Shown here: piece after piece, positions 1 through 64,000 of the stretch
Layout: each line of letters begins with the position of its first letter
Position numbering within the stretch: position 1 is the first letter of the stretch
Assembly: GCA_001664505.1 (NCBI GenBank)
Contig: CP011806.1
Location: forward strand, 3,884,815 to 3,948,814
From: Acidobacteria bacterium Mor1
Lineage (GTDB): Bacteria; Acidobacteriota; Polarisedimenticolia; Polarisedimenticolales; Polarisedimenticolaceae
Direction: 5' to 3'
Length of the DNA stretch: 64,000 nucleotides
Made by a program: the position numbers and the translations under genes
Notes under the pieces: generated by a model
What the model saw: only the letters and a program-made list of their open reading frames with translations
Told to the model about the DNA's origin: nothing
Database searches by the model: none

Positions 1-1212
1 GTAGCTGTTGACGACGGTGTCGTTGGGCCCGTCGACGCCCAGGTAGAACACCAGGCCGCCCTCGGTGCTGTCGTCGAGCTGGCGGCTGCCCATCAGCAGG
101 CTGTTGCTGTGGATGCAGTCCAGGGTGTCGTCGAGGTCGACCTCGAGCATGTCGATCAGCGTGTCCTCGCGACTGTTGTAAAAGGTGTTGGAGTAGCTCG
201 TGGCGCCGGAGCAGCCAATGAGCGCCGCGCTTCCCAGCGCGTCGACGGTGCCGTCGGGGTTGCGGATCTCGACCACCGGCGTGCCGCTATGCAGGTTGAG
301 CATGATGCGGATGTCCGCCTTGTCCCAGTAGGTCTGGCCCGGAGTCGGGTCCAGCGCTTCGGGGGCCGGGATGGTGACTTCGTCGACGCCCATCTGGATC
401 ATGCCGTTCCAGGCGGTGACGTCGCTGTCCTGCACGTGGTAACGCTTGTTGCCCGAGGCACAGGAGGGCAGGGTCCGCAGCGACCCCGGGTCGATCACGT
501 TGACGTCCCGGGTCGAACAGGAGTCGTTGTTCTTACGGCCGCGGTAAAGGTCGCCGGTGGTGGTCACCTGGCCGTGGATGTTCAGCGCCGCGCCCGCCTG
601 CATGTACAGATCGCCGTTGACGTGGACCGGTCCCGCCAGGGTCATGGTCGGACCCGGCAGGATCTCCAGATCCTTGTTGTAGAACGCCGCGAACTGGAAG
701 AGCGGGACCAGGCGGCTCTTCAGCTGCATCTCCAGGATCGCTTCGGTGTCCTGGTCGCCGTTGTAGGCCACCGACGACAGGGTGTAGAGGTACTCCTGGG
801 CGTTGAGGTTCTGGTACGGCTCGCCCCGGGGAATCACGATCTGGCTCGGGTTTCCAGCGTCCTCGTTCACGTAGGTCTGGCTTCGGTGGTTCGACAGCGA
901 ATGCCACGAGCAGGCGAAGTCGTTGTAGCCCGCGTTGAATCCCTCGCACGGGGTACCGAATGCGGAATCCGGCCCGGGACCAGACGGCCGGTTGTAGCCG
1001 ATGAAGGTCGAGCGAATCGACTCGGCGCGGATGTTCAAGCCCGCCTCGGCGGCGTAGAACCCGCTGGAACTGTCGATGGTCGACTGGGTCGTGCTCATGT
1101 CGATCGAGGTCAGGGCAAAGTAGCCCACCAGCATCGACATCAGGAGCGCCATCAACAGCAGTACGGTGACGAGGGCAAAGCCCTGTTGGTCAGACGAAGG
1201 TGTGTGTTTCAT
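1..1212 (-). CDS. PilX-like type IV pilus assembly protein (partial, runs off left edge)
   Basis: An open frame of 404 codons runs from an ATG at 1212 to the window edge with no stop. The N-terminus is a short polar leader, then a prepilin-type segment QGFALVTVLLLMALL and a single hydrophobic helix, as in the PilX N-terminal family. The Glu at mature position 5 seen in major pilins is absent (Thr), which is common in this subfamily. The C-terminal part is a long polar region typical of Acidobacteria/Deltaproteobacteria-type PilX proteins, which are longer than Pseudomonas PilX. It is last in sight of a minus-strand run FimT-PilV-PilW-PilX, spaced 8 bases from the pilW-like stop. In known operons a PilY1 adhesin gene often follows, which would lie outside the window. 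The role is inferred: a minor pilin that primes pilus assembly at the inner membrane. Confidence 0.75.
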   Translation of the reverse strand, partial: MKHTPSSDQQGFALVTVLLLMALLMSMLVGYFALTSIDMSTTQSTIDSSSGFYAAEAGLNIRAESIRSTFIGYNRPSGPGPDSAFGTPCEGFNAGYNDFACSWHSLSNHRSQTYVNEDAGNPSQIVIPRGEPYQNLNAQEYLYTLSSVAYNGDQDTEAILEMQLKSRLVPLFQFAAFYNKDLEILPGPTMTLAGPVHVNGDLYMQAGAALNIHGQVTTTGDLYRGRKNNDSCSTRDVNVIDPGSLRTLPSCASGNKRYHVQDSDVTAWNGMIQMGVDEVTIPAPEALDPTPGQTYWDKADIRIMLNLHSGTPVVEIRNPDGTVDALGSAALIGCSGATSYSNTFYNSREDTLIDMLEVDLDDTLDCIHSNSLLMGSRQLDDSTEGGLVFYLGVDGPNDTVVNSY

Positions 1213-1220
1213 CGGACACC

Positions 1221-2150
1221 TCACTGCGAGAGGACGTTTCTCGGGAAGTAGCGGGAAGAGAGCGCACGGTCCATGGTCCGGTCCATGAACGTGCTGCGGC
1301 CACTCAGGTTGACCTCGATGGCCTCGAGGTTGGACCAGTCGTCGGCTGCGGCCAGGGCAGTCTGGATCGTGCCGTCCTGGAAGATCGCCCGCAGCTGGAA
1401 GTCGACGACGTCGTCCACCAGGCTGAACGGCGATCCGGAGCCGTTGATGTCCATCTCGAGAATCCCGCCGCTCAGGCTGAACTCCCGTTCTTCCATCACG
1501 TAGACCCGGGCCGAGTCGCTGGCCAGGTAGTCGTTGGTCCAGGTGCCCGAACTGGAGCGGTCCAGGTGATAGGCGGCGGCGTCCTCTCCATCGAACTCGA
1601 AGAACTCTCCGAGCCGGGTGGTCGGGTTGTAGATGTAGGCGGTCATGGTGCCGCCGGCGGCGATACGCTCGGCGCGCCAGTTGCCCAGGTTGTCCGCCCA
1701 CCCGTCGGTGTTGGTGTCGGCGACGGGGTCGCAGCCGGCGGGGATGGTGCCGGTGGTCAGGGCGATGGTCACTTCGGCGGTCGAGGAGCCGGACGCGATG
1801 TCGACACAGACCGGCAACACGTCGTCGGCCAGGTTGCGGCGAACGACCAGGGTATCCGCGGCGCCCGAGGCGCCGTCCCGGATCTCCAGCGCCGGCACGT
1901 CGGCGGGGAGCCGCTCGCCGGCCTGGCGGATGTCGATGCCGACCAGGTCCATGCCGCTACGCAGGTTCTGGTTCAGGGTCGTGCGGTTCTGGTCCGAACG
2001 GAGCGTGGTCCGGCTGGACATACTGATCGTCAGACCCGCCGCCATGATCAGCAGCAGGATCACCATCGCGACGAGCAGCTCGACCAGCGAGAAACCGGAG
2101 CTACTTGAGTTCGGTGTAGACCGTCTCGGTTTTGTACAGGGTTTCGCCAT
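1221..2150 (-). CDS. PilW-like minor pilin
   Basis: 309 aa. The class III signal is clear: a 19-residue polar leader ending SSSSG, then FSLVELLVAMVILLLIM with Glu at mature position 5, so PilD-type processing and N-methylation are expected. The long C-terminal beta-rich head contains Cys residues and no other recognisable domain. This matches the PilW family of type IV pilus minor pilins. The ATG at 2150 has GAGG about 8-9 bases upstream and lies inside the end of the pilV-like gene (50-base overlap), so translation is probably coupled. Confidence is high for a prepilin and moderate for the specific PilW label. Confidence 0.78.
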   Translation of the reverse strand: MAKPCTKPRRSTPNSSSSGFSLVELLVAMVILLLIMAAGLTISMSSRTTLRSDQNRTTLNQNLRSGMDLVGIDIRQAGERLPADVPALEIRDGASGAADTLVVRRNLADDVLPVCVDIASGSSTAEVTIALTTGTIPAGCDPVADTNTDGWADNLGNWRAERIAAGGTMTAYIYNPTTRLGEFFEFDGEDAAAYHLDRSSSGTWTNDYLASDSARVYVMEEREFSLSGGILEMDINGSGSPFSLVDDVVDFQLRAIFQDGTIQTALAAADDWSNLEAIEVNLSGRSTFMDRTMDRALSSRYFPRNVLSQ

Positions 2151-2535
2151 TGAAGGTCACCTCGAGGCTCAGATGCCGGCTGTTCGTTCCGCAGAGACTG
2201 GTATCGGCGCAGTAGGTCGTCGTCGCTCTGAAGTCGCGATCGTCGACGGTGATCGTCTCCGAGGTAGCGCCCGTGGTCGGCATGAGTGTCGGATTGGACA
2301 GCCGATGGCGCTCCATCGCCTGCTGCCCCGCTTGCACCGCCCCGGTACGGATCTCGTTTCGCGTGTTGACGTCGGTATAGGCCAGGAAGCTCGGGACGAT
2401 GCCGGCCACGACGACCCCGAGGATCAGGATCGACACCAGGGCCTCGACCAGCGAACTTCCGCGCTCACCGCGGAATGTCTCGCTCGAGCGCATCGCGCAG
2501 CAGGCGGCCGGCCCCTTCCCGTCGCGCCGGATCAC
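2101..2535 (-). CDS. PilV-like minor pilin
   Basis: 144 aa with a prepilin motif: a charged leader ending GERG, then SSLVEALVSILILGVVVAG, with Glu at mature position 5 and the EALVSI core typical of PilV. The GTG start at 2535 overlaps the upstream FimT-like stop by four bases (GTGA), so it is probably translationally coupled. An internal ATG at 2493 would give a more usual 12-residue leader and is a credible alternative. The mature head is short. It is a predicted inner-membrane pseudopilin that joins the priming complex of the type IV pilus together with the neighbouring PilW- and PilX-like proteins. Confidence 0.77.
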   Translation of the reverse strand: MIRRDGKGPAACCAMRSSETFRGERGSSLVEALVSILILGVVVAGIVPSFLAYTDVNTRNEIRTGAVQAGQQAMERHRLSNPTLMPTTGATSETITVDDRDFRATTTYCADTSLCGTNSRHLSLEVTFNGETLYKTETVYTELK

Positions 2536-2990
2536 GGCAGCACCCGCGTCGTGCCACCCAGCAGCACCTGAATCTGCTTGTAGCCCTGGCCGCTCTCGTA
2601 GAGCTCCACGGTGGTGTTGGTGCTCGTCATGCCGCGGGCACTGAAGCAGACGCTCCAGCCGGTGCTGGTGTAGGTCACCCCGTTGGGCAGGTCGACACCC
2701 ATCGAGGCGTCGGCGGTCCAGGTGGTGCCGGTGCAGCTGTCCGAGGTCTCGGCGACGAGCTCGGTGCTCGAAGTCGGGCGAACCCGGTAGGCCGAAGTGG
2801 TGGCGATGGCGCTTGAACGGGACTGGCGCAGAAAACTCTCGGTCAACGCCAGGCCGTTCTCCATCTTGCCCTCGAACGGCGTCAGGTAGAGCGCGGAGAT
2901 GCCGAGGGTCACCGCCAGGACCGCAAGGGTCGCAAGCAGTTCCACCAGGGTCAGTCCGGCGCTACCGGAGAACTTCTTGGGATGAGTCAT
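2532..2990 (-). CDS. FimT/GspH-like pseudopilin
   Basis: 152 aa from the ATG at 2990, which has GGAG six bases upstream; a longer frame to 3017 has no such signal. The sequence shows a prepilin leader ending SGSAG, then LTLVELLATLAVLAVTLGI with Glu at mature position 5. A beta-rich head with paired cysteines follows. Length and position, first in a minor-pilin operon, fit FimT/FimU or GspH. FimT proteins are minor pilins, and in some species they bind DNA during natural transformation; nothing here proves DNA binding. The gene starts the operon, and a roughly 235-base spacer separates it from the upstream patatin gene. Confidence 0.75.
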   Translation of the reverse strand: MTHPKKFSGSAGLTLVELLATLAVLAVTLGISALYLTPFEGKMENGLALTESFLRQSRSSAIATTSAYRVRPTSSTELVAETSDSCTGTTWTADASMGVDLPNGVTYTSTGWSVCFSARGMTSTNTTVELYESGQGYKQIQVLLGGTTRVLP

Positions 2991-3158
2991 CTCGGGCTCC
3001 ACGACCCGGCCGCGCACCCCGAAGGCCGACCGGTGTCTTATCCATCCACGTCAAGGTTGTTTGCGGAAAAGGAGGGATCAATAGCCCGAAACGTAAGTCT
3101 GTATATGTAAAGTGTCACACGGTTGAGATCTAGAAGAATGCGGGGCCCGGACCTGCCG

Positions 3159-3184
3159 AAAACCCCGACAGATGCCATCCGGGG
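3159..3184 (-). terminator. Possible intrinsic terminator after the patatin/phasin operon
   Basis: On the minus strand, 42 bases past the patatin stop, CCCCG and CGGGG arms (3163-3167 and 3180-3184) enclose a segment that can itself pair (GATG/CATC). They are followed by TTTT. A pyrimidine-rich T tract lies between the gene and the hairpin. The stem is short, so this is only a moderate call. Confidence 0.45.
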
Positions 3185-3225
3185 CGCTCAAAAAAAGAGA
3201 AGAAAAAGGCGGGATTACGGCCCGA

Positions 3226-4425
3226 TCAGGACTCGCCGAGCAGGGATTCCAGCCGCGTAAGGGCCTCGTCGAGCCGGCGGGTGACCGGCAGCGGATCCAT
3301 GGAGAGCTGGTCCCAGACGCTGCGATCGGGGTCGTCGAGCACCGAGTCCCGCAGTTTGAGGCCGTGTTGCTCGAGCACCGGTCCGATCTCGTGCCGCCGC
3401 TCCCGCAGGTTGCGCCGGGTCGAGAGGTAGGCGTGCTCGCAGACCGCCTTGCGGGTTGAGAACCGGAAGATGTTGGCCAGCGCCATCCGGTAGTCATCCT
3501 TCTCCGGTTCGAACAGCAGGACCGATTGGCCGGGGAAGCGGGGCTCGTAGGTCGCCAGGCCGGCCTGGAGCCGGGAGTAGATCAAGGTGCGGAAGGTCTG
3601 GGACAGCACCGTCGGCAGCCCGCGGTCGACGAGCTTGCCTCGCCGCATCGCGCCCTTCTCCACGGCGCGGACCGTATCCACCGGGACCAGCGGGTTGACG
3701 CACAGCAGCAGGTCGACGTCCGCGTCGAGCGCTACCGAGGCGTGGAGCGTCTTGAGCAGCACGCCGTCGAGGTAGTGGCGTCCGTCGATGGAGACCGGCG
3801 GGTAGATCGCTGGGATGGCGGTCGCCGCCTGGATGGCGGTGGAGATCGGCACGTGGTCGAAGCCCGGTTCGCCGAAGCGGACCGCTTCGCCGGAGTCGAG
3901 GTCGGTGGCGACCACGTAGAGCGGCCGCTCGAGCCGGCGGAAGTCGTCGGTGCGCCCGTCAGCGGTCAGCAGCTTCTGCACGTAGCGTCGGATCGGCTCG
4001 TTCTGGAACAGTCCGGTAGGGAGCGCGCGGGACAGCCGAGTGAGGGAATCCAGCAGCGTCTGGTCCGCCGAGGAGCCGGCGTAGTCGGCCAGCGCTTCCA
4101 GCAACAGTCGAGGAGCCCGGGCACCGCGCTTGACCATCTCGCCGATGGCCGGCGTGTAGAAGGTCGACGGATGAACCGGATGGTCCGCCGGATTGCGGCT
4201 CAGGAGCGAGCGGCAGAGTTCCTTGCTGTCGAGGCCGTTGGCCAGACAGGAGCAGAGGAACGCGCCGGCGCTTACGCCGACGTAGACATCCATCTGCGTC
4301 AGGTCGAGGCCCTCGATCGCCTCGTCCAGCGCCCTCAGCGCACCCAGCTCGTACACGCCTCCTTCAGGCCCGCCCCCGGCGAGGGCGAGACCGATCCGAG
4401 GCCGCTTGGGTGCTTCATTCGACAA
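3226..4425 (-). CDS. Patatin-like phospholipase in the phasin operon
   Basis: 399 aa. Patatin hallmarks are visible: a glycine-rich oxyanion loop LALAGGGPEGGVYELG near residue 12, the nucleophile elbow GVSAGAF (GxSxG), and the catalytic dyad Asp in YLDGVL. It is predicted to hydrolyse acyl esters of lipids by a Ser-Asp dyad. The start is inferred to be the TTG at 4425, five bases after GAGG and eight bases past the phasin stop; the frame upstream is an arginine-rich shadow of the phasin tail. No signal peptide is seen, so a cytoplasmic or granule location is likely. It is last in a phaR-phasin-phasin-lipase run. A role in granule or membrane lipid turnover, or polyester mobilisation, is inference only. 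Confidence 0.8.
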   Translation of the reverse strand: MSNEAPKRPRIGLALAGGGPEGGVYELGALRALDEAIEGLDLTQMDVYVGVSAGAFLCSCLANGLDSKELCRSLLSRNPADHPVHPSTFYTPAIGEMVKRGARAPRLLLEALADYAGSSADQTLLDSLTRLSRALPTGLFQNEPIRRYVQKLLTADGRTDDFRRLERPLYVVATDLDSGEAVRFGEPGFDHVPISTAIQAATAIPAIYPPVSIDGRHYLDGVLLKTLHASVALDADVDLLLCVNPLVPVDTVRAVEKGAMRRGKLVDRGLPTVLSQTFRTLIYSRLQAGLATYEPRFPGQSVLLFEPEKDDYRMALANIFRFSTRKAVCEHAYLSTRRNLRERRHEIGPVLEQHGLKLRDSVLDDPDRSVWDQLSMDPLPVTRRLDEALTRLESLLGES

Positions 4426-4432
4426 GGGCGCC

Positions 4433-4993
4433 TCAGGCTTTCTTCTTGCGCGTGGTCTTGGCCTTCGAAGCGGCCTTCTTGGCCGTCTTCTTGGCCGTCT
4501 TCGGGGTCGTCTTCCTGGCGCTCTTGCCGGCCTTCGAAGCGGATCTGGCCGTGGCCTTGGAGGACGCCTTGGCCGTCTTCTTGCGCACGCTCTTCTTCGC
4601 CGCCGCCTTGCGCGGGCGGGGTCCCGACGTCGCCGCATCGGCGGCCTGAGCCTCGAGGAGCCCCTGCAGTTTCTCGATGCGCTCGGTCAGCGCTTCGATC
4701 TCCCGGCGGGTCGGAACGCCGACCCGGTGCAGGGCGTCGGTCACGCGCTGGTCGAAGGCCTCCTCGACCTTGCCCATGGCTTTGCCGGCTTGCTGCCGCG
4801 CATCCCGGGCCTTGCGGGTTGCCGCGCCCACCGGATCCGGACCGTCGAAGGACTCACCCCGCTCCACCAGGTTGCGGAACAGCTTGCCGCCCTCTTCCTC
4901 GGCGGTGGCCAACGCGCCGAGTCCGGCCAGCCAGATACGGCCGGCGGATTCACGCAGTTCGCCCCCGAGGCGTTTCCTGGACTTCTCGCTCAT
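4433..4993 (-). CDS. PhaF-like phasin with histone H1-like tail
   Basis: 186 aa in two parts. Residues 1 to about 120 are a phasin-family amphipathic helical region (LAGLGALATAEEEGGKLF, then HRVGVPTRREIEALTERIEKL). The C-terminal third is a Lys/Ala-rich histone H1-like tail (AAKKSVRKKTAK style). This is the architecture of PhaF, which coats polyhydroxyalkanoate granules and binds nucleoid DNA so that granules segregate at division. The ATG at 4993 has GGAGG five bases upstream. It lies between a shorter phasin and the patatin gene in one minus-strand operon. The tail binding DNA is expected from family knowledge, not shown here. Confidence 0.85.
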   Translation of the reverse strand: MSEKSRKRLGGELRESAGRIWLAGLGALATAEEEGGKLFRNLVERGESFDGPDPVGAATRKARDARQQAGKAMGKVEEAFDQRVTDALHRVGVPTRREIEALTERIEKLQGLLEAQAADAATSGPRPRKAAAKKSVRKKTAKASSKATARSASKAGKSARKTTPKTAKKTAKKAASKAKTTRKKKA

Positions 4994-5044
4994 GAGGTCC
5001 TCCTTCGATCCGGTCGTGGTTCGATGCCGTTTGGCGGAGCAGGG

Positions 5045-5398
5045 CTAGTTGCCCATCTCCTCGACCTTCTTGTTCAGGGTCTCGACCCGCGCGATCAGAT
5101 CCTGGATCTGGTCGCTGCTCGGCACGCCGAAGCGGTTGAGGGTGGCGCGGGTGGTGTCCTTGACGCCCTGATCGACCTTGTCGCTGACGGTCTTGACCTG
5201 CTCGACGACGGTGTCGAAGCTCTTCTCGACCATGGTCACGTCGTTCTCGTCCCGGTTCTTACCCTTGGCGACCAGATCGTCGAAGGTGTTGCGGGCGGTC
5301 TTCTCGACGGTGGAGAGCACACCCAGTCCGGCGAACCAGAGGTTCTTGCCGGTGTCTTCGATCGTTTCACGGACCTGCTTGTAATCGACTTTCATCAT
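5045..5398 (-). CDS. PhaI-like phasin
   Basis: 117 aa, wholly the phasin_2/PhaI-type helical domain: NLWFAGLGVLSTVEKTARNTFDDLV near the N-terminus, then a heptad-rich segment ending RFGVPSSDQIQDLIARVETLNKKVEEM. It parallels the N-terminal domain of the neighbouring PhaF-like protein, so the two are probably paralogues that can hetero-oligomerise on PHA granules. The ATG at 5398 overlaps the phaR stop and has GGGAG at a suitable distance; a GTG one codon upstream is also possible. No PHA synthase gene is in this window. Confidence 0.85.
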   Translation of the reverse strand: MMKVDYKQVRETIEDTGKNLWFAGLGVLSTVEKTARNTFDDLVAKGKNRDENDVTMVEKSFDTVVEQVKTVSDKVDQGVKDTTRATLNRFGVPSSDQIQDLIARVETLNKKVEEMGN

Positions 5399-5925
5399 CA
5401 CGCTTCTCCCTTGTCGGACCCCGCGACGCTGGCGGTGGACCGGGATTCATCTTCTTGCTCGTCTTCGGATCGTCCGGTGTCCCCGGACGCGGCTTGTTCT
5501 TCTTCGTCGAACCGGCGGCGCGCCTCGACCTGGGCCAGGGCGGTCTCGAGCTCGTCGAGACGGTCGCGAAGTCGAGAGGTCTCTTCGCGGATCTTCTTCA
5601 CCGGCCCGATGCGGTCGACCGAGGCGCGGAGCAGCAGGTCGACGCCGCTCTGCAGCTGGCCGACACCGGTCTGCACCACCTCTTCGCCCCTGCGGATCAG
5701 CTCGTGCAGCACGTCCTTTGGCAGGAACGAACTGTTGCGCCGGCCCTGCTCCGAGATGATCTGGATCAGGGTCGCCGCGGTCACGTCCTCGGAGGTCGTG
5801 TTGTCGACCACCTTGATCTGCTGCCCTTCACGGATCCAGCCCGCCATTTCGTCGAGGCTGACGTAGCGGCTCTCCTCGGTGTCGTAGAGCTTGCGGCTTC
5901 CGTAGCGTTTTACGAGTCGGATCAC
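5398..5925 (-). CDS. phaR: PhaR polyhydroxyalkanoate synthesis repressor
   Basis: 175 aa from a GTG at 5925 with GAGAGG five bases upstream; longer readings from ATGs at 5946 or 6045 lack this signal and would run into the operator. The N-terminal PHB/PHA accumulation regulator DNA-binding domain is plain: IRLVKRYGSRKLYDTEESRYVSL, then a PHB_acc motif ending DVTAATLIQIISEQ. The C-terminus is a coiled coil and an acidic low-complexity tail. PhaR represses phasin genes, and often itself, until it is titrated onto nascent PHA granules. Here it heads an operon with two phasins, and repeated palindromes lie just upstream, consistent with autoregulation. Confidence 0.9.
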   Translation of the reverse strand: MIRLVKRYGSRKLYDTEESRYVSLDEMAGWIREGQQIKVVDNTTSEDVTAATLIQIISEQGRRNSSFLPKDVLHELIRRGEEVVQTGVGQLQSGVDLLLRASVDRIGPVKKIREETSRLRDRLDELETALAQVEARRRFDEEEQAASGDTGRSEDEQEDESRSTASVAGSDKGEA

Positions 5926-5939
5926 GGGCACCTCTCTTT

Positions 5940-6016
5940 GCCGCATTGCGGCGAACACACCCTTATTGATAACGCGCTGCGGCATGGTTGGCAAGGTCGC
6001 TTTGCCGCATTGCGGC
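5940..6016 (-). promoter_or_regulatory. Paired 13-bp palindromes upstream of phaR (probable PhaR operators)
   Basis: The identical palindrome GCCGCATTGCGGC occurs at 5940-5952 and 6004-6016, 64 bases apart. It is preceded by TT both times on the plus strand. A related palindrome TTTGCGGCAAA lies at 6065-6075. The first copy ends 14 bases upstream of the phaR start, and the second sits beside an AT-rich stretch (6017-6060) that looks promoter-like. Described PhaR sites are rich in TTGC/TGC and GCA half-sites, which these contain. Binding is inferred. Confidence 0.65.
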
Positions 6017-6148
6017 AGAAATAAGTTAAGTATATTTATTTGCAATAAGTTAAATTCATGACAATTTGCGGCAAAGGGAGTCCGGATACCCCGATGAGGC
6101 CCGATTTTGCCGCGGTGGGACGAGGCGCCGGCGGCGGCCTCGGAGGGC

Positions 6149-7207
6149 TCAGTCCGCCATGGATTGCCGCAGCCGGTCGTCGAGCAGCCGTCCGACCCGC
6201 TCGATCTCCGCCAGGGCCGAGGGCTCCTCGGGCAGCAGGGGCAGATGCACCGGGGGCCGCCCGGGGAGCAGCGCGGTCAGCTCGTCGAGGCCTTCCCGGT
6301 CCCGGCGCCCGAGCCATTGGAACAGCTCGGCGTCCCCTTCCGTCGCCGTTCCGGAGAAGTCCGGGTGGACCCGGTTCACGATCAGCGGCCCCACCCGGTA
6401 GCCGGCCTCCTCGAGCTTGCGGGCGAAGAACAGGGTCTCGGCGATCCGTTCCCGGCCGGGGCCGGTGACCAGCAGGAACAGGGTGCGCTCGGAGCGCAGC
6501 AACTGCTGAACCTCGATGGCCCGCCGGCGGAAGCCGTCGTAGAGCGGGACGAAGGCCTCGAAGAACTCGGCGACATCCCGCAGCAGGTCGAGGCCGACGA
6601 TCCGATCGAGGAAGCCCTCGACACTGCGGCCGACGAAGCCGAGACGGGAGGTGGGCTTGAGCCGGCCCTTGTCGTCGAACCAGCCGCGCATGGCCAGGCG
6701 GATCGCGCCGCTGTCGAGGAAGTCGACGATTCGTTGGGGGGCCTCGAGAAAGTCCAGGGCCTGGCGGGTCGGCGGGGTATCGAGGATCACGTGGCGGAAA
6801 CGTTCCTCCCGGGCGACCTCGTAGAGCCGTTCCACCGCCATGTACTCGAGCACTCCGCCGAGATTGCCGGCGAGGTGCTTGTAGAACCCGTTGCGCAGGA
6901 TGCGTTCTCGGGCCTCGTCGTCGGGAGCGTAGCGTTCGATCAAACGGTCGAAGGTGCGCTGGGCATCGAGCAGGCTGGCCCAGAGTTCTCCCGCTCGCTC
7001 GATCTCCACCTGCACCGGAGCGTCCCGGGCCTCCTCGCTGACACCGAGCGCATCCTTGAGCCGCAACGACGGATCGAAGGTCATGACCAGCGAGTCGCGG
7101 CCTGCCGCCGCGGCTTCGAGGCCGAGAGCGGCGGCGAGGGTCGTCTTGCCCACGCCGCCAGCGCCGACGACCACGATCAGCGGATGGTTGTCCAGCGCCG
7201 GGTTCAC
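6149..7207 (-). CDS. ArsA/Get3-family ATPase, second of a tandem pair
   Basis: 352 aa from a GTG at 7207 that overlaps the upstream gene's stop by four bases and has GGAG at about five bases. The P-loop near residues 12-20 reads GAGGVGKTT, so the signature lysine of the deviant Walker A motif (KGGxGKT) is replaced by Ala. Downstream it shows FDPSLRLKDAL and VILDTPPTRQALDF, the switch-like motifs of ArsA/Get3/TRC40 ATPases. It has no obvious hydrophobic client-binding insert. It is predicted to be a cytoplasmic ATPase forming a heterodimer with its neighbour. Paired ArsA-like ATPases are known in Actinobacteria, for example the Rv3679-Rv3680 complex of Mycobacterium. Function here is unknown. 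Confidence 0.82.
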   Translation of the reverse strand: MNPALDNHPLIVVVGAGGVGKTTLAAALGLEAAAAGRDSLVMTFDPSLRLKDALGVSEEARDAPVQVEIERAGELWASLLDAQRTFDRLIERYAPDDEARERILRNGFYKHLAGNLGGVLEYMAVERLYEVAREERFRHVILDTPPTRQALDFLEAPQRIVDFLDSGAIRLAMRGWFDDKGRLKPTSRLGFVGRSVEGFLDRIVGLDLLRDVAEFFEAFVPLYDGFRRRAIEVQQLLRSERTLFLLVTGPGRERIAETLFFARKLEEAGYRVGPLIVNRVHPDFSGTATEGDAELFQWLGRRDREGLDELTALLPGRPPVHLPLLPEEPSALAEIERVGRLLDDRLRQSMAD

Positions 7208-8097
7208 GCATTCTCCGCCAGCGCGTCGCGCAGGAACGGCATCAGGCCGTCGACCAGTTGCGGCCCGCGCTCCCGGGGAAGCATCGGCAGGGTGCATAGC
7301 GGCTCCCGCCATTGCTCCCGCAGGCGCGCCAGTTCGTTGTCGTTGATCCCTCGGCGGGTCCGCCACAGACGATGCAGCGGATCGTCGGGTGGGTTCGCCG
7401 GCAATTCCGGGTAGAGCGCGTTGACGCAGAGAAGATCCGGAGCCAGCGCCAACTTGCGCCCCATCGCCCGCCGCAGTTCGATCGCTTCCTGAGCGGGCAT
7501 TTCCTCGGCAAGGGTGACCACCACCACACCGCATTCACCCCCCGGGCCGGCAAAGCGCCGCAGCTCCCGGGCCATCTCGCCGAAGGGCCCCTTGGGAATC
7601 ACGTCGGCTACCAGACTGGGTGCGTTCAACAGCGAAAGGCCGTGGCCTGTGGCCGGCGCGTCGAGGATCACCAGATCGGGTTTCTGTTCCGACCACGATC
7701 CGTAGCCCTTGAGCCGCCGCCAGGCGTAGCCCAGGACCGCCATCTCGCGCAGTCCGGGCGCGCCGTCGACGAAGTGGCGGTAGACCGGACTCTGCATCAC
7801 CCGTTTGGTCAGGCCGGGAATACCGATCTGTTCCCGCACGACCTCGTCGAGTACGCCGTGGGGCTTCAGGTTCTGGAGTTCGAGGTTGTCGTCGAGTCTG
7901 ACGAGCCGGCCGTCGGACGGTGGAGCGTCGAAGAGTTCGTGGAGGTTTTCGCGGGGGTCGACCTCGAGCAGCAACACCCGCTTGCCCGGTCCGGCCAGGC
8001 TGCGGCCCAGCACGGCGGTGAGGGCGCTCTTGCCCACGCCCCCCTTGCCGGTGACCACCAGAAGTTTGCGACGTCCGAGTTGCTCGCTGAGTTTCAA
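7204..8097 (-). CDS. ArsA/Get3-family ATPase, first of a tandem pair
   Basis: 297 aa. It carries the full deviant Walker A motif GKGGVGKS near residue 17, then VLLLEVDPRENLHELF (A-loop/switch I region) and LVILDAPATGHGLSLL (switch II), all typical of ArsA-type anion-pump/tail-anchored protein ATPases. It lacks the second ATPase half found in duplicated arsenite ATPases; that half appears to be supplied by the adjoining gene with which it overlaps by GTGA. The start is TTG at 8097, with no convincing Shine-Dalgarno sequence (it lies 13 bases after the acyl-CoA synthetase stop), so the exact start is uncertain. No arsenite genes are nearby, which argues against an arsenic role. Confidence 0.82.
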   Translation of the reverse strand: MKLSEQLGRRKLLVVTGKGGVGKSALTAVLGRSLAGPGKRVLLLEVDPRENLHELFDAPPSDGRLVRLDDNLELQNLKPHGVLDEVVREQIGIPGLTKRVMQSPVYRHFVDGAPGLREMAVLGYAWRRLKGYGSWSEQKPDLVILDAPATGHGLSLLNAPSLVADVIPKGPFGEMARELRRFAGPGGECGVVVVTLAEEMPAQEAIELRRAMGRKLALAPDLLCVNALYPELPANPPDDPLHRLWRTRRGINDNELARLREQWREPLCTLPMLPRERGPQLVDGLMPFLRDALAENA

Positions 8098-8110
8098 GGA
8101 GGGGATCGCC

Positions 8111-9892
8111 TCAACTGGCGTACATTTGCTCCACGCGGTCCGAGAACTTTTCCAACACCGTCTTGCGCCGCACCTTCATGCTGGGCGTCAAGTCGCCGGA
8201 CTCGATGGTGAAGTCCTGTTCGAGGATCACGAACTTCTTGACCGATTCGAAGCTGGCGAGTTGGGCGTTCTGGATGGCGACCTCCTCCTCGATCAGCTTG
8301 AACACCTTGGGATCGTTGGCCAGCTCCGCCATGGTCGCGGTCTCCATGCCGTTTTTCTGGGCCCACTTGGCCATGTTCTCCGGCTCCAGGGTAATCAGCG
8401 CCGAGATGAACTTGCGTTTGTCGCCGATCGCCACGACCTGACTGATGTAGCTCGACGCACGAAGGATACGTTCGATGCGCTGCGGGGCCACGTTCTTGCC
8501 TCCGGCGGTGATGATCAGGTCCTTCTTGCGGTCGGTGATGCGCAGGAACCCGTCGTCGTCGATCTCGCCCACGTCGCCGGTGTAGAGCCAGCCCTCCTCG
8601 TCGATGGTCTCGGCGGTGGCGTCAGGGTTCTTGTAGTAACCCTGCATCACGTTGCGGCCGCGATAGAGCACCTCGCCGTCGGGGGCGATCTTCTGCTCGA
8701 TCCCCGGTCCGACCTCGCCGACGGTTCCGAAGCGGTTGTTGTCGAAGCGGTTGACGTTGCTGAACGAGGTGTTCTCGGTCATGCCGATCCCTTCAAGGAT
8801 CACGACGCCGCACGCATGGAAGAACTCGGCGATGTCCTGGTTCAACGGGGCCGCGCCGGAGACCGCCCAGTGCAGCCGTCCGCCCAGGGCCGCCTGCACC
8901 TTGCCCAGGACCAGCTTCTCGGCGAGGTTGTGCTGCAGTCCGAGCAGGCCCGGGATCGATGTCCCCGCCTGCTGGTGGGTGCTGACCCGGCGGCCGACGC
9001 CCAGCGCCCAGTTGAACAGCTTTTCCTTGATGCCGCCCGCCTCGCGTACGCCGGTGGTGATCTTGTCGTGGACCTTCTCGAAGATCCGCGGCACGCTGGC
9101 GATGAAGTGCGGCCGAATCTCCTTGAGGTTTTCGGCGACGGTGGTGATGTCCTCGGCGAAGGCCACGGTGGTGGCCGTGCGCAGGCTGGCGTAGGCGATC
9201 ATCCGGGCGAAGACGTGGGCCAGTGGCAGGAACAACAGGGTCGTGTAGTCCCCCTCGATCGCCAGGCTGTCCTCGACGGAACCCGAGGTGAACAGCAGGT
9301 TGTCGTGGGTCAGCATCGCCCCCTTGGGGACGCCGGTGGTTCCCGAGGTGTAGACGATCGACGCCAGGTCTTCGGGCTTGATCGCGTCGGAGCGGGTCTG
9401 ATGGTCGGCGGCGGAAACGGTCTCGGCCTGGGCCAGGAAGTCATCCCAGCCGAGCACGTCCGCGGCGGGATCCGACGGACCGTCGAACACGACCAGCTTG
9501 CGCACGTTCTTCAGGTCGTGACGGATCGACTGGATCTTCGCCAGTTGCTCCTGATCCTCGATGAACATCACGACGGCATCGCTGTGGTTCGCCACGTAGG
9601 CGCAGTCCTCGGCGAGGTTCGACGGATAGATGCCCACGGTTGCGGCACCGGCACCGGCGATGCCCAGGTCGCACAGCGACCACTCGAGGCGTGACTGGGA
9701 GAGGATGTTGACCTTGTCGCCGTGCTGCACGTCGAGGGCCATCAGGCCCCGGGAGATGAGGTCCACGGTCTTCTTGGCCTCGTCCCAGGTGATGTCCTGC
9801 CAGGTGCCGTTTTTCTTGCGCTGGAAAGCAATCCCGTCGCGGTTGGCGTCGACGACGCTCGCGAACATCCGTGGGACCGATTCGAACTCCAT
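8111..9892 (-). CDS. Long-chain acyl-CoA synthetase (AMP-forming, FadD15 type)
   Basis: 593 aa from an ATG at 9892 with GGAG six bases upstream. ANL-superfamily motifs appear in order: the P-loop-like A3 motif YTSGTTGVPKGAMLTH near residue 175, EGIGMTENTS (A5), GWLYTGDVGEIDDDGFLRITDRKKDLIITAGGKNVAP (A7-A8), and a C-terminal PSMKVRRKTVLEKF with the catalytic Lys region. It activates fatty acids as acyl-AMP and transfers them to CoA at the cytoplasmic membrane. It heads a minus-strand operon with the two ArsA-like ATPases. It has a short intergenic region shared with the divergent Nudix-MBL gene (9893-10005), where a TAGAAT hexamer at 9974-9979 could be a -10 element for that gene. Confidence 0.9.
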   Translation of the reverse strand: MEFESVPRMFASVVDANRDGIAFQRKKNGTWQDITWDEAKKTVDLISRGLMALDVQHGDKVNILSQSRLEWSLCDLGIAGAGAATVGIYPSNLAEDCAYVANHSDAVVMFIEDQEQLAKIQSIRHDLKNVRKLVVFDGPSDPAADVLGWDDFLAQAETVSAADHQTRSDAIKPEDLASIVYTSGTTGVPKGAMLTHDNLLFTSGSVEDSLAIEGDYTTLLFLPLAHVFARMIAYASLRTATTVAFAEDITTVAENLKEIRPHFIASVPRIFEKVHDKITTGVREAGGIKEKLFNWALGVGRRVSTHQQAGTSIPGLLGLQHNLAEKLVLGKVQAALGGRLHWAVSGAAPLNQDIAEFFHACGVVILEGIGMTENTSFSNVNRFDNNRFGTVGEVGPGIEQKIAPDGEVLYRGRNVMQGYYKNPDATAETIDEEGWLYTGDVGEIDDDGFLRITDRKKDLIITAGGKNVAPQRIERILRASSYISQVVAIGDKRKFISALITLEPENMAKWAQKNGMETATMAELANDPKVFKLIEEEVAIQNAQLASFESVKKFVILEQDFTIESGDLTPSMKVRRKTVLEKFSDRVEQMYAS

Positions 9893-10005
9893 ACGTGCTC
9901 CTGATCGCCTGGGGCCGAGACGCGGCTCCCTACCCCAAGCATACACCCCGCGGTCGAGTCACCGGGTTTCCGCTAGAATCCCTTCCCCCTCGTCACGGAG
10001 CTCCC

Positions 10006-11400
10006 ATGGACGACTTTCTGGCCCGGATTCCACAGGTTGAACCGCCGAAGCCGCGGGACAGCGCCTTGGGCATCTTGCTGCGACGCGGCGAGGACGGTCT
10101 CGAGGTGTTCTTCGGTCGCCGGGCGCGCAAGTCGCGCTTCATGCCCGGTCATCTGGCCTTCCCCGGCGGCGGTATGGATGCTCAGGACGAGCCCGGCCGG
10201 GACGGCGCCTACGCTCGTTGCGCCTCCCGGGAGTTACAGGAGGAGACCGGGATCCACGTCGCGCCCGAAAGCTGGATCGATGTCGGTGAACGGATCACGC
10301 CGCCGATGTTTCCGGTGCGTTTCAGAACCCGCTTCTTCGTCGCCTGGTGGCCCGAGGGCGCGGCGATCCCATCGGAGTTGCCCAGCCCCGATGAGATCGA
10401 CGAGCTGAGCCTGCGAAAGCCCGAGGAAGTGCTGGAAGAGTGGCGCCGGGGCAAGTGTCTGCTTCCGCCCCCATGCCTGCCGATGCTGAGGGAGTTGGCC
10501 GATACGTCGCCCACCCCCGATCTCGAGTCCCTGGCAGCGTCGTTGCGCGCGGCCAACGATCTGGAGCAGCGGCTACCGCGGATCGAGTTCGGTACCGAGG
10601 CCTGGGTCCTGCCGGTACGCACCCGCACCATCCCTCCGGCGACCCACACCAACGTCTGGATGCCCGGCGGCGAGCGTTTCGTCGTGATCGATCCGGGATC
10701 CACCGAGGACGCAGAGAACGAGCGCCTCCTCGGCGTCATTCGCCGGCGTTGCGAGACCGGGGCACAGGTCGAGGCGGTGCTGTTGACCCACCACCACCCG
10801 GACCATGTCGGAGGCGCCGCTCGCCTGGGCCGGGAACTCGGCGTCGAGGTTCGAGCACATCGTGCCACCCTCGACCGAGTGGACCTCGAAGGCTGCGCTA
10901 CCGCGACCCTGGAAGACGACGAACGGATCGACCTCGGTGGAGTGAGCCTGCGCGCCCTTTGGACACCGGGCCATGCGCCGGGGCATCTGGCCTTTGCCAT
11001 CGAAGGAACGCCGGCGCTCATCTCCGGGGATCTGGTCAGCGGGTTCTCCACGATCCTGGTGCCGCCGGAGTCGGGGCAGATGACGGCGTTCCTCGAGTCG
11101 CTGCGGCGGGTGGCGGAAGGGGGCTTCCGCAAGCTGTTGCCGGCCCACGGCCCGCCGTTACCGGTGAAGCAGGTCGAGAGGGTGCTCGAGCATCGACTGA
11201 TGCGCGAGGGCCGGGTGCGGGAGGCGCTCTCGGCGGAGTGGGCCCCCCTGAACGAGCTGGCCTCCAGGGCCTATGCCGATGTTCCGGAGACCCCGGAGGT
11301 GTTGGCCCGGATGCAGGCCCAGGCTCACCTGATGCGTCTGGAGGAGCTCGGCGAGGCGGAGTCGAGCGAGGGCGGAACCGCCTGGCGCACGGGCGGCTGA
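10006..11400 (+). CDS. Nudix hydrolase / metallo-beta-lactamase fusion protein
   Basis: 464 aa from an ATG at 10006 with GGAG six bases upstream. The N-terminal half (about 1-210) is a Nudix domain: FPGGGMD, then a Nudix box containing RELQEETGI. The C-terminal half (about 225-440) is an MBL-fold hydrolase of the LACTB2/glyoxalase II-like group with the metal motif THHHPDHVGG, then TPGHAPGHL and ISGDLV and a final LPAHGPP. The Nudix part resembles NUDT19/RPP8-type CoA-diphosphatase-like proteins. The pairing suggests hydrolysis of a nucleoside-diphosphate-linked acyl compound, but no substrate can be assigned from sequence. It is divergent from the acyl-CoA synthetase gene, which makes a CoA-linked substrate attractive; that is inference. 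Confidence 0.85.
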   Translation: MDDFLARIPQVEPPKPRDSALGILLRRGEDGLEVFFGRRARKSRFMPGHLAFPGGGMDAQDEPGRDGAYARCASRELQEETGIHVAPESWIDVGERITPPMFPVRFRTRFFVAWWPEGAAIPSELPSPDEIDELSLRKPEEVLEEWRRGKCLLPPPCLPMLRELADTSPTPDLESLAASLRAANDLEQRLPRIEFGTEAWVLPVRTRTIPPATHTNVWMPGGERFVVIDPGSTEDAENERLLGVIRRRCETGAQVEAVLLTHHHPDHVGGAARLGRELGVEVRAHRATLDRVDLEGCATATLEDDERIDLGGVSLRALWTPGHAPGHLAFAIEGTPALISGDLVSGFSTILVPPESGQMTAFLESLRRVAEGGFRKLLPAHGPPLPVKQVERVLEHRLMREGRVREALSAEWAPLNELASRAYADVPETPEVLARMQAQAHLMRLEELGEAESSEGGTAWRTGG

Positions 11401-11408
11401 GCAGGCGA

Positions 11409-12284
11409 TCAGAGCTGAGAGAGGAATCCCTCGATCTGTTGCTCGGATTCGTAGACCTCGCCCATCAGCATCAGGAACTCCTGCTCGTCGCATTCGAAGA
11501 TGCGCTGGAAGCCGGAGGCGATGCGCTGTTTGATCTCCTCGTCCAGCGGAGTCGACGCCAGGTTGGCCAGCATGTTGGCGCAGCAGACCATCCGCTGCGA
11601 GACCGTCTGCTTACCCCCTGCGGCGAGATCCTCGAAGATGTCGATCTCGTGCTCTTCGCAGGCCTGCCGCACCGCGACGGGCAGGTTCCAACGTTCGGAG
11701 AGCAGGCTGCCGAAGCGGGTGTGGGAAGGGAGCTCCTGCTCCCGCTCGATGATCATCAGGAACGTGCCCCGCTCGGCGGCCTCGGCCTGCATCGCCCGAT
11801 AGTGATCGGGAAAGAAGATCATGTAGACCAGCCGCCCGATGTCGTGGAGCAGCGCGGCGGCGAAGGTCTCGTCGGGGTCGATGGTCGGTTCGAACCGGCG
11901 GGCCAGGAGTTTGGCCACGAGGGCGGTATAGAACGAGTGCCGCCAGAACTCCCGATAGGCCGCGCGGTCGTCGGGCTGCAGGGTCTGAAGCACGCTTGCG
12001 GTCAGCACCGCGCGGTTGATCTCGGCGAGCCCCAGGTAGGCCACTGCGTGGTTGATCGCGGTGATCTGGCGGGGCAGGCCGTAGTAGGCGGAGTTGACCA
12101 GCTTGAGCACCGTCGAGGAGAGCGCCGCGTCGCTGACCAGCAGATCGGAGATCTCCTTGGAGGTCGCGTCACCCGCAGCGGTCCGCTCGAGGATCCGCGC
12201 CGCGATTTCAGGGAGCGGTGGGACTGCGAAATGGTCCCGGAGGAAGGTGTTTTCGTCGATCTCGATGCGAGGCAGGCGTTCCAC
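11409..12284 (-). CDS. HDOD-domain signalling protein
   Basis: 291 aa, GTG start at 12284 with GGGGA five bases upstream. The HDOD fold is recognisable from LPPLPEIAARIL-type helices (here VPPLPEIAARIL), SDLLVSDAALSSTVLKLVNSAYYGLP, INHAVAYLGL and the degenerate HD site FAAALLHDIGRLVY. HDOD proteins are regulators of second-messenger, stress or motility pathways; most lack metal-dependent phosphodiesterase activity. No other domain is attached. Its stop lies nine bases from the convergent Nudix-MBL stop. Upstream is a promoter with an overlapping palindrome. Confidence 0.87.
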   Translation of the reverse strand: MERLPRIEIDENTFLRDHFAVPPLPEIAARILERTAAGDATSKEISDLLVSDAALSSTVLKLVNSAYYGLPRQITAINHAVAYLGLAEINRAVLTASVLQTLQPDDRAAYREFWRHSFYTALVAKLLARRFEPTIDPDETFAAALLHDIGRLVYMIFFPDHYRAMQAEAAERGTFLMIIEREQELPSHTRFGSLLSERWNLPVAVRQACEEHEIDIFEDLAAGGKQTVSQRMVCCANMLANLASTPLDEEIKQRIASGFQRIFECDEQEFLMLMGEVYESEQQIEGFLSQL

Positions 12285-12330
12285 GAATTCCCCAGATGAG
12301 TGCCCGCGATCATCCCCTCGTCAGAGCTAA

Positions 12331-12360
12331 AGTATGGGTACGGTATTGCCATATGGCAAT
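12331..12360 (-). promoter_or_regulatory. Promoter with a 16-bp palindrome over the -35 box, upstream of the HDOD gene
   Basis: ATTGCCATATGGCAAT (12345-12360) is a perfect palindrome. On the minus strand a -35-like TTGCCA (12359-12354) within it is spaced 17 bases from a -10-like CATACT (12336-12331). An AT-rich stretch (12361-12390) precedes it like an UP element. A dimeric regulator binding the palindrome would block or modulate the promoter; the regulator is unknown. Confidence 0.5.
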
Positions 12361-12437
12361 CACTAAATAATAATTTTATTCTAGAAGCTATAGGTCTCTG
12401 GCGCCAGAAGGGAGCCCGGTCGGGGCCATGTGGCGCT

Positions 12438-14081
12438 TCAGGATTCCCGCTGCAGCACCAGATAGGTCAGATCGTCGGGCTGGCGGCTCCGGGCCAGGGC
12501 CTCGCTGACCTTGCCCTCGACCAGGTCCCGCACCGCCGAGGCGGAGGATCGCGGGCCGGATTCCAGCAGCCGCGACAGGATCTCGATGCCGTCCTGATCC
12601 TCGGCGGTCCCGAAGGCGTCGGTCACACCGTCACTGCAGGCGAAGAGCAGATCTCCCTGGGCAAGCTGGAGTTCCGACTGCTCGTAGGCGAAGTCGGGAT
12701 AGATGCCGATGGGAAACCCGCAGGCGGGTAGCTCTTCCAGTACGCCGGTCTTCCGCACGATTAACGGAAAGGGCGCGTGACCCGCGTTGACGTACCGCAG
12801 CCGGTGACGTTCGGTATCGAGTTCCGCCAGGAACAGGGTGACGAACCGGTTGGAGGGAGCCGTGCGGCAGAGGGCGTTGTTCAGGTCCTGGGCCAGATGA
12901 GCCAGGTCGTGTTCGACCTCCACCCGGGCGTGGAACGCGGCCTGGATACTCGCCATCAGCAGCGCTGCACTCATTCCCTTGCCCGCCACGTCGGCGAGGA
13001 TCAGGCAGTGCCGGTGATCGTCCAGTGGGACCATGTCGTAGTAGTCGCCGCCTACCTCGTAGCAGGGAGTGTTGTGTCCCAGGAAGGCGTAGCCGCCGAT
13101 CGCCGGAGTGGCCTGGGGAAGCAGGCCGCGCTGGATCTCGGCGGCTGACTGGGCATCCCGCTCGAAGCGCTCCTTCTCCACCCGCTCCTGGAACAGCTGC
13201 GCGTTCTGCAGCTGGATCGCCGCGACGTTGCCCAGCATGGTCAGCAGCTTGAGGTCCTCGTCGGTGAAGATCGTGCCGCCCATGCGGGAATCGACGTAGA
13301 TCAGCCCGTTGACCTCTTCCAGGTTCCAGATCGGCACCGCCATGATCGCCCGGATTCCCTGGCCGTGGATGCTCTCCCCCTCGGCGAAGTCGGTGAGGGC
13401 GTCGGAGGTCAGCACCGCGACCCGCTTCTCGGCGACGTTCTTGAGAATCGTCTGGCTGATATCCAGGTTGTCGGCGGCATCGCCGCGGTAGGCCTGGCAG
13501 ACCCAGTCGCCGGTTTCCGAACGGATCAATAGCGCCGCGCGCTCGGGGGAGACCGCCTCGACCACCAGGTCCAGGATTCGCGGGAACAGCACGTCCAGCG
13601 GTTCGTGAGCCAGGAGCTCCAGGTTGGCCCGCTCGATCACCCGGAAGCGGCTCTTGAGCCGCTCGAGGGCCTTCTCCAGGTTCTTGACCGACTTCTCTCC
13701 GGTCTTGGTGTCCCGCAGCAGATCGTTCGCCGAGATCACCACGGTGCCGGCGTGGAGCGGGCGGTCGCTGAAGGAGATCGATTTGGAGGAACGTTCGTTC
13801 AAACGCAGCCGACAGTTCCCGATCATCACCTGGGAGTGATCCTCGAGCTGGGTCTCTCCCTCGAGGCGCTGCCCGTCGATGTAGGTGCCGTTGGAGCTCC
13901 GGTTGTCGCGGAGCATCCAGAACCCCCCCTCGTGGTAGAGGTCGGCGTGCTTCCGGGAGACCAGGTCGTCGAGCAGCACCACGTCGTTCTTCAGTGACCG
14001 GCCGATGGTGTAGCGGCGGTCGTAGTCGAGCTCGAAACGACGGCTCTTGCCTTCACGGTCGGTGACGATCAGCACGGACAT
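12438..14081 (-). CDS. FHA-GAF-PP2C (RsbU/SpoIIE-type) Ser/Thr phosphatase
   Basis: 547 aa from an ATG at 14081 (GGAG eight bases upstream; the frame extends further but out of homology). The domains run in order. An FHA domain (about 15-95; YTIGRSLKNDVVL, SRKHADLY, SSNGTYIDG) would bind phosphothreonine. A GAF domain spans about 150-300. A PP2C-like SpoIIE domain spans about 325-545, with EIQRGLLPQ, VGGDYYDMVPLDD, LADVAGKGMSAALLMA, NAGHAPFPL and CSDGVTDAF. This architecture belongs to partner-switching and kinase-linked signalling. A TPR Ser/Thr kinase about 4.5 kb away (18568-21198) could be a partner. The 288 bases upstream (14082-14369) are shared with the divergent FG-GAP gene and hold no gene I can support. 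Confidence 0.9.
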   Translation of the reverse strand: MSVLIVTDREGKSRRFELDYDRRYTIGRSLKNDVVLLDDLVSRKHADLYHEGGFWMLRDNRSSNGTYIDGQRLEGETQLEDHSQVMIGNCRLRLNERSSKSISFSDRPLHAGTVVISANDLLRDTKTGEKSVKNLEKALERLKSRFRVIERANLELLAHEPLDVLFPRILDLVVEAVSPERAALLIRSETGDWVCQAYRGDAADNLDISQTILKNVAEKRVAVLTSDALTDFAEGESIHGQGIRAIMAVPIWNLEEVNGLIYVDSRMGGTIFTDEDLKLLTMLGNVAAIQLQNAQLFQERVEKERFERDAQSAAEIQRGLLPQATPAIGGYAFLGHNTPCYEVGGDYYDMVPLDDHRHCLILADVAGKGMSAALLMASIQAAFHARVEVEHDLAHLAQDLNNALCRTAPSNRFVTLFLAELDTERHRLRYVNAGHAPFPLIVRKTGVLEELPACGFPIGIYPDFAYEQSELQLAQGDLLFACSDGVTDAFGTAEDQDGIEILSRLLESGPRSSASAVRDLVEGKVSEALARSRQPDDLTYLVLQRES

Positions 14082-14369
14082 GACCGGCTCTCCGAAGGAC
14101 GAGGATCGAAAACCTGGAAACTCAATCAGGACGGGCGTTCCCGGCCAGCCGTTGTACCACACGCCACGCTGTGGGACTCGGTTCCGAATGGCGACACCCA
14201 TTCGTCCCTTTTGGCCGTTGCCTCTGATAATTAATTGCATCTATCGTGCGGCGTTCCGTTGACGGAAGCGCGGTTTCGAGGGATCTTCCCGGAACAGAGG
14301 CCGGCAGATCGGACCCGTCGTCCGGTCGAGCACACGACTGCCCGGCAAGGCCGGGTCAGGGGGGGAATC

Positions 14370-17300
14370 ATGACCGAGCGAACTGCCGCGATCGCGGCGG
14401 CCGTACTCCTGTTGCTGGGTTCCGGCAGCGCCGGGGCCACCGAGGACAAGATCCTCGACGTGACGCCTGAGGCCGAGGCCTGGGCCGCCGGCGAGAGCTC
14501 CCCCTACGGCGATCCGACCCGGTTCGTCTCACCCTGTCAGACCCTTCCGGCGGACCGCACCCCGCGGGACAGCGACCCGACCAACGACGGCGGCTGGCTG
14601 CTGGTCGATTTCTGCACCGCCGGCCCCACCGGATCGGGGCCCGCCGAGCCTCCGTTCTGCACCAAGAACGACGACGACTCCGGCCTGCTGCCCCTGGGCT
14701 TCAGCTTCGACATGTACGGCAGCACCTATGACGAGGTGTTCGTCAACAACAACGGCAACCTCTCCTTCGGGGAGTTGCTCTCGGGGTTCGACCCCACCGG
14801 TTTCCCGCTGACCGGCCCTGCCGTTCTCGCTCCCTTCTGGGCCGACGTGGATACCCGCACCGAGGGGGGCGGCAAGGAGGGTGACGGCGAAGGCGATTCG
14901 ACCCGTCCACGCTCCGCCGTCTGGTACAAGCCGATCAGTGTGAACACCCTGGCGGTGACCTGGGACAACGTCGGTTACTTCAAGCGGCGCAACGACAAGG
15001 TCAACACCTTCCAGGTCTTGATCTCCGACGGCAACAACCCGGAGTTCGGGCTCGGCAACAACGTCTGCTTCTGCTACGACGACATGCAGTGGACCACCGG
15101 CGATGCTTCGGGAGGTGTCGGCGGGTTCGGCGGAGCCGCGGCGACGGTGGGATCCAACGCGGGAGACGGCGACCGGCACTTCGTCGTCGGGCGCTTCGAT
15201 CGTTCCGGCGCGAGCTACGACGGTCCCGGAGGAATGAACGACGGCGTCGATTATCTCGACGGCCGCGGCGCCGGGAGCGCCAACGCGATCTGTTTCAACG
15301 CTTCGGGCAACAACGTACCCCCGGTCCCTCAGGGCTTCCCCGAGGAGGAGCCGCTGCAGCTGGCCTGCAACGAGACCCTCGATCTGGATCTGGCCTTCCT
15401 CAGCCCCGAAGGGGATCAGACCACCACGGTCGTGGTCCGGGATCTCGACGACGCCGCGGAGTCCGGTCTCGAGATCGAAACCACCTCGGGGAACGTGGCC
15501 ACGGCGCATCTGTTCTGGGAGACCGATCCCCGGGACGAGGGCACCTACGTGCTCGAGTTCGCCGCCACCGACGATTTCGATCCGCCGGCGACCACCGAAC
15601 GGACGTTGACCCTCGAGGTCACCTGCTTCGCCACCACGCCTCTGCCCAACGTATCGGAAGAGGTGGTCTCCATCGGTTCCGACGCCCGCATCGGCACGTC
15701 GATCTCGTCCGCCGGCGATCTGGACGGTGACGGTTTCGCCGACTTCATCAGCGGGGCTCCGGGGTTTGAACAGGGGCCGTTCAACTCTGCCGCCGAAACC
15801 GGCGCCGCCGCGATCTACCTCGGTTCGCCGGTCGCCGAGGAGCGTATCCAGCCGGACATCGTCTTCGTCGGTGAGGCGGGCAACGATCGGGCGGGTGTCG
15901 CGGTCTTCGGCGACTTCGATTTCAACGGCGACGAGATTCCCGACTTGTTGATCGGCGCCGAACAGGTCGACCGCACCGGCGAGGAGCCGGTGGCCAGCGG
16001 GAACGGCAAGGTCTATCTGATTTTCTTCGACCCCGCCGACACCGAGACCTATCCGGTCCTGGCCGGAGGTCAAGGACCGGACTACGTCGAACTCTCGCGA
16101 GTAGGCGTCGACATCCCCGGCGTGGTGTTCGAGGGGAGCGCCCTGGGCGACCAGGCCGGCTTTGCGGTCGCGGCCGGTCCTGCGGTCAGCAGCAACGGCG
16201 GCATCGAGATCGCCATCGGCGCACCGGGCGCCGACATCGACGATGAAGAGGCCCGCACCGACGCCGGCGCGGTCTACCTGATCTTCAATCAACCGCTTCC
16301 CTCCTTGGCTTCGCTGAGTCAGGTTGCCGACGGAAGCGAGCTTCAGATCGACGGCGTCGTGTACCGGGGCGCCGCCCCGGGCGATGCCCTCGGCTTCAGC
16401 GTGGCCTTCCCCGGCGACGTGGTCGCGCCGATGGGTGACGACCTGGCCATGGGCGCGCCGCTGGCGGATACCACCATCGGCCCCGAGGACCTCGATCTGC
16501 AGGACGCCGGAATCGCCTACGGTGCGGCCGGCGGGTTCTCGCTCTCGGGCATCATCGAGGTCTGTGATCTCGGTCAGCCCGGCGGCGGCCTCACCGCCGT
16601 AGAAGGTGTGCAGATCCTCGGCGACCAGGCCGGAGCCCGGCTCGGCTTCTCGATTGCCGGCGGGCGGGACCATCTGTTCAACGGCGAGACCGACCTGCTC
16701 ATCGGCGCGCCGCTCTACGACATCGTCGACTCCTCCGACGCGGACCGGCTGGACGCCGGCATCGTCGCCACCGCGGCCGCCCAACTGGCCGGCGGCATCA
16801 TCGAGGTCTGTGATCTCGGCGGCGGGATTCAGGGAGCCGGCGACGGCCCGGTGCTCGAGGGGGTCTGGTTCGTCGGAGCCACCGGCGGGGACCAGCTCGG
16901 CTACGCCGTTTCCGGCCTGGGGGACTTCACCCGGAACGGCGCCGACGATCTGGCTCTGGGCGCTCCCTTCTTCGATCCTGAAACCTCGCTGATGGACGCG
17001 GGGATCCTCTACGTCGCCGAGGGCGGTTTCGGCGGCGGCGAGAGCGGCAACGACGGCACCTTCTTCTCGGGCATCATCGAGGTCTGCGATCTCGGCGACA
17101 GCCGGCCCGGCCGTGGCCTGACCGGCACCGCCGCTTCCGAAGAAGCGGGATCGTCGGCGGCACCCACCGGCGACGTCGACGGCGACGGCCAGGGAGACGC
17201 GGTGGTCGGTTCGCCGGGCAAGCAGGAGGATGACGGCACCGTTTCGATCGTCACCGACGGCAGCGACGTGGCCAACGAGGTGCCCAACTCACCGCCGGTA

Positions 17301-18515
17301 GCCGACGCCTCGGCCACGGTGTTGTTCGCCGAGTGTGAGGCAGGCGAGGGCACGGTGCGGCTCGACGGCAGCCGCAGTTCCGACCCCGACGGCAACATCG
17401 TGAGCTACGAGTGGTTCGAGAACGGCGTGTCGATCGCCTCCGGCGCCGTTGCCGATGTGGTGCTGTCCTTCGGAGATCACACCATCGTGCTGCGGGTCAC
17501 CGACGCCTTCGACGCCATCGATGAAGATGTCGTCGTCGTGACCGTGGGTGACAGCGAGCCGCCGCTGGGCGGCATCGTCAGCCCCGGCGAGGGGCAGTGC
17601 TTCGGACCGCAGCAGACGCCGGTGACCTTGCTCGACGATTTCGCCGACACCTGCTCGACCGAGGTTACGATCGCCTACAGCTGCGACGGTCCTTGCGAGC
17701 CCGATCAGGGGCCGGACTACGCCGCTCACGGCGATCACGCGGTTACCGTGACCGCCATCGACGCCGCGGGGAACCCGGCCTCGGACTCGGTCCGTTTCAC
17801 CATCGATACGGTGGCGCCGACGGTGACCATCGCCGACCCGCCGGGCACCACCGTGATCCCCGACGATCTGCCGCTGGACCTGGTGTTCGAGGCGAACGAC
17901 GACGATGGCGCAGCCGGAGAGATTGCCCACGAGCGCATCCTGCTCAACGGCTGCCTGCTCTACGACGGCCTTACCTTCGGCGACGGCGACGGCCTGCTCG
18001 AGGGACCGCCGGAGGATCCGGCGCTGGTGCTCGACGAGGCGCTGCTCTGCCGGGTCGCCGAGACCTGCGGCTGGACCTCGCTGATCGATCCGGTGCTTAC
18101 CGTCGAGGCAACCGACGCCTGCGGTGGCAACGTCGGCGTCGACACTCTCGATCTCGGCGGCGCGTTGTCGCTCCGTCCCGGGCTTTGCACCTCGATCGAA
18201 CTCGAGATGACCGGACAGAACACCACCGCGGACTGGGACGAACAGCAGGGCGCTGTGGAGTACGACGTGATCCGTGGCGACGTGGCCGCGCTTCGCGCCG
18301 TGAACGGCGGGATCGATCTCGGCAGCGTCACCTGCGTCGAGGGTGGATCCGACGACACCAGCACCGCGGGCAACGAGGACGGCGTGGTTCCGCCGGTGGG
18401 TGGGGTCTTCTTCTTCCTGGTGCAGTCCGACGACGGCCGGCTGCAGAGCGGCTACGGTGAGGACTCGGCCGGGAGGGAGCGCACGATCCAGCCGGGGAAC
18501 GGAGGCTGCAACTAG
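14370..18515 (+). CDS. Giant secreted nidogen-like / FG-GAP / PKD protein
   Basis: 1381 aa with a signal peptide (TAAIAAAVLLLLGSGSAGA). Near residues 108-310 is a nidogen-like (NIDO) region: FSFDMYGSTYDEVFVNNNGNL, then VLAPFWADVDT. From about 445 to 960 there are several FG-GAP/integrin-alpha-like blades carrying calcium-type loops (DLDGDGFADFISGAPG, DFNGDEIPDLLIGA), three of which end in GIIEVCDLG. A PKD domain follows (about 975-1063; DGSRSSDPDGNIVSYEW), then an Ig-like repeat and a C-terminal fibronectin-like module. It is predicted extracellular, calcium-stabilised and adhesive or matrix-related; no catalytic site was recognised. The start ATG follows a G-rich stretch that can serve as ribosome binding site. 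It stands alone, convergent with the kinase gene. Confidence 0.85.
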   Translation: MTERTAAIAAAVLLLLGSGSAGATEDKILDVTPEAEAWAAGESSPYGDPTRFVSPCQTLPADRTPRDSDPTNDGGWLLVDFCTAGPTGSGPAEPPFCTKNDDDSGLLPLGFSFDMYGSTYDEVFVNNNGNLSFGELLSGFDPTGFPLTGPAVLAPFWADVDTRTEGGGKEGDGEGDSTRPRSAVWYKPISVNTLAVTWDNVGYFKRRNDKVNTFQVLISDGNNPEFGLGNNVCFCYDDMQWTTGDASGGVGGFGGAAATVGSNAGDGDRHFVVGRFDRSGASYDGPGGMNDGVDYLDGRGAGSANAICFNASGNNVPPVPQGFPEEEPLQLACNETLDLDLAFLSPEGDQTTTVVVRDLDDAAESGLEIETTSGNVATAHLFWETDPRDEGTYVLEFAATDDFDPPATTERTLTLEVTCFATTPLPNVSEEVVSIGSDARIGTSISSAGDLDGDGFADFISGAPGFEQGPFNSAAETGAAAIYLGSPVAEERIQPDIVFVGEAGNDRAGVAVFGDFDFNGDEIPDLLIGAEQVDRTGEEPVASGNGKVYLIFFDPADTETYPVLAGGQGPDYVELSRVGVDIPGVVFEGSALGDQAGFAVAAGPAVSSNGGIEIAIGAPGADIDDEEARTDAGAVYLIFNQPLPSLASLSQVADGSELQIDGVVYRGAAPGDALGFSVAFPGDVVAPMGDDLAMGAPLADTTIGPEDLDLQDAGIAYGAAGGFSLSGIIEVCDLGQPGGGLTAVEGVQILGDQAGARLGFSIAGGRDHLFNGETDLLIGAPLYDIVDSSDADRLDAGIVATAAAQLAGGIIEVCDLGGGIQGAGDGPVLEGVWFVGATGGDQLGYAVSGLGDFTRNGADDLALGAPFFDPETSLMDAGILYVAEGGFGGGESGNDGTFFSGIIEVCDLGDSRPGRGLTGTAASEEAGSSAAPTGDVDGDGQGDAVVGSPGKQEDDGTVSIVTDGSDVANEVPNSPPVADASATVLFAECEAGEGTVRLDGSRSSDPDGNIVSYEWFENGVSIASGAVADVVLSFGDHTIVLRVTDAFDAIDEDVVVVTVGDSEPPLGGIVSPGEGQCFGPQQTPVTLLDDFADTCSTEVTIAYSCDGPCEPDQGPDYAAHGDHAVTVTAIDAAGNPASDSVRFTIDTVAPTVTIADPPGTTVIPDDLPLDLVFEANDDDGAAGEIAHERILLNGCLLYDGLTFGDGDGLLEGPPEDPALVLDEALLCRVAETCGWTSLIDPVLTVEATDACGGNVGVDTLDLGGALSLRPGLCTSIELEMTGQNTTADWDEQQGAVEYDVIRGDVAALRAVNGGIDLGSVTCVEGGSDDTSTAGNEDGVVPPVGGVFFFLVQSDDGRLQSGYGEDSAGRERTIQPGNGGCN

Positions 18516-18566
18516 GGGCGCAGCCCTCGCGCCCGAAGGGGCGCCTGAGACAACTCGTGAACGGTT

Positions 18567-18595
18567 GCTACGGCGTTCCCTCGGAACGCCGTAGC
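18567..18595. terminator. 13-bp perfect hairpin at the convergent ends of two genes
   Basis: Arms 18567-18579 and 18583-18595 are exact reverse complements with a three-base CTC loop. The hairpin covers the last codons and stop of the kinase gene and lies 52 bases after the FG-GAP gene stop. Neither side has a T tract, so a classic intrinsic terminator is not shown. It may act as a Rho-independent-like pause or an mRNA 3' end stabiliser for either transcript. Confidence 0.4.
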
Positions 18596-21198
18596 CATTC
18601 CCGGGCTTCGCCCTCGCGATCCAGCGCGGTGTACACCCGGGCCATCAGCGCCGCGTTGGCCCGGGCCGTTTCGCTGTCCGCCGGCAGGTCGTCCGTTCGT
18701 TTCAGCAGCTCCAGGGCCAGCGGCTCCGCCTCGGCAGGGCGACTGAGCCGGAGCAGGCTCTCGGCGCATCCGCGGAGCGCATCCAGGGTGTAGGGGTGGG
18801 TGCCGCCCAGGACCTCCTCCCCCTGCTCCATCAACTGCTCGTAGAGCGTCAGCGCCATGTCGTGGCGTCCCCGCCGGGACTCGAAGCGAGCCATCAGGTC
18901 CATCGCCCGGAGGGTCTCGGCGTCATCTTCGCCGTAGCGTTGCGCGCGGCGCTCCAGGTTCTCGGTGATCAGCGGCTCGACTTCGTCCAGACGGCCTAGC
19001 ATGAGCAGCATCTCGGCGTGGCCGTTCAACGCTTCGAGGGTGTACGGGTGGTCCTCACCCTGGATGCGCCGCATCTGCTCCAGGGTGTCCCGGTAGAGCG
19101 GCGCGGCGTCCTCGACTCGTTCGTTGCGGCGGTAGACGTCCGCCAGGTTCAGGGTCGAGATCAGGGTTCGGGGGTGGTCGCTCCCGAAGGCCGGATCGTC
19201 GAGCCGGGCCTGCCGCACCTCCTCGAACAGGCTCTGGGCTTGATCGAGCCGATCGGTGTCCTTGTACAGGTGGGCCAGATTGCTTTGGGTTGCCAGGGTC
19301 TGGGGGTTGGTCGCCCCCAGTGCTTTTCGCCGGCCGTCGAGGACCTGCACCAGCAGCGGCTCGGCCTCCTCGAATCGTTGGGACTGGAGATAGACCGCCG
19401 CGAGGTTGTTCATGCCGGTCAGGGTCGCCGGGTCTTCGGCGCCGCGTACGGCGGTGGATACCTCGGTCACCGTGCGGAACAGCTCCTCGGCCTCGGGGCG
19501 CCGCTGACGGAAGTAGTTGATCGCCAGCTGGTTCAACGAGTCGAGGGTGCTCTGATCGTTCTTGCCGTAGAGCTCGGTCTTGAGTTCGATGGCCCGCAGG
19601 AAATGCGGCTCCGCCTCGACGTAGAAGCCGAGACGTTGATAGGTCGTTCCGATGGTGTGACGCAGCGAGGCTTCGACCTCGGGCTGGTCGCCGAAGGAGT
19701 CTCCGACGCTCTGGGAGGATTCGTCGAGCACGTCCCGCACCGTCACCTCGCGGCCCCGGGCCTGGGCGGGGTTGACCGCGATCAGCATGTTCTCGAGGAA
19801 ACGGTTGACCGCCTGCGCCTTGCCCGCCTCCTGTCGCGAGCGGACCAGGCCGACGCCGGTACCGATGATCCCGGCGATCATCGCCAGGATCAGCGCGCCG
19901 GAAAAGGCCACCGCCAGCCGGTTGCGCCGCACGAACTTGGAGACCCGGTAGGCGGTGCTCGGCGGCCGCGCCGTGACGATCTCGTTGTCCAGGTAGGCCT
20001 GCAGGTCGTTGGCCAGGGCGTTGACCGTCGCGTAGCGCCGCGCCGGGTCCTTCTCCATCGCCTTCATCACGATCCAGTCCAGATCGCCGTGAAGCTGGCG
20101 GTTGAGGCCGCGTCCGTCGGTGGAACGCCGTTTGGCGATGACGTCGGTGTGGCGGCCGAGCATGGTCACCCGTTTGCTCGGCGTCGGCGGCAGGGATTGC
20201 TGGAGGATCTTCTGCATCTGCGCCATGCCGCCACGGCGCAGATCCTTGGTGCTGAACGGCAAGGTGCCGGTCACCATCTCGTAAAGCACCACCCCCAGCG
20301 AGTAGACGTCGGTGCGGGTGTCGACGTTGGCGCCGGACAGTTCCGCCTGTTCCGGGCTCATGTACTCGGGGGTGCCCAGAAGCTGGCCCATCTCGGTGGC
20401 CAGCGCCTTCTCGTCGCCGGATTGGGTCGTCGCCTTGGCGATACCGAAGTCGATGATCTTGGGTAGCGGTTGGTTGCCCGCCTCGCTGATCAGGATGTTC
20501 GACGGCTTGAGGTCCCGGTGCATCACACCCTTCTGGTGCGCGTGCTGGACGCCGCGGCAGGCCCGGATGAAGAGCTCCAGCCGCTTACGGGTCGACAGCC
20601 GGCTCTTGTCGCAGAACTTGGTGATCGGGGTGCCCGCCACCAGTTCCATCACGAAGTAGGGGCGGCCGCGGGAGGTGGCGCCGGCGTCGTAGACCGAGGC
20701 GATGCTCGGATGGTCCATCACCGCCAGGGCCTGGCGCTCGGTCTCGAAGCGGGTCACGACCTCCTTGGTGTCCATGCCCAGCTTGATGATCTTGAGCGCC
20801 ACGTTGCGCTGCACCGGCTCGATCTGCTCCGCCTTGTAGACCACGCCCATGCCGCCTTCGCCCAGGACCTCGACGATGCGGTAGTTCTTGATCGTGTCCG
20901 AACCGTGTTCCTGCTCCGTTGCCCGGGCGGCATCGGCCAGGCTCGGAGTGTCCGCCGGGAGCATGCGGGTCGGGGAGTCGACCAGCGCACCGTCCTCGGC
21001 GTGGGCCGGCGCGTCGACGACGTCGGAACCGTCGGCGACGGTCGGGGCGTCGGCTCCCGCGCCGTCGGTGGACACGTCGAGAGTCTGGTCGGAATCTTCG
21101 AGCCGGGTGGCCGGTTCCTCGAAGTCCCCGAAATCCTCGGAATCCGACGGACCGGCAGGGGCCGGCGGCTTGCGATCGTCGGGGTCCGGGGGCTTCAT
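18568..21198 (-). CDS. Transmembrane Ser/Thr protein kinase with TPR repeats
   Basis: 876 aa from the ATG at 21198 (a GTG at 21252 is possible; neither has a strong ribosome site). An acidic, low-complexity N-terminal 105 residues precede a PknB-type kinase domain: Gly loop VLGEGGMGVVYKA, VALK lysine near residue 136, catalytic loop HRDLKPSN, DFGIAK and GTPEYMSPEQAE. All catalytic residues are present. One transmembrane helix (about 420-445; FSGALILAMIAGIIGTGVG) precedes about 370 residues of TPR/kinesin-light-chain-like repeats (for example HPRTLISTLNLADVY). This architecture is common in Acidobacteria, Planctomycetes and Myxobacteria. The kinase is predicted cytosolic with TPRs across the membrane. 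Confidence 0.93.
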   Translation of the reverse strand: MKPPDPDDRKPPAPAGPSDSEDFGDFEEPATRLEDSDQTLDVSTDGAGADAPTVADGSDVVDAPAHAEDGALVDSPTRMLPADTPSLADAARATEQEHGSDTIKNYRIVEVLGEGGMGVVYKAEQIEPVQRNVALKIIKLGMDTKEVVTRFETERQALAVMDHPSIASVYDAGATSRGRPYFVMELVAGTPITKFCDKSRLSTRKRLELFIRACRGVQHAHQKGVMHRDLKPSNILISEAGNQPLPKIIDFGIAKATTQSGDEKALATEMGQLLGTPEYMSPEQAELSGANVDTRTDVYSLGVVLYEMVTGTLPFSTKDLRRGGMAQMQKILQQSLPPTPSKRVTMLGRHTDVIAKRRSTDGRGLNRQLHGDLDWIVMKAMEKDPARRYATVNALANDLQAYLDNEIVTARPPSTAYRVSKFVRRNRLAVAFSGALILAMIAGIIGTGVGLVRSRQEAGKAQAVNRFLENMLIAVNPAQARGREVTVRDVLDESSQSVGDSFGDQPEVEASLRHTIGTTYQRLGFYVEAEPHFLRAIELKTELYGKNDQSTLDSLNQLAINYFRQRRPEAEELFRTVTEVSTAVRGAEDPATLTGMNNLAAVYLQSQRFEEAEPLLVQVLDGRRKALGATNPQTLATQSNLAHLYKDTDRLDQAQSLFEEVRQARLDDPAFGSDHPRTLISTLNLADVYRRNERVEDAAPLYRDTLEQMRRIQGEDHPYTLEALNGHAEMLLMLGRLDEVEPLITENLERRAQRYGEDDAETLRAMDLMARFESRRGRHDMALTLYEQLMEQGEEVLGGTHPYTLDALRGCAESLLRLSRPAEAEPLALELLKRTDDLPADSETARANAALMARVYTALDREGEAREWLRRSEGTP

Positions 21199-21329
21199 GC
21201 AGGCGGTCTCACGGGTCGGGCGGCGGACGGTTACTCCGCCGGTTTCGGCCACAAAGGGTCATTCTAGCCGCCGACCGACGTTCCTCAAGCCCGGGACTGC
21301 TACTCTCTGGCTCCGCGGAGGAGACTGTC

Positions 21330-21749
21330 ATGCATCAGGCCAGCCAGGAGCTGCACGTCGAGACCGGCGGCCGCAGCATCATCGAGTTCACCCGGGAGGT
21401 CGTCAGCTGGGTCGCGAGCACCGGCCTCGTCGAGGGGCTCCTGACCCTGCATGTCCGCCACACCTCGGCGTCGCTGATGATTCAGGAGAATGCCGATCCG
21501 GAGGTCGGGCGGGATCTGGAGCGGTTCTTCAGCCGTCTGGTGCCCGACGGCGATCCGATGTTTCGCCACGACTCCGAAGGCCCCGACGACATGCCGGCCC
21601 ACGTCCGCTCGGCGCTGACCTCGACGACCCTCTCGATTCCGGTGGTGGGTGGTCGCCCGGCGCTGGGCACCTGGCAGGGGATCTACCTCTACGAGCATCG
21701 CGCGGCGCCCCATCGCCGCAAGATCGCGATGCACCTGATCGGCGAGTAG
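21330..21749 (+). CDS. YjbQ-family protein (secondary thiamine-phosphate synthase-like)
   Basis: 139 aa. It starts at the ATG at 21330, preceded by GGAGGAG. The whole protein matches the compact YjbQ/UPF0047 fold: a conserved LHVRHTSASLMIQENADPEV segment and a Met/His-containing C-terminal GTWQGIYLYEHR. Members can complement thiamine phosphate synthase mutants weakly, but their true role is unclear. It is a single gene divergent from the kinase gene, with about 130 bases between them. No thiamine gene is nearby. Confidence 0.9.
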   Translation: MHQASQELHVETGGRSIIEFTREVVSWVASTGLVEGLLTLHVRHTSASLMIQENADPEVGRDLERFFSRLVPDGDPMFRHDSEGPDDMPAHVRSALTSTTLSIPVVGGRPALGTWQGIYLYEHRAAPHRRKIAMHLIGE

Positions 21750-21770
21750 TCCCCGGTCGATCCCCTCGAG

Positions 21771-23303
21771 CTAGGGCGCCGAGCCCGCCGCGGCTCCGGC
21801 GCTTCCGCCGGTCTCGCCGACCAGTTCGCCGATGCGCTCGACCAGCGCCTCGCCCCGCACGTCGACGTCGACCACCTTGCCCTGGCGGTCCAGCAGGATC
21901 ATGGTCGGGATGCCGCTGACCCGGTAGCGCTGGGCCAGTTCCGCCTCCCAGCCCTTTCCGTCGTAGATCTGCGGCCAGGAGATCTCGCGCTCTTCGAGCT
22001 CTTCCAGAAAGGCTTCCCGGTCGTCGTCGTCGAGGCTGACCCCGATGATCTCGAAGCCCTGTTCGGCGTACCTGGCGTAGGCGTCCTTGAGGTGCGGTAG
22101 TTCCTGAATGCAGGGGCCGCACCAGGTGGCCCAGAAATCGACCAGCACGACCTTGCCTTCCATGGCGCTCAGGGTCAGCTCGTTCCCGTCCAGATCGGTT
22201 CCACGGAACTGATCCCGCTCGAGTTCGAACAGCGGGTTGCGGGCGCGTTCCCAGGCGTAGTCGAGCACGTCTTCATCTTCGCCGCAGGCCGCGCAGAACG
22301 CTTCGTAGTGCTCCCGCACCTCGGGCGTGATCTCCTTGCCCGCGCGCTCGTAGGCGATGCGCATGCGCCACATGCAGGCCTTGGCCGCGGCGGAACTCCC
22401 GCCGTGTTCGGCGATCAGGGTGGTCAGGTAATTTTCGGCCTCGTCACGCCGGGTGCCGGCGGCCGCGGCGGTCTCTTCGTCGTCCCCCTCTTCGGGCGCC
22501 GACATCAGTCGCGCCTGAGCCGCGATCAACATCGCCTCGGGGCGATGTTCGCTGCCGGCGAAGGTGTCGAGGAACCAGAGCGCCTGCTGCTGAACCCAGG
22601 GTCCGTCGTGCAGGCCCCAGGGATCTCGATATTCGTTGTAGGCCAGGGCGGTCTTGAGGATCTCGGCTCCGGCGGCATCCCGATCGGCGGCGTCGGGATG
22701 GTCGGCGATGTAGCGCTTGAGCGAGGCGATCTTGTTGTCGTAGATCGACCACTGGTTCTCGTAGAAGGAGTCCATGTCATAGAGCGTCGACATGGCGTAG
22801 AGCCTGGTCTCGTCGGCCGAAAAGGACTCGTTCAGTTTCTCCAATGATTCGAACGCGCTCGCGTTGGCCGGTTCGAGTTCGGTGTGCAGTTTGCGCGTGC
22901 GCTCTTTCCACTCGCTCTCGTTCTGCTCCATCCCTTCGAGCAGCGAATCGAAACGGGCCAACTCTCGCAGGCTGTCGAGATCGCTGTCCGAGCCGGCATG
23001 CTCTGCGTCCATCCAACCGGTGTCCACCGCGGTGGTGAGCGCTTCCAGGGCACCGGCACTGTCCCCCTTGAGTGCTCGGGCGCAGGCGAGGTTGTAGTGC
23101 ACCGAGGAATCTTCCGGCGCCAGGTCGGCTTGGCGTTGGCGGAGCTTCACCAGCTTCTTGAAGTTGCCGTCTGCCTGGGCTTCCGAAGCTTGCTCGGCAA
23201 GCTTGCGGTAGCGCTTGACGTCCTTGGGCGTCCCGGCGAAGAGCGCCGTGGCCAGGCTGGAGAGCAGAACGATGGCGGCAACACGGCCGATGGAACGATG
23301 CAT
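21771..23303 (-). CDS. Exported TPR protein with C-terminal TlpA/ResA-like thioredoxin domain
   Basis: 510 aa. An N-terminal signal peptide (AAIVLLSSLATALFAG) is followed by TPR-like helical repeats (about 30-130; VHYNLACARALKGDSAGALEALTTAV) and a long helical middle. The C-terminal 140 residues are a TlpA/ResA-type thioredoxin domain: VVLVDFWATWCGPCIQELPHLK with the CxxC at about 394-398, and the cis-Pro region VSGIPTMILLD. It is predicted to be periplasmic or extracytoplasmic and to reduce disulfides, perhaps during cytochrome c or secreted-protein maturation. The C-terminal Ala/Gly tail is low complexity. It is monocistronic as seen. Confidence 0.88.
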   Translation of the reverse strand: MHRSIGRVAAIVLLSSLATALFAGTPKDVKRYRKLAEQASEAQADGNFKKLVKLRQRQADLAPEDSSVHYNLACARALKGDSAGALEALTTAVDTGWMDAEHAGSDSDLDSLRELARFDSLLEGMEQNESEWKERTRKLHTELEPANASAFESLEKLNESFSADETRLYAMSTLYDMDSFYENQWSIYDNKIASLKRYIADHPDAADRDAAGAEILKTALAYNEYRDPWGLHDGPWVQQQALWFLDTFAGSEHRPEAMLIAAQARLMSAPEEGDDEETAAAAGTRRDEAENYLTTLIAEHGGSSAAAKACMWRMRIAYERAGKEITPEVREHYEAFCAACGEDEDVLDYAWERARNPLFELERDQFRGTDLDGNELTLSAMEGKVVLVDFWATWCGPCIQELPHLKDAYARYAEQGFEIIGVSLDDDDREAFLEELEEREISWPQIYDGKGWEAELAQRYRVSGIPTMILLDRQGKVVDVDVRGEALVERIGELVGETGGSAGAAAGSAP

Positions 23304-23417
23304 GACTTCCCCTTCTCCGGTAGTCCTTACATCATATCCTACGGATTTGAGGCCCTGAAGATTCCCGACCCCGCCCGGATACAGGGCCGATACATCCTCC
23401 GGCGCCCGACGCGGAAA

Positions 23418-23439
23418 GGCCGGCCCCGAAGGGCCGGCC
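23418..23439 (-). terminator. Intrinsic terminator with UUCG loop after the small secreted protein gene
   Basis: On the minus strand GGCCGGCCC and GGGCCGGCC pair (9 bp) around a TTCG tetraloop, followed by TTTCC. It lies 28 bases beyond the stop at 23468. The U tract is short but the stem is very strong. Confidence 0.6.
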
Positions 23440-23467
23440 GAGGATGCGATTTTGCACAGGAATCGGT

Positions 23468-24070
23468 CTAGCGGGCGATGCGGCGGCCACTCAGGTCGGT
23501 GTGGATCGCGACCCGGAAACCTTCCTCTTCCCGATACAAAGTCGCCCAGGCCAGGGGCACCGCACCGAAGTCGGCGAAGCGCAGAACGGCGGATTGCTGC
23601 TCCCCGTTCTCATCCTGGAGCCCGGGCTGGAACACGGCGAACTGCATGTCCTGGCACTCCTGGGTCACGCAGCCTTCACCGAAGGTGGTGATCTGCGCGT
23701 CGGCGACAGCGGGCAGGAACTTGCCGTGGCTGCGCAGAACCAGGTGGATCTCGGCGGTCTCGGTGTCGTAGATCGTCGTCGCCGGGAAGGGCAGGGCGCC
23801 GTAGGTCTGACCGACGGCGTAGGAACCGCCGAGGGAAATCACGCCGCTGGCCGGCACACGCAGGCCCGAGAGGTAAACCACTGCGGTTTCCGGCGCGACC
23901 GGGTTGACGAAAACGTCGTCTTCGTTGCACACACCGTCGGAGCACTTGTCCGGCGCGTTGAAGATCACGGCCCACAGGGTGTAGGCATCGCCGGCCTGGG
24001 GGATCTGTTGAGCCGACACGGCAGTGAAGGCAAGGGCGAGGGTCAGGGCGGTCAGGATCAGCTTTTTCAT
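23468..24070 (-). CDS. Small secreted protein of unknown function
   Basis: 200 aa with a clear signal peptide (MKKLILTALTLALAFTAVSA) and an ATG at 24070 preceded by AAGGAG. The mature protein contains two cysteine pairs (CSDGVC, CVTQEC) and looks beta-rich. Phrases such as SGLRVPASGVISLGGSY and HLVLRSHGKFLP suggest a CHRD-like or beta-sandwich domain, but I do not recognise the family with confidence. It is a stand-alone gene with its own terminator. Predicted periplasmic or extracellular. Confidence 0.75.
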   Translation of the reverse strand: MKKLILTALTLALAFTAVSAQQIPQAGDAYTLWAVIFNAPDKCSDGVCNEDDVFVNPVAPETAVVYLSGLRVPASGVISLGGSYAVGQTYGALPFPATTIYDTETAEIHLVLRSHGKFLPAVADAQITTFGEGCVTQECQDMQFAVFQPGLQDENGEQQSAVLRFADFGAVPLAWATLYREEEGFRVAIHTDLSGRRIAR

Positions 24071-24286
24071 GACTGGGTCTCCTTGAATTGAGGGGCCGGC
24101 TCTGTTTCAGCCGGGTTCGATGATGGACACGTCAACGCCTCGGAAACCCGCCACCGCAATCGCAAAAAAAATCGAATGCCTCGAGAGGACCGTCTTGCCC
24201 GGGATGGACGGCGCCCGTTCGGTGGGGGTGACCGAGCCGAGAGAAGGGCATCGATGCGAAGCCTTGTTTCCCCTCACCCGGCGTGC

Positions 24287-24322
24287 CAAAAAAAGAAAAG
24301 GGCCGCGCACGGTGCGCGGCCC
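24287..24322 (-). terminator. Intrinsic terminator of the P5C dehydrogenase gene
   Basis: Reading on the minus strand, GGGCCGCGCA (24322-24313) and TGCGCGGCCC (24309-24300) form a 10-bp GC stem with a three-base loop, followed by TTTTCTTTTTTT (24299-24288). It begins 28 bases after the stop codon. This is a textbook rho-independent terminator. Confidence 0.9.
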
Positions 24323-24350
24323 CTTGGCAAAGCTGAATCGGTATGGCGCT

Positions 24351-25982
<1,632 letters not shown>

Positions 25983-26203
25983 GAGTGTTAGCTCCCTTGA
26001 CTCTCGAATCTCGTTTTGGAGCCGGCCTGTTCGTGGGGCCCGGATTCCTCCGGGCGGGGGGCGGCCGACGCCAGGGATTCTAACAGCGGGAAACAGGGAA
26101 CAACACCCGGCCGGGAACTGTTTTCCCATGTGCGATTCGGAGTGTGCGGGAGGCCCGAAAAAGGGCCGGGAACCGGGGCAACCGGAGGAGCGGGTGCCGG
26201 GGG

Positions 26204-26485
26204 CTACTGGTTGGTCTCGTCGAGGGCGTTCTGCAGCCGGTCGGAGTAGGCGCCGGTGTTCTGGCGCATCTCCTTGAGGCCGGGCAGGTTCCCCTGGCGC
26301 AACTCCTGGCCCGCTCCGGACTCGCCGTGGTCGTCGAAATCCTGGGGAACCGGAACCCCGCCGTCGTCCTGGAGCTCCATGGCGGTGGGGGCGACCTTCT
26401 GCCAGTTCTTGGCCACCAACAACAGCACGATGGCGGTCACGACGACCAGCATCACCATGCCGAAACCTCCGCCTTGTTTGCGCAT
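26204..26485 (-). CDS. Small single-pass membrane protein
   Basis: 93 aa. After MRKQGGGFG comes one transmembrane helix ([16 protein letters not shown], about 10-26), then a charged, soluble tail rich in Gln, Asp and Asn. I do not recognise the family. The ATG at 26485 has no obvious Shine-Dalgarno sequence and may be leaderless or use a weak site; the frame continues upstream in the opposite-strand msrB region, which is unlikely to be coding. It is divergent from msrB with only 61 bases between starts. Confidence 0.6.
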
Positions 26486-26546
26486 ACGACTAATATGGGC
26501 GTGGCGCGATGGGCGGGCAAACCACGGAAACGTAACGAGGTGCAAC

Positions 26547-26951
26547 ATGAGCGACCGCATGGAGAAGACCGAGCAGCAGTGGCGGGAGCAGCTCACCGAC
26601 GAGCAGTACCGGGTGACCCGGATGAAGGGCACCGAGCCGCCGTTTACCGGGGAGTACGTCGACTGCAAGGATGACGGCATCTATCGCTGCGTGTGCTGCG
26701 GCAACGAGCTGTTCGACTCCGGCACGAAGTACGACTCGGGGTCGGGCTGGCCCAGCTTCTTCGAGGCTCTCGACGATGACCGGGTGCGTACCGAGGTCGA
26801 CCTGAGCCACGGGATGCGCCGCGTCGAGGTGTTGTGCGGCAAGTGCGACGCTCACCTGGGGCACGTCTTCGACGACGGACCGCACCCCACGGGCAAGCGC
26901 TTCTGCATCAACTCCTGCGCCCTGAACTTCGACGAGCGGGGCGACGAGTAA
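26547..26951 (+). CDS. msrB: Peptide-methionine (R)-S-oxide reductase MsrB
   Basis: 134 aa, ATG at 26547 with GAGG six to seven bases upstream. Two CxxC motifs for structural zinc are present (CVCCG near residue 49 and CGKC near 94). [23 protein letters not shown] and the catalytic RFCINS (Cys about residue 119) complete the family signature. It reduces methionine-R-sulfoxide in proteins. The usual Ser-Ala after INS is replaced by Cys-Ala, which puts an extra cysteine next to the active site and could serve as a resolving residue. No signal peptide, so cytoplasmic. It is followed 62 bases later by the selenoprotein gene. Confidence 0.95.
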
Positions 26952-27013
26952 GCACGACAAGATCCGAGCCGGTGGGGCTTTCTTCCCGTAGACTCAACCC
27001 GAGGGAGAACGCT

Positions 27014-27757
27014 ATGTGGAAGAAAGTCCTGCTCGGCGGGTTGCTGTTGATCCTGACGGTGGCCACCGTGGCCTTTTTCTGGATCGGGCCCCGTTTCGTC
27101 ATCGGCATCCTGACCTACGGCCAGCAGGCCCACGACGGTCCGCTGAAACCGGGCGATCCGGCGCCGATCGTGACGGTGGTCGATATCGACGGCAATTCCC
27201 GGGAGCTCAGCGAGTGGATCGGCCCCAAGCCGGTGGTGCTGGTCTTCGGCAGCTTCACCTGACCTCCCTTCCGCCGCTCGGTCGAGCGGATCACGGAGCT
27301 GCAGCAGCAGTACGGCGACACCGCCGAGTTCCTGACCATCTACATCAAGGAAGCTCATCCCGAGGATGAGTGGCAGGTGGATTCCAACGAGGACGAAGGG
27401 GTCTGCTACCGGCAGCCCAAGACCCTCGACGAGCGCCGCGCCATCGTGCAGGACTTCACCAAGCGCTTCGACTACACCGTGCCGATGGTGGTCGACACCA
27501 TGGACGACCTGGCCGAGGACGCCTACTCCAGTTGGCCCGAGCGGCTGTATGTGATCGGGACCGACGGCACGATCGCCTACAAGGGGGGTGTCGGTCCGTT
27601 CGGCTTCGAACCCGACGAGGTCGAGGCCTGGCTCGCCGACTACGCCGCGAACATGCCGCCGGTCGATGAGCAGGTCCCGGGCGGGGTTGAAGAAGACGCG
27701 GGCGACGGCATGCCCGCCGCGGAGAGCGCGGCGGAAGCCGCAGCCGCGGGGGCCTGA
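27014..27757 (+). CDS. Iodothyronine deiodinase-family selenoprotein (UGA-encoded Sec at residue 83)
   Basis: Reading straight through one in-frame TGA at 27260-27262 gives 247 aa. The frame before the TGA ends VVLVFGSFT and resumes PPFRRSVERI, reproducing the deiodinase active-site pattern FGSxT-Sec-PPF. Downstream are further family marks: IYIKEAHPEDEW, VPMVVDTMDD, PERLYVI and YKGGVGPFGF. The N-terminus is one membrane anchor (about 4-26), so the thioredoxin-fold domain is probably extracytoplasmic. ATG at 27014 has GGGAG eight bases upstream. A SECIS-like hairpin follows the TGA. The Ala/Glu-rich tail is a variable extension. In animals the family deiodinates thyroid hormone; the bacterial substrate is unknown and may be a peroxide or thiol compound. 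A nonsense mutation is unlikely because the frame stays conserved on both sides. Confidence 0.9.
27260..27296 (+). promoter_or_regulatory. Bacterial SECIS-like element directing Sec insertion
   Basis: Starting at the TGA, CCGCTC (27274-27279) and GAGCGG (27284-27289) form a perfect 6-bp stem with a GGTC loop (27280-27283). CCG/CGG (27271-27273, 27294-27296) can extend it across a small bulge. The loop guanines lie 17 bases beyond the TGA, within the usual range for SelB-recognised elements. The E. coli fdhF element also presents GGUC at its apex. Function is inferred. Confidence 0.75.
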
Positions 27758-27771
27758 CCGGAGGCGCGATC

Positions 27772-28659
27772 GTGGCAAGGGGAACCCCCGAGGCGGAGTG
27801 GCCGATCGACGCCGAGTTGGTCCGCGCACTACTTCGCCGGCAGCATCCCGACCTGGCGGACCTGCCTCTGGTCGAGGTGGCGGCGGGCTGGGACAACGCC
27901 ATGCTGCGCCTGGGGGACGAACTCGCCGTGCGGTTGCCGCGGCGCCAGGCGGCGGCGGAGCTGATCCTCAAGGAGCAACGCTGGCTTCCGTTGTTGGCGC
28001 CGTCGTTGCCCCTCGCGACTCCCGTGCCGCTACGCATCGGCCGGCCATCTCCGGACTATCCCTGGAGCTTCAGCGTGACCCCCTGGCTCGATGGTGAGAG
28101 CGCCGATCGCCGCCCGCCCGCTGCCGACCAGGCCTCTGCCCTCGGTGGTTTTCTCGCCACGCTACACAAACCGGCTCCCGATGATGCGCCGCGCAACCCG
28201 GTGCGGGGCGTGCCGCTAAGCGAACGGGCCGAGGCGATGGCTCCACGGATCGCCAGGCTCCGGGCCGCAGGACTGTTCGGCGACGGCCACGCCGCGATCT
28301 GGCGGGAGGCCCTGGAAGCACCCCTTTGCATCGAGCCGACCTGGATCCACGGGGACCTCCATCCCCGCAACGTGCTGGTGCAGGAAGGCCGCCTCAGCGC
28401 GGTCATCGACTGGGGCGACCTGGCGGTAGGGGATCCGGCCACCGATCTCGCGTCGCTCTGGATGCTGTTCGCGGATCCGGCAGTGCGTGAGGAGGCGCTA
28501 CGGGCGAGACAGGGCGTGACCGCGGTGACCCGGAAGCGGGCGCGAGGCTGGGCGCTTTTGTTTGCCATCGTGTTGGCCGATACCGGGCTCGTCGACCACC
28601 CGGAGCATCTGGCCATCGGCAAACGGGTGCTCCACACCCTCGGCGGCTCGCCGGCCTAG
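27772..28659 (+). CDS. APH-family phosphotransferase (aminoglycoside phosphotransferase fold)
   Basis: 295 aa, GTG start at 27772 with GGAGG eight bases upstream and 14 bases after the selenoprotein stop, so probably co-transcribed. Kinase-like catalytic motifs are present: IHGDLHPRNVLV (Brenner loop, about residue 193) and AVIDWGDLAVGDPATDLASLW (metal-binding Asp). The N-lobe shows LGDELAVRLPRR. APH-fold enzymes phosphorylate antibiotics, choline, homoserine or other small molecules; genuine resistance cannot be inferred. The final stop overlaps that of the convergent small gene (CTAG shared). Confidence 0.85.
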   Translation: MARGTPEAEWPIDAELVRALLRRQHPDLADLPLVEVAAGWDNAMLRLGDELAVRLPRRQAAAELILKEQRWLPLLAPSLPLATPVPLRIGRPSPDYPWSFSVTPWLDGESADRRPPAADQASALGGFLATLHKPAPDDAPRNPVRGVPLSERAEAMAPRIARLRAAGLFGDGHAAIWREALEAPLCIEPTWIHGDLHPRNVLVQEGRLSAVIDWGDLAVGDPATDLASLWMLFADPAVREEALRARQGVTAVTRKRARGWALLFAIVLADTGLVDHPEHLAIGKRVLHTLGGSPA

Positions 28660-28877
28660 CGGCCCCCGGAGGGGGGCCGTTGTCCATCGGACTCCGCGTT
28701 GCGCTCGTACTCCTTGAGCCGTTCTTCGTATTCGTCGGCGTAGCAAAGGCTACGGTCTGGGAGGCGCACCAGTCGCCGGCCGTCGAAGGCGGTGTCCTGG
28801 CGGTAATCGTGCTTCCGCTCGACGCTGCGGTCGATCCCGAGTTGGGTCCGGTGGGGAGCCTGATCTTTGTGCTTCAT
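28656..28877 (-). CDS. Small charged protein of unknown function
   Basis: 73 aa. The ATG at 28877 has GGAG six bases upstream; another ATG two codons earlier is too close to it. The protein is hydrophilic, with many Arg, Asp and Glu residues (RSVERKHDYRQDTAFDGRRLVRL, DEYEERLKEYER) and no signal peptide. No family recognised. Its stop overlaps the APH gene stop by four bases in convergent orientation. A GC-rich hairpin (28660-28679) sits in its last codons and may help end both transcripts. Coding status is supported mainly by ribosome site and composition. Confidence 0.5.
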   Translation of the reverse strand: MKHKDQAPHRTQLGIDRSVERKHDYRQDTAFDGRRLVRLPDRSLCYADEYEERLKEYERNAESDGQRPPSGGR

Positions 28878-28938
28878 CGACATCTCCGAGGTCGCGTCTC
28901 TGGAAGATACGATAACTCCCCGACGGAGTTGCGTCCGG

Positions 28939-30642
28939 CTAGGGACACGAAGGGGGCGCGGCCCGAGGCATCCCGTTGCTTCCCTGTCCCAGATCGCTCT
29001 CGATCCCTGCGGCGACCCAACTCAACAGGTAGACCTGAAGCCCGAAGGCGGGGGCATCGTCCGTGGTCGACGGGCCACTTAGATCCGACTCCAGGCAGGT
29101 AAGATCGCCGAGGTCCGGCGCGGTTCCCCGATACAGGTTATAGCTCTCGGCGCCGGCGAGGCTGCACCAGCGCAGCTCGACGCTGTCTGACCCCGGCTCC
29201 CGGCGCAGCGCCAGCTCCAGCGCTCCGCCGCACGGACCGAGCCCTCCGACGATCACCTCGAAGCCGGCCCGGGTCGTCCTGCCCGCTGTGTCGCTGACGG
29301 TCAGGCGCACGTCGTAGAGTCCGGTGACGCGGAACTCCTTGGTTGCCGATGAGCTGTCATTGAAGGCCGGCATGCCCGAAGAGTTGCCTGCCGGGTTGTA
29401 GGAAAACGTACCGTCGTCGTAGGTCCAGGTGTATTCGGCCACCGCCCCCGAGGCGCTCGCGTCCAGGTCGACGCGGAATGGGGGATCCCCGGTGAGCACC
29501 CCGCCCCCGCTCAGGTCCTGGCCGTTCGCGGTCAGCGACAGGATCGCCGGCCCGCCCGTGGCGCCGAGGAACCAGGGAGTGGTGGTCACGTCGGTCTTGA
29601 AAAATGCCATCAGCTCGTCGCCGACCTTGAACTCGCCGGTGGGCGGGTCCACATCGGGCGTCGGCGGCGAGGGGTGCACGCCGTCCCGGTCGACATCGGC
29701 GCAGGTCCAGACGAAGCCGTCGGAGCGGGCGGCGAAGGGATCGTGCGGTTCTCCCTCGGCGGCCCCGGTGCCGTCGGTCCAGAGATACGGCCCCCAGGAG
29801 AGCCAGGGTGCAGGCGGGTCGATGCCGTCGAAGCGCAGCCCCGGATCGCCGGCGAGCTGCTGCTCGATCAGCCACTGCACGGCGAAGCCACCCTCGTAGG
29901 CGGCGGGCTCAGGACTCTGTGCCGTCTGGTCGGTCATGTAGGCCCGGGTGCGGCTCGACAGGTACAGCAATTTCAGGTTGGGGTAACGCTGCTTCATGCT
30001 CTGCACCACGTCGAACAGAATGTCGCGCAGGGTCTCGGGGTGGGCCGGGAAGTCCAGTGGCGGGAACATCGGCGAGCGCACGGCGTGCTTCATCCAGGCC
30101 ACCTGCACCTGGGACGGCGTCAATCCTTGTTGCGCGAGACGGGTGTCCACCTCGTCCCAGGTCGGGTCGTCGGGCTCGTTCCAGTGATCCGCGGGGCGGC
30201 TCCCCTGGGCGGCGTTGAGGATCACGAGATCCGGGTGCACCGCCGGGTCGCTGTCGGCCCGGGACTCGAAGCGGCCGAACTCCTGGAAGGTGTTGGACAT
30301 CCCGATCGAGAGCATCACCAACTTGCCGTCGATCGGCTGCAGGTCCTGGGCGATGGCGAGTCCGGCTTGTTCATGGCCCGCCGGCCGGGTGGTGCGTCCC
30401 TGGCCGTAAAGTCCGACCTGCCGCCACTCAGGACCGCCGGGGGAGGGGGCGTACTCGGGAACGAGCCCGACCCGCCGGTAGTAGAGCCCTCCGGCGTCGG
30501 GCAGCGCCGCGAACGCCGTGGTGGAGAGTTCGCACTCTCGGCGGTCTTGCTGTTGGGCGAATGCGGGGGAGGCGGTATCCGGTACCCCCAGGGTCAACTG
30601 CGCGGCCAGAGCGGCGAAAAGCAATCTTCGCGGTGAAAACAC
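28939..30642 (-). CDS. Secreted SGNH-like / PKD-domain protein
   Basis: 567 aa with a signal peptide (LLFAALAAQLTLGVPDTASPAFA). Residues about 95-340 resemble an SGNH-hydrolase-type core: KLVMLSIGMSNTFQEF, then NLKLLYLSSRTRAY, and ADVDRDGVHPSPP near the end that could carry the Asp-His pair. The GMSNT motif replaces the usual GDS, so hydrolase activity is uncertain. A PKD-like beta-sandwich follows (about 385-475; VDLDASASGAVAEYTWTYDDG), then a fibronectin-like C-terminal module with YNLYRGTAPDLGDLTCLE. It lies upstream of nothing in the same operon, but two more secreted proteins on the same strand precede it. Predicted extracellular. Confidence 0.75.
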   Translation of the reverse strand: MFSPRRLLFAALAAQLTLGVPDTASPAFAQQQDRRECELSTTAFAALPDAGGLYYRRVGLVPEYAPSPGGPEWRQVGLYGQGRTTRPAGHEQAGLAIAQDLQPIDGKLVMLSIGMSNTFQEFGRFESRADSDPAVHPDLVILNAAQGSRPADHWNEPDDPTWDEVDTRLAQQGLTPSQVQVAWMKHAVRSPMFPPLDFPAHPETLRDILFDVVQSMKQRYPNLKLLYLSSRTRAYMTDQTAQSPEPAAYEGGFAVQWLIEQQLAGDPGLRFDGIDPPAPWLSWGPYLWTDGTGAAEGEPHDPFAARSDGFVWTCADVDRDGVHPSPPTPDVDPPTGEFKVGDELMAFFKTDVTTTPWFLGATGGPAILSLTANGQDLSGGGVLTGDPPFRVDLDASASGAVAEYTWTYDDGTFSYNPAGNSSGMPAFNDSSSATKEFRVTGLYDVRLTVSDTAGRTTRAGFEVIVGGLGPCGGALELALRREPGSDSVELRWCSLAGAESYNLYRGTAPDLGDLTCLESDLSGPSTTDDAPAFGLQVYLLSWVAAGIESDLGQGSNGMPRAAPPSCP

Positions 30643-30735
30643 GTTCGGTCCCTCCTCGGCGGCTGGGAATGGGGGCGACCCAGGACGCGTCGAAGGGACC
30701 GAAACCGTGTCAAAGCAAACGATGGGTCACGCCGG

Positions 30736-31785
30736 TCAGGGACAACCGATCTCCTGAAAAACCGGGCCGCAGGTCGCCGTGCCCATCGGCCGGGCGGTGC
30801 CGTCGGAATCGGCGCCGTAGTAGCCCTCGCTATCCACGTTGAAGGGCACGACCAGGTAGTAGTAGCTGTCGCTGTCGACGGGGACGGTTTCACTCAGGGG
30901 TAAACCGTCGTCGTCGGTGCAATCGAAGGCGGCATGGCTGTACCAGGAGCCGAGGTCGCCGCGGTAGATGGCGTACTCCTCCGCTCCCCCGACGGCACAA
31001 CTCTCCTCCCAGGAGATGGTCAGTTCCGTCGGCGAGGCCTTGTCCACGAACAGCGTCGGCACTTCGCCGGCACCTGCCGGAAGGGACAGAGCGTTGGCGC
31101 GGCTGGTCTCGGGCCAGGCCGCGTCGCTGTAGAACAGCGTCAGGGCGAACCCGTCCCAGGCGACGACGTCGCCGGGCATGAAGTCGCCCCCGACGGTGAG
31201 GGTCGGCGCATCGAAGGTCAGCAGGATCTCGGCGCGGCCGATCGCCCGCTTGTCCGCCCCGGTTACGTCGGCGTAGCGGGGAATCCCCGCACCGAGCGAG
31301 GAGAATTCCATGGTGAAGCTGCCGGCGCCCGACCAGCGAACCAGATCCGCCGGTAGGAAGGTCGGACCGGCCCCGAGACTGACCGGAGCATCGAAGCTGA
31401 GGATCAGATCGTTGCCCTCGGCGTAGACCGCGTCGATGCCGACCCCGTCGGGAATGCCCTCGGCGATCCCGTTCAATACGTGGCTGTAGGTCGTGCCGTC
31501 GAAGCGGATCACGTCCCGGGGCTCGACGGCCACACCGCCAAGCCGGGTCGGCGACTCGACCGAGAGCAGCCAGTCCCCGTTCTGTTCCCGGTGTACCGCG
31601 TCGATCAACGCCGCCGGCGGGAATGACGCCTGCATCGAGTAGACCGAGGCGTCGTTGCGCAGGATCGTCCAGGGGAGCTCGGTGGCCGGCAGGTCGGTCG
31701 GAACGTCGACCGACAGGTAGAAGGACTGGGCGGCGGCCGGCATGAAGCTCGCGCAGAGGATCGCGATCAGGATGAGTCGTTTCAT
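30736..31785 (-). CDS. Secreted beta-rich protein with fibronectin-like C-terminal module
   Basis: 349 aa. The ATG at 31785 follows AAAGGAGGGAG. Signal peptide MKRLILIAILCASFMPAAA. The middle contains three similar blocks of about 70-80 residues with phrases such as PRDVIRFDGTTYSHVLNG, PADLVRWSGAGSFTMEFS and PGDVVAWDGFALTLFY, so it is an internally repeated beta domain. The C-terminus carries LTISWEESCAVGGAEEYAIYRGDLGSW and YYYLVVPFN, a fibronectin-like module also seen in neighbours. No enzymatic motif recognised. It sits between the beta-helix protein (26 bases upstream) and the SGNH-like protein, probably as one operon. Confidence 0.75.
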   Translation of the reverse strand: MKRLILIAILCASFMPAAAQSFYLSVDVPTDLPATELPWTILRNDASVYSMQASFPPAALIDAVHREQNGDWLLSVESPTRLGGVAVEPRDVIRFDGTTYSHVLNGIAEGIPDGVGIDAVYAEGNDLILSFDAPVSLGAGPTFLPADLVRWSGAGSFTMEFSSLGAGIPRYADVTGADKRAIGRAEILLTFDAPTLTVGGDFMPGDVVAWDGFALTLFYSDAAWPETSRANALSLPAGAGEVPTLFVDKASPTELTISWEESCAVGGAEEYAIYRGDLGSWYSHAAFDCTDDDGLPLSETVPVDSDSYYYLVVPFNVDSEGYYGADSDGTARPMGTATCGPVFQEIGCP

Positions 31786-31811
31786 GGCTCCCTCCTTTCC
31801 AGGGCCAGGTC

Positions 31812-32864
31812 CTAGAGCGCGAAGGGCATGAAGTTGTTGCCCGAAGAGTCGTTGGAGCCGGCGGGCGCGTCGTCGCAGAAGTCGGCGGTCGAGACGGTGC
31901 CGACCACACAGGCGGCGAAACAGCCGCTGTTGGCCTTGGCCATGTTGCCGCGGTAGACGTTCTCGATGGAGAGCGCAGTCAGCCAGATACCGCACTGGGT
32001 CGCGTTGCCCACGGTGTTGCTGGTGATGTGGTTGCCGTTCCCATCGACCAGGATGCCCGGCCCGGTGATGTCGGTGACCACGTTCCGCGTGATGATGTTG
32101 TGCTCGGACGTATCCTCGATGAGGATTCCCTCGTCGGCGATCGACACCGCGTTGCCCTCGACCCGGGTGCCGCGGCTGCGGATGATGCGGATGCCGCCGA
32201 CCACCGCGTCCCGCACGGTGTTGTCGCTGACCAACACGGCAAAGGATTCCTGCACACGGATCCCATCGGCGTTGGTGTTGAGGATGCGATTGTCTTCGAT
32301 CGACACGCTGGTGCCGTTCAGTAGATCGATGGCGCTGAAGAAGTTGTTCTCGAACAGGTTCTCCTCGATGCTGCCCTGAACGCCCGGCAAGCCGCTTCCG
32401 TCGATCAGTAGCCCCTGGGTGCCGGTGTCGCGGATCGTCGAGTTGCGCACGTCGAAAGAGGTGGTGTTTTCCAGCGCGATTCCCGCGCCGCCGGCACCGA
32501 CCACCTCGAGGTTCTCCAGGGTCACGTTCTTGCAGTTGGTGATGCTGATGCCGCGGATTCCGCCGAGCACCGTGCCGTTCTTGATCGTGACGTTGTCGAA
32601 GCCGTCGAGCAGGATCACCGGGTCGTTGCTGGTCGACTCCAGCGTGAAGCCGTTGAGGTCGACGACGGTGTCGTGGGAGTTGATCTCGAGGATCGTGCCC
32701 ACATCGCTGATGTTGCGGGTCACGATATGGCGGCCCGGGTTGCCGAGGGAGGTCTTGGTAAAGACCGGGCGGCGGCCCTCGCCGGCCAGGGCCGAGGCGC
32801 AGAAGCCCAGGGCCAGGGTGGCGGCGATCAGATTCCGGAGCCGTTTGAAGTGGGTGTGAAGCAT
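31812..32864 (-). CDS. Secreted right-handed parallel beta-helix protein
   Basis: 350 aa from the ATG at 32864 with GGAGG six bases upstream. A signal peptide (LIAATLALGFCASALAG) is followed by about ten beta-helix coils rich in Asn and Val/Ile: DTVVDLNGFTLES, FDNVTIKNGTVLGGIRGISI, CKNVTLENLEVVG, VSIEDNRILNTNADGIRV, LVSDNTVRDAVVGGI. This is the NosD/pectate-lyase-like fold used by polysaccharide-active or adhesive proteins. No lyase catalytic residues can be assigned by eye. It is first of three secreted proteins on the minus strand. Confidence 0.82.
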   Translation of the reverse strand: MLHTHFKRLRNLIAATLALGFCASALAGEGRRPVFTKTSLGNPGRHIVTRNISDVGTILEINSHDTVVDLNGFTLESTSNDPVILLDGFDNVTIKNGTVLGGIRGISITNCKNVTLENLEVVGAGGAGIALENTTSFDVRNSTIRDTGTQGLLIDGSGLPGVQGSIEENLFENNFFSAIDLLNGTSVSIEDNRILNTNADGIRVQESFAVLVSDNTVRDAVVGGIRIIRSRGTRVEGNAVSIADEGILIEDTSEHNIITRNVVTDITGPGILVDGNGNHITSNTVGNATQCGIWLTALSIENVYRGNMAKANSGCFAACVVGTVSTADFCDDAPAGSNDSSGNNFMPFAL

Positions 32865-32990
32865 GTCGTCCTCCTTGGGGCGTTGCCCGTGCATGGCAGC
32901 CGGTCAGCCGGCCGTACACCGAGGCAGAGCCCCTGGCGGCGGGGTTTCACAGTTTTTTCGCCGGGGTGGGAAAAAGGGAGGAGCGACAGG

Positions 32991-33014
32991 CTGCTGACAC
33001 CACGCTGTCAGCAG
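32991..33014 (+). promoter_or_regulatory. Inverted repeat, probable operator for the WYL regulator
   Basis: CTGCTGACA (32991-32999) and TGTCAGCAG (33006-33014) are exact inverted 9-mers with six bases between. The repeat lies 56 bases upstream of the VOC gene start. No T tract follows, so it is not a terminator. Spaced TGACA/TGTCA half-sites suit a dimeric YafY/WYL repressor, and the gene for one lies just downstream. Binding is inferred. Confidence 0.5.
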
Positions 33015-33069
33015 GGGTCTGCCATCTTCTCGGCACTTGATTCACCCCTTTCGCCAAGGAGAGACCGAA

Positions 33070-33447
33070 ATGAGCAAGCACGCCCCCGAGAATCCCGCCG
33101 TCTGGGTCGAGATCCCGGTGACCGACATGGACCGTTCCCGCAAGTTCTACGAGGCGGTGACCACCATGGAGCTGAAGGAGGACAACACCGGCCCCAACCC
33201 GATGGCGGTGTTCCAGTCCAAGGACCCCGCCGCCGGAGTCTCCGGCCACCTCTACCCGGGCAAGCCGGCGGCCGACGGCGGGAACACGATCCATCTCTCG
33301 GTGCCCAAGCCGCTGGAGTCGGTGCTGGAGCGGGTCAAGCAGAACGGCGGTACCGTGGAGTCCGATATCATGACGATTCCTCCGGGCCAGTTCGCCTACT
33401 GCAAGGATCCCGACGGCAACAGCGTCGGCTTCTTCGTCTACAACTGA
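33070..33447 (+). CDS. VOC-family (glyoxalase/dioxygenase-like) protein
   Basis: 125 aa, ATG at 33070 after AAGGAGAG. One vicinal-oxygen-chelate domain with paired beta-alpha-beta-beta-beta modules: VWVEIPVTDMDRSRKFYEAV at the N-terminus and GQFAYCKDPDGNSVGFFVYN at the end. It is close to the YdcA/lactoylglutathione-lyase-like family often annotated as glyoxalase/bleomycin resistance protein. The metal ligands are partly recognisable (Glu near the N-terminus, His in NTIHLSVP). Substrate unknown. Co-oriented with a WYL regulator 38 bases downstream. Confidence 0.88.
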   Translation: MSKHAPENPAVWVEIPVTDMDRSRKFYEAVTTMELKEDNTGPNPMAVFQSKDPAAGVSGHLYPGKPAADGGNTIHLSVPKPLESVLERVKQNGGTVESDIMTIPPGQFAYCKDPDGNSVGFFVYN

Positions 33448-33485
33448 TCCGGGCGGAGCCGATTCGCGACCCGTTGGAGTGACCG

Positions 33486-34196
33486 ATGCGACGAGCCGAC
33501 CGGCTGTTCCAGATCATCCAGATCCTGCGCAGCGGCCGGCTCGTCACCGGCCGCCAGCTTGCCGAGCGTCTGGAGGTCTCCCCCCGCACGATCTACCGGG
33601 ATGTCGTCGATCTGAAGTACGGCGGGGTCCCGATCGAGGGTGAGGCGGGCCTGGGCTACGTGTTGCGGGAAGGCTTCGATCTCCCACCGCTGATGTTCAC
33701 CCGGGACGAGATCGTGGCGCTGGTGATGGGCGCCCGGCTGGTGCGGGCCTGGGGGGGCGTGTCCACCGCCCGGGCCGCCGAGGCGGCGCTGCAGAAGATC
33801 GAGTCGGTGCTGCCCCAGAAGGAGCGCAGCCGGGTCGCCGCCACCGAGATCCACGCCTTCGAGGCGATGATGCCCCAGCGGGTGCGGGAACTGTTCGACA
33901 CCATCGAACAGGCCTGCGAGTCCCACACGGTGATGCGGGTGGCCTACCGGGATCTCAAGGGCAGCGAGACCGAGCGGGTCATCCGGCCGCTGGGGCTCTG
34001 GTTCTGGGGCAAGGTCTGGACCCTGGTCGCCTGGTGCGAGCTGCGGGACGACTTCCGGGTCTTCCGCCTGGACCGCATCGGCGATTGCACCCCCACCGGG
34101 GCGATGTTCGAGCCAGAGCCGGGCAAGGACCTCAGGGCGTTCTGTGAGAAGATGGAGGCAGACGAAGCCGCCCGCGGCGGCGGATGCGCTTCGTAG
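33486..34196 (+). CDS. YafY-type HTH/WYL transcriptional regulator
   Basis: 236 aa, ATG at 33486. The N-terminal winged helix (RRADRLFQIIQILRSGRLVTGRQLAERLEVSPRTIYRDVVDLKYGGVPIEGE) is the HTH_11 domain. The C-terminal WYL-domain region has VMRVAYRDLKG, RVIRPLGLWFWGKVWTLVAWCELRDDFRVFRLDRI, with the WYL tripeptide degenerate to WTL. Such regulators sense small ligands or nucleic acids and commonly control an adjacent VOC-type gene. The last part is a Cys/Gly-rich tail. The upstream inverted repeat at 32991-33014 is a likely target. Confidence 0.92.
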   Translation: MRRADRLFQIIQILRSGRLVTGRQLAERLEVSPRTIYRDVVDLKYGGVPIEGEAGLGYVLREGFDLPPLMFTRDEIVALVMGARLVRAWGGVSTARAAEAALQKIESVLPQKERSRVAATEIHAFEAMMPQRVRELFDTIEQACESHTVMRVAYRDLKGSETERVIRPLGLWFWGKVWTLVAWCELRDDFRVFRLDRIGDCTPTGAMFEPEPGKDLRAFCEKMEADEAARGGGCAS

Positions 34197-34229
34197 GCTC
34201 CAATCCGAATACGGGTGCCCGGAGAATCG

Positions 34230-34928
34230 ATGCGGCTGACTCACGTCTTGCTCGTGCTGCTGTTGCTCTGTCCCGGTGTCGTCCACGCCGGGGCATCCCG
34301 GAACGCGCAGGTGGCCGTGGTGCAGTTGTTGGAGAGCCTGAGCTATGAACTCGAGGGCTGCGAAGCGTTCTGCGGACCACGAATCGCGGTATGTGCGACG
34401 TACGATGGCTCGTTGAATGGGACGCGGGAGCGGCTCAACGCGGCATTCGAGGCGGCGCCGGAGTTCAAGGCCGAGTCCGAGTGGATCAAGAAGCCGCGGG
34501 TTTCACGCAAGTGGAGCTTTGGCGATGCGGAGCATCCGGTAGAGCTGGAGGTCCTCGAAGACCCCAACCGAATCAGAGTTTCGGTACGTCTCGACCCTCT
34601 GCCGCAACGGCCTCCACTGAGGGAGCCTCCTCTGCAGCCTGGCGAACCGGGAATATCGGAGCCCCGTCTGATCCGGGAGAGCCGGTTCAGTCCATGCTTT
34701 CCGGACCGGGCACGCCAGGTGCGACTCACGGCGAATGTGATCGTAAGGTTGGTGATCGGCCCCGAGGGACACGTCCGCGATGTCGAGGTCCTGCGCTGCA
34801 CTCGCCCCGGGGTTGGTTTCGAAGAGGCTGTCGTGGAGGCGGTACGGCATTGGCGCTATCACCCACCGACTCACATGGGGCGCCCGGTATCGCTGGAGCA
34901 CATCCTGCAGATCTCATTCGAGCAGTAG
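34230..34928 (+). CDS. Secreted TonB C-terminal-domain protein
   Basis: 232 aa from the ATG at 34230 (GGAG six bases upstream). Signal peptide (THVLLVLLLLCPGVVHAG). The C-terminal 90 residues form a TonB_C-like domain: LTANVIVRLVIGPEGHVRDVEVLRCTRPGVGFEEAVVEAVRHWRYHPPTHMGRPVSLEHILQISFE. A single-domain exported TonB-C protein without an N-terminal membrane anchor and Pro-rich linker is not a classical TonB; it may be a periplasmic energy-transduction accessory or a structural protein. Two Cys pairs (CEAFC) occur in the N-terminal half. Stand-alone gene. Confidence 0.78.
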   Translation: MRLTHVLLVLLLLCPGVVHAGASRNAQVAVVQLLESLSYELEGCEAFCGPRIAVCATYDGSLNGTRERLNAAFEAAPEFKAESEWIKKPRVSRKWSFGDAEHPVELEVLEDPNRIRVSVRLDPLPQRPPLREPPLQPGEPGISEPRLIRESRFSPCFPDRARQVRLTANVIVRLVIGPEGHVRDVEVLRCTRPGVGFEEAVVEAVRHWRYHPPTHMGRPVSLEHILQISFEQ

Positions 34929-34982
34929 TCGTTCTTCAACCGCCACGCGCGGAACCGTCTTCGCCGGTATATGCTGGCGCGC

Positions 34983-36311
34983 ATGCTGAATGCGCTGTTC
35001 ATCATCTTCATCGTCGTCGCCTTTCTGCTGGCCGGCTGGTCCGGTGGCTTGGAAGCGGTCAACAAGGGCATCTTCGACAGTGCCAAGTCGGGGGTGTCCA
35101 TCGCCATCGGCCTGGTCGGGGCGATGGCCTTCTTCCTGGGGCTGATGAAAGCCGCCGAGCGGGCAGGGCTGATGGCCACCTTGGCCCGGGTGATCTCGCC
35201 GGTGATGCGGTTGGTCTTTCCGGGGGTGCCCGCCGGTCATCCGGCGATGAGCGCGATGATCATGAACATCGCCGCCAACATGCTGGGGTTGGCCAATGCG
35301 GCAACCCCCTTCGGCATCAAGGCGATGGAGCAGCTCGATACCCTCAACCCGCACAAGGGCCGGGCGACCGACGCCATGTGCACCTTCCTGGCGATCAACA
35401 CAGCCGGCCTGGCGCTGTTGCCGTCAGGCGTGGCGACGCTGCGGGCCTCGGTGGGCTCGCAAGATCCCTTCGGCATCTTTCTGCCGACGCTGATGGCCAG
35501 CGGTGCGGCGACGATCATCGGCATCACCGTGGCGCTCTCGGTTTCCAAGCTGCTGCGGCCAAAGGCTCCCGATGCTCCGGTTCAGGGAGCGGTCACCGAG
35601 AATCCTGGCTCCGCCGCGGCGGCCGACGGCGGAGCCGATGAGTCGGGTGACGGCGCCGACCAGACCGCTATCGAACCACCGGCGTTCAAACCGCTTCGGG
35701 TCGCGCTCGCGGTCCTGTATGCGGTGACCTTCGTCGCCCTGATCGTGCGTGACGTGGTCACCCAGTCTCCCGAGGGCCTGGCCGAGGGGGTGCGCATCGC
35801 CATGGTCTGGGCGCTTCCCGCCATCGTCTCGTTCCTGGTGGTTTACCCCTGGACCCGCGGCGTCAACGTTTACGACGCGGTGGTCGAGGGAGCCAAGGAA
35901 GGGTTCAATGTCGCCCTCAGGATCATTCCGTTCCTGGTGGCGATCCTCGTCGCGGTCGGCATGTTGCGAAACTCCGGGGCGATCGGCAGTCTCAGCGATC
36001 TGCTCGCGCCGCTGACCGCCTTCATCGGCATGCCCCCCGAGGCGTTTCCGATGGCGATCCTGCGCCCGCTATCCGGTTCCGGCGCCTACGCCATCGCCGC
36101 CGAGATCATGCAGGAACATGGCGCCGACTCGCTGATCGGTTACATGGTCAGCACCTACCAGGGAAGCACCGAGACCACTTTCTATGTGCTGGCGGTCTAC
36201 TTCGGTGCGATCCGGGTGCAGGACCCCCGTTGGGCGTTGATTCCCTGCCTGGCTGCGGATGTGGCCGGGATCCTGACGGCGACCGTGGTGGTGACCTGGT
36301 TGTTCGGCTAG
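34983..36311 (+). CDS. SpmA-SpmB fusion (nucleoside-recognition/Gate-domain membrane protein)
   Basis: 442 aa from the ATG at 34983, where the family's usual MLNA start begins (another ATG four codons upstream is possible). Multiple membrane helices fall in two halves: SpmA-like (LFPGVPAGHPAMSAMIMNIAANMLGLANAATPFGIKAMEQL, about 80-125) and SpmB-like (PLTAFIGMPPEAFPMAILRPLSGSGAYAI and STYQGSTETTFYVLAVYFGAI, about 340-425). A charged linker with low complexity joins them (about 190-230). In Firmicutes these are separate spore-maturation genes; in Gram-negatives the fused Gate-domain protein is presumably a transporter of unknown substrate. No sporulation genes are nearby. Confidence 0.88.
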   Translation: MLNALFIIFIVVAFLLAGWSGGLEAVNKGIFDSAKSGVSIAIGLVGAMAFFLGLMKAAERAGLMATLARVISPVMRLVFPGVPAGHPAMSAMIMNIAANMLGLANAATPFGIKAMEQLDTLNPHKGRATDAMCTFLAINTAGLALLPSGVATLRASVGSQDPFGIFLPTLMASGAATIIGITVALSVSKLLRPKAPDAPVQGAVTENPGSAAAADGGADESGDGADQTAIEPPAFKPLRVALAVLYAVTFVALIVRDVVTQSPEGLAEGVRIAMVWALPAIVSFLVVYPWTRGVNVYDAVVEGAKEGFNVALRIIPFLVAILVAVGMLRNSGAIGSLSDLLAPLTAFIGMPPEAFPMAILRPLSGSGAYAIAAEIMQEHGADSLIGYMVSTYQGSTETTFYVLAVYFGAIRVQDPRWALIPCLAADVAGILTATVVVTWLFG

Positions 36312-36312
36312 A

Positions 36313-36843
36313 TCAGTGCGCCTCGGTGCGCTGCATGATCTTCTGCAGCTCGCGCTGGTTCCGCCGCTCGCGGTTGTGCTCCCGGAAGAGAAAGAAGGCG
36401 TCGGCGACCAGGGCCCAGGGGGCGGCGTAGAAGCCGAGCCGATTGCGCAGCACCACGTCCTTCGCCCCTTCCTGGCTGATGTTGCGAGCGATACGGCGGA
36501 GGTTGCGCCGTTTCCACTTGCGGACGTGGGTCAGGGTCTCGACGGAGATCCGCACGGTGCTGCAGTCGGGGCAGAAGTCCAGGTCGATGGCGTCGTCGGT
36601 GCTCCGGCGCATGGCGCTGCTGCAGGCCGGGCAGCAGAGGCCCGCCTCGGCGGCGGAGACCGGCATCAGGTCCTCGAGACGCCCGGCGTCATGGATCTTC
36701 GCGGTTCTTCGCTCGACCCAGGTGTGCACGGCGAAGCGGTCGGCGAAGCCGTGGTCGCACATCCGGCAGTAGTCCAGCGGGATGCCTTCCAGCTCGGTCT
36801 CGACCAGATCCTGGCGGCATTTGGGGCAATCTCGGCTATCCAT
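36313..36843 (-). CDS. Double zinc-ribbon protein (zf-TFIIB-like)
   Basis: 176 aa, ATG at 36843 with GGGAG four bases upstream. Two Cys4 zinc ribbons: CPKC...CRMC (about 6-29, with the DYCRMCDHGF motif of the TFIIB-type zinc-ribbon family) and CPAC...CPDC (about 71-94, with LDFCPDCSTVRIS). The C-terminal 70 residues are basic and predicted helical. The role is unknown; the family is found next to many unrelated genes. It converges with the SpmA-SpmB gene, with one base between their ends. Confidence 0.8.
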   Translation of the reverse strand: MDSRDCPKCRQDLVETELEGIPLDYCRMCDHGFADRFAVHTWVERRTAKIHDAGRLEDLMPVSAAEAGLCCPACSSAMRRSTDDAIDLDFCPDCSTVRISVETLTHVRKWKRRNLRRIARNISQEGAKDVVLRNRLGFYAAPWALVADAFFLFREHNRERRNQRELQKIMQRTEAH

Positions 36844-37014
36844 CGCTCTCCCTTCCTGGCACCAAGATACGCGACCCCGGGAAGGCGGGTTCCCTATTCC
36901 CTCCTGCGGGCCCTCGATTTAGCGAGAAGGATCCTGCCCGAACGGCACCTCATACCGGTTGTCGGGCTCGAAACCGCTTCTTGCGCCCTATATTCGTCTC
37001 ACGAGGACCCTTCG

Positions 37015-37602
37015 ATGCCGTCAGAAGATCGCAAGCTGGTACGTCGCCTCCTGGCCGGAGATGAGCGTGCCTTCGATGCGTTCTTCGACGAGTACTTCCC
37101 CCGGCTCTACCGCTTCGTGCTGCGCCGCACCCAGGGGGACGAGGACGCCGCCGAGGAGATCGCCCAGGCGGCCCTCTCCCAGGCGATTCGTAAGCTGGCG
37201 ACCTATCGAGGAGAGGCGGCCCTCTTCACCTGGCTCTGCACCTTCTGCCGCTTCGAGATGTCGGCGCGCTACAGGAAGTCCAGGCGGTCTCCGGACGCGG
37301 TCGAGCTGGCCGAGGACGACCAGGAGATCCGCGCGGCGCTGGAATCCCTCTGGGCCGGCATGGAGGCGGGGCCCCACGCCGATCTGGAACGGAACGAACT
37401 GGTGCGCCGGGTTCACGCGGCGCTGGACCACCTGCCCGGCCGCTACGGGGCGGTGCTCGAATGGAAGTACATCGAAGGGATCTCCATGCGTGAGATCGCG
37501 GGCCGGCTCGGAATCGGCGAGAAGGCGGTCGAGTCCACCCTGACCCGGGCGCGCAACGCGTTCCGCCAGGCTTTCTCCGAGCTTTGCCGGGCCGGACAGT
37601 AG
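37015..37602 (+). CDS. ECF-family RNA polymerase sigma factor
   Basis: 195 aa, ATG at 37015 with GAGG eight bases upstream. Region 2 spans about 20-90 (FDAFFDEYFPRLYRFVLRRT, YRGEAALFTWLCTFCRFEM) and region 4 about 135-185 (LVRRVHAALDHLPGRYGAVLEWKYIEGISMREIAGRLGIGEKAVESTLTRAR). The order sigma - FecR-type regulator - TonB receptor, all on one strand with 14 and 24 bases between genes, indicates cell-surface signalling. A TATATT hexamer about 25 bases upstream of the start could be a -10 element. Confidence 0.93.
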   Translation: MPSEDRKLVRRLLAGDERAFDAFFDEYFPRLYRFVLRRTQGDEDAAEEIAQAALSQAIRKLATYRGEAALFTWLCTFCRFEMSARYRKSRRSPDAVELAEDDQEIRAALESLWAGMEAGPHADLERNELVRRVHAALDHLPGRYGAVLEWKYIEGISMREIAGRLGIGEKAVESTLTRARNAFRQAFSELCRAGQ

Positions 37603-37616
37603 GATCGAGGCAGACC

Positions 37617-38591
37617 ATGACGTCGAAACATCAGAAAGCCGGAGACGACCCGTTGGGCACGTTGCTCGAGATGTCCGGTGGACGCCCGGCCGTGCCCGGG
37701 GATCGCGCCGATCGGGCGCGGCGCCGGCTGCGATCCGAGTGGAGACACGAGGTCTCGAGACGCCGTCGCCGCCGTCTGTTCGGCGGTGCCCTGGCGGCCG
37801 CTGCGGCGCTTGCGGCCATGGCGTTTCTTGCGACCTGGAACTCCGGGACGGCGATCGAGCTCGCCAGAGTCGTCCGTATCCAACCGGCGCAAGGCCACAC
37901 AACGGATCTGCCCGCGGTGGGAACCGGGCTTCCCGCCGAGTCGGCAATGGAGACGGCAACAGGGGAGCGGATGGTCCTGGCGTTGAACTCGGGCCACGAG
38001 GTGCGTATCGACCAGGAGTCGACACTGCGACTGATGAAGAGCGGCCGGCTCTATCTCGAGCGCGGCGCGGTCTACGTGGTATCCGGCAGCCATGCCGGGG
38101 ATCCCGGCGCTGCAGCCAGGGTCACCATTGAAACGCCGCTGGGCCGGGTCGAGGAGATCGGAACCCGCTACGAGGTTCGCATCTCCGAGGAGGGTCGCCT
38201 GTCGGTGCGGGTCCGCGAGGGCCGGGTCGACGTACACCTCGACGAAACCATGCGTCTCGAGGCGGGGCAACGGGTGGACATCGCCGGCGACCGGGTCATG
38301 GCCGGGCGGATCGCTTCCGACGATCCGGCCTGGACGTGGAGCGTGTCTCTGGCGGCGGCGTTTCCCATCGACGGTCGCCGTCTATCCGAGTTCCTGGACC
38401 ACTCGGCCAGGGAGTTGGGGCTCGAGCTCACGTATGACCAGGACGCCCTGGCCGCGGAGGCGGAGACCATCGACCTGAGCGGGTCGATCGAAGGCATGCT
38501 GCTGGACGATGCGCTCGCCTCGGTGCTGGCCACCTGCGGGATGGAGCATCGAATCGAGGACGGCAAACTGAAGATTCACCGGACGAGTTAA
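37617..38591 (+). CDS. FecR-domain regulator with C-terminal STN-like domain
   Basis: 324 aa. An N-terminal cytoplasmic stretch (about 1-55) precedes one transmembrane helix (about 56-76; LFGGALAAAAALAAMAFLAT) and a periplasmic FecR domain (about 105-220; VRIDQESTLRLMKSGRLYLERGAVYVVSG, TPLGRVEEIGTRYEVRI). Residues about 255-324 resemble the short secretin/TonB N-terminal domain (FLDHSARELGLELTYDQDALAAE, GMLLDDALASVLATCGMEHRIEDGKLKI). It would hold or relay the neighbouring sigma factor in response to the TonB receptor. The sigma stop is 14 bases upstream. Confidence 0.88.
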   Translation: MTSKHQKAGDDPLGTLLEMSGGRPAVPGDRADRARRRLRSEWRHEVSRRRRRRLFGGALAAAAALAAMAFLATWNSGTAIELARVVRIQPAQGHTTDLPAVGTGLPAESAMETATGERMVLALNSGHEVRIDQESTLRLMKSGRLYLERGAVYVVSGSHAGDPGAAARVTIETPLGRVEEIGTRYEVRISEEGRLSVRVREGRVDVHLDETMRLEAGQRVDIAGDRVMAGRIASDDPAWTWSVSLAAAFPIDGRRLSEFLDHSARELGLELTYDQDALAAEAETIDLSGSIEGMLLDDALASVLATCGMEHRIEDGKLKIHRTS

Positions 38592-38615
38592 GCAGAGGAG
38601 CGATACCCGAGGGCC

Positions 38616-41165
38616 GTGAGCGCGAATCGCCGACCGTCGAGACGCCGCAGTCTCGCGCTGTTGCGCGTGGCGGGATCGGTCTGTCTGGTGGCCCTGCTTA
38701 TCAGCTTCGGAGCCTCGATCTGCGGTGCGCTCCTCGCCTCACCGACAAAGGGCGAGGCTTTCGAGGGCAGGCCGTTGGCCGACGTGCTTGAAGAGCTGCG
38801 GCAGGACGGTCTGGCGCTCAACTTCAGTAGCGCGCTGGTCCCTCCGGACTACGTGGTTCCCCGGGAGCCGCCGGCAGGGGAAACCCTGGATCGCCTGCGG
38901 GGGGTGCTCGCCGATGCCGGGCTGGAGCTCCGCCCGGCTCCGGGGGGCAGGAGTTGGCTGGTGGTTGCCGCCCGCCGGGACCGGGTGCTTCGGGGCAGGG
39001 TCTTCTCCACCGGCCGCAAACGACCGATCGGCGGCGCGCGGGTGTCCCTGATTGCGGCCCACGTGCAGGACGGTCGAACCCTGGAAACCCGTTCCCGGCC
39101 CGACGGCACGTTCCGCTTCGACGGTCTGGACGGCCGTCTCTACGTGCTGCAGATCGAGGCCATCGGGTTCACGTCGCGGGAACACGCGCCGGTGACCGCC
39201 GCGTCGGCAGGCTTCCCGCTGGCGATCAGCCTGGTACCCCTACCGCGCTTTGCCGCAGAGATCACCGTGACCCCCGGAGAACACTCGCTGGTTTCCTCGG
39301 CCGGTGACGGGGCGTTCCGGCTCGACCGGGAGCAGGTCGGCGTCGTGCCCTCCTACGGCGGTGATCTGACCCGGGTCCTGGGATCGGTGCCCGGGATCAC
39401 CGCGCCGGACAACTCCGCAGCCCTGAGTATTCGCGGCAGCGAGGCCGCCGACGTGGCCTTCGTGCTCGACGGACTCGAACTCTACGAACCGTTTCATCTC
39501 GCAGATTTTCAGAGCCCGTTCAGTTTCATCGACAGCAACCGGGTCGAGTCGGTCGATGTCTTGGCGGGCGGCTTCCCGGCGGAGTTCGGCGACCGCCACG
39601 GCGGCTTCATCGCCGTCGACACCCTACAACCGCTGGAGACCGCCGAGACGCAGATCCGGGTGGGGACGCTGAACTCGGCGGTTTCCCACGCCGCGCCGCT
39701 CTCCCGCGGGAGCCTGTCGGTTTCGGCCCGGCGTTGGTATCCGGATGCGGTGCGGGAGAGCACGGAGCTGGGAGACGACGAACTGAATCCGGAGTTCTCC
39801 GACGCCTACCTGCGCTACACCACCCATCTGTCGCCGGAGACCTATCTCTCGGCTCATCTGCTCTTCGCCCAGGACACCGTCGATGCCGTCGAGCCCGACG
39901 GCAACGAGGAGGTGCGTGCCGACAACGAGAGCGTCTACGCCTGGGTGCGCTCCTGGACCCGCTGGTCGGACAAGTTGTTCAGCGAGACGGTGTTCTCCGC
40001 CGGGCAACTGCGCCGCCTGCGGGAGGGGATCTCGGAGCCCGAAGACGACCCGATCCGCGTTCGCGACCAGCGCCGGGTGTACTTCTGCGGTTTGCGTCAC
40101 GATGTGCGCCGGCAGAACTCACCTCGGAACCTGACCAAGGGAGGCGTCGAGGTGCGGCCCCTCGACGCACGCTACAGCTACGCGTCGGAGCTTCCAGGAG
40201 CCCGCCAACAGATTGCCCTCGAACCGGACGGCACATCCTTCAGCGCCTACCTCTCCCATCGCGCGTCGGTGTCGCCGAGCCTGGCCCTCGAACTGGGCAT
40301 GCGCTGGGACGACCAGAACTTCGCCGGAGCGGCCCAGTGGAGTCCCAGGCTCAACGGAGTCTGGCGCAAGGGCTCCCAGGAGCTGCGCTTCGCCTTCGGG
40401 CACTACTTCCAATCCCAGCGCATCTACGAGCTGCCGCTGGAAGATGGGCAGACCTCGTTCTTCGCTCCTGAACGGTCGGTGCAGGTCGACCTGAGCTATC
40501 GGCGTGGCTGGTCCAACGGGCTGCAGTTCCGCGCCGACGCCTACCGGCGGCGGATCACCGACGTGCAGCCCCGCTTCGAGAACGTGTTCAACCCGTTGGA
40601 GCTGTTCCCCGAGACCGAGAGCGACCGCAACCTGATCGCGCCGGAGAGTGCCCGGACCGAAGGTGTGGAACTGTCGCTGCAGGCACCCTCGGACCGCTCA
40701 TGGACCTGGTGGCTCAGCTACGCCTGGTCCCGCAGCCGGGATCGAATCGCAGGCCACGACGTGCCGCGGAGTCAGGACCAGCCGCACACCCTGAAGTTGG
40801 CCCTGGCCCGCCAACGAGGCCCCTGGTCGGTAGCCCTGACCGGCACCGCCCACAGCGGTTGGCCCACGGTGCCGGCCGAGGTGGTGCAGCTCGCCGGCGG
40901 CCCGGAGCTGCGGCTGGGACCGCGCAACTCGATCCGGCATCCGACCTACGTGCGGGTCGACGGCAAGCTGGCGTACGCCCTGACGGTGAGAAACACCGCG
41001 CTCAGCTTCGAGCTCGAGGTGCTCAATCTCGCCGACCGGCAGAACGTCTGCTGCGTCGACGAGATCGAACTCGGGTTCGACGGCTCGGGCAACCCGTTCC
41101 TGATTCGCGACGTCGATACCTGGCTCGGCATCACCCCATCGTTCTCGCTCCGCATCAGTTTCTAG
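38616..41165 (+). CDS. TonB-dependent outer-membrane receptor with STN and carboxypeptidase-regulatory domains
   Basis: 849 aa, GTG start. A signal peptide (LLRVAGSVCLVALLISFGASICGALLAS) precedes an STN domain (about 50-115; GRPLADVLEELRQDGLALNFSS), a CarboxypepD_reg-like domain (about 128-200; RGRVFSTGRKRPIGGARVSLI, RPDGTFRFDGLDGRLYVLQIEAIGF), a plug (about 215-345; TVTPGEHSLVSSAGDG, LGSVPGITAPDNSAALSIRGS, VDVLAGGFPAEFGDRHGGFI) and a beta-barrel ending SFSLRISF with the terminal aromatic residue. The STN domain together with the upstream FecR-type protein implies ligand-induced transcription. Substrate unknown; no siderophore genes adjoin. Confidence 0.92.
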   Translation: MSANRRPSRRRSLALLRVAGSVCLVALLISFGASICGALLASPTKGEAFEGRPLADVLEELRQDGLALNFSSALVPPDYVVPREPPAGETLDRLRGVLADAGLELRPAPGGRSWLVVAARRDRVLRGRVFSTGRKRPIGGARVSLIAAHVQDGRTLETRSRPDGTFRFDGLDGRLYVLQIEAIGFTSREHAPVTAASAGFPLAISLVPLPRFAAEITVTPGEHSLVSSAGDGAFRLDREQVGVVPSYGGDLTRVLGSVPGITAPDNSAALSIRGSEAADVAFVLDGLELYEPFHLADFQSPFSFIDSNRVESVDVLAGGFPAEFGDRHGGFIAVDTLQPLETAETQIRVGTLNSAVSHAAPLSRGSLSVSARRWYPDAVRESTELGDDELNPEFSDAYLRYTTHLSPETYLSAHLLFAQDTVDAVEPDGNEEVRADNESVYAWVRSWTRWSDKLFSETVFSAGQLRRLREGISEPEDDPIRVRDQRRVYFCGLRHDVRRQNSPRNLTKGGVEVRPLDARYSYASELPGARQQIALEPDGTSFSAYLSHRASVSPSLALELGMRWDDQNFAGAAQWSPRLNGVWRKGSQELRFAFGHYFQSQRIYELPLEDGQTSFFAPERSVQVDLSYRRGWSNGLQFRADAYRRRITDVQPRFENVFNPLELFPETESDRNLIAPESARTEGVELSLQAPSDRSWTWWLSYAWSRSRDRIAGHDVPRSQDQPHTLKLALARQRGPWSVALTGTAHSGWPTVPAEVVQLAGGPELRLGPRNSIRHPTYVRVDGKLAYALTVRNTALSFELEVLNLADRQNVCCVDEIELGFDGSGNPFLIRDVDTWLGITPSFSLRISF

Positions 41166-41293
41166 CTGCAGGTCGCGGCGCTCGCGCGGGTGTGTGCGAA
41201 GGATCGCCGCCACCCAATCCCTCCTACGGGCTGTAGGGCGTAGCCATCTTCGGTTGCGCCGAATCCGGTTCCGTGAATCAGGAGGTATGCGAG

Positions 41294-42070
41294 ATGAAGC
41301 GAGATGACATCCGTAATGCGTTGCTCTGTGTGCTCGTCGCGACGCTGGCTGTCGCCGGCCCGGCGATGGCTGACGGCGGCGACCCCGAAGATGAGATCGA
41401 GTTCGACGTGGCGCGGATCTTCTTCGAACTGAACAACACCGACGGCGACCTCGGGATCCACGCCGAGATCGACGGCGGGCCGTGGAAGATCCTGGAGATC
41501 GAAGGTCCCAACGACTACCAGAAGATGAAGATCGCGCTCAAGTCCAACATGCGTAAGCAGGGTCTGAGCGAGCTTCGGTTCGAGAGCGCCGAGCCGACCT
41601 TCGACGAACTGGACCCGCGGGTGTTTTTCCGCCGTTTCCCCGAAGGGGAGTGGGAGATCAGCGGCGTGACCATCGACGGACTCGAAATGGAGAGCGATTC
41701 GACGGTCACTCATCTGGTACCGGCGCCGCCGGTCAACCTCGCGGTCAACGGCATGCTCGTGCCGCTGGATTGCGATGAAGGTCCCCGCCCGGTCGTCGGC
41801 GATCCCGTGGATCTGACCTGGGATGCGGTGACCCTGTCTCATCCCGATCTCGGACGGACCAACGAACCGATCGAAGTCGAGTCCTACGAGGTGGCGCTCG
41901 AGAACGAGGAGACCGGGCTCTTGATGGACTTCGTGCTGCCCGGCGACACGACAGCGCTGCGTCTGCCCGAAGGGTTGTTCGAATCCGGGGATCAGATCAA
42001 GGTCGGAGTGCTGGTCCGCGAGGTGAGCGGCAACCGTACGGGGACCGAGAGCTGCTTCGAGGTGCGCTAG
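41294..42070 (+). CDS. Secreted protein of unknown function with fibronectin-like C-terminus
   Basis: 258 aa from the ATG at 41294 with GGAGG eight bases upstream. Signal peptide (ALLCVLVATLAVAGPAMA). The mature protein is acidic and divides into an N-terminal half with IFFELNNTDGDLGIHAEIDGGPWKILEIEGPNDYQKMKIA and a C-terminal fibronectin type III-like half (VDLTWDAVT, VESYEVALENEETG, IKVGVLVREVSGNRTGTESCFEV). No catalytic motif recognised. It follows the TonB receptor after about 130 bases and may be independent. Predicted periplasmic or extracellular. Confidence 0.75.
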   Translation: MKRDDIRNALLCVLVATLAVAGPAMADGGDPEDEIEFDVARIFFELNNTDGDLGIHAEIDGGPWKILEIEGPNDYQKMKIALKSNMRKQGLSELRFESAEPTFDELDPRVFFRRFPEGEWEISGVTIDGLEMESDSTVTHLVPAPPVNLAVNGMLVPLDCDEGPRPVVGDPVDLTWDAVTLSHPDLGRTNEPIEVESYEVALENEETGLLMDFVLPGDTTALRLPEGLFESGDQIKVGVLVREVSGNRTGTESCFEVR

Positions 42071-42089
42071 CTTGGCGCGTCTTGTCGAC

Positions 42090-42126
42090 AAAAATGGGCC
42101 GCGAGCGTTGCCCCCGCTCGCGGCCC
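42090..42126 (-). terminator. Intrinsic terminator of the outer-membrane protein gene
   Basis: GGGCCGCGAGCG (42096-42107) and CGCTCGCGGCCC (42115-42126) form a perfect 12-bp stem with a seven-base loop. On the minus strand it is followed by ATTTTTG. It lies about 130 bases past the stop at 42255, and a second GGCTCCCC/GGGGAGCC hairpin (about 42136-42164) intervenes. The convergent plus-strand gene may also use the stem. Confidence 0.7.
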
Positions 42127-42254
42127 GGTCCACCGGGCTCCCCCTCGGTTCCACCCGGGGAGCCCCCTCTGACTAGTGGCGTGAGTCAGTCGGTGTACCT
42201 GTAAAGGCGTCATCCGACGGAAAAACCGGTAACCCGAGGTGCCCCGACGGCGCC

Positions 42255-42950
42255 TTAGTTGCCGAAACGGTAGCTGGCGCCGAAACGCAGCACCTGCACG
42301 TCGTCGAAGGTCACCTGGTCGGCGGGATCGTTGTCCTGGGTCAGGGTTGCGCCGGATTCGGTTTCGTCGAATCCGTAGTAGAGCGCCTCGACCCGCCAGA
42401 GCCAGCGGCCGCCCAGAGAACCCTCCAGGCCCACGCCGGCGACATAGCCCTGCCCGTCGAAGGACAGGCTGCCGGTGGCCAGGGATTCGTCGTCGAACAT
42501 GCTGAAGTCCGCCTCGGCGAGGGCAAAGCCGGCGGTGCCGTAGAAGGTCACGGTCTCGCCTGCGTAGCCCAGCCGGCCCCGCAGGCTGGAGAGCCGCTCG
42601 ATCTCGCCGCGGATGGTGTCCGAAGCGGGCCCGGGGGCCGAGGCGTCGGGCTGCGCGGCCGCGTCGCTGTCCTCGAGGTCGGCGATCGAGAGGTCCAGCT
42701 CACCACCCCAGAGCAGCGTGCCCCGGGTGGCGGCGAAGCCGACCTGGAAGCCGGCGACGGCGCCGGAGAGATCCAGACGGCCGGGATCTTCGAAGGGGTT
42801 GGTGGTCGAGCTGGTATCCAGCACGCCGCTGTATCCGGCGTCGGCGTATCCGAGGTGGCCGCCGAGATACCAGCCGGCGTCGTCGGCCCGCAGGCCGGCG
42901 CCGGGCAGCAGCAGGGTCGTCAGGACAAGGGTCCAGGTGAGGCGTTTCAT
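42255..42950 (-). CDS. OmpA-like outer-membrane beta-barrel (OMP_b-brl type)
   Basis: 231 aa with a signal peptide (MKRLTWTLVLTTLLLPGAGLRA) and an ATG at 42950 with AAAGGA upstream. Alternating beta-strand pattern starts GWYLGGHLGYADAGY and continues VAGFQVGFAATRGTLLWGGELDLSI and LSSLRGRLGYAGETVTFYGTAGFALAEADF, the usual signature of small eight-stranded surface beta-barrels, ending in VLRFGASYRFGN. No peptidoglycan-binding domain. Function unknown. Confidence 0.85.
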   Translation of the reverse strand: MKRLTWTLVLTTLLLPGAGLRADDAGWYLGGHLGYADAGYSGVLDTSSTTNPFEDPGRLDLSGAVAGFQVGFAATRGTLLWGGELDLSIADLEDSDAAAQPDASAPGPASDTIRGEIERLSSLRGRLGYAGETVTFYGTAGFALAEADFSMFDDESLATGSLSFDGQGYVAGVGLEGSLGGRWLWRVEALYYGFDETESGATLTQDNDPADQVTFDDVQVLRFGASYRFGN

Positions 42951-43056
42951 GGCGTGGTCCTTTTCCGCGACGAGCTTCGTTGCCGTCGACGATGGGCAGA
43001 CGCACGGAAACGCCGGATTTCCTCACCCGGAGGTCGAAAAACTCTCGTAGGACCGG

Positions 43057-43764
43057 CTAGAAGTTGTGGTGCAGGCTGAGCTGGATCTGGCCCTTGCCGA
43101 CGTTGTCGGTGGCCTGGTGCATGTACCCCGCCTGGACCTTCATGCCGTTCCGCAGCACGGTGCCGACGGCGCCATACAGCCGGTTGCGGTCGAAGTACTC
43201 GACGGTGCGGCCGTCGCCGATGCCCCGTTGGCCGTTGACGAAGATCTCGTTGTAGAAGGCCAGGTACCAGTCGCCTGGCTCGATGGTGGCATCGGGGCCC
43301 AGGGGTACGTCGGCGAACACGGCGTAGCGGTAGCGGGTGCGGAAGTCCTGGTTCTCGACCCAGCGTCCCTCGAAGCGGAAGCGGTGCCGCAGGTTGAGCC
43401 GCCGGGCGACCTTGTGGGGCAGCAGCGCCTCGAGGTAGGCGCGATCCTCACCGGTGGTGCTGTCGCTGGAGCCGAAGCGGCCGGTGGTGATGTTGGCGTA
43501 GCCGAAGGTCAGGAGCGCCTTGGAGTTCTCGGGCCGGTAGGTCAGGCCGCCTCGCAGCAGCAACTGCTCGAGGTCTCCCCCCAGATCCCAGTTGCGGTAC
43601 TGGGCGTCACCCTGGAAGCCCCAGGGGCCGTCCCCGATGGTGGTGCCCCAGAAATACATGTACCAGGCGCCGAGCTGGTCCTCGTCGATGGTCTGAGCGG
43701 TAGTCTGGGCCGGCGCGAAGGCGCAGATCAGAAGGGCCAGCAACAGGGCAGTACGGATACGCAC
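43057..43764 (-). CDS. DUF2490-type outer-membrane protein
   Basis: 235 aa from a GTG at 43764 (AGGAG upstream). Signal peptide (RTALLLALLICAFAPAQTTA). The mature protein has many aromatic-rich antiparallel strands: WYMYFWGTTIGDGPWGFQGDAQYRNW, RRLNLRHRFRFEGRW, TRYRYAVFADVPL, WYLAFYNEIFVN, FDRNRLYGAVGTVL, ending in IQLSLHHNF. This is the DUF2490 beta-barrel pattern. Predicted outer-membrane, role unknown. It follows the S8 peptidase terminator and precedes the OmpA-like gene by 106 bases. Confidence 0.85.
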   Translation of the reverse strand: MRIRTALLLALLICAFAPAQTTAQTIDEDQLGAWYMYFWGTTIGDGPWGFQGDAQYRNWDLGGDLEQLLLRGGLTYRPENSKALLTFGYANITTGRFGSSDSTTGEDRAYLEALLPHKVARRLNLRHRFRFEGRWVENQDFRTRYRYAVFADVPLGPDATIEPGDWYLAFYNEIFVNGQRGIGDGRTVEYFDRNRLYGAVGTVLRNGMKVQAGYMHQATDNVGKGQIQLSLHHNF

Positions 43765-43815
43765 GTCGAGATCTCCTGAGAAGGGACGCTCGATTCTAGC
43801 GGCCCCGGCAAGCAA

Positions 43816-43847
43816 ACGCCCTCCGCCGAGGAATCGACGGAGGGCGT
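43816..43847 (-). terminator. Probable terminator of the large S8 peptidase gene
   Basis: ACGCCCTCCG (43816-43825) and CGGAGGGCGT (43838-43847) form a 10-bp stem with a 12-base loop, followed on the minus strand by TTTGCTT. It lies 39 bases after the peptidase stop. Confidence 0.65.
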
Positions 43848-43885
43848 CATCGTAGCGCGATCGTTTGCCCGGCCCTAGCCGAGCC

Positions 43886-46800
43886 CTAGGGCAGTTCGTC
43901 CCCGCAGGCGTTGGCGCTCTCGACCAGGTAGAAGTAGCTGCGGGCATCGCCCGCCTGGTTGAGGTCCTCGAACATCAGGCCGCCGACGTCGTCCTGGAGT
44001 TCGAAGCCGTTTTCCGCCGATTCCGAGCGGTAGACCCGGTAGGAGGCGGCGCCTCCTGCGGACTGCCAGCTCAGCCGCACGTGGGCGTGGTTGATCATGG
44101 TCAGCTGCAGGCTGTCCACCGCGTCGGGCAGCGGCCGCGAAGTGGTTTCGTCGGCATGCATCCGCACCAGGTTCTGATCCATGGCGCCGCCGTTGGCCGG
44201 GCCGCCGCCGCAGGTTTCGTCGGTTTCCGCCCGCACCACGTAGTAGAGGTCCCGGTCGGTGGGAGCGCTCAGGTCGTTGTGCGAGGTGCCGGTCATGCCC
44301 GAGGCGACCAGGTTGCCCGGCCCCGGGGTGAAGTCCGGAGTTTCTCCGCGGTACAGCGCGTAGGTTCCGGTCGCGCCGCTACCCCAGGAGATGGCCGGTT
44401 CCCAGCTGACGGTCACGCCGTCGGCGCCGCAGGCGTCGTTGTCGAAGGCGCCGGTGGCGCCGGCGAAGCTCGGATCCGCGCCGCAGCTACCGCAGGCGGC
44501 GAAGTCCGGAAGCGACCCATCCTTGAAGATGATGTCGTCGACGTTCCAGCCGCCGTACTGCAGCGATTCGTCGGAGACCTGGGTGAACTGCAGCTGCACA
44601 CCCGGCTGTCCGTCGACAAAGATGCCGACATCCGCCTCGACCAGCTGATAGTTCGATTCGTTGTAGGTGTCGCCGGTGCTGCGGAAGATGATCTGGCCGG
44701 TGCCGTTGTAGAACAACAGCAGCCGGGCGGAGTCATCCTCGTGCACCCGCAGCTGACGGCGGTAGAGCAGCTTGGTGTTGGTCCAGCCGGTGCCGTCGAG
44801 CAGCGGCGAGGTGGCCTGTTCGTTGATGTCCGGCTCGTAGTCGCCGCCGAAGCCGCCCTGGCCGCTCAGGTCGTGACCCAGGATGCCCTGGTTGTTGTAG
44901 GCGTCGGTCGGGTCGCTGCCGCCTGAAGAGCCACCCTGGCCCTGAGGCGCGCCGATCTCCCACTCGCCGCCGAGGCTCCAGCCGCCGGCGCCGTTCTCGA
45001 AGGTCTCCTGGTAGTAAAGGCCCGGGATGTCCCAGGTGTGTACCGGTACTGCCGAGCCGCCCAGGTCGGCGACCGCCACGTTGCCGTGGATGTCGGTGCT
45101 GGTCACCCGCAGGTAGAAGGACTGGCACATGTCGAGCTGGTTCAGGATGGCGCTGTGCTGCGTCACGTCGGAGGTGGAGCTCCAGACCTGGCCCATGGCG
45201 GGGGTCGGCCCCCACTCGACCATGGTGTCCCCGGGTTCGTCGGTGTCGAAGCGCACGGTCATGCGCTGGTCGGTGATGTCGGTGACGTGCAGGTTCGTGA
45301 TCTGCGGGCCGGCGCAGTCGATGGTCGCGGTGTCGAAGGAGATGCCCGGTGCGCCGGTGCCCACGTCGCCGTCGACGTAGGTCGCGGTCAGCACGTCGCC
45401 GCTCTGTACCTGGAGTACGCCGTCGCTGGATGCGCCGCCGGTAGCCAGGGTTATCGCCCCGGTGAACACCGAGGTGTTGGGCCCGGTCTCGGTCAGCAGT
45501 ACCGCCTCGGGCTGGGTCTCGCTGGTCGAGGTGACCTCGACCATGATCGAGTCGGCGTTGTTGGAATCGCCGTTGAGGTCGAGATCGACCAGCTCGATGC
45601 CGGCGGTGGCGCTACAGGAATAGGCGTTGGACAAGACGTCGATCTGGCCGGCATGGCATGGCTGCGGTCCGTTGCCGAAGTCGCCGTAGGTCTCGAAGAA
45701 GAAGTACTGGCCGCCGTTGTCATCCCCCTCGGCGTTCTCGTAGGGGTCGGCACTGGCTACCTCGAAGTAGTAGATCGTGCATTCCTGCAGCCCCGTGATC
45801 GTCACACCGTGGTCGGTCACGTCGGCGGCGGAACTCGCCTCGAGGGTCGGAGGCACCCCTTCGCCGTAGCGCACGAAGCTGTCGCTGGCCTCGTCGGTGG
45901 TCCAGCGAATGGTGGCGCTGCTGGTGCTGATGTCGTCGGTGTGAACGTTGCTGATCAGCGGGCCGACGCAATCGGCCGCGGCGGTATCGACCTTGGGGAC
46001 GTTGATCCCGCCCTCGCCGTCGTCGGCATCGATGTAGGTGGCGGTCATGGTGTCCCCGTGAGACACCTGGAGCAGGCCGTCGCTGGCCGGCGCGCCTCCG
46101 TCGGTGGTGACCGTGCCGCGGAAGACGCCTGAGGTGGCGCTGGTCTCCAAGAGCGTGATGATCTCCGGAGTGGTTTCACTGTCCGAGGTCAGTTCGATGG
46201 TCATCGAACCGGTGCCCCGCATATCGGTATCCGAGACCGTCAGGTTCAGGGTGCCCTGACACGAAGCGGCGAGCTGCTTGATCGCCATCAACCCGTCGGA
46301 GGTCTGGCTGCGCAGCACCGCCTCGTAGGCGTCGACCCGGCCGGTGCCGAAGGTGTTGTCCTTGCCCGGCGCGCCCAGGTCGATCGACGAATCCTCGAGG
46401 ATGAACTTGATGTCGTCGTGGGTCAGGCCCGGGTTGGCGGAGATCATCATCGCCACCGCGCCGGCAACGTGGGGAGTTGCCATCGACGTGCCCGACTTGA
46501 AGCTGTAGCCGGAGCAGATGTTGTGGCTCTTGGTGCTGACGCCCGGTGCGGAGACATCGGGCTTGATCAGCCCCGGCGGGTAGGGATGGTCGCCGAACTC
46601 GGGGACATCCTGCCAGGTGACCGGCCCGCGGCTGGTGAACGAGGCGGCCGCCTCGTTGCAGTCGGTGGCGCCGACGGTGATGATCCGCGGGACATCGCCC
46701 GGGGTGCGGACGTTGTCCGGGTCGTTGCCGGTACCCTCATTGCCCGCAGCGACGACCATCGCCGTTCCCAGGTCGATGGTGTTCTCGCTGTTGATGCGCC

Positions 46801-47821
46801 AGGTGGCGCGGTCGGGGTTCTGGTTGTGGGGCCAGCCGAGGCTCATCGAGATGGCGTCGGCGCCGTTCTCGGCGGCGTACTGCATGGCGTTCCACACGTC
46901 GGGCTCGTCGGAGAAGCTGAGGCCGACGCGAATGATCATGATCTCGGCGTCGGGGGCCATGCCCGCCTGGGTGCCGCTGGTGCCGTCGCCGGCCACGGTG
47001 CCCGCGCAGTGGGAGCCGTGGGAGTTGTCGTCGCTGGGGCGGTTGTCCCCCTGGTCGAAATCCCAGCCGACCAGATCGTCGACGAGGCCGTTGCCGTCGT
47101 CGTCGATGCCGTTCTCATCATCGGGATCCATCACGACGCCGTCGCCGTCGAGGTCTTCGCCCGGGTTGACCCAGACCTGGTTGGCGATATCGGGGTGGGT
47201 CCAGCAGACACCGGAGTCGATCACGGCGATCACCGCGCCTTCGCCGGTGTTGGAGAACTCGTCCCACACCAGGGGCGCACCCATCAGGTCGGTGCCGCAC
47301 TCGATCTCCGAGGGCTCGACCGGATCGTCGAAGAAGGTGCGGTCCGGCTCCATGAACACCGGGCGTTCGACGAACACGTCGACCTTGGGCGCCCAGTTGA
47401 TGCGCGCGACTTCGTCGAAGCGAGTCAGGCGGCGGATGTCGCCTGCGGTCAGTTCCGCGGCGACGATGTTGCCGATCCACAGCAGCCGGATGTCCCGCGC
47501 CCGGCCTTCCCGTTCGGCCTGGGACACGAGTTCACGGACACGTTGCTGAGTCGCGTCGGCATGTTGCTTCAACGCACCGATCAAACGGTAGCGCCGTTCG
47601 TCGCGGTTCACGATGCCGTCGGCCAGCGAACGCAGACGCTCGCCGGCGAGTTGATCGCCGAGGATGATGCTGACCGGGATCAGTTCATCGGGTGCGGCGG
47701 TCTCGAGGACTTGCGGAAGCTCGCCGGTCAGCTTGCTCGGAATCTCGGCGGCGAAGGTGCTCGACGTGATGCTGAGACAGACCAGCAGGGCGAGCGCGAA
47801 ACGGGTCGCGGCGTGGCGCAT
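43886..47821 (-). CDS. Large secreted S8 (subtilisin) peptidase with multiple C-terminal domains
   Basis: 1311 aa. The ATG at 47821 has GGGGGG upstream; a longer frame lacks it. A signal peptide precedes an inhibitor-I9-like prodomain (about 40-165). The S8 triad is complete: Asp in AVIDSGVCW (about 200), His in NSHGSHCAGTVAG (about 271), Ser in GTSMATPHVAG (about 445). The 850-residue C-terminus is repetitive, with paired Ig-like blocks (TVSDTDMRGTGSMTIELTS; DLDLNGDSNNADSIMVEVTS) each followed by a fibronectin-like block, then an accessory domain (GAGGWSLGGEWEIG) and two fibronectin-like modules (TYALYRGETPD; SYRVYRSESAE). It is predicted extracellular. It likely has its own terminator. Confidence 0.93.
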   Translation of the reverse strand: MRHAATRFALALLVCLSITSSTFAAEIPSKLTGELPQVLETAAPDELIPVSIILGDQLAGERLRSLADGIVNRDERRYRLIGALKQHADATQQRVRELVSQAEREGRARDIRLLWIGNIVAAELTAGDIRRLTRFDEVARINWAPKVDVFVERPVFMEPDRTFFDDPVEPSEIECGTDLMGAPLVWDEFSNTGEGAVIAVIDSGVCWTHPDIANQVWVNPGEDLDGDGVVMDPDDENGIDDDGNGLVDDLVGWDFDQGDNRPSDDNSHGSHCAGTVAGDGTSGTQAGMAPDAEIMIIRVGLSFSDEPDVWNAMQYAAENGADAISMSLGWPHNQNPDRATWRINSENTIDLGTAMVVAAGNEGTGNDPDNVRTPGDVPRIITVGATDCNEAAASFTSRGPVTWQDVPEFGDHPYPPGLIKPDVSAPGVSTKSHNICSGYSFKSGTSMATPHVAGAVAMMISANPGLTHDDIKFILEDSSIDLGAPGKDNTFGTGRVDAYEAVLRSQTSDGLMAIKQLAASCQGTLNLTVSDTDMRGTGSMTIELTSDSETTPEIITLLETSATSGVFRGTVTTDGGAPASDGLLQVSHGDTMTATYIDADDGEGGINVPKVDTAAADCVGPLISNVHTDDISTSSATIRWTTDEASDSFVRYGEGVPPTLEASSAADVTDHGVTITGLQECTIYYFEVASADPYENAEGDDNGGQYFFFETYGDFGNGPQPCHAGQIDVLSNAYSCSATAGIELVDLDLNGDSNNADSIMVEVTSTSETQPEAVLLTETGPNTSVFTGAITLATGGASSDGVLQVQSGDVLTATYVDGDVGTGAPGISFDTATIDCAGPQITNLHVTDITDQRMTVRFDTDEPGDTMVEWGPTPAMGQVWSSTSDVTQHSAILNQLDMCQSFYLRVTSTDIHGNVAVADLGGSAVPVHTWDIPGLYYQETFENGAGGWSLGGEWEIGAPQGQGGSSGGSDPTDAYNNQGILGHDLSGQGGFGGDYEPDINEQATSPLLDGTGWTNTKLLYRRQLRVHEDDSARLLLFYNGTGQIIFRSTGDTYNESNYQLVEADVGIFVDGQPGVQLQFTQVSDESLQYGGWNVDDIIFKDGSLPDFAACGSCGADPSFAGATGAFDNDACGADGVTVSWEPAISWGSGATGTYALYRGETPDFTPGPGNLVASGMTGTSHNDLSAPTDRDLYYVVRAETDETCGGGPANGGAMDQNLVRMHADETTSRPLPDAVDSLQLTMINHAHVRLSWQSAGGAASYRVYRSESAENGFELQDDVGGLMFEDLNQAGDARSYFYLVESANACGDELP

Positions 47822-47984
47822 GGTTTCCCCCCTTGAAGCGGTCGGAGCGCCGGCTTCCCGCCAGGGTTGCGGCGCCTTTCCCCTTTCGATTACCACCCGT
47901 TTTGCAGCAGGTCAACCGGAATCACCGCTGTACGGCGCCGAGGTATGATCCGCAGCAACCCTGCGAACCTCACGGAGGCGATCC

Positions 47985-48596
47985 ATGGCGACGCTCTACA
48001 AGTACCGGACCCTGGACAACTGGAAGTTCCTGATGGACATCGTGCTGCATCGCCGGCTGTTTGCCGCGCCTTTTCGCGATCTCAACGACCCGATGGAGGG
48101 GCGCTACCGCTACCGCGGAGACGAGGTCAGCCGCGCGTTTCGCCGCGCCCTCAGTGAATCGAAGAACTACTGGCGCATCTGTTCACTGAGCCGCAATCCG
48201 GTCAACACGTTGATGTGGTCCTACTACGGCGGCGGTCATTCGGGGGTGGCCCTCGGCGTCGACGTCGCCGAGGACCCCGAGGTGCGTGTAGAGCCCGTGT
48301 TCTATGACAACGAGATCAACATCGGCGAAGATCACCTGCACCGGGATCCATTGGATGTGGCTGTAGAGGTCTTGTCCCAGAAACAGTACGGCTGGGTGCA
48401 CGAAGACGAGGTGCGGGTGTTTTCGCCGCAACCCTTCGTCGAGGTTCAGCTGCGAGAGGTGCGTCTCGGGTGTCAGGTCGCCGCGGCCGACGAGCAGCTG
48501 ATCCGCACGCTGGTCGAGCGCGCGGACAGTGCGGTGCCGGTACACAAGGTGGAGCGCAGCGAGTTGGACCGCCCCCTGGACGAGCTCGACGGCTAG
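47985..48596 (+). CDS. DUF2971-family protein
   Basis: 203 aa, ATG at 47985 with GGAGG six bases upstream. N-terminal LYKYRTLDNWKFLMDIVLHRRLFAAPFRDLNDPMEGRYRYRG and WRICSLSRNPVNTLMWSYYGGGHSGVALGVDV are typical of DUF2971, a family scattered in bacteria and often in defence or stress-linked contexts, with unknown function. It is divergent from the S8 peptidase gene and convergent with a small membrane-protein gene, whose stop overlaps its own by four bases. Confidence 0.8.
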   Translation: MATLYKYRTLDNWKFLMDIVLHRRLFAAPFRDLNDPMEGRYRYRGDEVSRAFRRALSESKNYWRICSLSRNPVNTLMWSYYGGGHSGVALGVDVAEDPEVRVEPVFYDNEINIGEDHLHRDPLDVAVEVLSQKQYGWVHEDEVRVFSPQPFVEVQLREVRLGCQVAAADEQLIRTLVERADSAVPVHKVERSELDRPLDELDG

Positions 48597-48898
48597 CCGT
48601 GGTCCAGTTCGACCTCGATCCCGCCGATGAAGCCTGAGGCGATGTTGTAGACCAGGGCGGTCAGCACGCCGCTGATGAAGCCCATGGCGCCGTAGAGGAT
48701 CGGCCCGACGAAAACGCCCATCATCCCCATCAGGGCTCCGGGGATCATCGTCCCCCCCTGATCCGAGGCCAGACCGGCAAACAGGCCCAGCATCCCGAAC
48801 AGGCTCATGAACAGCCCGGCGACCAGGCCGATTGCCCCGTAGATACAGCCCATGATCTTGCCCGCCGAGAGCACGCCGATCTTGCGAATCGTGGTCAT
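48593..48898 (-). CDS. Small glycine-rich integral membrane protein
   Basis: 101 aa, ATG at 48898 with GGGAGG six bases upstream. Two or three hydrophobic, Gly-rich membrane segments (GKIMGCIYGAIGLVAGLFMSLFGMLGLFAGL and MIPGALMGMMGVFVGPILYGAMGFISGVLTALVYNIASGFIGGI) with a short acidic C-terminus. Similar small proteins starting VRKIGVLSAGKI are common in diverse bacteria and are uncharacterised. Function unknown. Confidence 0.8.
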   Translation of the reverse strand: MTTIRKIGVLSAGKIMGCIYGAIGLVAGLFMSLFGMLGLFAGLASDQGGTMIPGALMGMMGVFVGPILYGAMGFISGVLTALVYNIASGFIGGIEVELDHG

Positions 48899-49343
48899 CC
48901 AAAACCTCCCTGTCTTCGTGTTCTTCTCAATACCCGCGAGGTAGTCCGCTATTCGCCCGGCTCTGGCCGGGGCGTCCTAAGTGACCGTCCTGTAGTTATT
49001 TGCGGGAATCTGGCTGGCCGCGATCCCCGTGTGGCCGGCCCCGCCGCCGGGACCTCTCGAAGAAAAACCCGAAAAAGTCCGTGACCGGCGAAACCTCCGG
49101 GCTCCTTCCCTTCTGTACTCACTGAACGGCGCGAGAAAGCGCCCGAACAAGGAGACCGAGACCATGACCAAGCTAATCGACGCCGCCTTCGCCAAAGCCT
49201 TCGCCAGCCTGACCTTCGCCTAGATCGGCGACCGTCTGACGACCTGACCGATCCACCAGCCCGCGCCCCCGCTGACCGCGGCGGTTCGGCGACCAGGCCT
49301 GCGCTATGGTGCCCCCGAACGCACGAAGCGTCCGGAGGACACC
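48899..49343. other. Intergenic region with only a 19-codon candidate ORF
   Basis: 445 bases separate the small membrane-protein gene (minus) from the O-methyltransferase gene (plus). Apart from the short ORF at 49164-49223, I see nothing I can support: no tRNA, no strong hairpin with a T tract. A stretch at about 49060-49090 is A-rich relative to its surroundings. Confidence 0.6.
49164..49223 (+). CDS. Candidate 19-aa small protein or leader peptide
   Basis: ATG at 49164 with AAGGAG ten bases upstream encodes MTKLIDAAFAKAFASLTFA and stops at TAG 49221. The peptide is hydrophobic and amphipathic, with Phe every three to five residues (AFAKAFASLTF), resembling a small membrane-interacting helix. 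The DNA shows a repeated GCCTTCGCC element. No peptide family is recognised. Alternatives are an attenuation leader for the downstream methyltransferase or chance. The ribosome site is the main evidence. Confidence 0.4.
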   Translation: MTKLIDAAFAKAFASLTFA

Positions 49344-50003
49344 GTGGGCCACTTCACTCTGGGGCTGGGAGAGAAACTCCAGCAGTACCTGTTGGATCAC
49401 TCGCTACGCGAGCCGGAGATCTGCCGCCGGCTGCGCGGCTACACCCTCGAGATGCCCAACGCGGCGATGCTCAGCTCGCCGGAACAGGTCCAACTCCTGG
49501 CGCTCCTCTGCGGCATGCTGGGAGCCCGCCGGGGCCTCGAGATCGGCACCTTCACCGGCTACACCACCCTGCGCCTGACCCTGGCGCTCCCCGAACTCGA
49601 GATGATCTGTTGCGACGTCAGCGAGGAGTACACCTCGGTGGGCCGCACTTACTGGCAGGAGGCCGGCGTCTCCGACCGCGTCGATCTCCGCCTGGCCCCG
49701 GCCGGCGACACCCTTGACCGGTTGCTGGCCGAGGGAGCCCGGGACAGCTTCGATTTCGCCTACATCGACGCCGACAAGACCGGCTACCGGGGCTACATCG
49801 AGCGGGCGCTGCAGCTGGTGCGGCCCGGCGGCCTGATCGCCGTGGACAACACCCTCTGGGGGGGCGCGGTGGCCGATCCCGCGGAGCAGGACGAGGACAC
49901 CGTGGCCCTGCGGGAGCTCAACCGCTGGCTACACGGCCTCGAGGCCTGCGATCTCTCGATGGTGCCGGTGGGAGACGGGCTGACGCTCCTGCGCCGCCGC
50001 TGA
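49344..50003 (+). CDS. O-methyltransferase (class I SAM, CCoAOMT-like family 3)
   Basis: 219 aa, GTG start with CGGAGGA six bases upstream. SAM-binding motif I GLEIGTFTGYTTLRLTLAL (about 65-85), acidic loop MICCDVSEE, DFAYIDADKTGYRGYIERAL (motif with metal ligands) and GGLIAVDNTLWGGAV, all characteristic of cation-dependent caffeoyl-CoA O-methyltransferase-like enzymes. The natural acceptor is likely a catechol but cannot be named. It follows the candidate small ORF. Confidence 0.92.
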   Translation: MGHFTLGLGEKLQQYLLDHSLREPEICRRLRGYTLEMPNAAMLSSPEQVQLLALLCGMLGARRGLEIGTFTGYTTLRLTLALPELEMICCDVSEEYTSVGRTYWQEAGVSDRVDLRLAPAGDTLDRLLAEGARDSFDFAYIDADKTGYRGYIERALQLVRPGGLIAVDNTLWGGAVADPAEQDEDTVALRELNRWLHGLEACDLSMVPVGDGLTLLRRR

Positions 50004-50225
50004 TCCCGCTCTATCTGCCCGGTTCGCCGCTCCCGGCCGGCTGCCGGGGGCCCGCTGTCGGCGTGTCGCGACATGTCGGATCCTGGTGTCGGTTCTCGCG
50101 ACGACGGCAGGGTAGGCCACTTGAGGTTATTGGGGTCTCTCGCGGTTCTCGACGGTCGTTTCCTACCGTTGCTCTATGGCACGCAACTTGACTACTGCTC
50201 CTCGCGAACTCTTCGAGGAGAACCC

Positions 50226-52007
50226 ATGTCGCGAGTTTCGGAAGCCAGAGTCACCGACGAAGATGCCTGGTGCGTGACCCGTTTCCTGGCAGGCCTGGTC
50301 ATGTCGGGTTTGCTGATGTTGCCGGCGGCGGCAGCGTCCCCGTTCCACCGTGACGTCTCGCCGGATCGCTCGGGTGGCGGTACCCCGGCGGCCGCCGCCG
50401 ATGCGGCGCCGGTACCGAAGATGGGCGATGCACTGCGGGAACTCTCGGAAACCCGCCGCTCGACGCCGGTGGACGTGATCGTGACCTATCGCCCCGGCCG
50501 GGAGCGGGCGGCGACGGCGCGGCTCCAGCGCGACGGATCCGCCGGTGAGATGTTGCGACAGTTCCGCGCGCTGCCGATGCGGGTGACCCGGGTGCCCGCA
50601 GACCGGTTGGCGGAACTGGCGGCCGATCCGGACGTGCTCTCGATCTCTCCCGACGGCATCGTCGAGGGGCATTCGTCGATTGCGCGGCGCACCGCCAACC
50701 TCCCCGGCAGTAACGTGGACTACAGCATCGTCAGTTCGGGAATCGGGGTTGCCGTGCTCGACTCGGGCGTCGGTTTCCATACCGACATCTGGCCGGCCGC
50801 GCGGCAGTTCGATTTCACCTACAACGGCACGCCGGTACCGGGAGCCGGAGACCCCTACGGTCACGGTTCTCACGTCGCAGGCATCATCGCCGGCGACGGC
50901 TACGGTTCGGACAAGGGCAAGTACCGGGGTGTGGCCCCCTACAGCGATCTGCTGTCCCTGCGGGTGCTCGATGCCCAGGGCCGGGGCAAGGTCTCCGACG
51001 TGATCGCCGCCATCGACTGGCTGCTGCTGAACGCCGCGCAGCACAACGTGCGCATCGTCAACCTCTCGATCGGCAAGGCGGTCGAGGAGTCCAACGAGAC
51101 CGATCCGCTGGTGCTGGCGGTCGAGCGGCTGTGGGACGCGGGCCTGGTAGTCGTGGTCTCCGCCGGCAACTACGGCCGCGACGGCGCGTTTACCATCACC
51201 AGCCCCGGCAACTCCCGCAAGGTCATCACCGTCGGCTCGGTGACCGACAACGGGACGCCGGGGTTCGCCGACGACTACGTCTCGACCTTCTCCTCCCAGG
51301 GGCCCACCGGCTTCGACCACGTGCTCAAGCCGGACCTGCTGGCCCCCGGCAACCGCTACGTCGCGCCGACCAGTTTCGAGGGCTCCCTCAGTAACCTGCT
51401 CTCCGATCGCCTGCGGGACTGCGGCAAGACGGTGTGCTCCGGCAAGTACCTGGAGCTCTCCGGCACCAGCATGGCCGCGGCGATGGTCTCCGGCGCGGCG
51501 GCCAAGATGCTCGAGGCCGATGCGACCCTGACGCCGGCGACGATCAAGGCGCGGCTGATGCGTTCGGCCCGGGATATCGACGGGCACATGACCGCCACCG
51601 GCGCCGGCGTGCTGGATCTGCAGGCCGCGCTGGCCGAAACCGGAACCGCCGCCGAGGCGCTCTCACCCAAACTGGTGCGGGTCGACAACCCGCCGCTGAT
51701 CCTGCTCGAGGACACCGCCACCCTGTGGGGCGGCGAGCAGTGGGACTCCGCCTATCTATGGGCCGACGCCGATCAGTTCCAGGGCTTCAACGCCATGGGC
51801 GCGACCGCTTATCTGTGGGCGGATGCCTATCTATGGGCCGACGGCTACCTCTGGGCGGACGGCTACCTGTGGGCCGACGGGTACCTCTGGGCCGATGGCT
51901 ATCTGTGGGCTGACGGCTATCTCTGGGCCGACGCGGTCAAGGACATGGATCCGCTGATGTGGATCGGGGCCTCGAGCCTGCGCCTGGAAGACGACGACGT
52001 CGACTGA
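50226..52007 (+). CDS. Secreted S8 (subtilisin) peptidase with tandem YLWAD tail
   Basis: 593 aa, ATG at 50226 after GAGGAG. A signal peptide (TRFLAGLVMSGLLMLPAAAA) and prodomain (VDVIVTYRPGRE; about 75-150) precede the S8 domain: Asp in AVLDSGVGF (about 179), His in YGHGSHVAGIIAG (about 216), Ser in SGTSMAAAMVSGAAAKML (about 415). The C-terminus (about 505-570) carries one isolated and seven tandem hexapeptides [AG]YLWAD, followed by VKDMDPLMWIGASSLRLEDDDVD. It lacks the large accessory domains of the other subtilase nearby. Tail function unknown; an anchoring, sorting or self-assembly role is inference. Confidence 0.93.
   Translation: MSRVSEARVTDEDAWCVTRFLAGLVMSGLLMLPAAAASPFHRDVSPDRSGGGTPAAAADAAPVPKMGDALRELSETRRSTPVDVIVTYRPGRERAATARLQRDGSAGEMLRQFRALPMRVTRVPADRLAELAADPDVLSISPDGIVEGHSSIARRTANLPGSNVDYSIVSSGIGVAVLDSGVGFHTDIWPAARQFDFTYNGTPVPGAGDPYGHGSHVAGIIAGDGYGSDKGKYRGVAPYSDLLSLRVLDAQGRGKVSDVIAAIDWLLLNAAQHNVRIVNLSIGKAVEESNETDPLVLAVERLWDAGLVVVVSAGNYGRDGAFTITSPGNSRKVITVGSVTDNGTPGFADDYVSTFSSQGPTGFDHVLKPDLLAPGNRYVAPTSFEGSLSNLLSDRLRDCGKTVCSGKYLELSGTSMAAAMVSGAAAKMLEADATLTPATIKARLMRSARDIDGHMTATGAGVLDLQAALAETGTAAEALSPKLVRVDNPPLILLEDTATLWGGEQWDSAYLWADADQFQGFNAMGATAYLWADAYLWADGYLWADGYLWADGYLWADGYLWADGYLWADAVKDMDPLMWIGASSLRLEDDDVD
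51807..51932 (+). repeat. Seven tandem 18-bp repeats encoding [AG]YLWAD
   Basis: Seven perfect hexacodon units run from 51807 to 51932, plus one separated unit at 51750-51767. The amino acids are invariant except the first (Ala or Gly), whereas synonymous codons vary: TAT/TAC, CTG/CTA/CTC, GCG/GCC/GCT and GAT/GAC. This points to selection on the peptide rather than recent DNA slippage. Confidence 0.95.
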
Positions 52008-52024
52008 ACCGTCGACGAAGCCTG

Positions 52025-52069
52025 AACGGCCGGCACCGGTTGCATTCCGGCGCCGGCCGTTTTCTTTTT
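52025..52069 (+). terminator. Intrinsic terminator of the YLWAD subtilase gene
   Basis: AACGGCCGGC-A-CCGG (52025-52039) pairs with CCGG-C-GCCGGCCGTT (52047-52061) across one mismatch and a seven-base loop, followed by TTTCTTTTTC. It lies 18 bases after the stop. A textbook plus-strand terminator; the opposite-strand gene starts its stop at 52074. Confidence 0.88.
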
Positions 52070-52073
52070 CGGC

Positions 52074-55000
52074 TCAGGGATGAACCTCGACCACGTTGCT
52101 GAACAGCGCCTCGAGGTAGGCCCGCAGTTCCTGCCGCTGCTGCAGCGACAGACCCAACGGCCGGATCTCCGGATCCCGCGCCTGGGCTCCCGCAGGCGGG
52201 GTGCCGTGAGCGGCGCCTGCGTTGTACTTCAGGATCAGCTCGTCCAGGTCTACGGCGCTTCCGTTGTGGAAGAAGTGCGGCGTGTCGTTCCCGGTGCGCA
52301 GGGTCGGGGTCTTGAACGAACGCCAGTGGTCCAGTTCGCCGGTGACCAGACTCGCCCCGTCGTCGCTGGTGTCGGCGACAGTGGTGTGAAGCCGCTCATC
52401 GGTGAAGTTCGGCCCGTGGTGGCACGCGCTGCACCGCGCCTTGCCGAAGAACAGCTGGCGCCCCCGCTCGGCGTCGGGGCTCAGGGTGCCGGTACCCTCC
52501 AGGTAGCGATCGACCTGGGAGTCGCCGGCGAGGACGTTCCGCATGTAGGCCGAGAGCGCCAGCTCCAGCTCGGGAGTGCTCGGCGTCGAGGTGCCGTAGG
52601 CCTGCTGGAACTGGGGCAGGTAGGTCGAGTTGGTCAGCACCGCGTCGACGATCGCCTGGGTCGAGTTCATCTCCTCGGCCGAGAAGATCGGGATCGAGGA
52701 CTGTTCCTCGAGAGAAGCGGAGCGAGAATCCCAGAACTGATCGGTGCCGAAGGCGCGGTTGATCACGGGCTGCGTCTGTCGGCTGAGCGCCATCCCGCTG
52801 CTGTCGAAGGAGAATCCGTTGCCCGGCGCGGTCAACTCGTCCTGGGCCAGGAAGGTCCCGACCTCATGACAGGTGCCGCAGGACATGGTGCCGCTTCCGG
52901 AGAGCGCCGGCTCGTTGAACAACGCTCGCCCCAGGGCGACCCGCTCCGCGGTCAGGTCGTGTTCGGACCCGGCAGGGAAGCGCAGGAAGCCGGCATCCAG
53001 GCCGGCGGGGAGTGAGGGGTACTGATCCGACGCGTCGGCACGCAGGCCGTCATCGGCGGGCTTGATGTAGGCCATCTTCTTGACCTCCTTGCCCGAAACC
53101 CGGCGGGCCCACAGCTCGACCTCGTCGAGGGCGATGTCCGGGCTGCCGTCGGTGCCTCCGCCCAACACCAGGTCGTCGGCGGAACTCGCGACCGGGACAT
53201 CGCCGGCGACGGTCTTGCGCGCCACCTGCTTGCCGTCGACGAACAGCCGCAGCACGCTGTCGGCTCCGTCGAAGCCGTAGCTGAAGGCGACGTGGTTCCA
53301 GTGATGGTCGTCGTCTGCGTCGGGGCCGCCCGGCCAGTCGTAGGCGGTCAGGCGGCTGCGCCCGCCGGCGCTGAGGTTGGTTCCGTCGCTCAAGCGCAGA
53401 ACTACCTGGGGGCGGCCGTTACCCAGCAGCTTCAGGCTGAAGGCATTGGGCTTGTCCAGCAGCAATCGCTCGGCAACGTCCGCTTCCGGTTTGGCGATGA
53501 CTCGCAGGAAGACGCCGCCGCTGAGACCGTTGGCGTACTGCCCGGCGGCGGGGTTGAGCTGCGGCGTGTTTCCACCGACGAGCACATGGCCGTCGTCGTA
53601 GAGGTGTACCGACGCGCCGCTGCGCACCCCGTTGAATCCGTCATGCTCCCGGTTGTTGTAGTCGCCCCACTTGTTCGGCGAGTAGTTGCAGTCCTCGCCG
53701 ATGGCCTGTGCGTCGAGGCAGAGCTGCAGGATGGTCGCGTTGTAGTCGTCGCTGTCGAAGAAGGCCTTGTCCGCGCCGATCAGGGTGCCCGAGTGGCCGT
53801 TCCCCGTCGCGTCGTCGGTCATCGAGCCGTAGTTGTTGTTCAGGTGAGGGCTGTGGGTGATCTGCCGCGCGGTGTTGGGGTTGTCGACGGCGACGCCCTG
53901 GACGAATCGCGCCGCCTTGGTCATGTGCAGGAACAAGATCCGGTCCGGATTGTCTCGCAGCTGGAACTCGGTCAGGTTGTTGGTCTGCTGCCCGACCAGC
54001 ACCATGCTGCGTTCTTCGCCGGGAGTCTGGGTGTAGGGCAGCGCCGGATTGCCGAGGAACGGCCCCCACATGCCCGGGCTGCTGCCGAAGGCGAAGAAGT
54101 TCTCCCGGTCGGTCCAGTTGAAGCGATCCCACACCTGGTATCCGCCGAGCTGGGTGGTGACCATGATGTTGGCGCTGGCAGGGTTGATCGGCCCGTCGAT
54201 CACGTGGATCCGGTTCTTGGTCTCCACGCCGACGTAGGAGGTCGCAGCGTGGCCGCGCTCGTTGAACACGAGTCCGTTGCCGTCCGGGTGGGCCCAGAAG
54301 TACTGGCCGCGGATCCAGTCGATCGGAGTGCCGTCGCCGTGAAGGATCGGCGCCGCGGCGATCGGGTAGCGCTCGGAGAACGGGACGCCGTCGACCAGCG
54401 GTTCGCTGCCTGCGCCCGCGCCGTGGGTGGCATACAGCTCCGACAGATTGAGCGGCCTTGACCAGCCGTGGGGGTCGGTCGGGTCATCGCGGAACGCGTA
54501 GACGACGTTCTGCTGGGAAAAGTACGGCACGTGGTTCTGGCAGACGGTGCCGTCGGGATAGGTGGCCTGGAGGCACTGTGGGTTCGGTTCGCAGCCGTCC
54601 GGATGCCCCTGACCGGGTCCGGAGCTCATGGGCGCACAGACGCCGGCCGGGCGTTCGTAGAACTTTCCGAAGCCGGCGGCGGCACGGCCCACCAGCTGCG
54701 GCCCCAGATCGCCGAAGGTGCGCTCGTAGCTCCAGTACTTGCCGCCCGCCTGCCCCAGGTCGTCGGGGGTGTACTGGTTACGCGTGCTCTGCCAGAACAT
54801 CAAGCGGCCGTCGGCGGTCAGGGCGGGCTCGATGCCGGTCAAGGGAAAGTAGTTTCCGTTGTCGCCGAAGGACAGTGTCTGCACCGCGCCGTCGTCGAGC
54901 CAGCGAGGATCCGGGGCGTCACCGGCGGTGGCGGCGGTGCCGGGAGGCACCACCTCGCCCTGGTCGTCGAGGAATATCTGAAGCCTCCGCTGGACCATGG

Positions 55001-55889
55001 TCACGGTATTGATCAGGGTCGTTGGGTCGGTAAAGAACCAGGTCGAGAGCGTATCGGGGCAGGTCGCCACGGTGTTGTTCTCGTGGCCGAGGCCGTCGGC
55101 GATCCAGGTGGTGAACGACCCACCCGGTTGGCCGTTGTCGTAGAACGGCTTGAGACAGTTGGCCTGAACCGGTTTCATCGGTTTACCCGACGGATCCCGG
55201 GTCACGTTCCACTCGACCGGTGTCAGGTAGTCGGTCGGCCGGCTGATGTTCATGATGACCTGCAGGTTGTAGCGCCGGCAGGCGCCGCCGCGGCTGATCT
55301 GCCAGGTCGTGCAATCGACGGGGTAGGGCTGCACCAGTCCCGGCTCGTCGACCTCGGGGTCGAAGATCACGCCGACGAAATCGCCGCCGCGAGAGAACGT
55401 TCCGTTGGTGTACCAGTCGGCGATCCCCGCCTTGCGCATGATGCGCACCGGTCGATCGAAGGCATTGCCCATGTTCGGCAGACCGGTCGAGCCGTTGACG
55501 GTGATCCGATCGAAGTGCACTGCGGTGGCGTAGACACCGAACTCCTCGGCGTCGTGAATGAAGTTGTCTCCGGCGGTGAACAGCAGCAAGCCGCCGTCGT
55601 GGGTCATGGCGCCGCCGCCGGCGAAGGACACCTGGTTCGGCTCCCAGGCTTCGATGGCGGGGGGCGTTCCGCACTCCCCTTCGGTCCAGCCGGCCTCGCA
55701 CAGGGGTGGCTTCATCTGCGCGCCCCCCGGTCCTCCTACGGTGTAGCTGGGAGCCGCGAAACGCTGGACCGGGATGGGCTGGTATGGCAGCTGCTGAGAT
55801 TGGCCCTGTGACGCCGTTTGCGCCAGGGCGGATCCGGTGAAGCAAAGGGTGACGATCAGGAAGGTGAGTGCGAGCCGGTACAAGGTCAT
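52074..55889 (-). CDS. Secreted LamG-diheme peroxidase (MauG/CcpA-like) fusion protein
   Basis: 1271 aa. The ATG at 55889 is preceded by a G-rich site. The signal peptide is LALTFLIVTLCFTGSALA. Residues about 60-780 form a long Trp/Gly/Asp-rich beta region (GGGAMTHDGGLLLFTAGDNF, ALTADGRLMFWQS), possibly beta-propeller-like, which I do not recognise with certainty. About 790-936 is a LamG/concanavalin domain (WNHVAFSYGFDGADSVLRLFVDGKQVARKTV, IALDEVELWARRVS). The C-terminal about 965-1271 is a diheme cytochrome c peroxidase/MauG module, with heme motifs CGTCH (about 1003) and CSACH (about 1153), DSRSASLEEQSSIPI, and KTPTLRTGNDTPHFFHNGS. It needs periplasmic cytochrome c maturation. The fusion is unusual. 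Confidence 0.85.
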   Translation of the reverse strand: MTLYRLALTFLIVTLCFTGSALAQTASQGQSQQLPYQPIPVQRFAAPSYTVGGPGGAQMKPPLCEAGWTEGECGTPPAIEAWEPNQVSFAGGGAMTHDGGLLLFTAGDNFIHDAEEFGVYATAVHFDRITVNGSTGLPNMGNAFDRPVRIMRKAGIADWYTNGTFSRGGDFVGVIFDPEVDEPGLVQPYPVDCTTWQISRGGACRRYNLQVIMNISRPTDYLTPVEWNVTRDPSGKPMKPVQANCLKPFYDNGQPGGSFTTWIADGLGHENNTVATCPDTLSTWFFTDPTTLINTVTMVQRRLQIFLDDQGEVVPPGTAATAGDAPDPRWLDDGAVQTLSFGDNGNYFPLTGIEPALTADGRLMFWQSTRNQYTPDDLGQAGGKYWSYERTFGDLGPQLVGRAAAGFGKFYERPAGVCAPMSSGPGQGHPDGCEPNPQCLQATYPDGTVCQNHVPYFSQQNVVYAFRDDPTDPHGWSRPLNLSELYATHGAGAGSEPLVDGVPFSERYPIAAAPILHGDGTPIDWIRGQYFWAHPDGNGLVFNERGHAATSYVGVETKNRIHVIDGPINPASANIMVTTQLGGYQVWDRFNWTDRENFFAFGSSPGMWGPFLGNPALPYTQTPGEERSMVLVGQQTNNLTEFQLRDNPDRILFLHMTKAARFVQGVAVDNPNTARQITHSPHLNNNYGSMTDDATGNGHSGTLIGADKAFFDSDDYNATILQLCLDAQAIGEDCNYSPNKWGDYNNREHDGFNGVRSGASVHLYDDGHVLVGGNTPQLNPAAGQYANGLSGGVFLRVIAKPEADVAERLLLDKPNAFSLKLLGNGRPQVVLRLSDGTNLSAGGRSRLTAYDWPGGPDADDDHHWNHVAFSYGFDGADSVLRLFVDGKQVARKTVAGDVPVASSADDLVLGGGTDGSPDIALDEVELWARRVSGKEVKKMAYIKPADDGLRADASDQYPSLPAGLDAGFLRFPAGSEHDLTAERVALGRALFNEPALSGSGTMSCGTCHEVGTFLAQDELTAPGNGFSFDSSGMALSRQTQPVINRAFGTDQFWDSRSASLEEQSSIPIFSAEEMNSTQAIVDAVLTNSTYLPQFQQAYGTSTPSTPELELALSAYMRNVLAGDSQVDRYLEGTGTLSPDAERGRQLFFGKARCSACHHGPNFTDERLHTTVADTSDDGASLVTGELDHWRSFKTPTLRTGNDTPHFFHNGSAVDLDELILKYNAGAAHGTPPAGAQARDPEIRPLGLSLQQRQELRAYLEALFSNVVEVHP

Positions 55890-56087
55890 GGATGGTCCCC
55901 CGAAGAACCCCGGGGGCGCGGTCGGTCGCGCCCCGGCAAACGGTCCTTTCCACTTATCTCGGAGTCCGCGGTTCTTGGATTTGCCCCCGGTGGTTTGCGG
56001 GAAAGAGCTACTGGAATCAACGGGTTAGTCGCCGTACATGAACGTCGACCCCCCGCATTACGGCGCGACCTGCGCCTCGAGGCCGGC

Positions 56088-57539
56088 ATGTTCATCACGG
56101 TGCGCAGCTTTGCACGGCGGTTCGCCGTCGTCCTGGGAGTGCTGGCGCTGGCCGGGTTGATCCCGGGCCCGGCCCATGCGCAAGAGGTCGAGTTCTATGC
56201 CGTCGGCCACGCCGACGACTGGCAGCTGTTCATGAATCCGGACGTGCACGCCGCGACGGTGGCGGGGACCAAGGTGGTGATCCTGCATACCACCGCCGGC
56301 GACGCCGGCTCCGGCACCGGCAGCAACGGCCGCCCCGCTCCCTTCTACCTGGCACGAGAAGAGGGGGCGCTGCGGGCGGTGCGGTTCATGGTCAACACCG
56401 GCGGATCGCGCAATCGTGGACCGCATGCCGACAGCGGAAACAGCATCACCCTCAACGGTCACGAAATTCCCCGCTTCGTGTACGAGAACACCGTGGTCTA
56501 TTTCCTGCGGCTGCCCGACGGCAACCCGGGAGGCAGCGGCTACGGAGGCACCGGCAACCAGAGCCTGCAGCGGCTGTTCCTCGGAGAGATTGCGGCGATC
56601 GATGCCGTCGACGGGTCGACCTCCTACATCGGTTGGTCCGACCTGACCGACACGCTGCGGGCGATCGTCGATCACGAGCGCAACGGATCCGATCAGTTTC
56701 GTTTCAATATCCCCGACACCGACGGCGCTCAGAACCCCGGCGACCATTCGGATCACCTGCACACCGCCTACGCCATGGAAGACGTTGCGGCGCAGCTGCC
56801 CTGCGCGCGCATCACCTACTACGAGGAGTACGTGACCAGCTCCAAGCCGGAGAATGTCAGCGGCGCGGACCTGATGGTGGATGCGGGCACCTGGGCGGCG
56901 ACCGCCTCGGGGTTGTCGGACTCGTACCACGGCAGCACCTGGGACGGCGGCCACAACGCCTGGATCGGCCGCAACTACAAGCGGGACGATCCGGCCAGCC
57001 CCGGATGCGAACCAGCAGGTGGAGACAACCTCGCTCTTGACGCGACCGCCTCGGCCACCAGCGACACCCCCTCGACCCAGCAGACCGCCGACAAGGCGAT
57101 CGACGGTGTCGCCGACGGTTGGCCCGGCGACTCGACCCGGGAGTGGGCGAGTGACGGCGAAGGGGTCGGCGCGGCGCTGACCCTGGACTGGCCGTCGCCG
57201 GTCACCGTCGAGCGGGTGGTGCTCTACGACCGGCCCAACGGCGACGACCACATTCAGGGAGCGACGCTGGCCGTGGGCAACGCGGCGCCGGTCAATGTGC
57301 CGTCGTTGCCCAATGGAGGCGGCCCCTACACCGTGACCTTCGACCCGCCGGTTCCCGCCGACCGCTTGGTGCTGACCGTCACCGCCGTCTCAGCGCAGAA
57401 CGTGAACATCGGCCTGGCCGAGATCGAGGTGTTCGGGCCCGAGACGTCCCCTGCATCGGGGCGGGGGAACGTTCCCCCGCACTCCGAACGGTTGGAGCCG
57501 GTGGCGACGCCCGCGGGGCTGCATCGGCCGCGCCGCTAG
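56088..57539 (+). CDS. Secreted PIG-L-family deacetylase with discoidin-like (F5/8C) C-terminal domain
   Basis: 483 aa from the ATG at 56088 with GAGG five bases upstream. Signal peptide (ARRFAVVLGVLALAGLIPGPAHA). The PIG-L/LmbE metal motif AHPDD is degenerate here as VGHADDWQLF (about 36-46), retaining His and two Asp, and the later histidine motif appears as DHSDHLHT (about 222-229). The C-terminal about 305-455 is a galactose-binding-like F5/8C domain (LALDATASATSDTPSTQQTADKAIDG, REWASDG, VTVERVVLYDRPNGDDHIQGATL, NIGLAEIEVFG). Predicted to be an extracellular N-deacetylase on a sugar; substrate unknown. It is divergent from the diheme protein gene, with 198 bases between. Confidence 0.82.
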   Translation: MFITVRSFARRFAVVLGVLALAGLIPGPAHAQEVEFYAVGHADDWQLFMNPDVHAATVAGTKVVILHTTAGDAGSGTGSNGRPAPFYLAREEGALRAVRFMVNTGGSRNRGPHADSGNSITLNGHEIPRFVYENTVVYFLRLPDGNPGGSGYGGTGNQSLQRLFLGEIAAIDAVDGSTSYIGWSDLTDTLRAIVDHERNGSDQFRFNIPDTDGAQNPGDHSDHLHTAYAMEDVAAQLPCARITYYEEYVTSSKPENVSGADLMVDAGTWAATASGLSDSYHGSTWDGGHNAWIGRNYKRDDPASPGCEPAGGDNLALDATASATSDTPSTQQTADKAIDGVADGWPGDSTREWASDGEGVGAALTLDWPSPVTVERVVLYDRPNGDDHIQGATLAVGNAAPVNVPSLPNGGGPYTVTFDPPVPADRLVLTVTAVSAQNVNIGLAEIEVFGPETSPASGRGNVPPHSERLEPVATPAGLHRPRR

Positions 57540-57602
57540 CGTGGCGTTTTCCCGGCTCGGCGGGGTACCATCCGCCCTTCGTCCGACACGACCGAGGACT
57601 CG

Positions 57603-58280
57603 ATGACCTGGAAACCTGACTGGCTGCTGCGCATCCTGCTGCTGTGGACCACCGTGACGGTGGCCCCCCTGTGGTTCTATGCCCTGCGGGCGATGATGCT
57701 CGGCAGCGAATTCGGCTGGAAGGTCCCCGGCTGGAACGGCTCGGTCAAGGGGGAGGGGTTCGGGTTCAACGGGCCCTACCTGTACCTCGGTGGGCTGGCC
57801 CTTGGGGGTGTCGTCATGCTGCTGCTCGGCTGGCGCGGGGCGCGCAAGCCGATCCACCTGCTGCTCCCCGCCTGGCACATCCTGCTCTGCACCATGGCTG
57901 CCCGGCATGCGATCCGCTTCTCGGACACGTATGATTTCATGGGACGGATCGCCGAGGCGCAGTTGGGCTGGGAGGGGTTCGCCTCCAAGGTGCCCTGGAT
58001 CATCCCGGGCATCCTCGGCTTCTTCGCACTCCTGTCCCTGCTGTGGGCGGTGCGAGATCTGGCCCGCGGCGGCGAGCGCCGGCTGGCGCCCTGGTCGCCG
58101 CAAAACGAGGTGTTGTTCTGGATCGTCATCGCCATCTTCCCGCTGCTGTTGGTGCTCTACCGCTTCACTCCGCTGGGAGAGGAGTCGTCGGACCAGATGG
58201 CGAGCCTGGCGTCGCTGTTGCAGCTCCTGCTGGTGAACGCAGCGGCCTATCCCTGGGGGCGCGGCTCCTCGGGAGCCTGA
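57603..58280 (+). CDS. Multi-pass membrane protein of unknown function
   Basis: 225 aa, ATG at 57603 with GAGG five bases upstream. About five membrane helices (LLRILLLWTTVTVAPLWFYAL; YLYLGGLALGGVVMLLLGW; HLLLPAWHILLCTMAARHAI; VPWIIPGILGFFALLSLLWAV; EVLFWIVIAIFPLLLVLYRF). No recognised transporter or enzyme motif. Its end overlaps the region encoding the next protein's signal peptide, so the two genes are probably co-transcribed. Confidence 0.8.
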   Translation: MTWKPDWLLRILLLWTTVTVAPLWFYALRAMMLGSEFGWKVPGWNGSVKGEGFGFNGPYLYLGGLALGGVVMLLLGWRGARKPIHLLLPAWHILLCTMAARHAIRFSDTYDFMGRIAEAQLGWEGFASKVPWIIPGILGFFALLSLLWAVRDLARGGERRLAPWSPQNEVLFWIVIAIFPLLLVLYRFTPLGEESSDQMASLASLLQLLLVNAAAYPWGRGSSGA

Positions 58281-59143
58281 CCCTCGTCCTCATCGCCCTG
58301 TCGGCAGCAGCTCCCGCGGCAGCGGTCGAGCCCCGGCCCCTCGAGGGTGTCGCCAACCGGGTGATGGAGCGCGTCCAGGGTTTGCGGCAGAAGAACGACC
58401 TGCCTGCCCTGACCCGGATGGAATCCCTCGATGCAGTCGCCGCCGCCCGGGCGACCGCGGTGGCGAAGAAGGATCATTCGATGCGCATGCGCGGACGGGG
58501 CGCGCTTTCGGCGGCGGTCCGCGAGGCAGGGGTTGCGGCCAGTCGCAGCTACGAGTTCTTCGGAATGCGCCGGGGACAGGATCTGGTGCCCGGGTTCATG
58601 AACTCGATCGGTTCCCACAGCACCACGCGCAAGAATCTGCTCGATCCCGAGTTCGTCCGCGCCGGCCTCGCGGTGGTGGCTGCGGAAGACGGTTGGACCA
58701 TGCTGATCCTGGTTTTGGTGCAGGACCGCCCGGCACCGCCGGATCCGAAGGAGCTGGAGCAACGGGCGTTCAAGGCGGTCAACGAAACGCGCAAGGCCCA
58801 CGGCGTAGGCAAGCTGCGCTGGTGGAAGCCGCTCAACGGCACGTCGCGCAAGCACAGCGAGGAGATGGCCCGGCTGGGTTACGTCGGCCACGATTCACCC
58901 AGCGGCACCGACCCGGGTGATCGACTGCGCTACGACGGCATCCCCTGTCGCGCATACGCCGAGAACATCCAGAGCAGCTACGGCTACCTCGATCCGGTGC
59001 AGCGCGCGGTGGACGATTGGTTGGCCAGCCCCGGCCACCGGGAGAACATGCTCGACCCTCGCTACACCCACAGCGCCATGGGGGTCGCCGTCACGGAGAA
59101 GGGGCAGATCCTGTTCACCCAGATGTTCTGCCTGCCGATGTGA
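58253..59143 (+). CDS. Secreted protein with CAP (SCP/PR1) domain(s)
   Basis: 296 aa under the start used here. The frame contains a convincing signal peptide (ARLLGSLTLVLIALSAAAPAAA), then two CAP-like segments: a divergent N-terminal one (MERVQGLRQKNDLPALTRMESLDAVAAARATAVAKK, about 38-160) and a canonical C-terminal one (FKAVNETRKAHGVGKLRWWKPLNGTSRKHSEEMARLGYVGHDSPSG, YAENIQSSYG, DDWLASPGHRENMLDPRYTHSAMGVAV). CAP family proteins have varied roles in cell-wall or host binding. The frame offers no ATG, GTG or TTG before the signal peptide until well inside the upstream gene; a CTG at 58253 is used as a placeholder. The next ordinary start (GTG 58361) would remove the signal peptide. The start is unresolved. 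Confidence 0.72.
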   Translation: MGARLLGSLTLVLIALSAAAPAAAVEPRPLEGVANRVMERVQGLRQKNDLPALTRMESLDAVAAARATAVAKKDHSMRMRGRGALSAAVREAGVAASRSYEFFGMRRGQDLVPGFMNSIGSHSTTRKNLLDPEFVRAGLAVVAAEDGWTMLILVLVQDRPAPPDPKELEQRAFKAVNETRKAHGVGKLRWWKPLNGTSRKHSEEMARLGYVGHDSPSGTDPGDRLRYDGIPCRAYAENIQSSYGYLDPVQRAVDDWLASPGHRENMLDPRYTHSAMGVAVTEKGQILFTQMFCLPM

Positions 59144-60195
59144 GCGGGGGCAGCGGCGCCCGGCGCGACGGTGCACAGGGCGACGGCGTCCGGGGCCGTG
59201 CCGTGCGCGGACGGTACGCACCGAGCCCCACCGGCGAGATCCACCTGGGAAACGCCTCGAGCGCTCTCTGCGCGTGGCTCTCGATTCGCGCCCGGGGCGG
59301 CACCTTCGTCATGCGCATGGAAGACCTCGACGCCGGCCGCTCCCGCCCCGAGCTCGCCGACCAGCTGCTCGACGATCTGCGCTGGCTCGGTCTGGACTGG
59401 GACGAAGGTTGCGGGGAGCCTGGGGAGTTCGGGCCCTACGTCCAGTCCCGGCGAACCGCGAGCTACGAACAGGCTTTCCTGCGACTGAAACGTGCGGGGC
59501 AGCTCTATCCCTGCTTCTGTAGTCGCAGGGACATCGCCGCCGCCGCCAGTGCGCCCCAGAGTGCCGCGGCCCAGGCTGGTTCTGCAGGGGCAGCGGGAGA
59601 CGCCGGTGAACGGCTCTACCCCGGAACCTGTCGCGATCTCGATCCCGCCGAGGCGCAGCGACGCATCGACGACGGACAGCGTCACGCATGGCGCCTTCGT
59701 GTCGCCACCGGCCAGCGTCCGGACTTCGACGACCTGGTCTGCGGGCGCTGGGAGGGCGCGGCGCAGCAGCCTCCGGGAGACTTCGTGGTGCGCCGTTCCG
59801 ACGGCGCCTTTGCCTACCAGCTCGCCGTGGTCGCCGACGACGCGGCGATGGAGATCGGCGAGGTCGTGCGGGGCAACGACCTGCTCTCCTCCACGCCGAA
59901 ACAGCTCCTGCTGTACCGGGCGTTGGAACTGCCGGAACCGCTGTTCGGCCACGTTCCGTTGCTGGTCGACGGTGACGGGGTGCGGCTCTCCAAGCGCCAG
60001 CAGGGGATCACCCTGCGGGAGCTCCGCGAACGCGGCCTGACAGCCGAGCAGGTGGTGGGGTACCTTGCACACCTGCTGGGTCTGCGGGAGCGTCCGGCTC
60101 CCGTGTCCGCGTCGGCGCTGGCCGGCGGGTTCGAGCTCGCTGCGCTGAGGTCCACCCCGCGCATCGTGACCGTCGACCCGGCAGAGATCGGCTGA
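59140..60195 (+). CDS. gluQ: Glutamyl-Q tRNA(Asp) synthetase
   Basis: 351 aa. The GTG at 59140 overlaps the CAP gene stop by four bases, which suggests coupling; the GTG at 59206 (directly before RGRYAPSPTG) would give the usual short N-terminus and is a real alternative. Class I synthetase motifs: HIGH-type APSPTGEIHLGNA, and RLSKRQQG (KMSKS-like). The zinc motif CFC...YPGTC marks GluQ-RS, which lacks the anticodon-binding half of full-length GluRS and glutamylates queuosine in tRNA(Asp). Cytoplasmic. Downstream is the DUF1015 gene after 70 bases. Confidence 0.9.
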   Translation: MSGGSGARRDGAQGDGVRGRAVRGRYAPSPTGEIHLGNASSALCAWLSIRARGGTFVMRMEDLDAGRSRPELADQLLDDLRWLGLDWDEGCGEPGEFGPYVQSRRTASYEQAFLRLKRAGQLYPCFCSRRDIAAAASAPQSAAAQAGSAGAAGDAGERLYPGTCRDLDPAEAQRRIDDGQRHAWRLRVATGQRPDFDDLVCGRWEGAAQQPPGDFVVRRSDGAFAYQLAVVADDAAMEIGEVVRGNDLLSSTPKQLLLYRALELPEPLFGHVPLLVDGDGVRLSKRQQGITLRELRERGLTAEQVVGYLAHLLGLRERPAPVSASALAGGFELAALRSTPRIVTVDPAEIG

Positions 60196-60265
60196 CGCGC
60201 GCCGGCCCGACGACGAGGGGATCACGGCGGCGCACCAGGGCCCCGAGGGGCGGGAGAACAGCGTA

Positions 60266-61519
60266 GTGAAGATCAAACCGTTTCGCGGTTGGCGTCCGCG
60301 CCGCGAGCTTGCCGACAAGATTCCGAGTTTGCCCTACGACGTGATGGATTCCGACGAGGCCCGGGCGATGGCCGAGGGAGATCCCCACACCTTCCTCCAC
60401 GTGGTCAAGCCGGAGATCGACCTGGATCCGTCGATCAGTGTCTACGACGACCAGGTCTACGACCGGGGCCGCGCCAACCTCAAGGGCTTGATGGACCGCG
60501 GAGACCTCGTTCGGGACGAGGCGCCGGCCTTTTACCTCTACCGGGTCTCGATTGAGGGACACAGCCAGCTCGGCCTGGTGGCCGCCGCGGCCGTCGACGA
60601 TTACCGGGACGGCAAGATCAAGCGCCACGAGTTCACCCGTCCGGAGAAGGAAAACGACCGGACCCGCCACATCGAGACGATGCAGGCCCATCCGGGGCCG
60701 GTGTTCCTGACCTACCGGCCGGTTCCCGAGCTGACGGCGCTGCTGAACGCCCTGTCCCGGGAAGACGCCGGCGTCGACTTCACCGCTGCCGACGGGGTGC
60801 GCCACGAACTGTGGCCGGTCAGCGATACCGAGACCTGCACGAAGATCGAGAACATGTTCGCCCGCATTCCGGCGACCTACGTCGCCGACGGGCACCATCG
60901 GGCGGCGGCGGCCTCCCGTGCCGGCGCCTCGCTGCGGGAGCGGTTGGAAGATCCCAGCGGCAACGAACCCTGCAACTACTTCCTGGCGGTGCACTTCCCG
61001 TCGGATCAGATGCGGATCCTCGACTACAACCGCATCGTCAAGGACCTCAACGGCCTGACCGCCGACGACCTGCTCGACAAGATCAAGGCCGCGGGATACA
61101 GCATCCGCGAGGACTGGAAGCCTCGCCGGGCGGAGCACCCCGAGACCTTCGGCATGTACGTCGGCGGCCGCTGGCACTGCCTGGTCCCCGGCGGCCCGGT
61201 GATCGACGGCCGGGAGGGGACCGCCCGGCTGGACGTTTCGATCCTGACCGAGACGGTGCTGCAGCCGATCCTGGGCATCGGCGATCCCCGCAGCGACAAG
61301 CGTATCGAGTTCGTCGGCGGGATCCGCGGGATGGACGAACTGGAGCGCCGGGTCGATTCCGGTGACTGGGGGGTGGCGTTCTCCCTCTACCCGACCAGCA
61401 TGGACAGCGTGATGCAGGTCGCCGACGCCGGTGAGGTCATGCCACCCAAAAGCACCTGGTTCGAGCCCAAGCTCCGTTCGGGCATGGTGGTGCTGTCCCT
61501 GGAGGGGGAAACCCTTTAA
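60266..61519 (+). CDS. DUF1015-family protein
   Basis: 417 aa, GTG start with GGGAG upstream. Matches DUF1015 along its whole length: KIKPFRGWRPRRELADKIPSLPYDVMDSDEARAMAEGDPHTFLHVVKPEIDL at the N-terminus, then FTRPEKENDRTRHIETMQAH and the conserved PATYVADGHHRAAAA histidine motif, ending STWFEPKLRSGMVVLSLEG. The family is widespread and its fold belongs to the ParB/sulfiredoxin type in some assignments; function is not established. Unlinked to any obvious partner here. Confidence 0.9.
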   Translation: MKIKPFRGWRPRRELADKIPSLPYDVMDSDEARAMAEGDPHTFLHVVKPEIDLDPSISVYDDQVYDRGRANLKGLMDRGDLVRDEAPAFYLYRVSIEGHSQLGLVAAAAVDDYRDGKIKRHEFTRPEKENDRTRHIETMQAHPGPVFLTYRPVPELTALLNALSREDAGVDFTAADGVRHELWPVSDTETCTKIENMFARIPATYVADGHHRAAAASRAGASLRERLEDPSGNEPCNYFLAVHFPSDQMRILDYNRIVKDLNGLTADDLLDKIKAAGYSIREDWKPRRAEHPETFGMYVGGRWHCLVPGGPVIDGREGTARLDVSILTETVLQPILGIGDPRSDKRIEFVGGIRGMDELERRVDSGDWGVAFSLYPTSMDSVMQVADAGEVMPPKSTWFEPKLRSGMVVLSLEGETL

Positions 61520-61525
61520 GGGTGG

Positions 61526-61549
61526 AGGGCCGGGATCGCACCCGGCCCT
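61526..61549 (+). terminator. Weak terminator after the DUF1015 gene
   Basis: AGGGCCGGG (61526-61534) and CCCGGCCCT (61541-61549) pair perfectly around a six-base loop, seven bases after the stop. The T content that follows is low (ATTGC) until CTTTTT at about 61564, so termination may be partial. Confidence 0.55.
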
Positions 61550-61711
61550 ATTGCAAGATTCGCCCTTTTTCGGTTTAATTCGGCCACCACTGGAGGCGCC
61601 CCACGCCGCGCCCGAACGGACCGCTGACGCAAAACGGCGAGGAGACCGTACCGAAGGGCACCTCAAGCCACCCACAGAATCGATGGCTATGGGTGCCCTT
61701 ATGGGTGGATC

Positions 61712-62785
61712 ATGCAGCTTTCCGTTCCCGTCGACTCCGCGACCGTGCGGGTCATCGCCCGTCTGGACAGTCTCCGTGGGGCCTGGTCCCAGGGGCCGGG
61801 GCTCCGCACCGATCGCCTGGAGCAGCTCCGGGCCGCCGCCACGGTCCAGTCCATCGGGTCCTCTTGCCGCCTCTCCGGGGTGCGGCTGAGCGACGGCGAC
61901 GTGGGCGGGCTGCTGCGGGACTCGGGCGCGCTCCATCCCGAGCGGCCGGTGGCGGTTGCCTATGCCCGGGCAATGGACTGGGCCGGGCTCGATACCGGCC
62001 AGCCGCTGGACGAGGATCGACTGCGGCGGCTCCACGCCATCGTCTCGGGAGCCAGTCCCGACTCCGGCCCGAGCCCCTGGCGGGACAAGGTCTCCCAGCC
62101 CGAGGCCTTCGGTCCCGACGGCAAGGCGCTGGGCCGGGTGTTCACCACCCTGCCGCCGCGGCTGATCGTGGCCAAGCTCGACAAGCTCCTCGGCTGGCAC
62201 GAACTGGAGGTCCGTTCCGGCGAGACCCACCCGGTGCTGGCCGCCGGCGTGTTCACCCTGGGCTTTCTCTCGGCCAGTCCGTTCAACGGCGGCAACGGTA
62301 GGATGGCGCGGCTACTGGCGGTGCGGCTCCTCGAGCGTGCCGGCTACGCCCACGTGCGCTACTCCAGTCTCGAGCGGGTCTTCGAGGAGACCCAGCTCGA
62401 GTTCCTCGACGCGCAAGATGCCTCGACGACCCGGCTCTGGTCCGGCGACGCCCAGTTGAAGCCCTGGCTCGACTACTTCCTGCAGTCGCTGGAGCTCCAG
62501 CTGGAACGGGTCGAGCGGGTCATCGACCGGGAACGCCAGGCGGTGCGGCTCTCACCGCTCCAGCGTTTGATCCTCGACATCGTCGGCGAACACGGTGAGG
62601 CGGAAACGGCGCTCCTGCTCGAGGCCACCGGCGCCAACCGCAACACGTTGAAGGACAACATGCGCAAGCTGGTCGACGCCGGCTTGGTCGAACGCCTGGG
62701 GCAGCGCCGCGGGACCCGCTACCGCCTGGCGTCGTCGCTGATGACCGACCCCTTCGACGCCGGCAGTGCCGGCGCCGAGCACTGA
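61712..62785 (+). CDS. Fic-fold protein with altered active site and C-terminal winged helix
   Basis: 357 aa, ATG at 61712. The Fic domain core is clear (LGFLSASPFNGGNGRMARLLAVRLL, about 184-209), but the catalytic HPFxDGNGR is SPFNGGNGR: His is Ser189 and the acidic residue is Gly. The inhibitory-helix region near the N-terminus reads SIGSSCRLSGV, lacking the usual SSxIEG Glu. The C-terminal about 280-345 is a winged-helix domain (LLLEATGANRNTLKDNMRKLVDAGLVERLGQRRGTRY), as in many Fic family members. AMP transfer by the ordinary mechanism is unlikely; a pseudoenzyme or different transferase is possible. No antitoxin gene is adjacent. Confidence 0.85.
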   Translation: MQLSVPVDSATVRVIARLDSLRGAWSQGPGLRTDRLEQLRAAATVQSIGSSCRLSGVRLSDGDVGGLLRDSGALHPERPVAVAYARAMDWAGLDTGQPLDEDRLRRLHAIVSGASPDSGPSPWRDKVSQPEAFGPDGKALGRVFTTLPPRLIVAKLDKLLGWHELEVRSGETHPVLAAGVFTLGFLSASPFNGGNGRMARLLAVRLLERAGYAHVRYSSLERVFEETQLEFLDAQDASTTRLWSGDAQLKPWLDYFLQSLELQLERVERVIDRERQAVRLSPLQRLILDIVGEHGEAETALLLEATGANRNTLKDNMRKLVDAGLVERLGQRRGTRYRLASSLMTDPFDAGSAGAEH

Positions 62786-62794
62786 GGCGTTCGT

Positions 62795-64000
62795 CTAGAG
62801 CTTCTGCTCGACCACCTGGCGGATGACTTCGGCCTGGGCCCGCGCCTCGGCGATGAGCTTCTCGGTCTCATCCTTCATCGCCGTGGCAACCGAGGCGTCA
62901 CCGATGCTGCCCAGGTTGATGCGCACGTTGAGCGCCGCACCCTCGGCCGCCGCCAACGCACACGCACCCGCCACGCCGGCGTCGGTGACCGAGGCCGGGT
63001 TGCCGTGAGCCGCGGCGATACGCGCCGGTTCCATGCAGGCCACGGCGTTGCGCAGCACCTGGAGCGGCACCTCGGCGGCAAGTTGGTTGGCCGATTCCAT
63101 CGCGGCTTCCCTGGCCGCGATCTCCTCGTCGGTCTTCTTGGGCAACCGCATGGCGGCCAGCACGTCGTTGAAGGCGTCGGTGTCCCGGTCGATGGCGTCG
63201 ACGAACCAGGCCTTGAGTTCCTGGGCGCTGTCGCCGATCTCCTTCATCTGCGGCCGGGCGTCCTGCATGCCCTTCTTCGACCAGGTCAGCGACGCGACCA
63301 TGGCCGAGAGCGCCGCCGAAAGCGCACCGCAGAGCGCCGCGACGCTGCCGCCGCCGGGGGCCGGTGAATCCGACGAGAGTTCGTCGGCGAAGCCGTGGAG
63401 GGTCATGGCTTTCAGCCCTTCAGGCGCACCCTGGTACTTGAGTTCGATGATCTTCTCGCCGGCCTCGAAGGGGTAGAGCTCCGACAGGCCCAGGGAGAGG
63501 TTGGCGGCGTGGAGTTTTTCTTCGACGGGGACGCCGGTGGTCTGCCCCTGCTTGGTCAGGTAGTGGGTGCCGGCGGCCAGCATGGCGTCCATCGGGATCA
63601 AGCCGACCAGCTCACTGCCGGTGACCCGGGCGCCGAACTGGGGCGCTACCTCGCAGGCGGCGTCGAACACGTCGTGGACCGAGGTCACCTTGTAGTTGGT
63701 GAAGTTGAAGGAGAGCTGGGCCCGGCCGAATTCCTCGATGTACCAGCCGATGCCCCGCAGCTCCTTGAAGCGGCCGGGTACCCAGACCAGCTTGCCCTTG
63801 TCGTCCCGCACCGGCTTGCCGTCGGCGCCCCGCTTGAGCTTGCCCATCTCCCGCAGCTCCATGGCGATCTTCTTGGCGATCTTCTTGTCCCGGGAGTTGA
63901 TGTTGATGTTGTAGGCGATCAGGAACTCACGGGCGCCGATGACCGTGGCGCCGTGGCGGGGCTTGAAGGCGGCGGGGCCGAAGTCCGGGGCGAAGTCCGG
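62795..64000 (-). CDS. Bifunctional glutamate formiminotransferase / formiminotetrahydrofolate cyclodeaminase (partial, runs off right edge)
   Basis: At least 401 residues; the frame is open to the right edge with no start seen. The visible N-terminal part (AAFKPRHGATVIGAREFLIAYNIN, then LRGIGWYIEEFGRAQLSFNF, GTHYLTKQG) is the formiminotransferase domain. The C-terminal about 190 residues (FADELSSDSPAPGGGSVAALCGALSAALSAMVASLT) are the cyclodeaminase domain. The two-domain protein transfers a formimino group from formiminoglutamate to tetrahydrofolate and then releases ammonia, in histidine degradation. It converges with the Fic gene, nine bases apart. Confidence 0.93.
   Translation of the reverse strand, partial: PDFAPDFGPAAFKPRHGATVIGAREFLIAYNININSRDKKIAKKIAMELREMGKLKRGADGKPVRDDKGKLVWVPGRFKELRGIGWYIEEFGRAQLSFNFTNYKVTSVHDVFDAACEVAPQFGARVTGSELVGLIPMDAMLAAGTHYLTKQGQTTGVPVEEKLHAANLSLGLSELYPFEAGEKIIELKYQGAPEGLKAMTLHGFADELSSDSPAPGGGSVAALCGALSAALSAMVASLTWSKKGMQDARPQMKEIGDSAQELKAWFVDAIDRDTDAFNDVLAAMRLPKKTDEEIAAREAAMESANQLAAEVPLQVLRNAVACMEPARIAAAHGNPASVTDAGVAGACALAAAEGAALNVRINLGSIGDASVATAMKDETEKLIAEARAQAEVIRQVVEQKL

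Follow-up and report, generated by a model that had tools for sequence, protein, structure and literature searches.

Examination of the window, the whole 64,000-nucleotide stretch of DNA analysed here, reveals a gene for a deiodinase-like selenoprotein whose frame is open from its ATG to an in-frame TGA at codon 83 and then runs on from that codon to a TGA stop at 27755-27757 (Table 1). The observed read-through gene is confirmed as real and lies far beyond chance. The boundaries and the lone in-frame TGA given in an earlier note, made from the sequence alone, proved exact and define one frame; the ribosome site that it placed ahead of the gene is present, and all of the motifs that it quoted (FGSFT-U-PPF, IYIKEAHPEDEW, VVDTMDD, PERLYVI, and YKGGVGPFGF) were found. 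As that note also anticipated, the standard code divides the gene into an 82-residue fragment and a separate C-terminal ORF at 27377-27757. An MsrB-type methionine sulfoxide reductase gene, possibly co-transcribed with the deiodinase-like gene, lies just 5′ of it, and an APH-type phosphotransferase gene, probably part of the same transcript, follows.

Table 1. Features of the deiodinase-like gene and its immediate neighbours (window positions)
Feature	Position	Strand	Details and basis
MsrB-type methionine sulfoxide reductase gene (SelR domain)	26523..26951	+	PF01641, 2.7e-51; 62 nt 5′ of the deiodinase-like gene
Ribosome-binding site AGGGAG	27002..27007	+	6 nt 5′ of the ATG; read directly from the sequence
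Deiodinase-like selenoprotein gene	27014..27757	+	247 residues, Sec83, TGA stop
N-terminal anchor helix	27014..27127	+	Model residues 2-38, hydrophobic core about 5-27, KK in front; AlphaFold2 model and sequence
In-frame TGA decoded as Sec83 within FGSFT-U-PPF	27260..27262	+	TGA or Cys in aligned homologues; Sec machinery in the genome
Candidate bacterial SECIS	27264..27298	+	Fold energy, synonymous recodings, family-wide signal
Y110, E113, H115, D118, and W120 (YIKEAHPEDEW), start of the deiodinase-specific loop	27341..27373	+	Alignment with Dio2/Dio3 numbering
Cys131, candidate resolving cysteine	27404..27406	+	9/9 in clade; tree; putative role
APH-type phosphotransferase (kinase) gene	27772-28659	+	Starts 15 nt past the deiodinase-like stop

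The full read-through protein matches the iodothyronine deiodinase family PF00837 at 9.1e-38 (130.3 bits against a Pfam gathering cut-off of 27), and PF00578 and PF08534 match it as well. Its best NCBIfam match, NF038285, covers the catalytic domain at 198.2 bits, under the curated cut-off of 250 bits; this model spans 347 positions and, unlike the window gene, is extended at its N-terminal end. A sequence search of the PDB retrieved mouse Dio3 (4tr3, 9.8e-27), with Dio3 and Dio2 as the only solved relatives of weight. In an AlphaFold2 model (pLDDT 87.8), the protein adopts a thioredoxin-type fold with the deiodinase-specific insertion, and Foldseek and structural Z scores place it nearest mouse Dio2 and Dio3 (Z 24.7 and 24.5, with 169-171 residues aligned; next best 17.6). 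After these two come peroxiredoxins (Bcp, AhpE, and Tpx), along with thiol oxidoreductases that include ResA; peroxiredoxins and ResA/TlpA-type proteins share the thioredoxin fold and have a redox residue where the first helix begins, but they score lower (Z up to 17.6) and lack the EAHPxDxW deiodinase-specific loop. The model further contains the N-terminal anchor helix predicted in the earlier note, a pattern shared by the members of the gene’s clade (below), and the KK preceding the helix suggests by the positive-inside rule an N-in topology with the catalytic domain outside the cytoplasm. The family identity proposed from the sequence is thus upheld by both sequence search and predicted fold, and the gene product is, by computation, an iodothyronine deiodinase family selenoenzyme with a membrane anchor and a thioredoxin/peroxiredoxin fold.

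Bacterial deiodinase-like proteins in Sec and Cys forms were reported in 2005 from the Sargasso Sea (PMC1088965), and the family is included in selenoprotein reviews of 2022 and 2026 (PMC9312934, PMC13188914); the window gene is a new member of this family, and the family itself is not new. Within the open-licence literature, no paper describing the function of these proteins was found. The window gene resembles the published bacterial family in its Pfam assignment, its bacterial origin, its UGA-encoded Sec with a bacterial SECIS, and the existence of Sec and Cys forms. The motif given for the bacterial family in the reviews, however, is UxxC, which occurs here only in homologue L086 (U-P-F-C), whereas the window gene and most homologues carry the animal-like UPPF type without a CxxU or UxxC partner. 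With vertebrate Dio1-3 (PF00837; 4tr3, 9h48), the enzymes that strip iodine from thyroid hormone, the protein shares the Sec in GSxT-U-PPF, the N-terminal membrane anchor, the deiodinase-specific loop, the Ser/Thr/Tyr/Glu/His network, and the fold (Z about 24.6), but its SECIS is of the bacterial kind and lies inside the coding sequence.

The distribution of the family was investigated by scanning 396 genomes of the window’s phylum and 392 genomes of Planctomycetota, the phylum of a Phycisphaerales relative, with PF00837. The window’s phylum is probably Acidobacteriota, judging from the resemblance of genes found in it to an Acidobacteriaceae protein (L007). Matches were found in 26 of the 396 genomes, the best 15 all having exactly one TGA and the TGA form being present in 20 of the sampled genomes, and in 108 of the 392 planctomycete genomes, 95 of which hold at least one TGA copy (up to five per genome). 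Every aligned UPPF homologue has its TGA at the codon of residue 83 (FGSxT[U]PPF), and this identical-codon TGA spans homologues of two phyla, plus Gemmatimonadota. Identity to close homologues is 51-62% 3′ of the TGA versus 44-55% 5′ of it, in agreement with the earlier claim that the frame is kept on both sides; where that note would have counted plain stops without downstream conservation against its reading, the sequence after the TGA is conserved across phyla.

Alignment at residue 83 shows TGA in the Sec homologues and Cys in the Cys homologues, so the earlier statement that no homologous Cys reading exists was mistaken: FGNFTCGPF occurs in planctomycetes, FGSFTCPPF and FGNMTCGPF occur in further genomes lacking selA, and there are more distant Cys subfamilies too. 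The statement is true solely of the window gene’s own clade of nine members, all Sec and mixing two phyla, in which the nearest relative is a Phycisphaerales protein. Elsewhere in the tree, the UPPF branch has Cys forms nested among Sec groups at two or more points, and a split with 97/99 support places Dio2/Dio3 with the bacterial UPPF proteins. Among IMG/VR viral contigs queried with the window protein, no deiodinase-like gene was found, and plasmids gave just one distant match, from Mycolicibacterium. Several divergent forms were observed as well. Two deiodinase-related proteins of the window’s class (L027 and L028) have the active-site sequence GSASSSNF, with Ser replacing the expected Sec/Cys, and are possibly non-redox, while a third from the same class (L029, G015:C87) carries, fused to a TGA-containing GCLT-U-PPF domain, a longer C-terminal region with EF-hand-like repeats at its end. 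In another genome, the C-terminal part of the deiodinase-like gene is missing after GRDGRV (L070, G343:C36), with no full-length selA detectable; decay after the loss of Sec use was considered for this gene and dropped because the genome has selB.

The window’s genome (5.985 Mb, single contig, 99.98% complete) encodes selA (516 bits), selB (330 bits), and selD (358 bits), all over their cut-offs, together with a tRNA-Sec (selC) at 72.7 bits against a cut-off of 47, such that all four components that the earlier note had named for checking, and whose absence it would have taken as refutation, are present. The genome’s own selD (L055, G000:C1:2910488-2911429) has one in-frame TGA, and the selenophosphate synthetase is therefore itself likely a selenoprotein. 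Across genomes, the TGA form co-occurs with selA both in Planctomycetota (88/95 TGA-form genomes versus 154/297 others, p=1.9e-14) and in the window’s phylum (18/20 versus 233/376, p=0.015), these p-values being indicative because the counts ignore genome relatedness. All seven genomes of the named relatives (L002-L008) have selA. The assemblies of nine of the 115 TGA-form genomes are without selA, which is probably, though not provably, a matter of incompleteness. Conversely, among 13 planctomycete genomes with TGA-free matches only, six lack selA, and Cys stands at the position in all six. In three planctomycete genomes (L140, G511:C9; L141, G573:C2; and L008), about 1-8 kb separates the deiodinase-like gene from selA, with selB also present in L008 and L141; this proximity may reflect a link to selenium use.

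Just 3′ of the UGA, the candidate SECIS forms a hairpin with an upper stem (27274-27279/27284-27289), a small apical loop containing G (GGUC, 27280-27283), and a lower stem (27264-27267/27295-27298). Its RNA fold of −15.6 kcal/mol is modestly better than that of shuffles (z −1.1), and it is more stable than synonymous recodings at p about 0.04, a value that is only modestly significant alone. As the position of the apical loop varies by a few bases from one homologue to the next, the synonymous-recoding test was used in place of an alignment pairing count. Over the 39-base segment after the UGA, the mean z was −1.55 for 27 Sec genes and −1.13 for an independent set of 25 planctomycete genes, whereas the corresponding segment of 11 Cys genes had no extra stability (mean z +0.13) and other segments of the tested genes gave a much weaker signal. 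A search of the whole window against Rfam at gathering scores returned no match; such a result does not count against a SECIS of this kind.

These observations bear directly on what the TGA means. Under table 11, the frame is indeed interrupted, as it would be if the TGA were a genuine stop or had arisen by a sequencing error, leaving a pseudogene or a pair of genes; but homologues across phyla carry the same single TGA at one codon in correlation with selA, Cys replaces it in genomes lacking selA, and the hairpin is found in TGA genes only, by which this reading is refuted and left with a negligible probability. The frame would likewise open if a recoded genetic code assigned TGA to Trp, yet the window gene itself terminates in TGA, its TGA-free homologues have Cys and not Trp at the position, and the genome has a full Sec system, so that we reject this explanation as exceedingly improbable. 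Selenocysteine at codon 83 is thus very well supported, indeed nearly certain in our assessment, by the conserved TGA codon, the co-occurrence with selA, the Cys in selA-less genomes, and the hairpin confined to Sec genes, with Sec codon, SECIS-like structure, and Sec machinery each established computationally. Decoding would proceed through SelB and tRNA-Sec acting with the hairpin just 3′ of the UGA.

By alignment with Dio3, the protein retains the deiodinase proton-relay network (S80, T82, U83, Y110, E113, and H115), thus combining a GSxT-U-PPF Sec with the Tyr/Glu/His relay, and Y110, E113, H115, D118, and W120 correspond to Dio3 Tyr197, Glu200, His202, Asp205, and Trp207, residues whose roles have been described (PMC7506546, PMC11592359). 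The EAHPxDxW loop residues, Arg141, and Arg177 are retained across the UPPF branch. In Dio3, thyroxine binding is aided by His219 and Arg275, and the pocket is lined by Phe258 (PMC7506546; PMC11592359); the window protein has Pro135, Val193, and Pro175 in their places, and the replacement of His219 and Arg275 makes thyroxine an unlikely substrate, judging from the sequence. Dio3 Cys168 is replaced by Phe81 and Dio3 Cys239 has no Cys counterpart; the window protein instead has Cys131, its sole other Cys/Sec, in a loop bordering the active site. Cys131 is invariant in the nine-member clade (9/9), while other Sec homologues mostly have V, L, E, R, K, or I there. Whether Cys131 resolves oxidised Sec83 is, on this evidence, an evenly balanced proposition.

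The genomic neighbourhood was compared by clustering the window with 14 genome stretches and six further loci, and, apart from the deiodinase itself, its shadow frames, and pairs due to chance, no family recurred; therefore, we claim no operon-based function. Elsewhere in the window, a minus-strand gene at 21774-23303 encodes a long protein whose C-terminal domain is a thioredoxin of the TlpA/ResA type bearing WCGPC, a possible extracytoplasmic thiol partner.

Considering the above, the chemistry is most likely thiol-dependent reduction by Sec83, as peroxidase or reductive dehalogenase, and the likely role an extracytoplasmic one; reaction, substrate, and reductant are what we infer from sequence and fold. 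The catalytic domain would face away from the cytoplasm, and the Ser80/Thr82/Tyr110/Glu113/His115 network would tune the selenolate of Sec83, which would attack an electrophilic substrate atom such as a halogen or oxygen; the selenenyl species may then be resolved by Cys131 as a selenenylsulfide, which an external thiol would reduce. Taken jointly, the family identity, the Sec decoding, and a thiol-dependent redox role are held with good confidence.

Which of the two reductive activities applies is a finer question. Reduction of H2O2 or organic/lipid hydroperoxides outside the cytoplasm, in the manner of a Sec peroxiredoxin and without dehalogenation, has a little under an even chance of being correct: the fold neighbours beyond Dio2/Dio3 are peroxiredoxins and ResA-like thiol oxidoreductases, the PF00578 and PF08534 matches and the MsrB gene just 5′ point the same way, and a general redox role was favoured for the bacterial proteins by the authors of the 2005 report (PMC1088965). 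A plain peroxidase, however, would not need the EAHPxDxW residues, Arg141, and Arg177 that the UPPF branch has kept, and Cys131 does not decide the matter because a resolving cysteine fits peroxide reduction as well. The invariance of the animal deiodinases’ Ser/Thr/Sec/Tyr/Glu/His network and a predicted fold nearest Dio2/Dio3 would instead suit a reductive dehalogenase whose substrates are phenolic natural products bearing iodine or bromine; against this, the proposed thyroxine-holding His219 and Arg275 are replaced (PMC7506546) and no dehalogenation genes were seen nearby, so that we consider it possible but on balance doubtful. More speculatively, the nine-member Cys131 clade may represent a distinct extracytoplasmic selenoenzyme in which Sec83 and Cys131 form an atypical two-residue reductase whose natural substrate is halogenated or peroxidic, a proposal that we put forward as tentative and rather unlikely.

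Overall, Sec relatives of this enzyme occur in 95/392 Planctomycetota genomes and 20/396 genomes of the window’s phylum, yet to our knowledge deiodinases have been characterised enzymatically from animals only. Deiodinase-like genes of the TGA form are broken at the TGA by standard annotation. Given that the catalytic core is kept and the thyronine clamp is not, such proteins could reveal the role of the enzyme without thyroid hormone, and the Cys131 clade, together with the natural Cys forms (FGSFTCPPF), offers concrete, easily expressed proteins for tests of function. If the Sec83-Cys131 reading of the clade is true, the clade would illustrate how the deiodinase fold was used in the absence of thyroid hormone.
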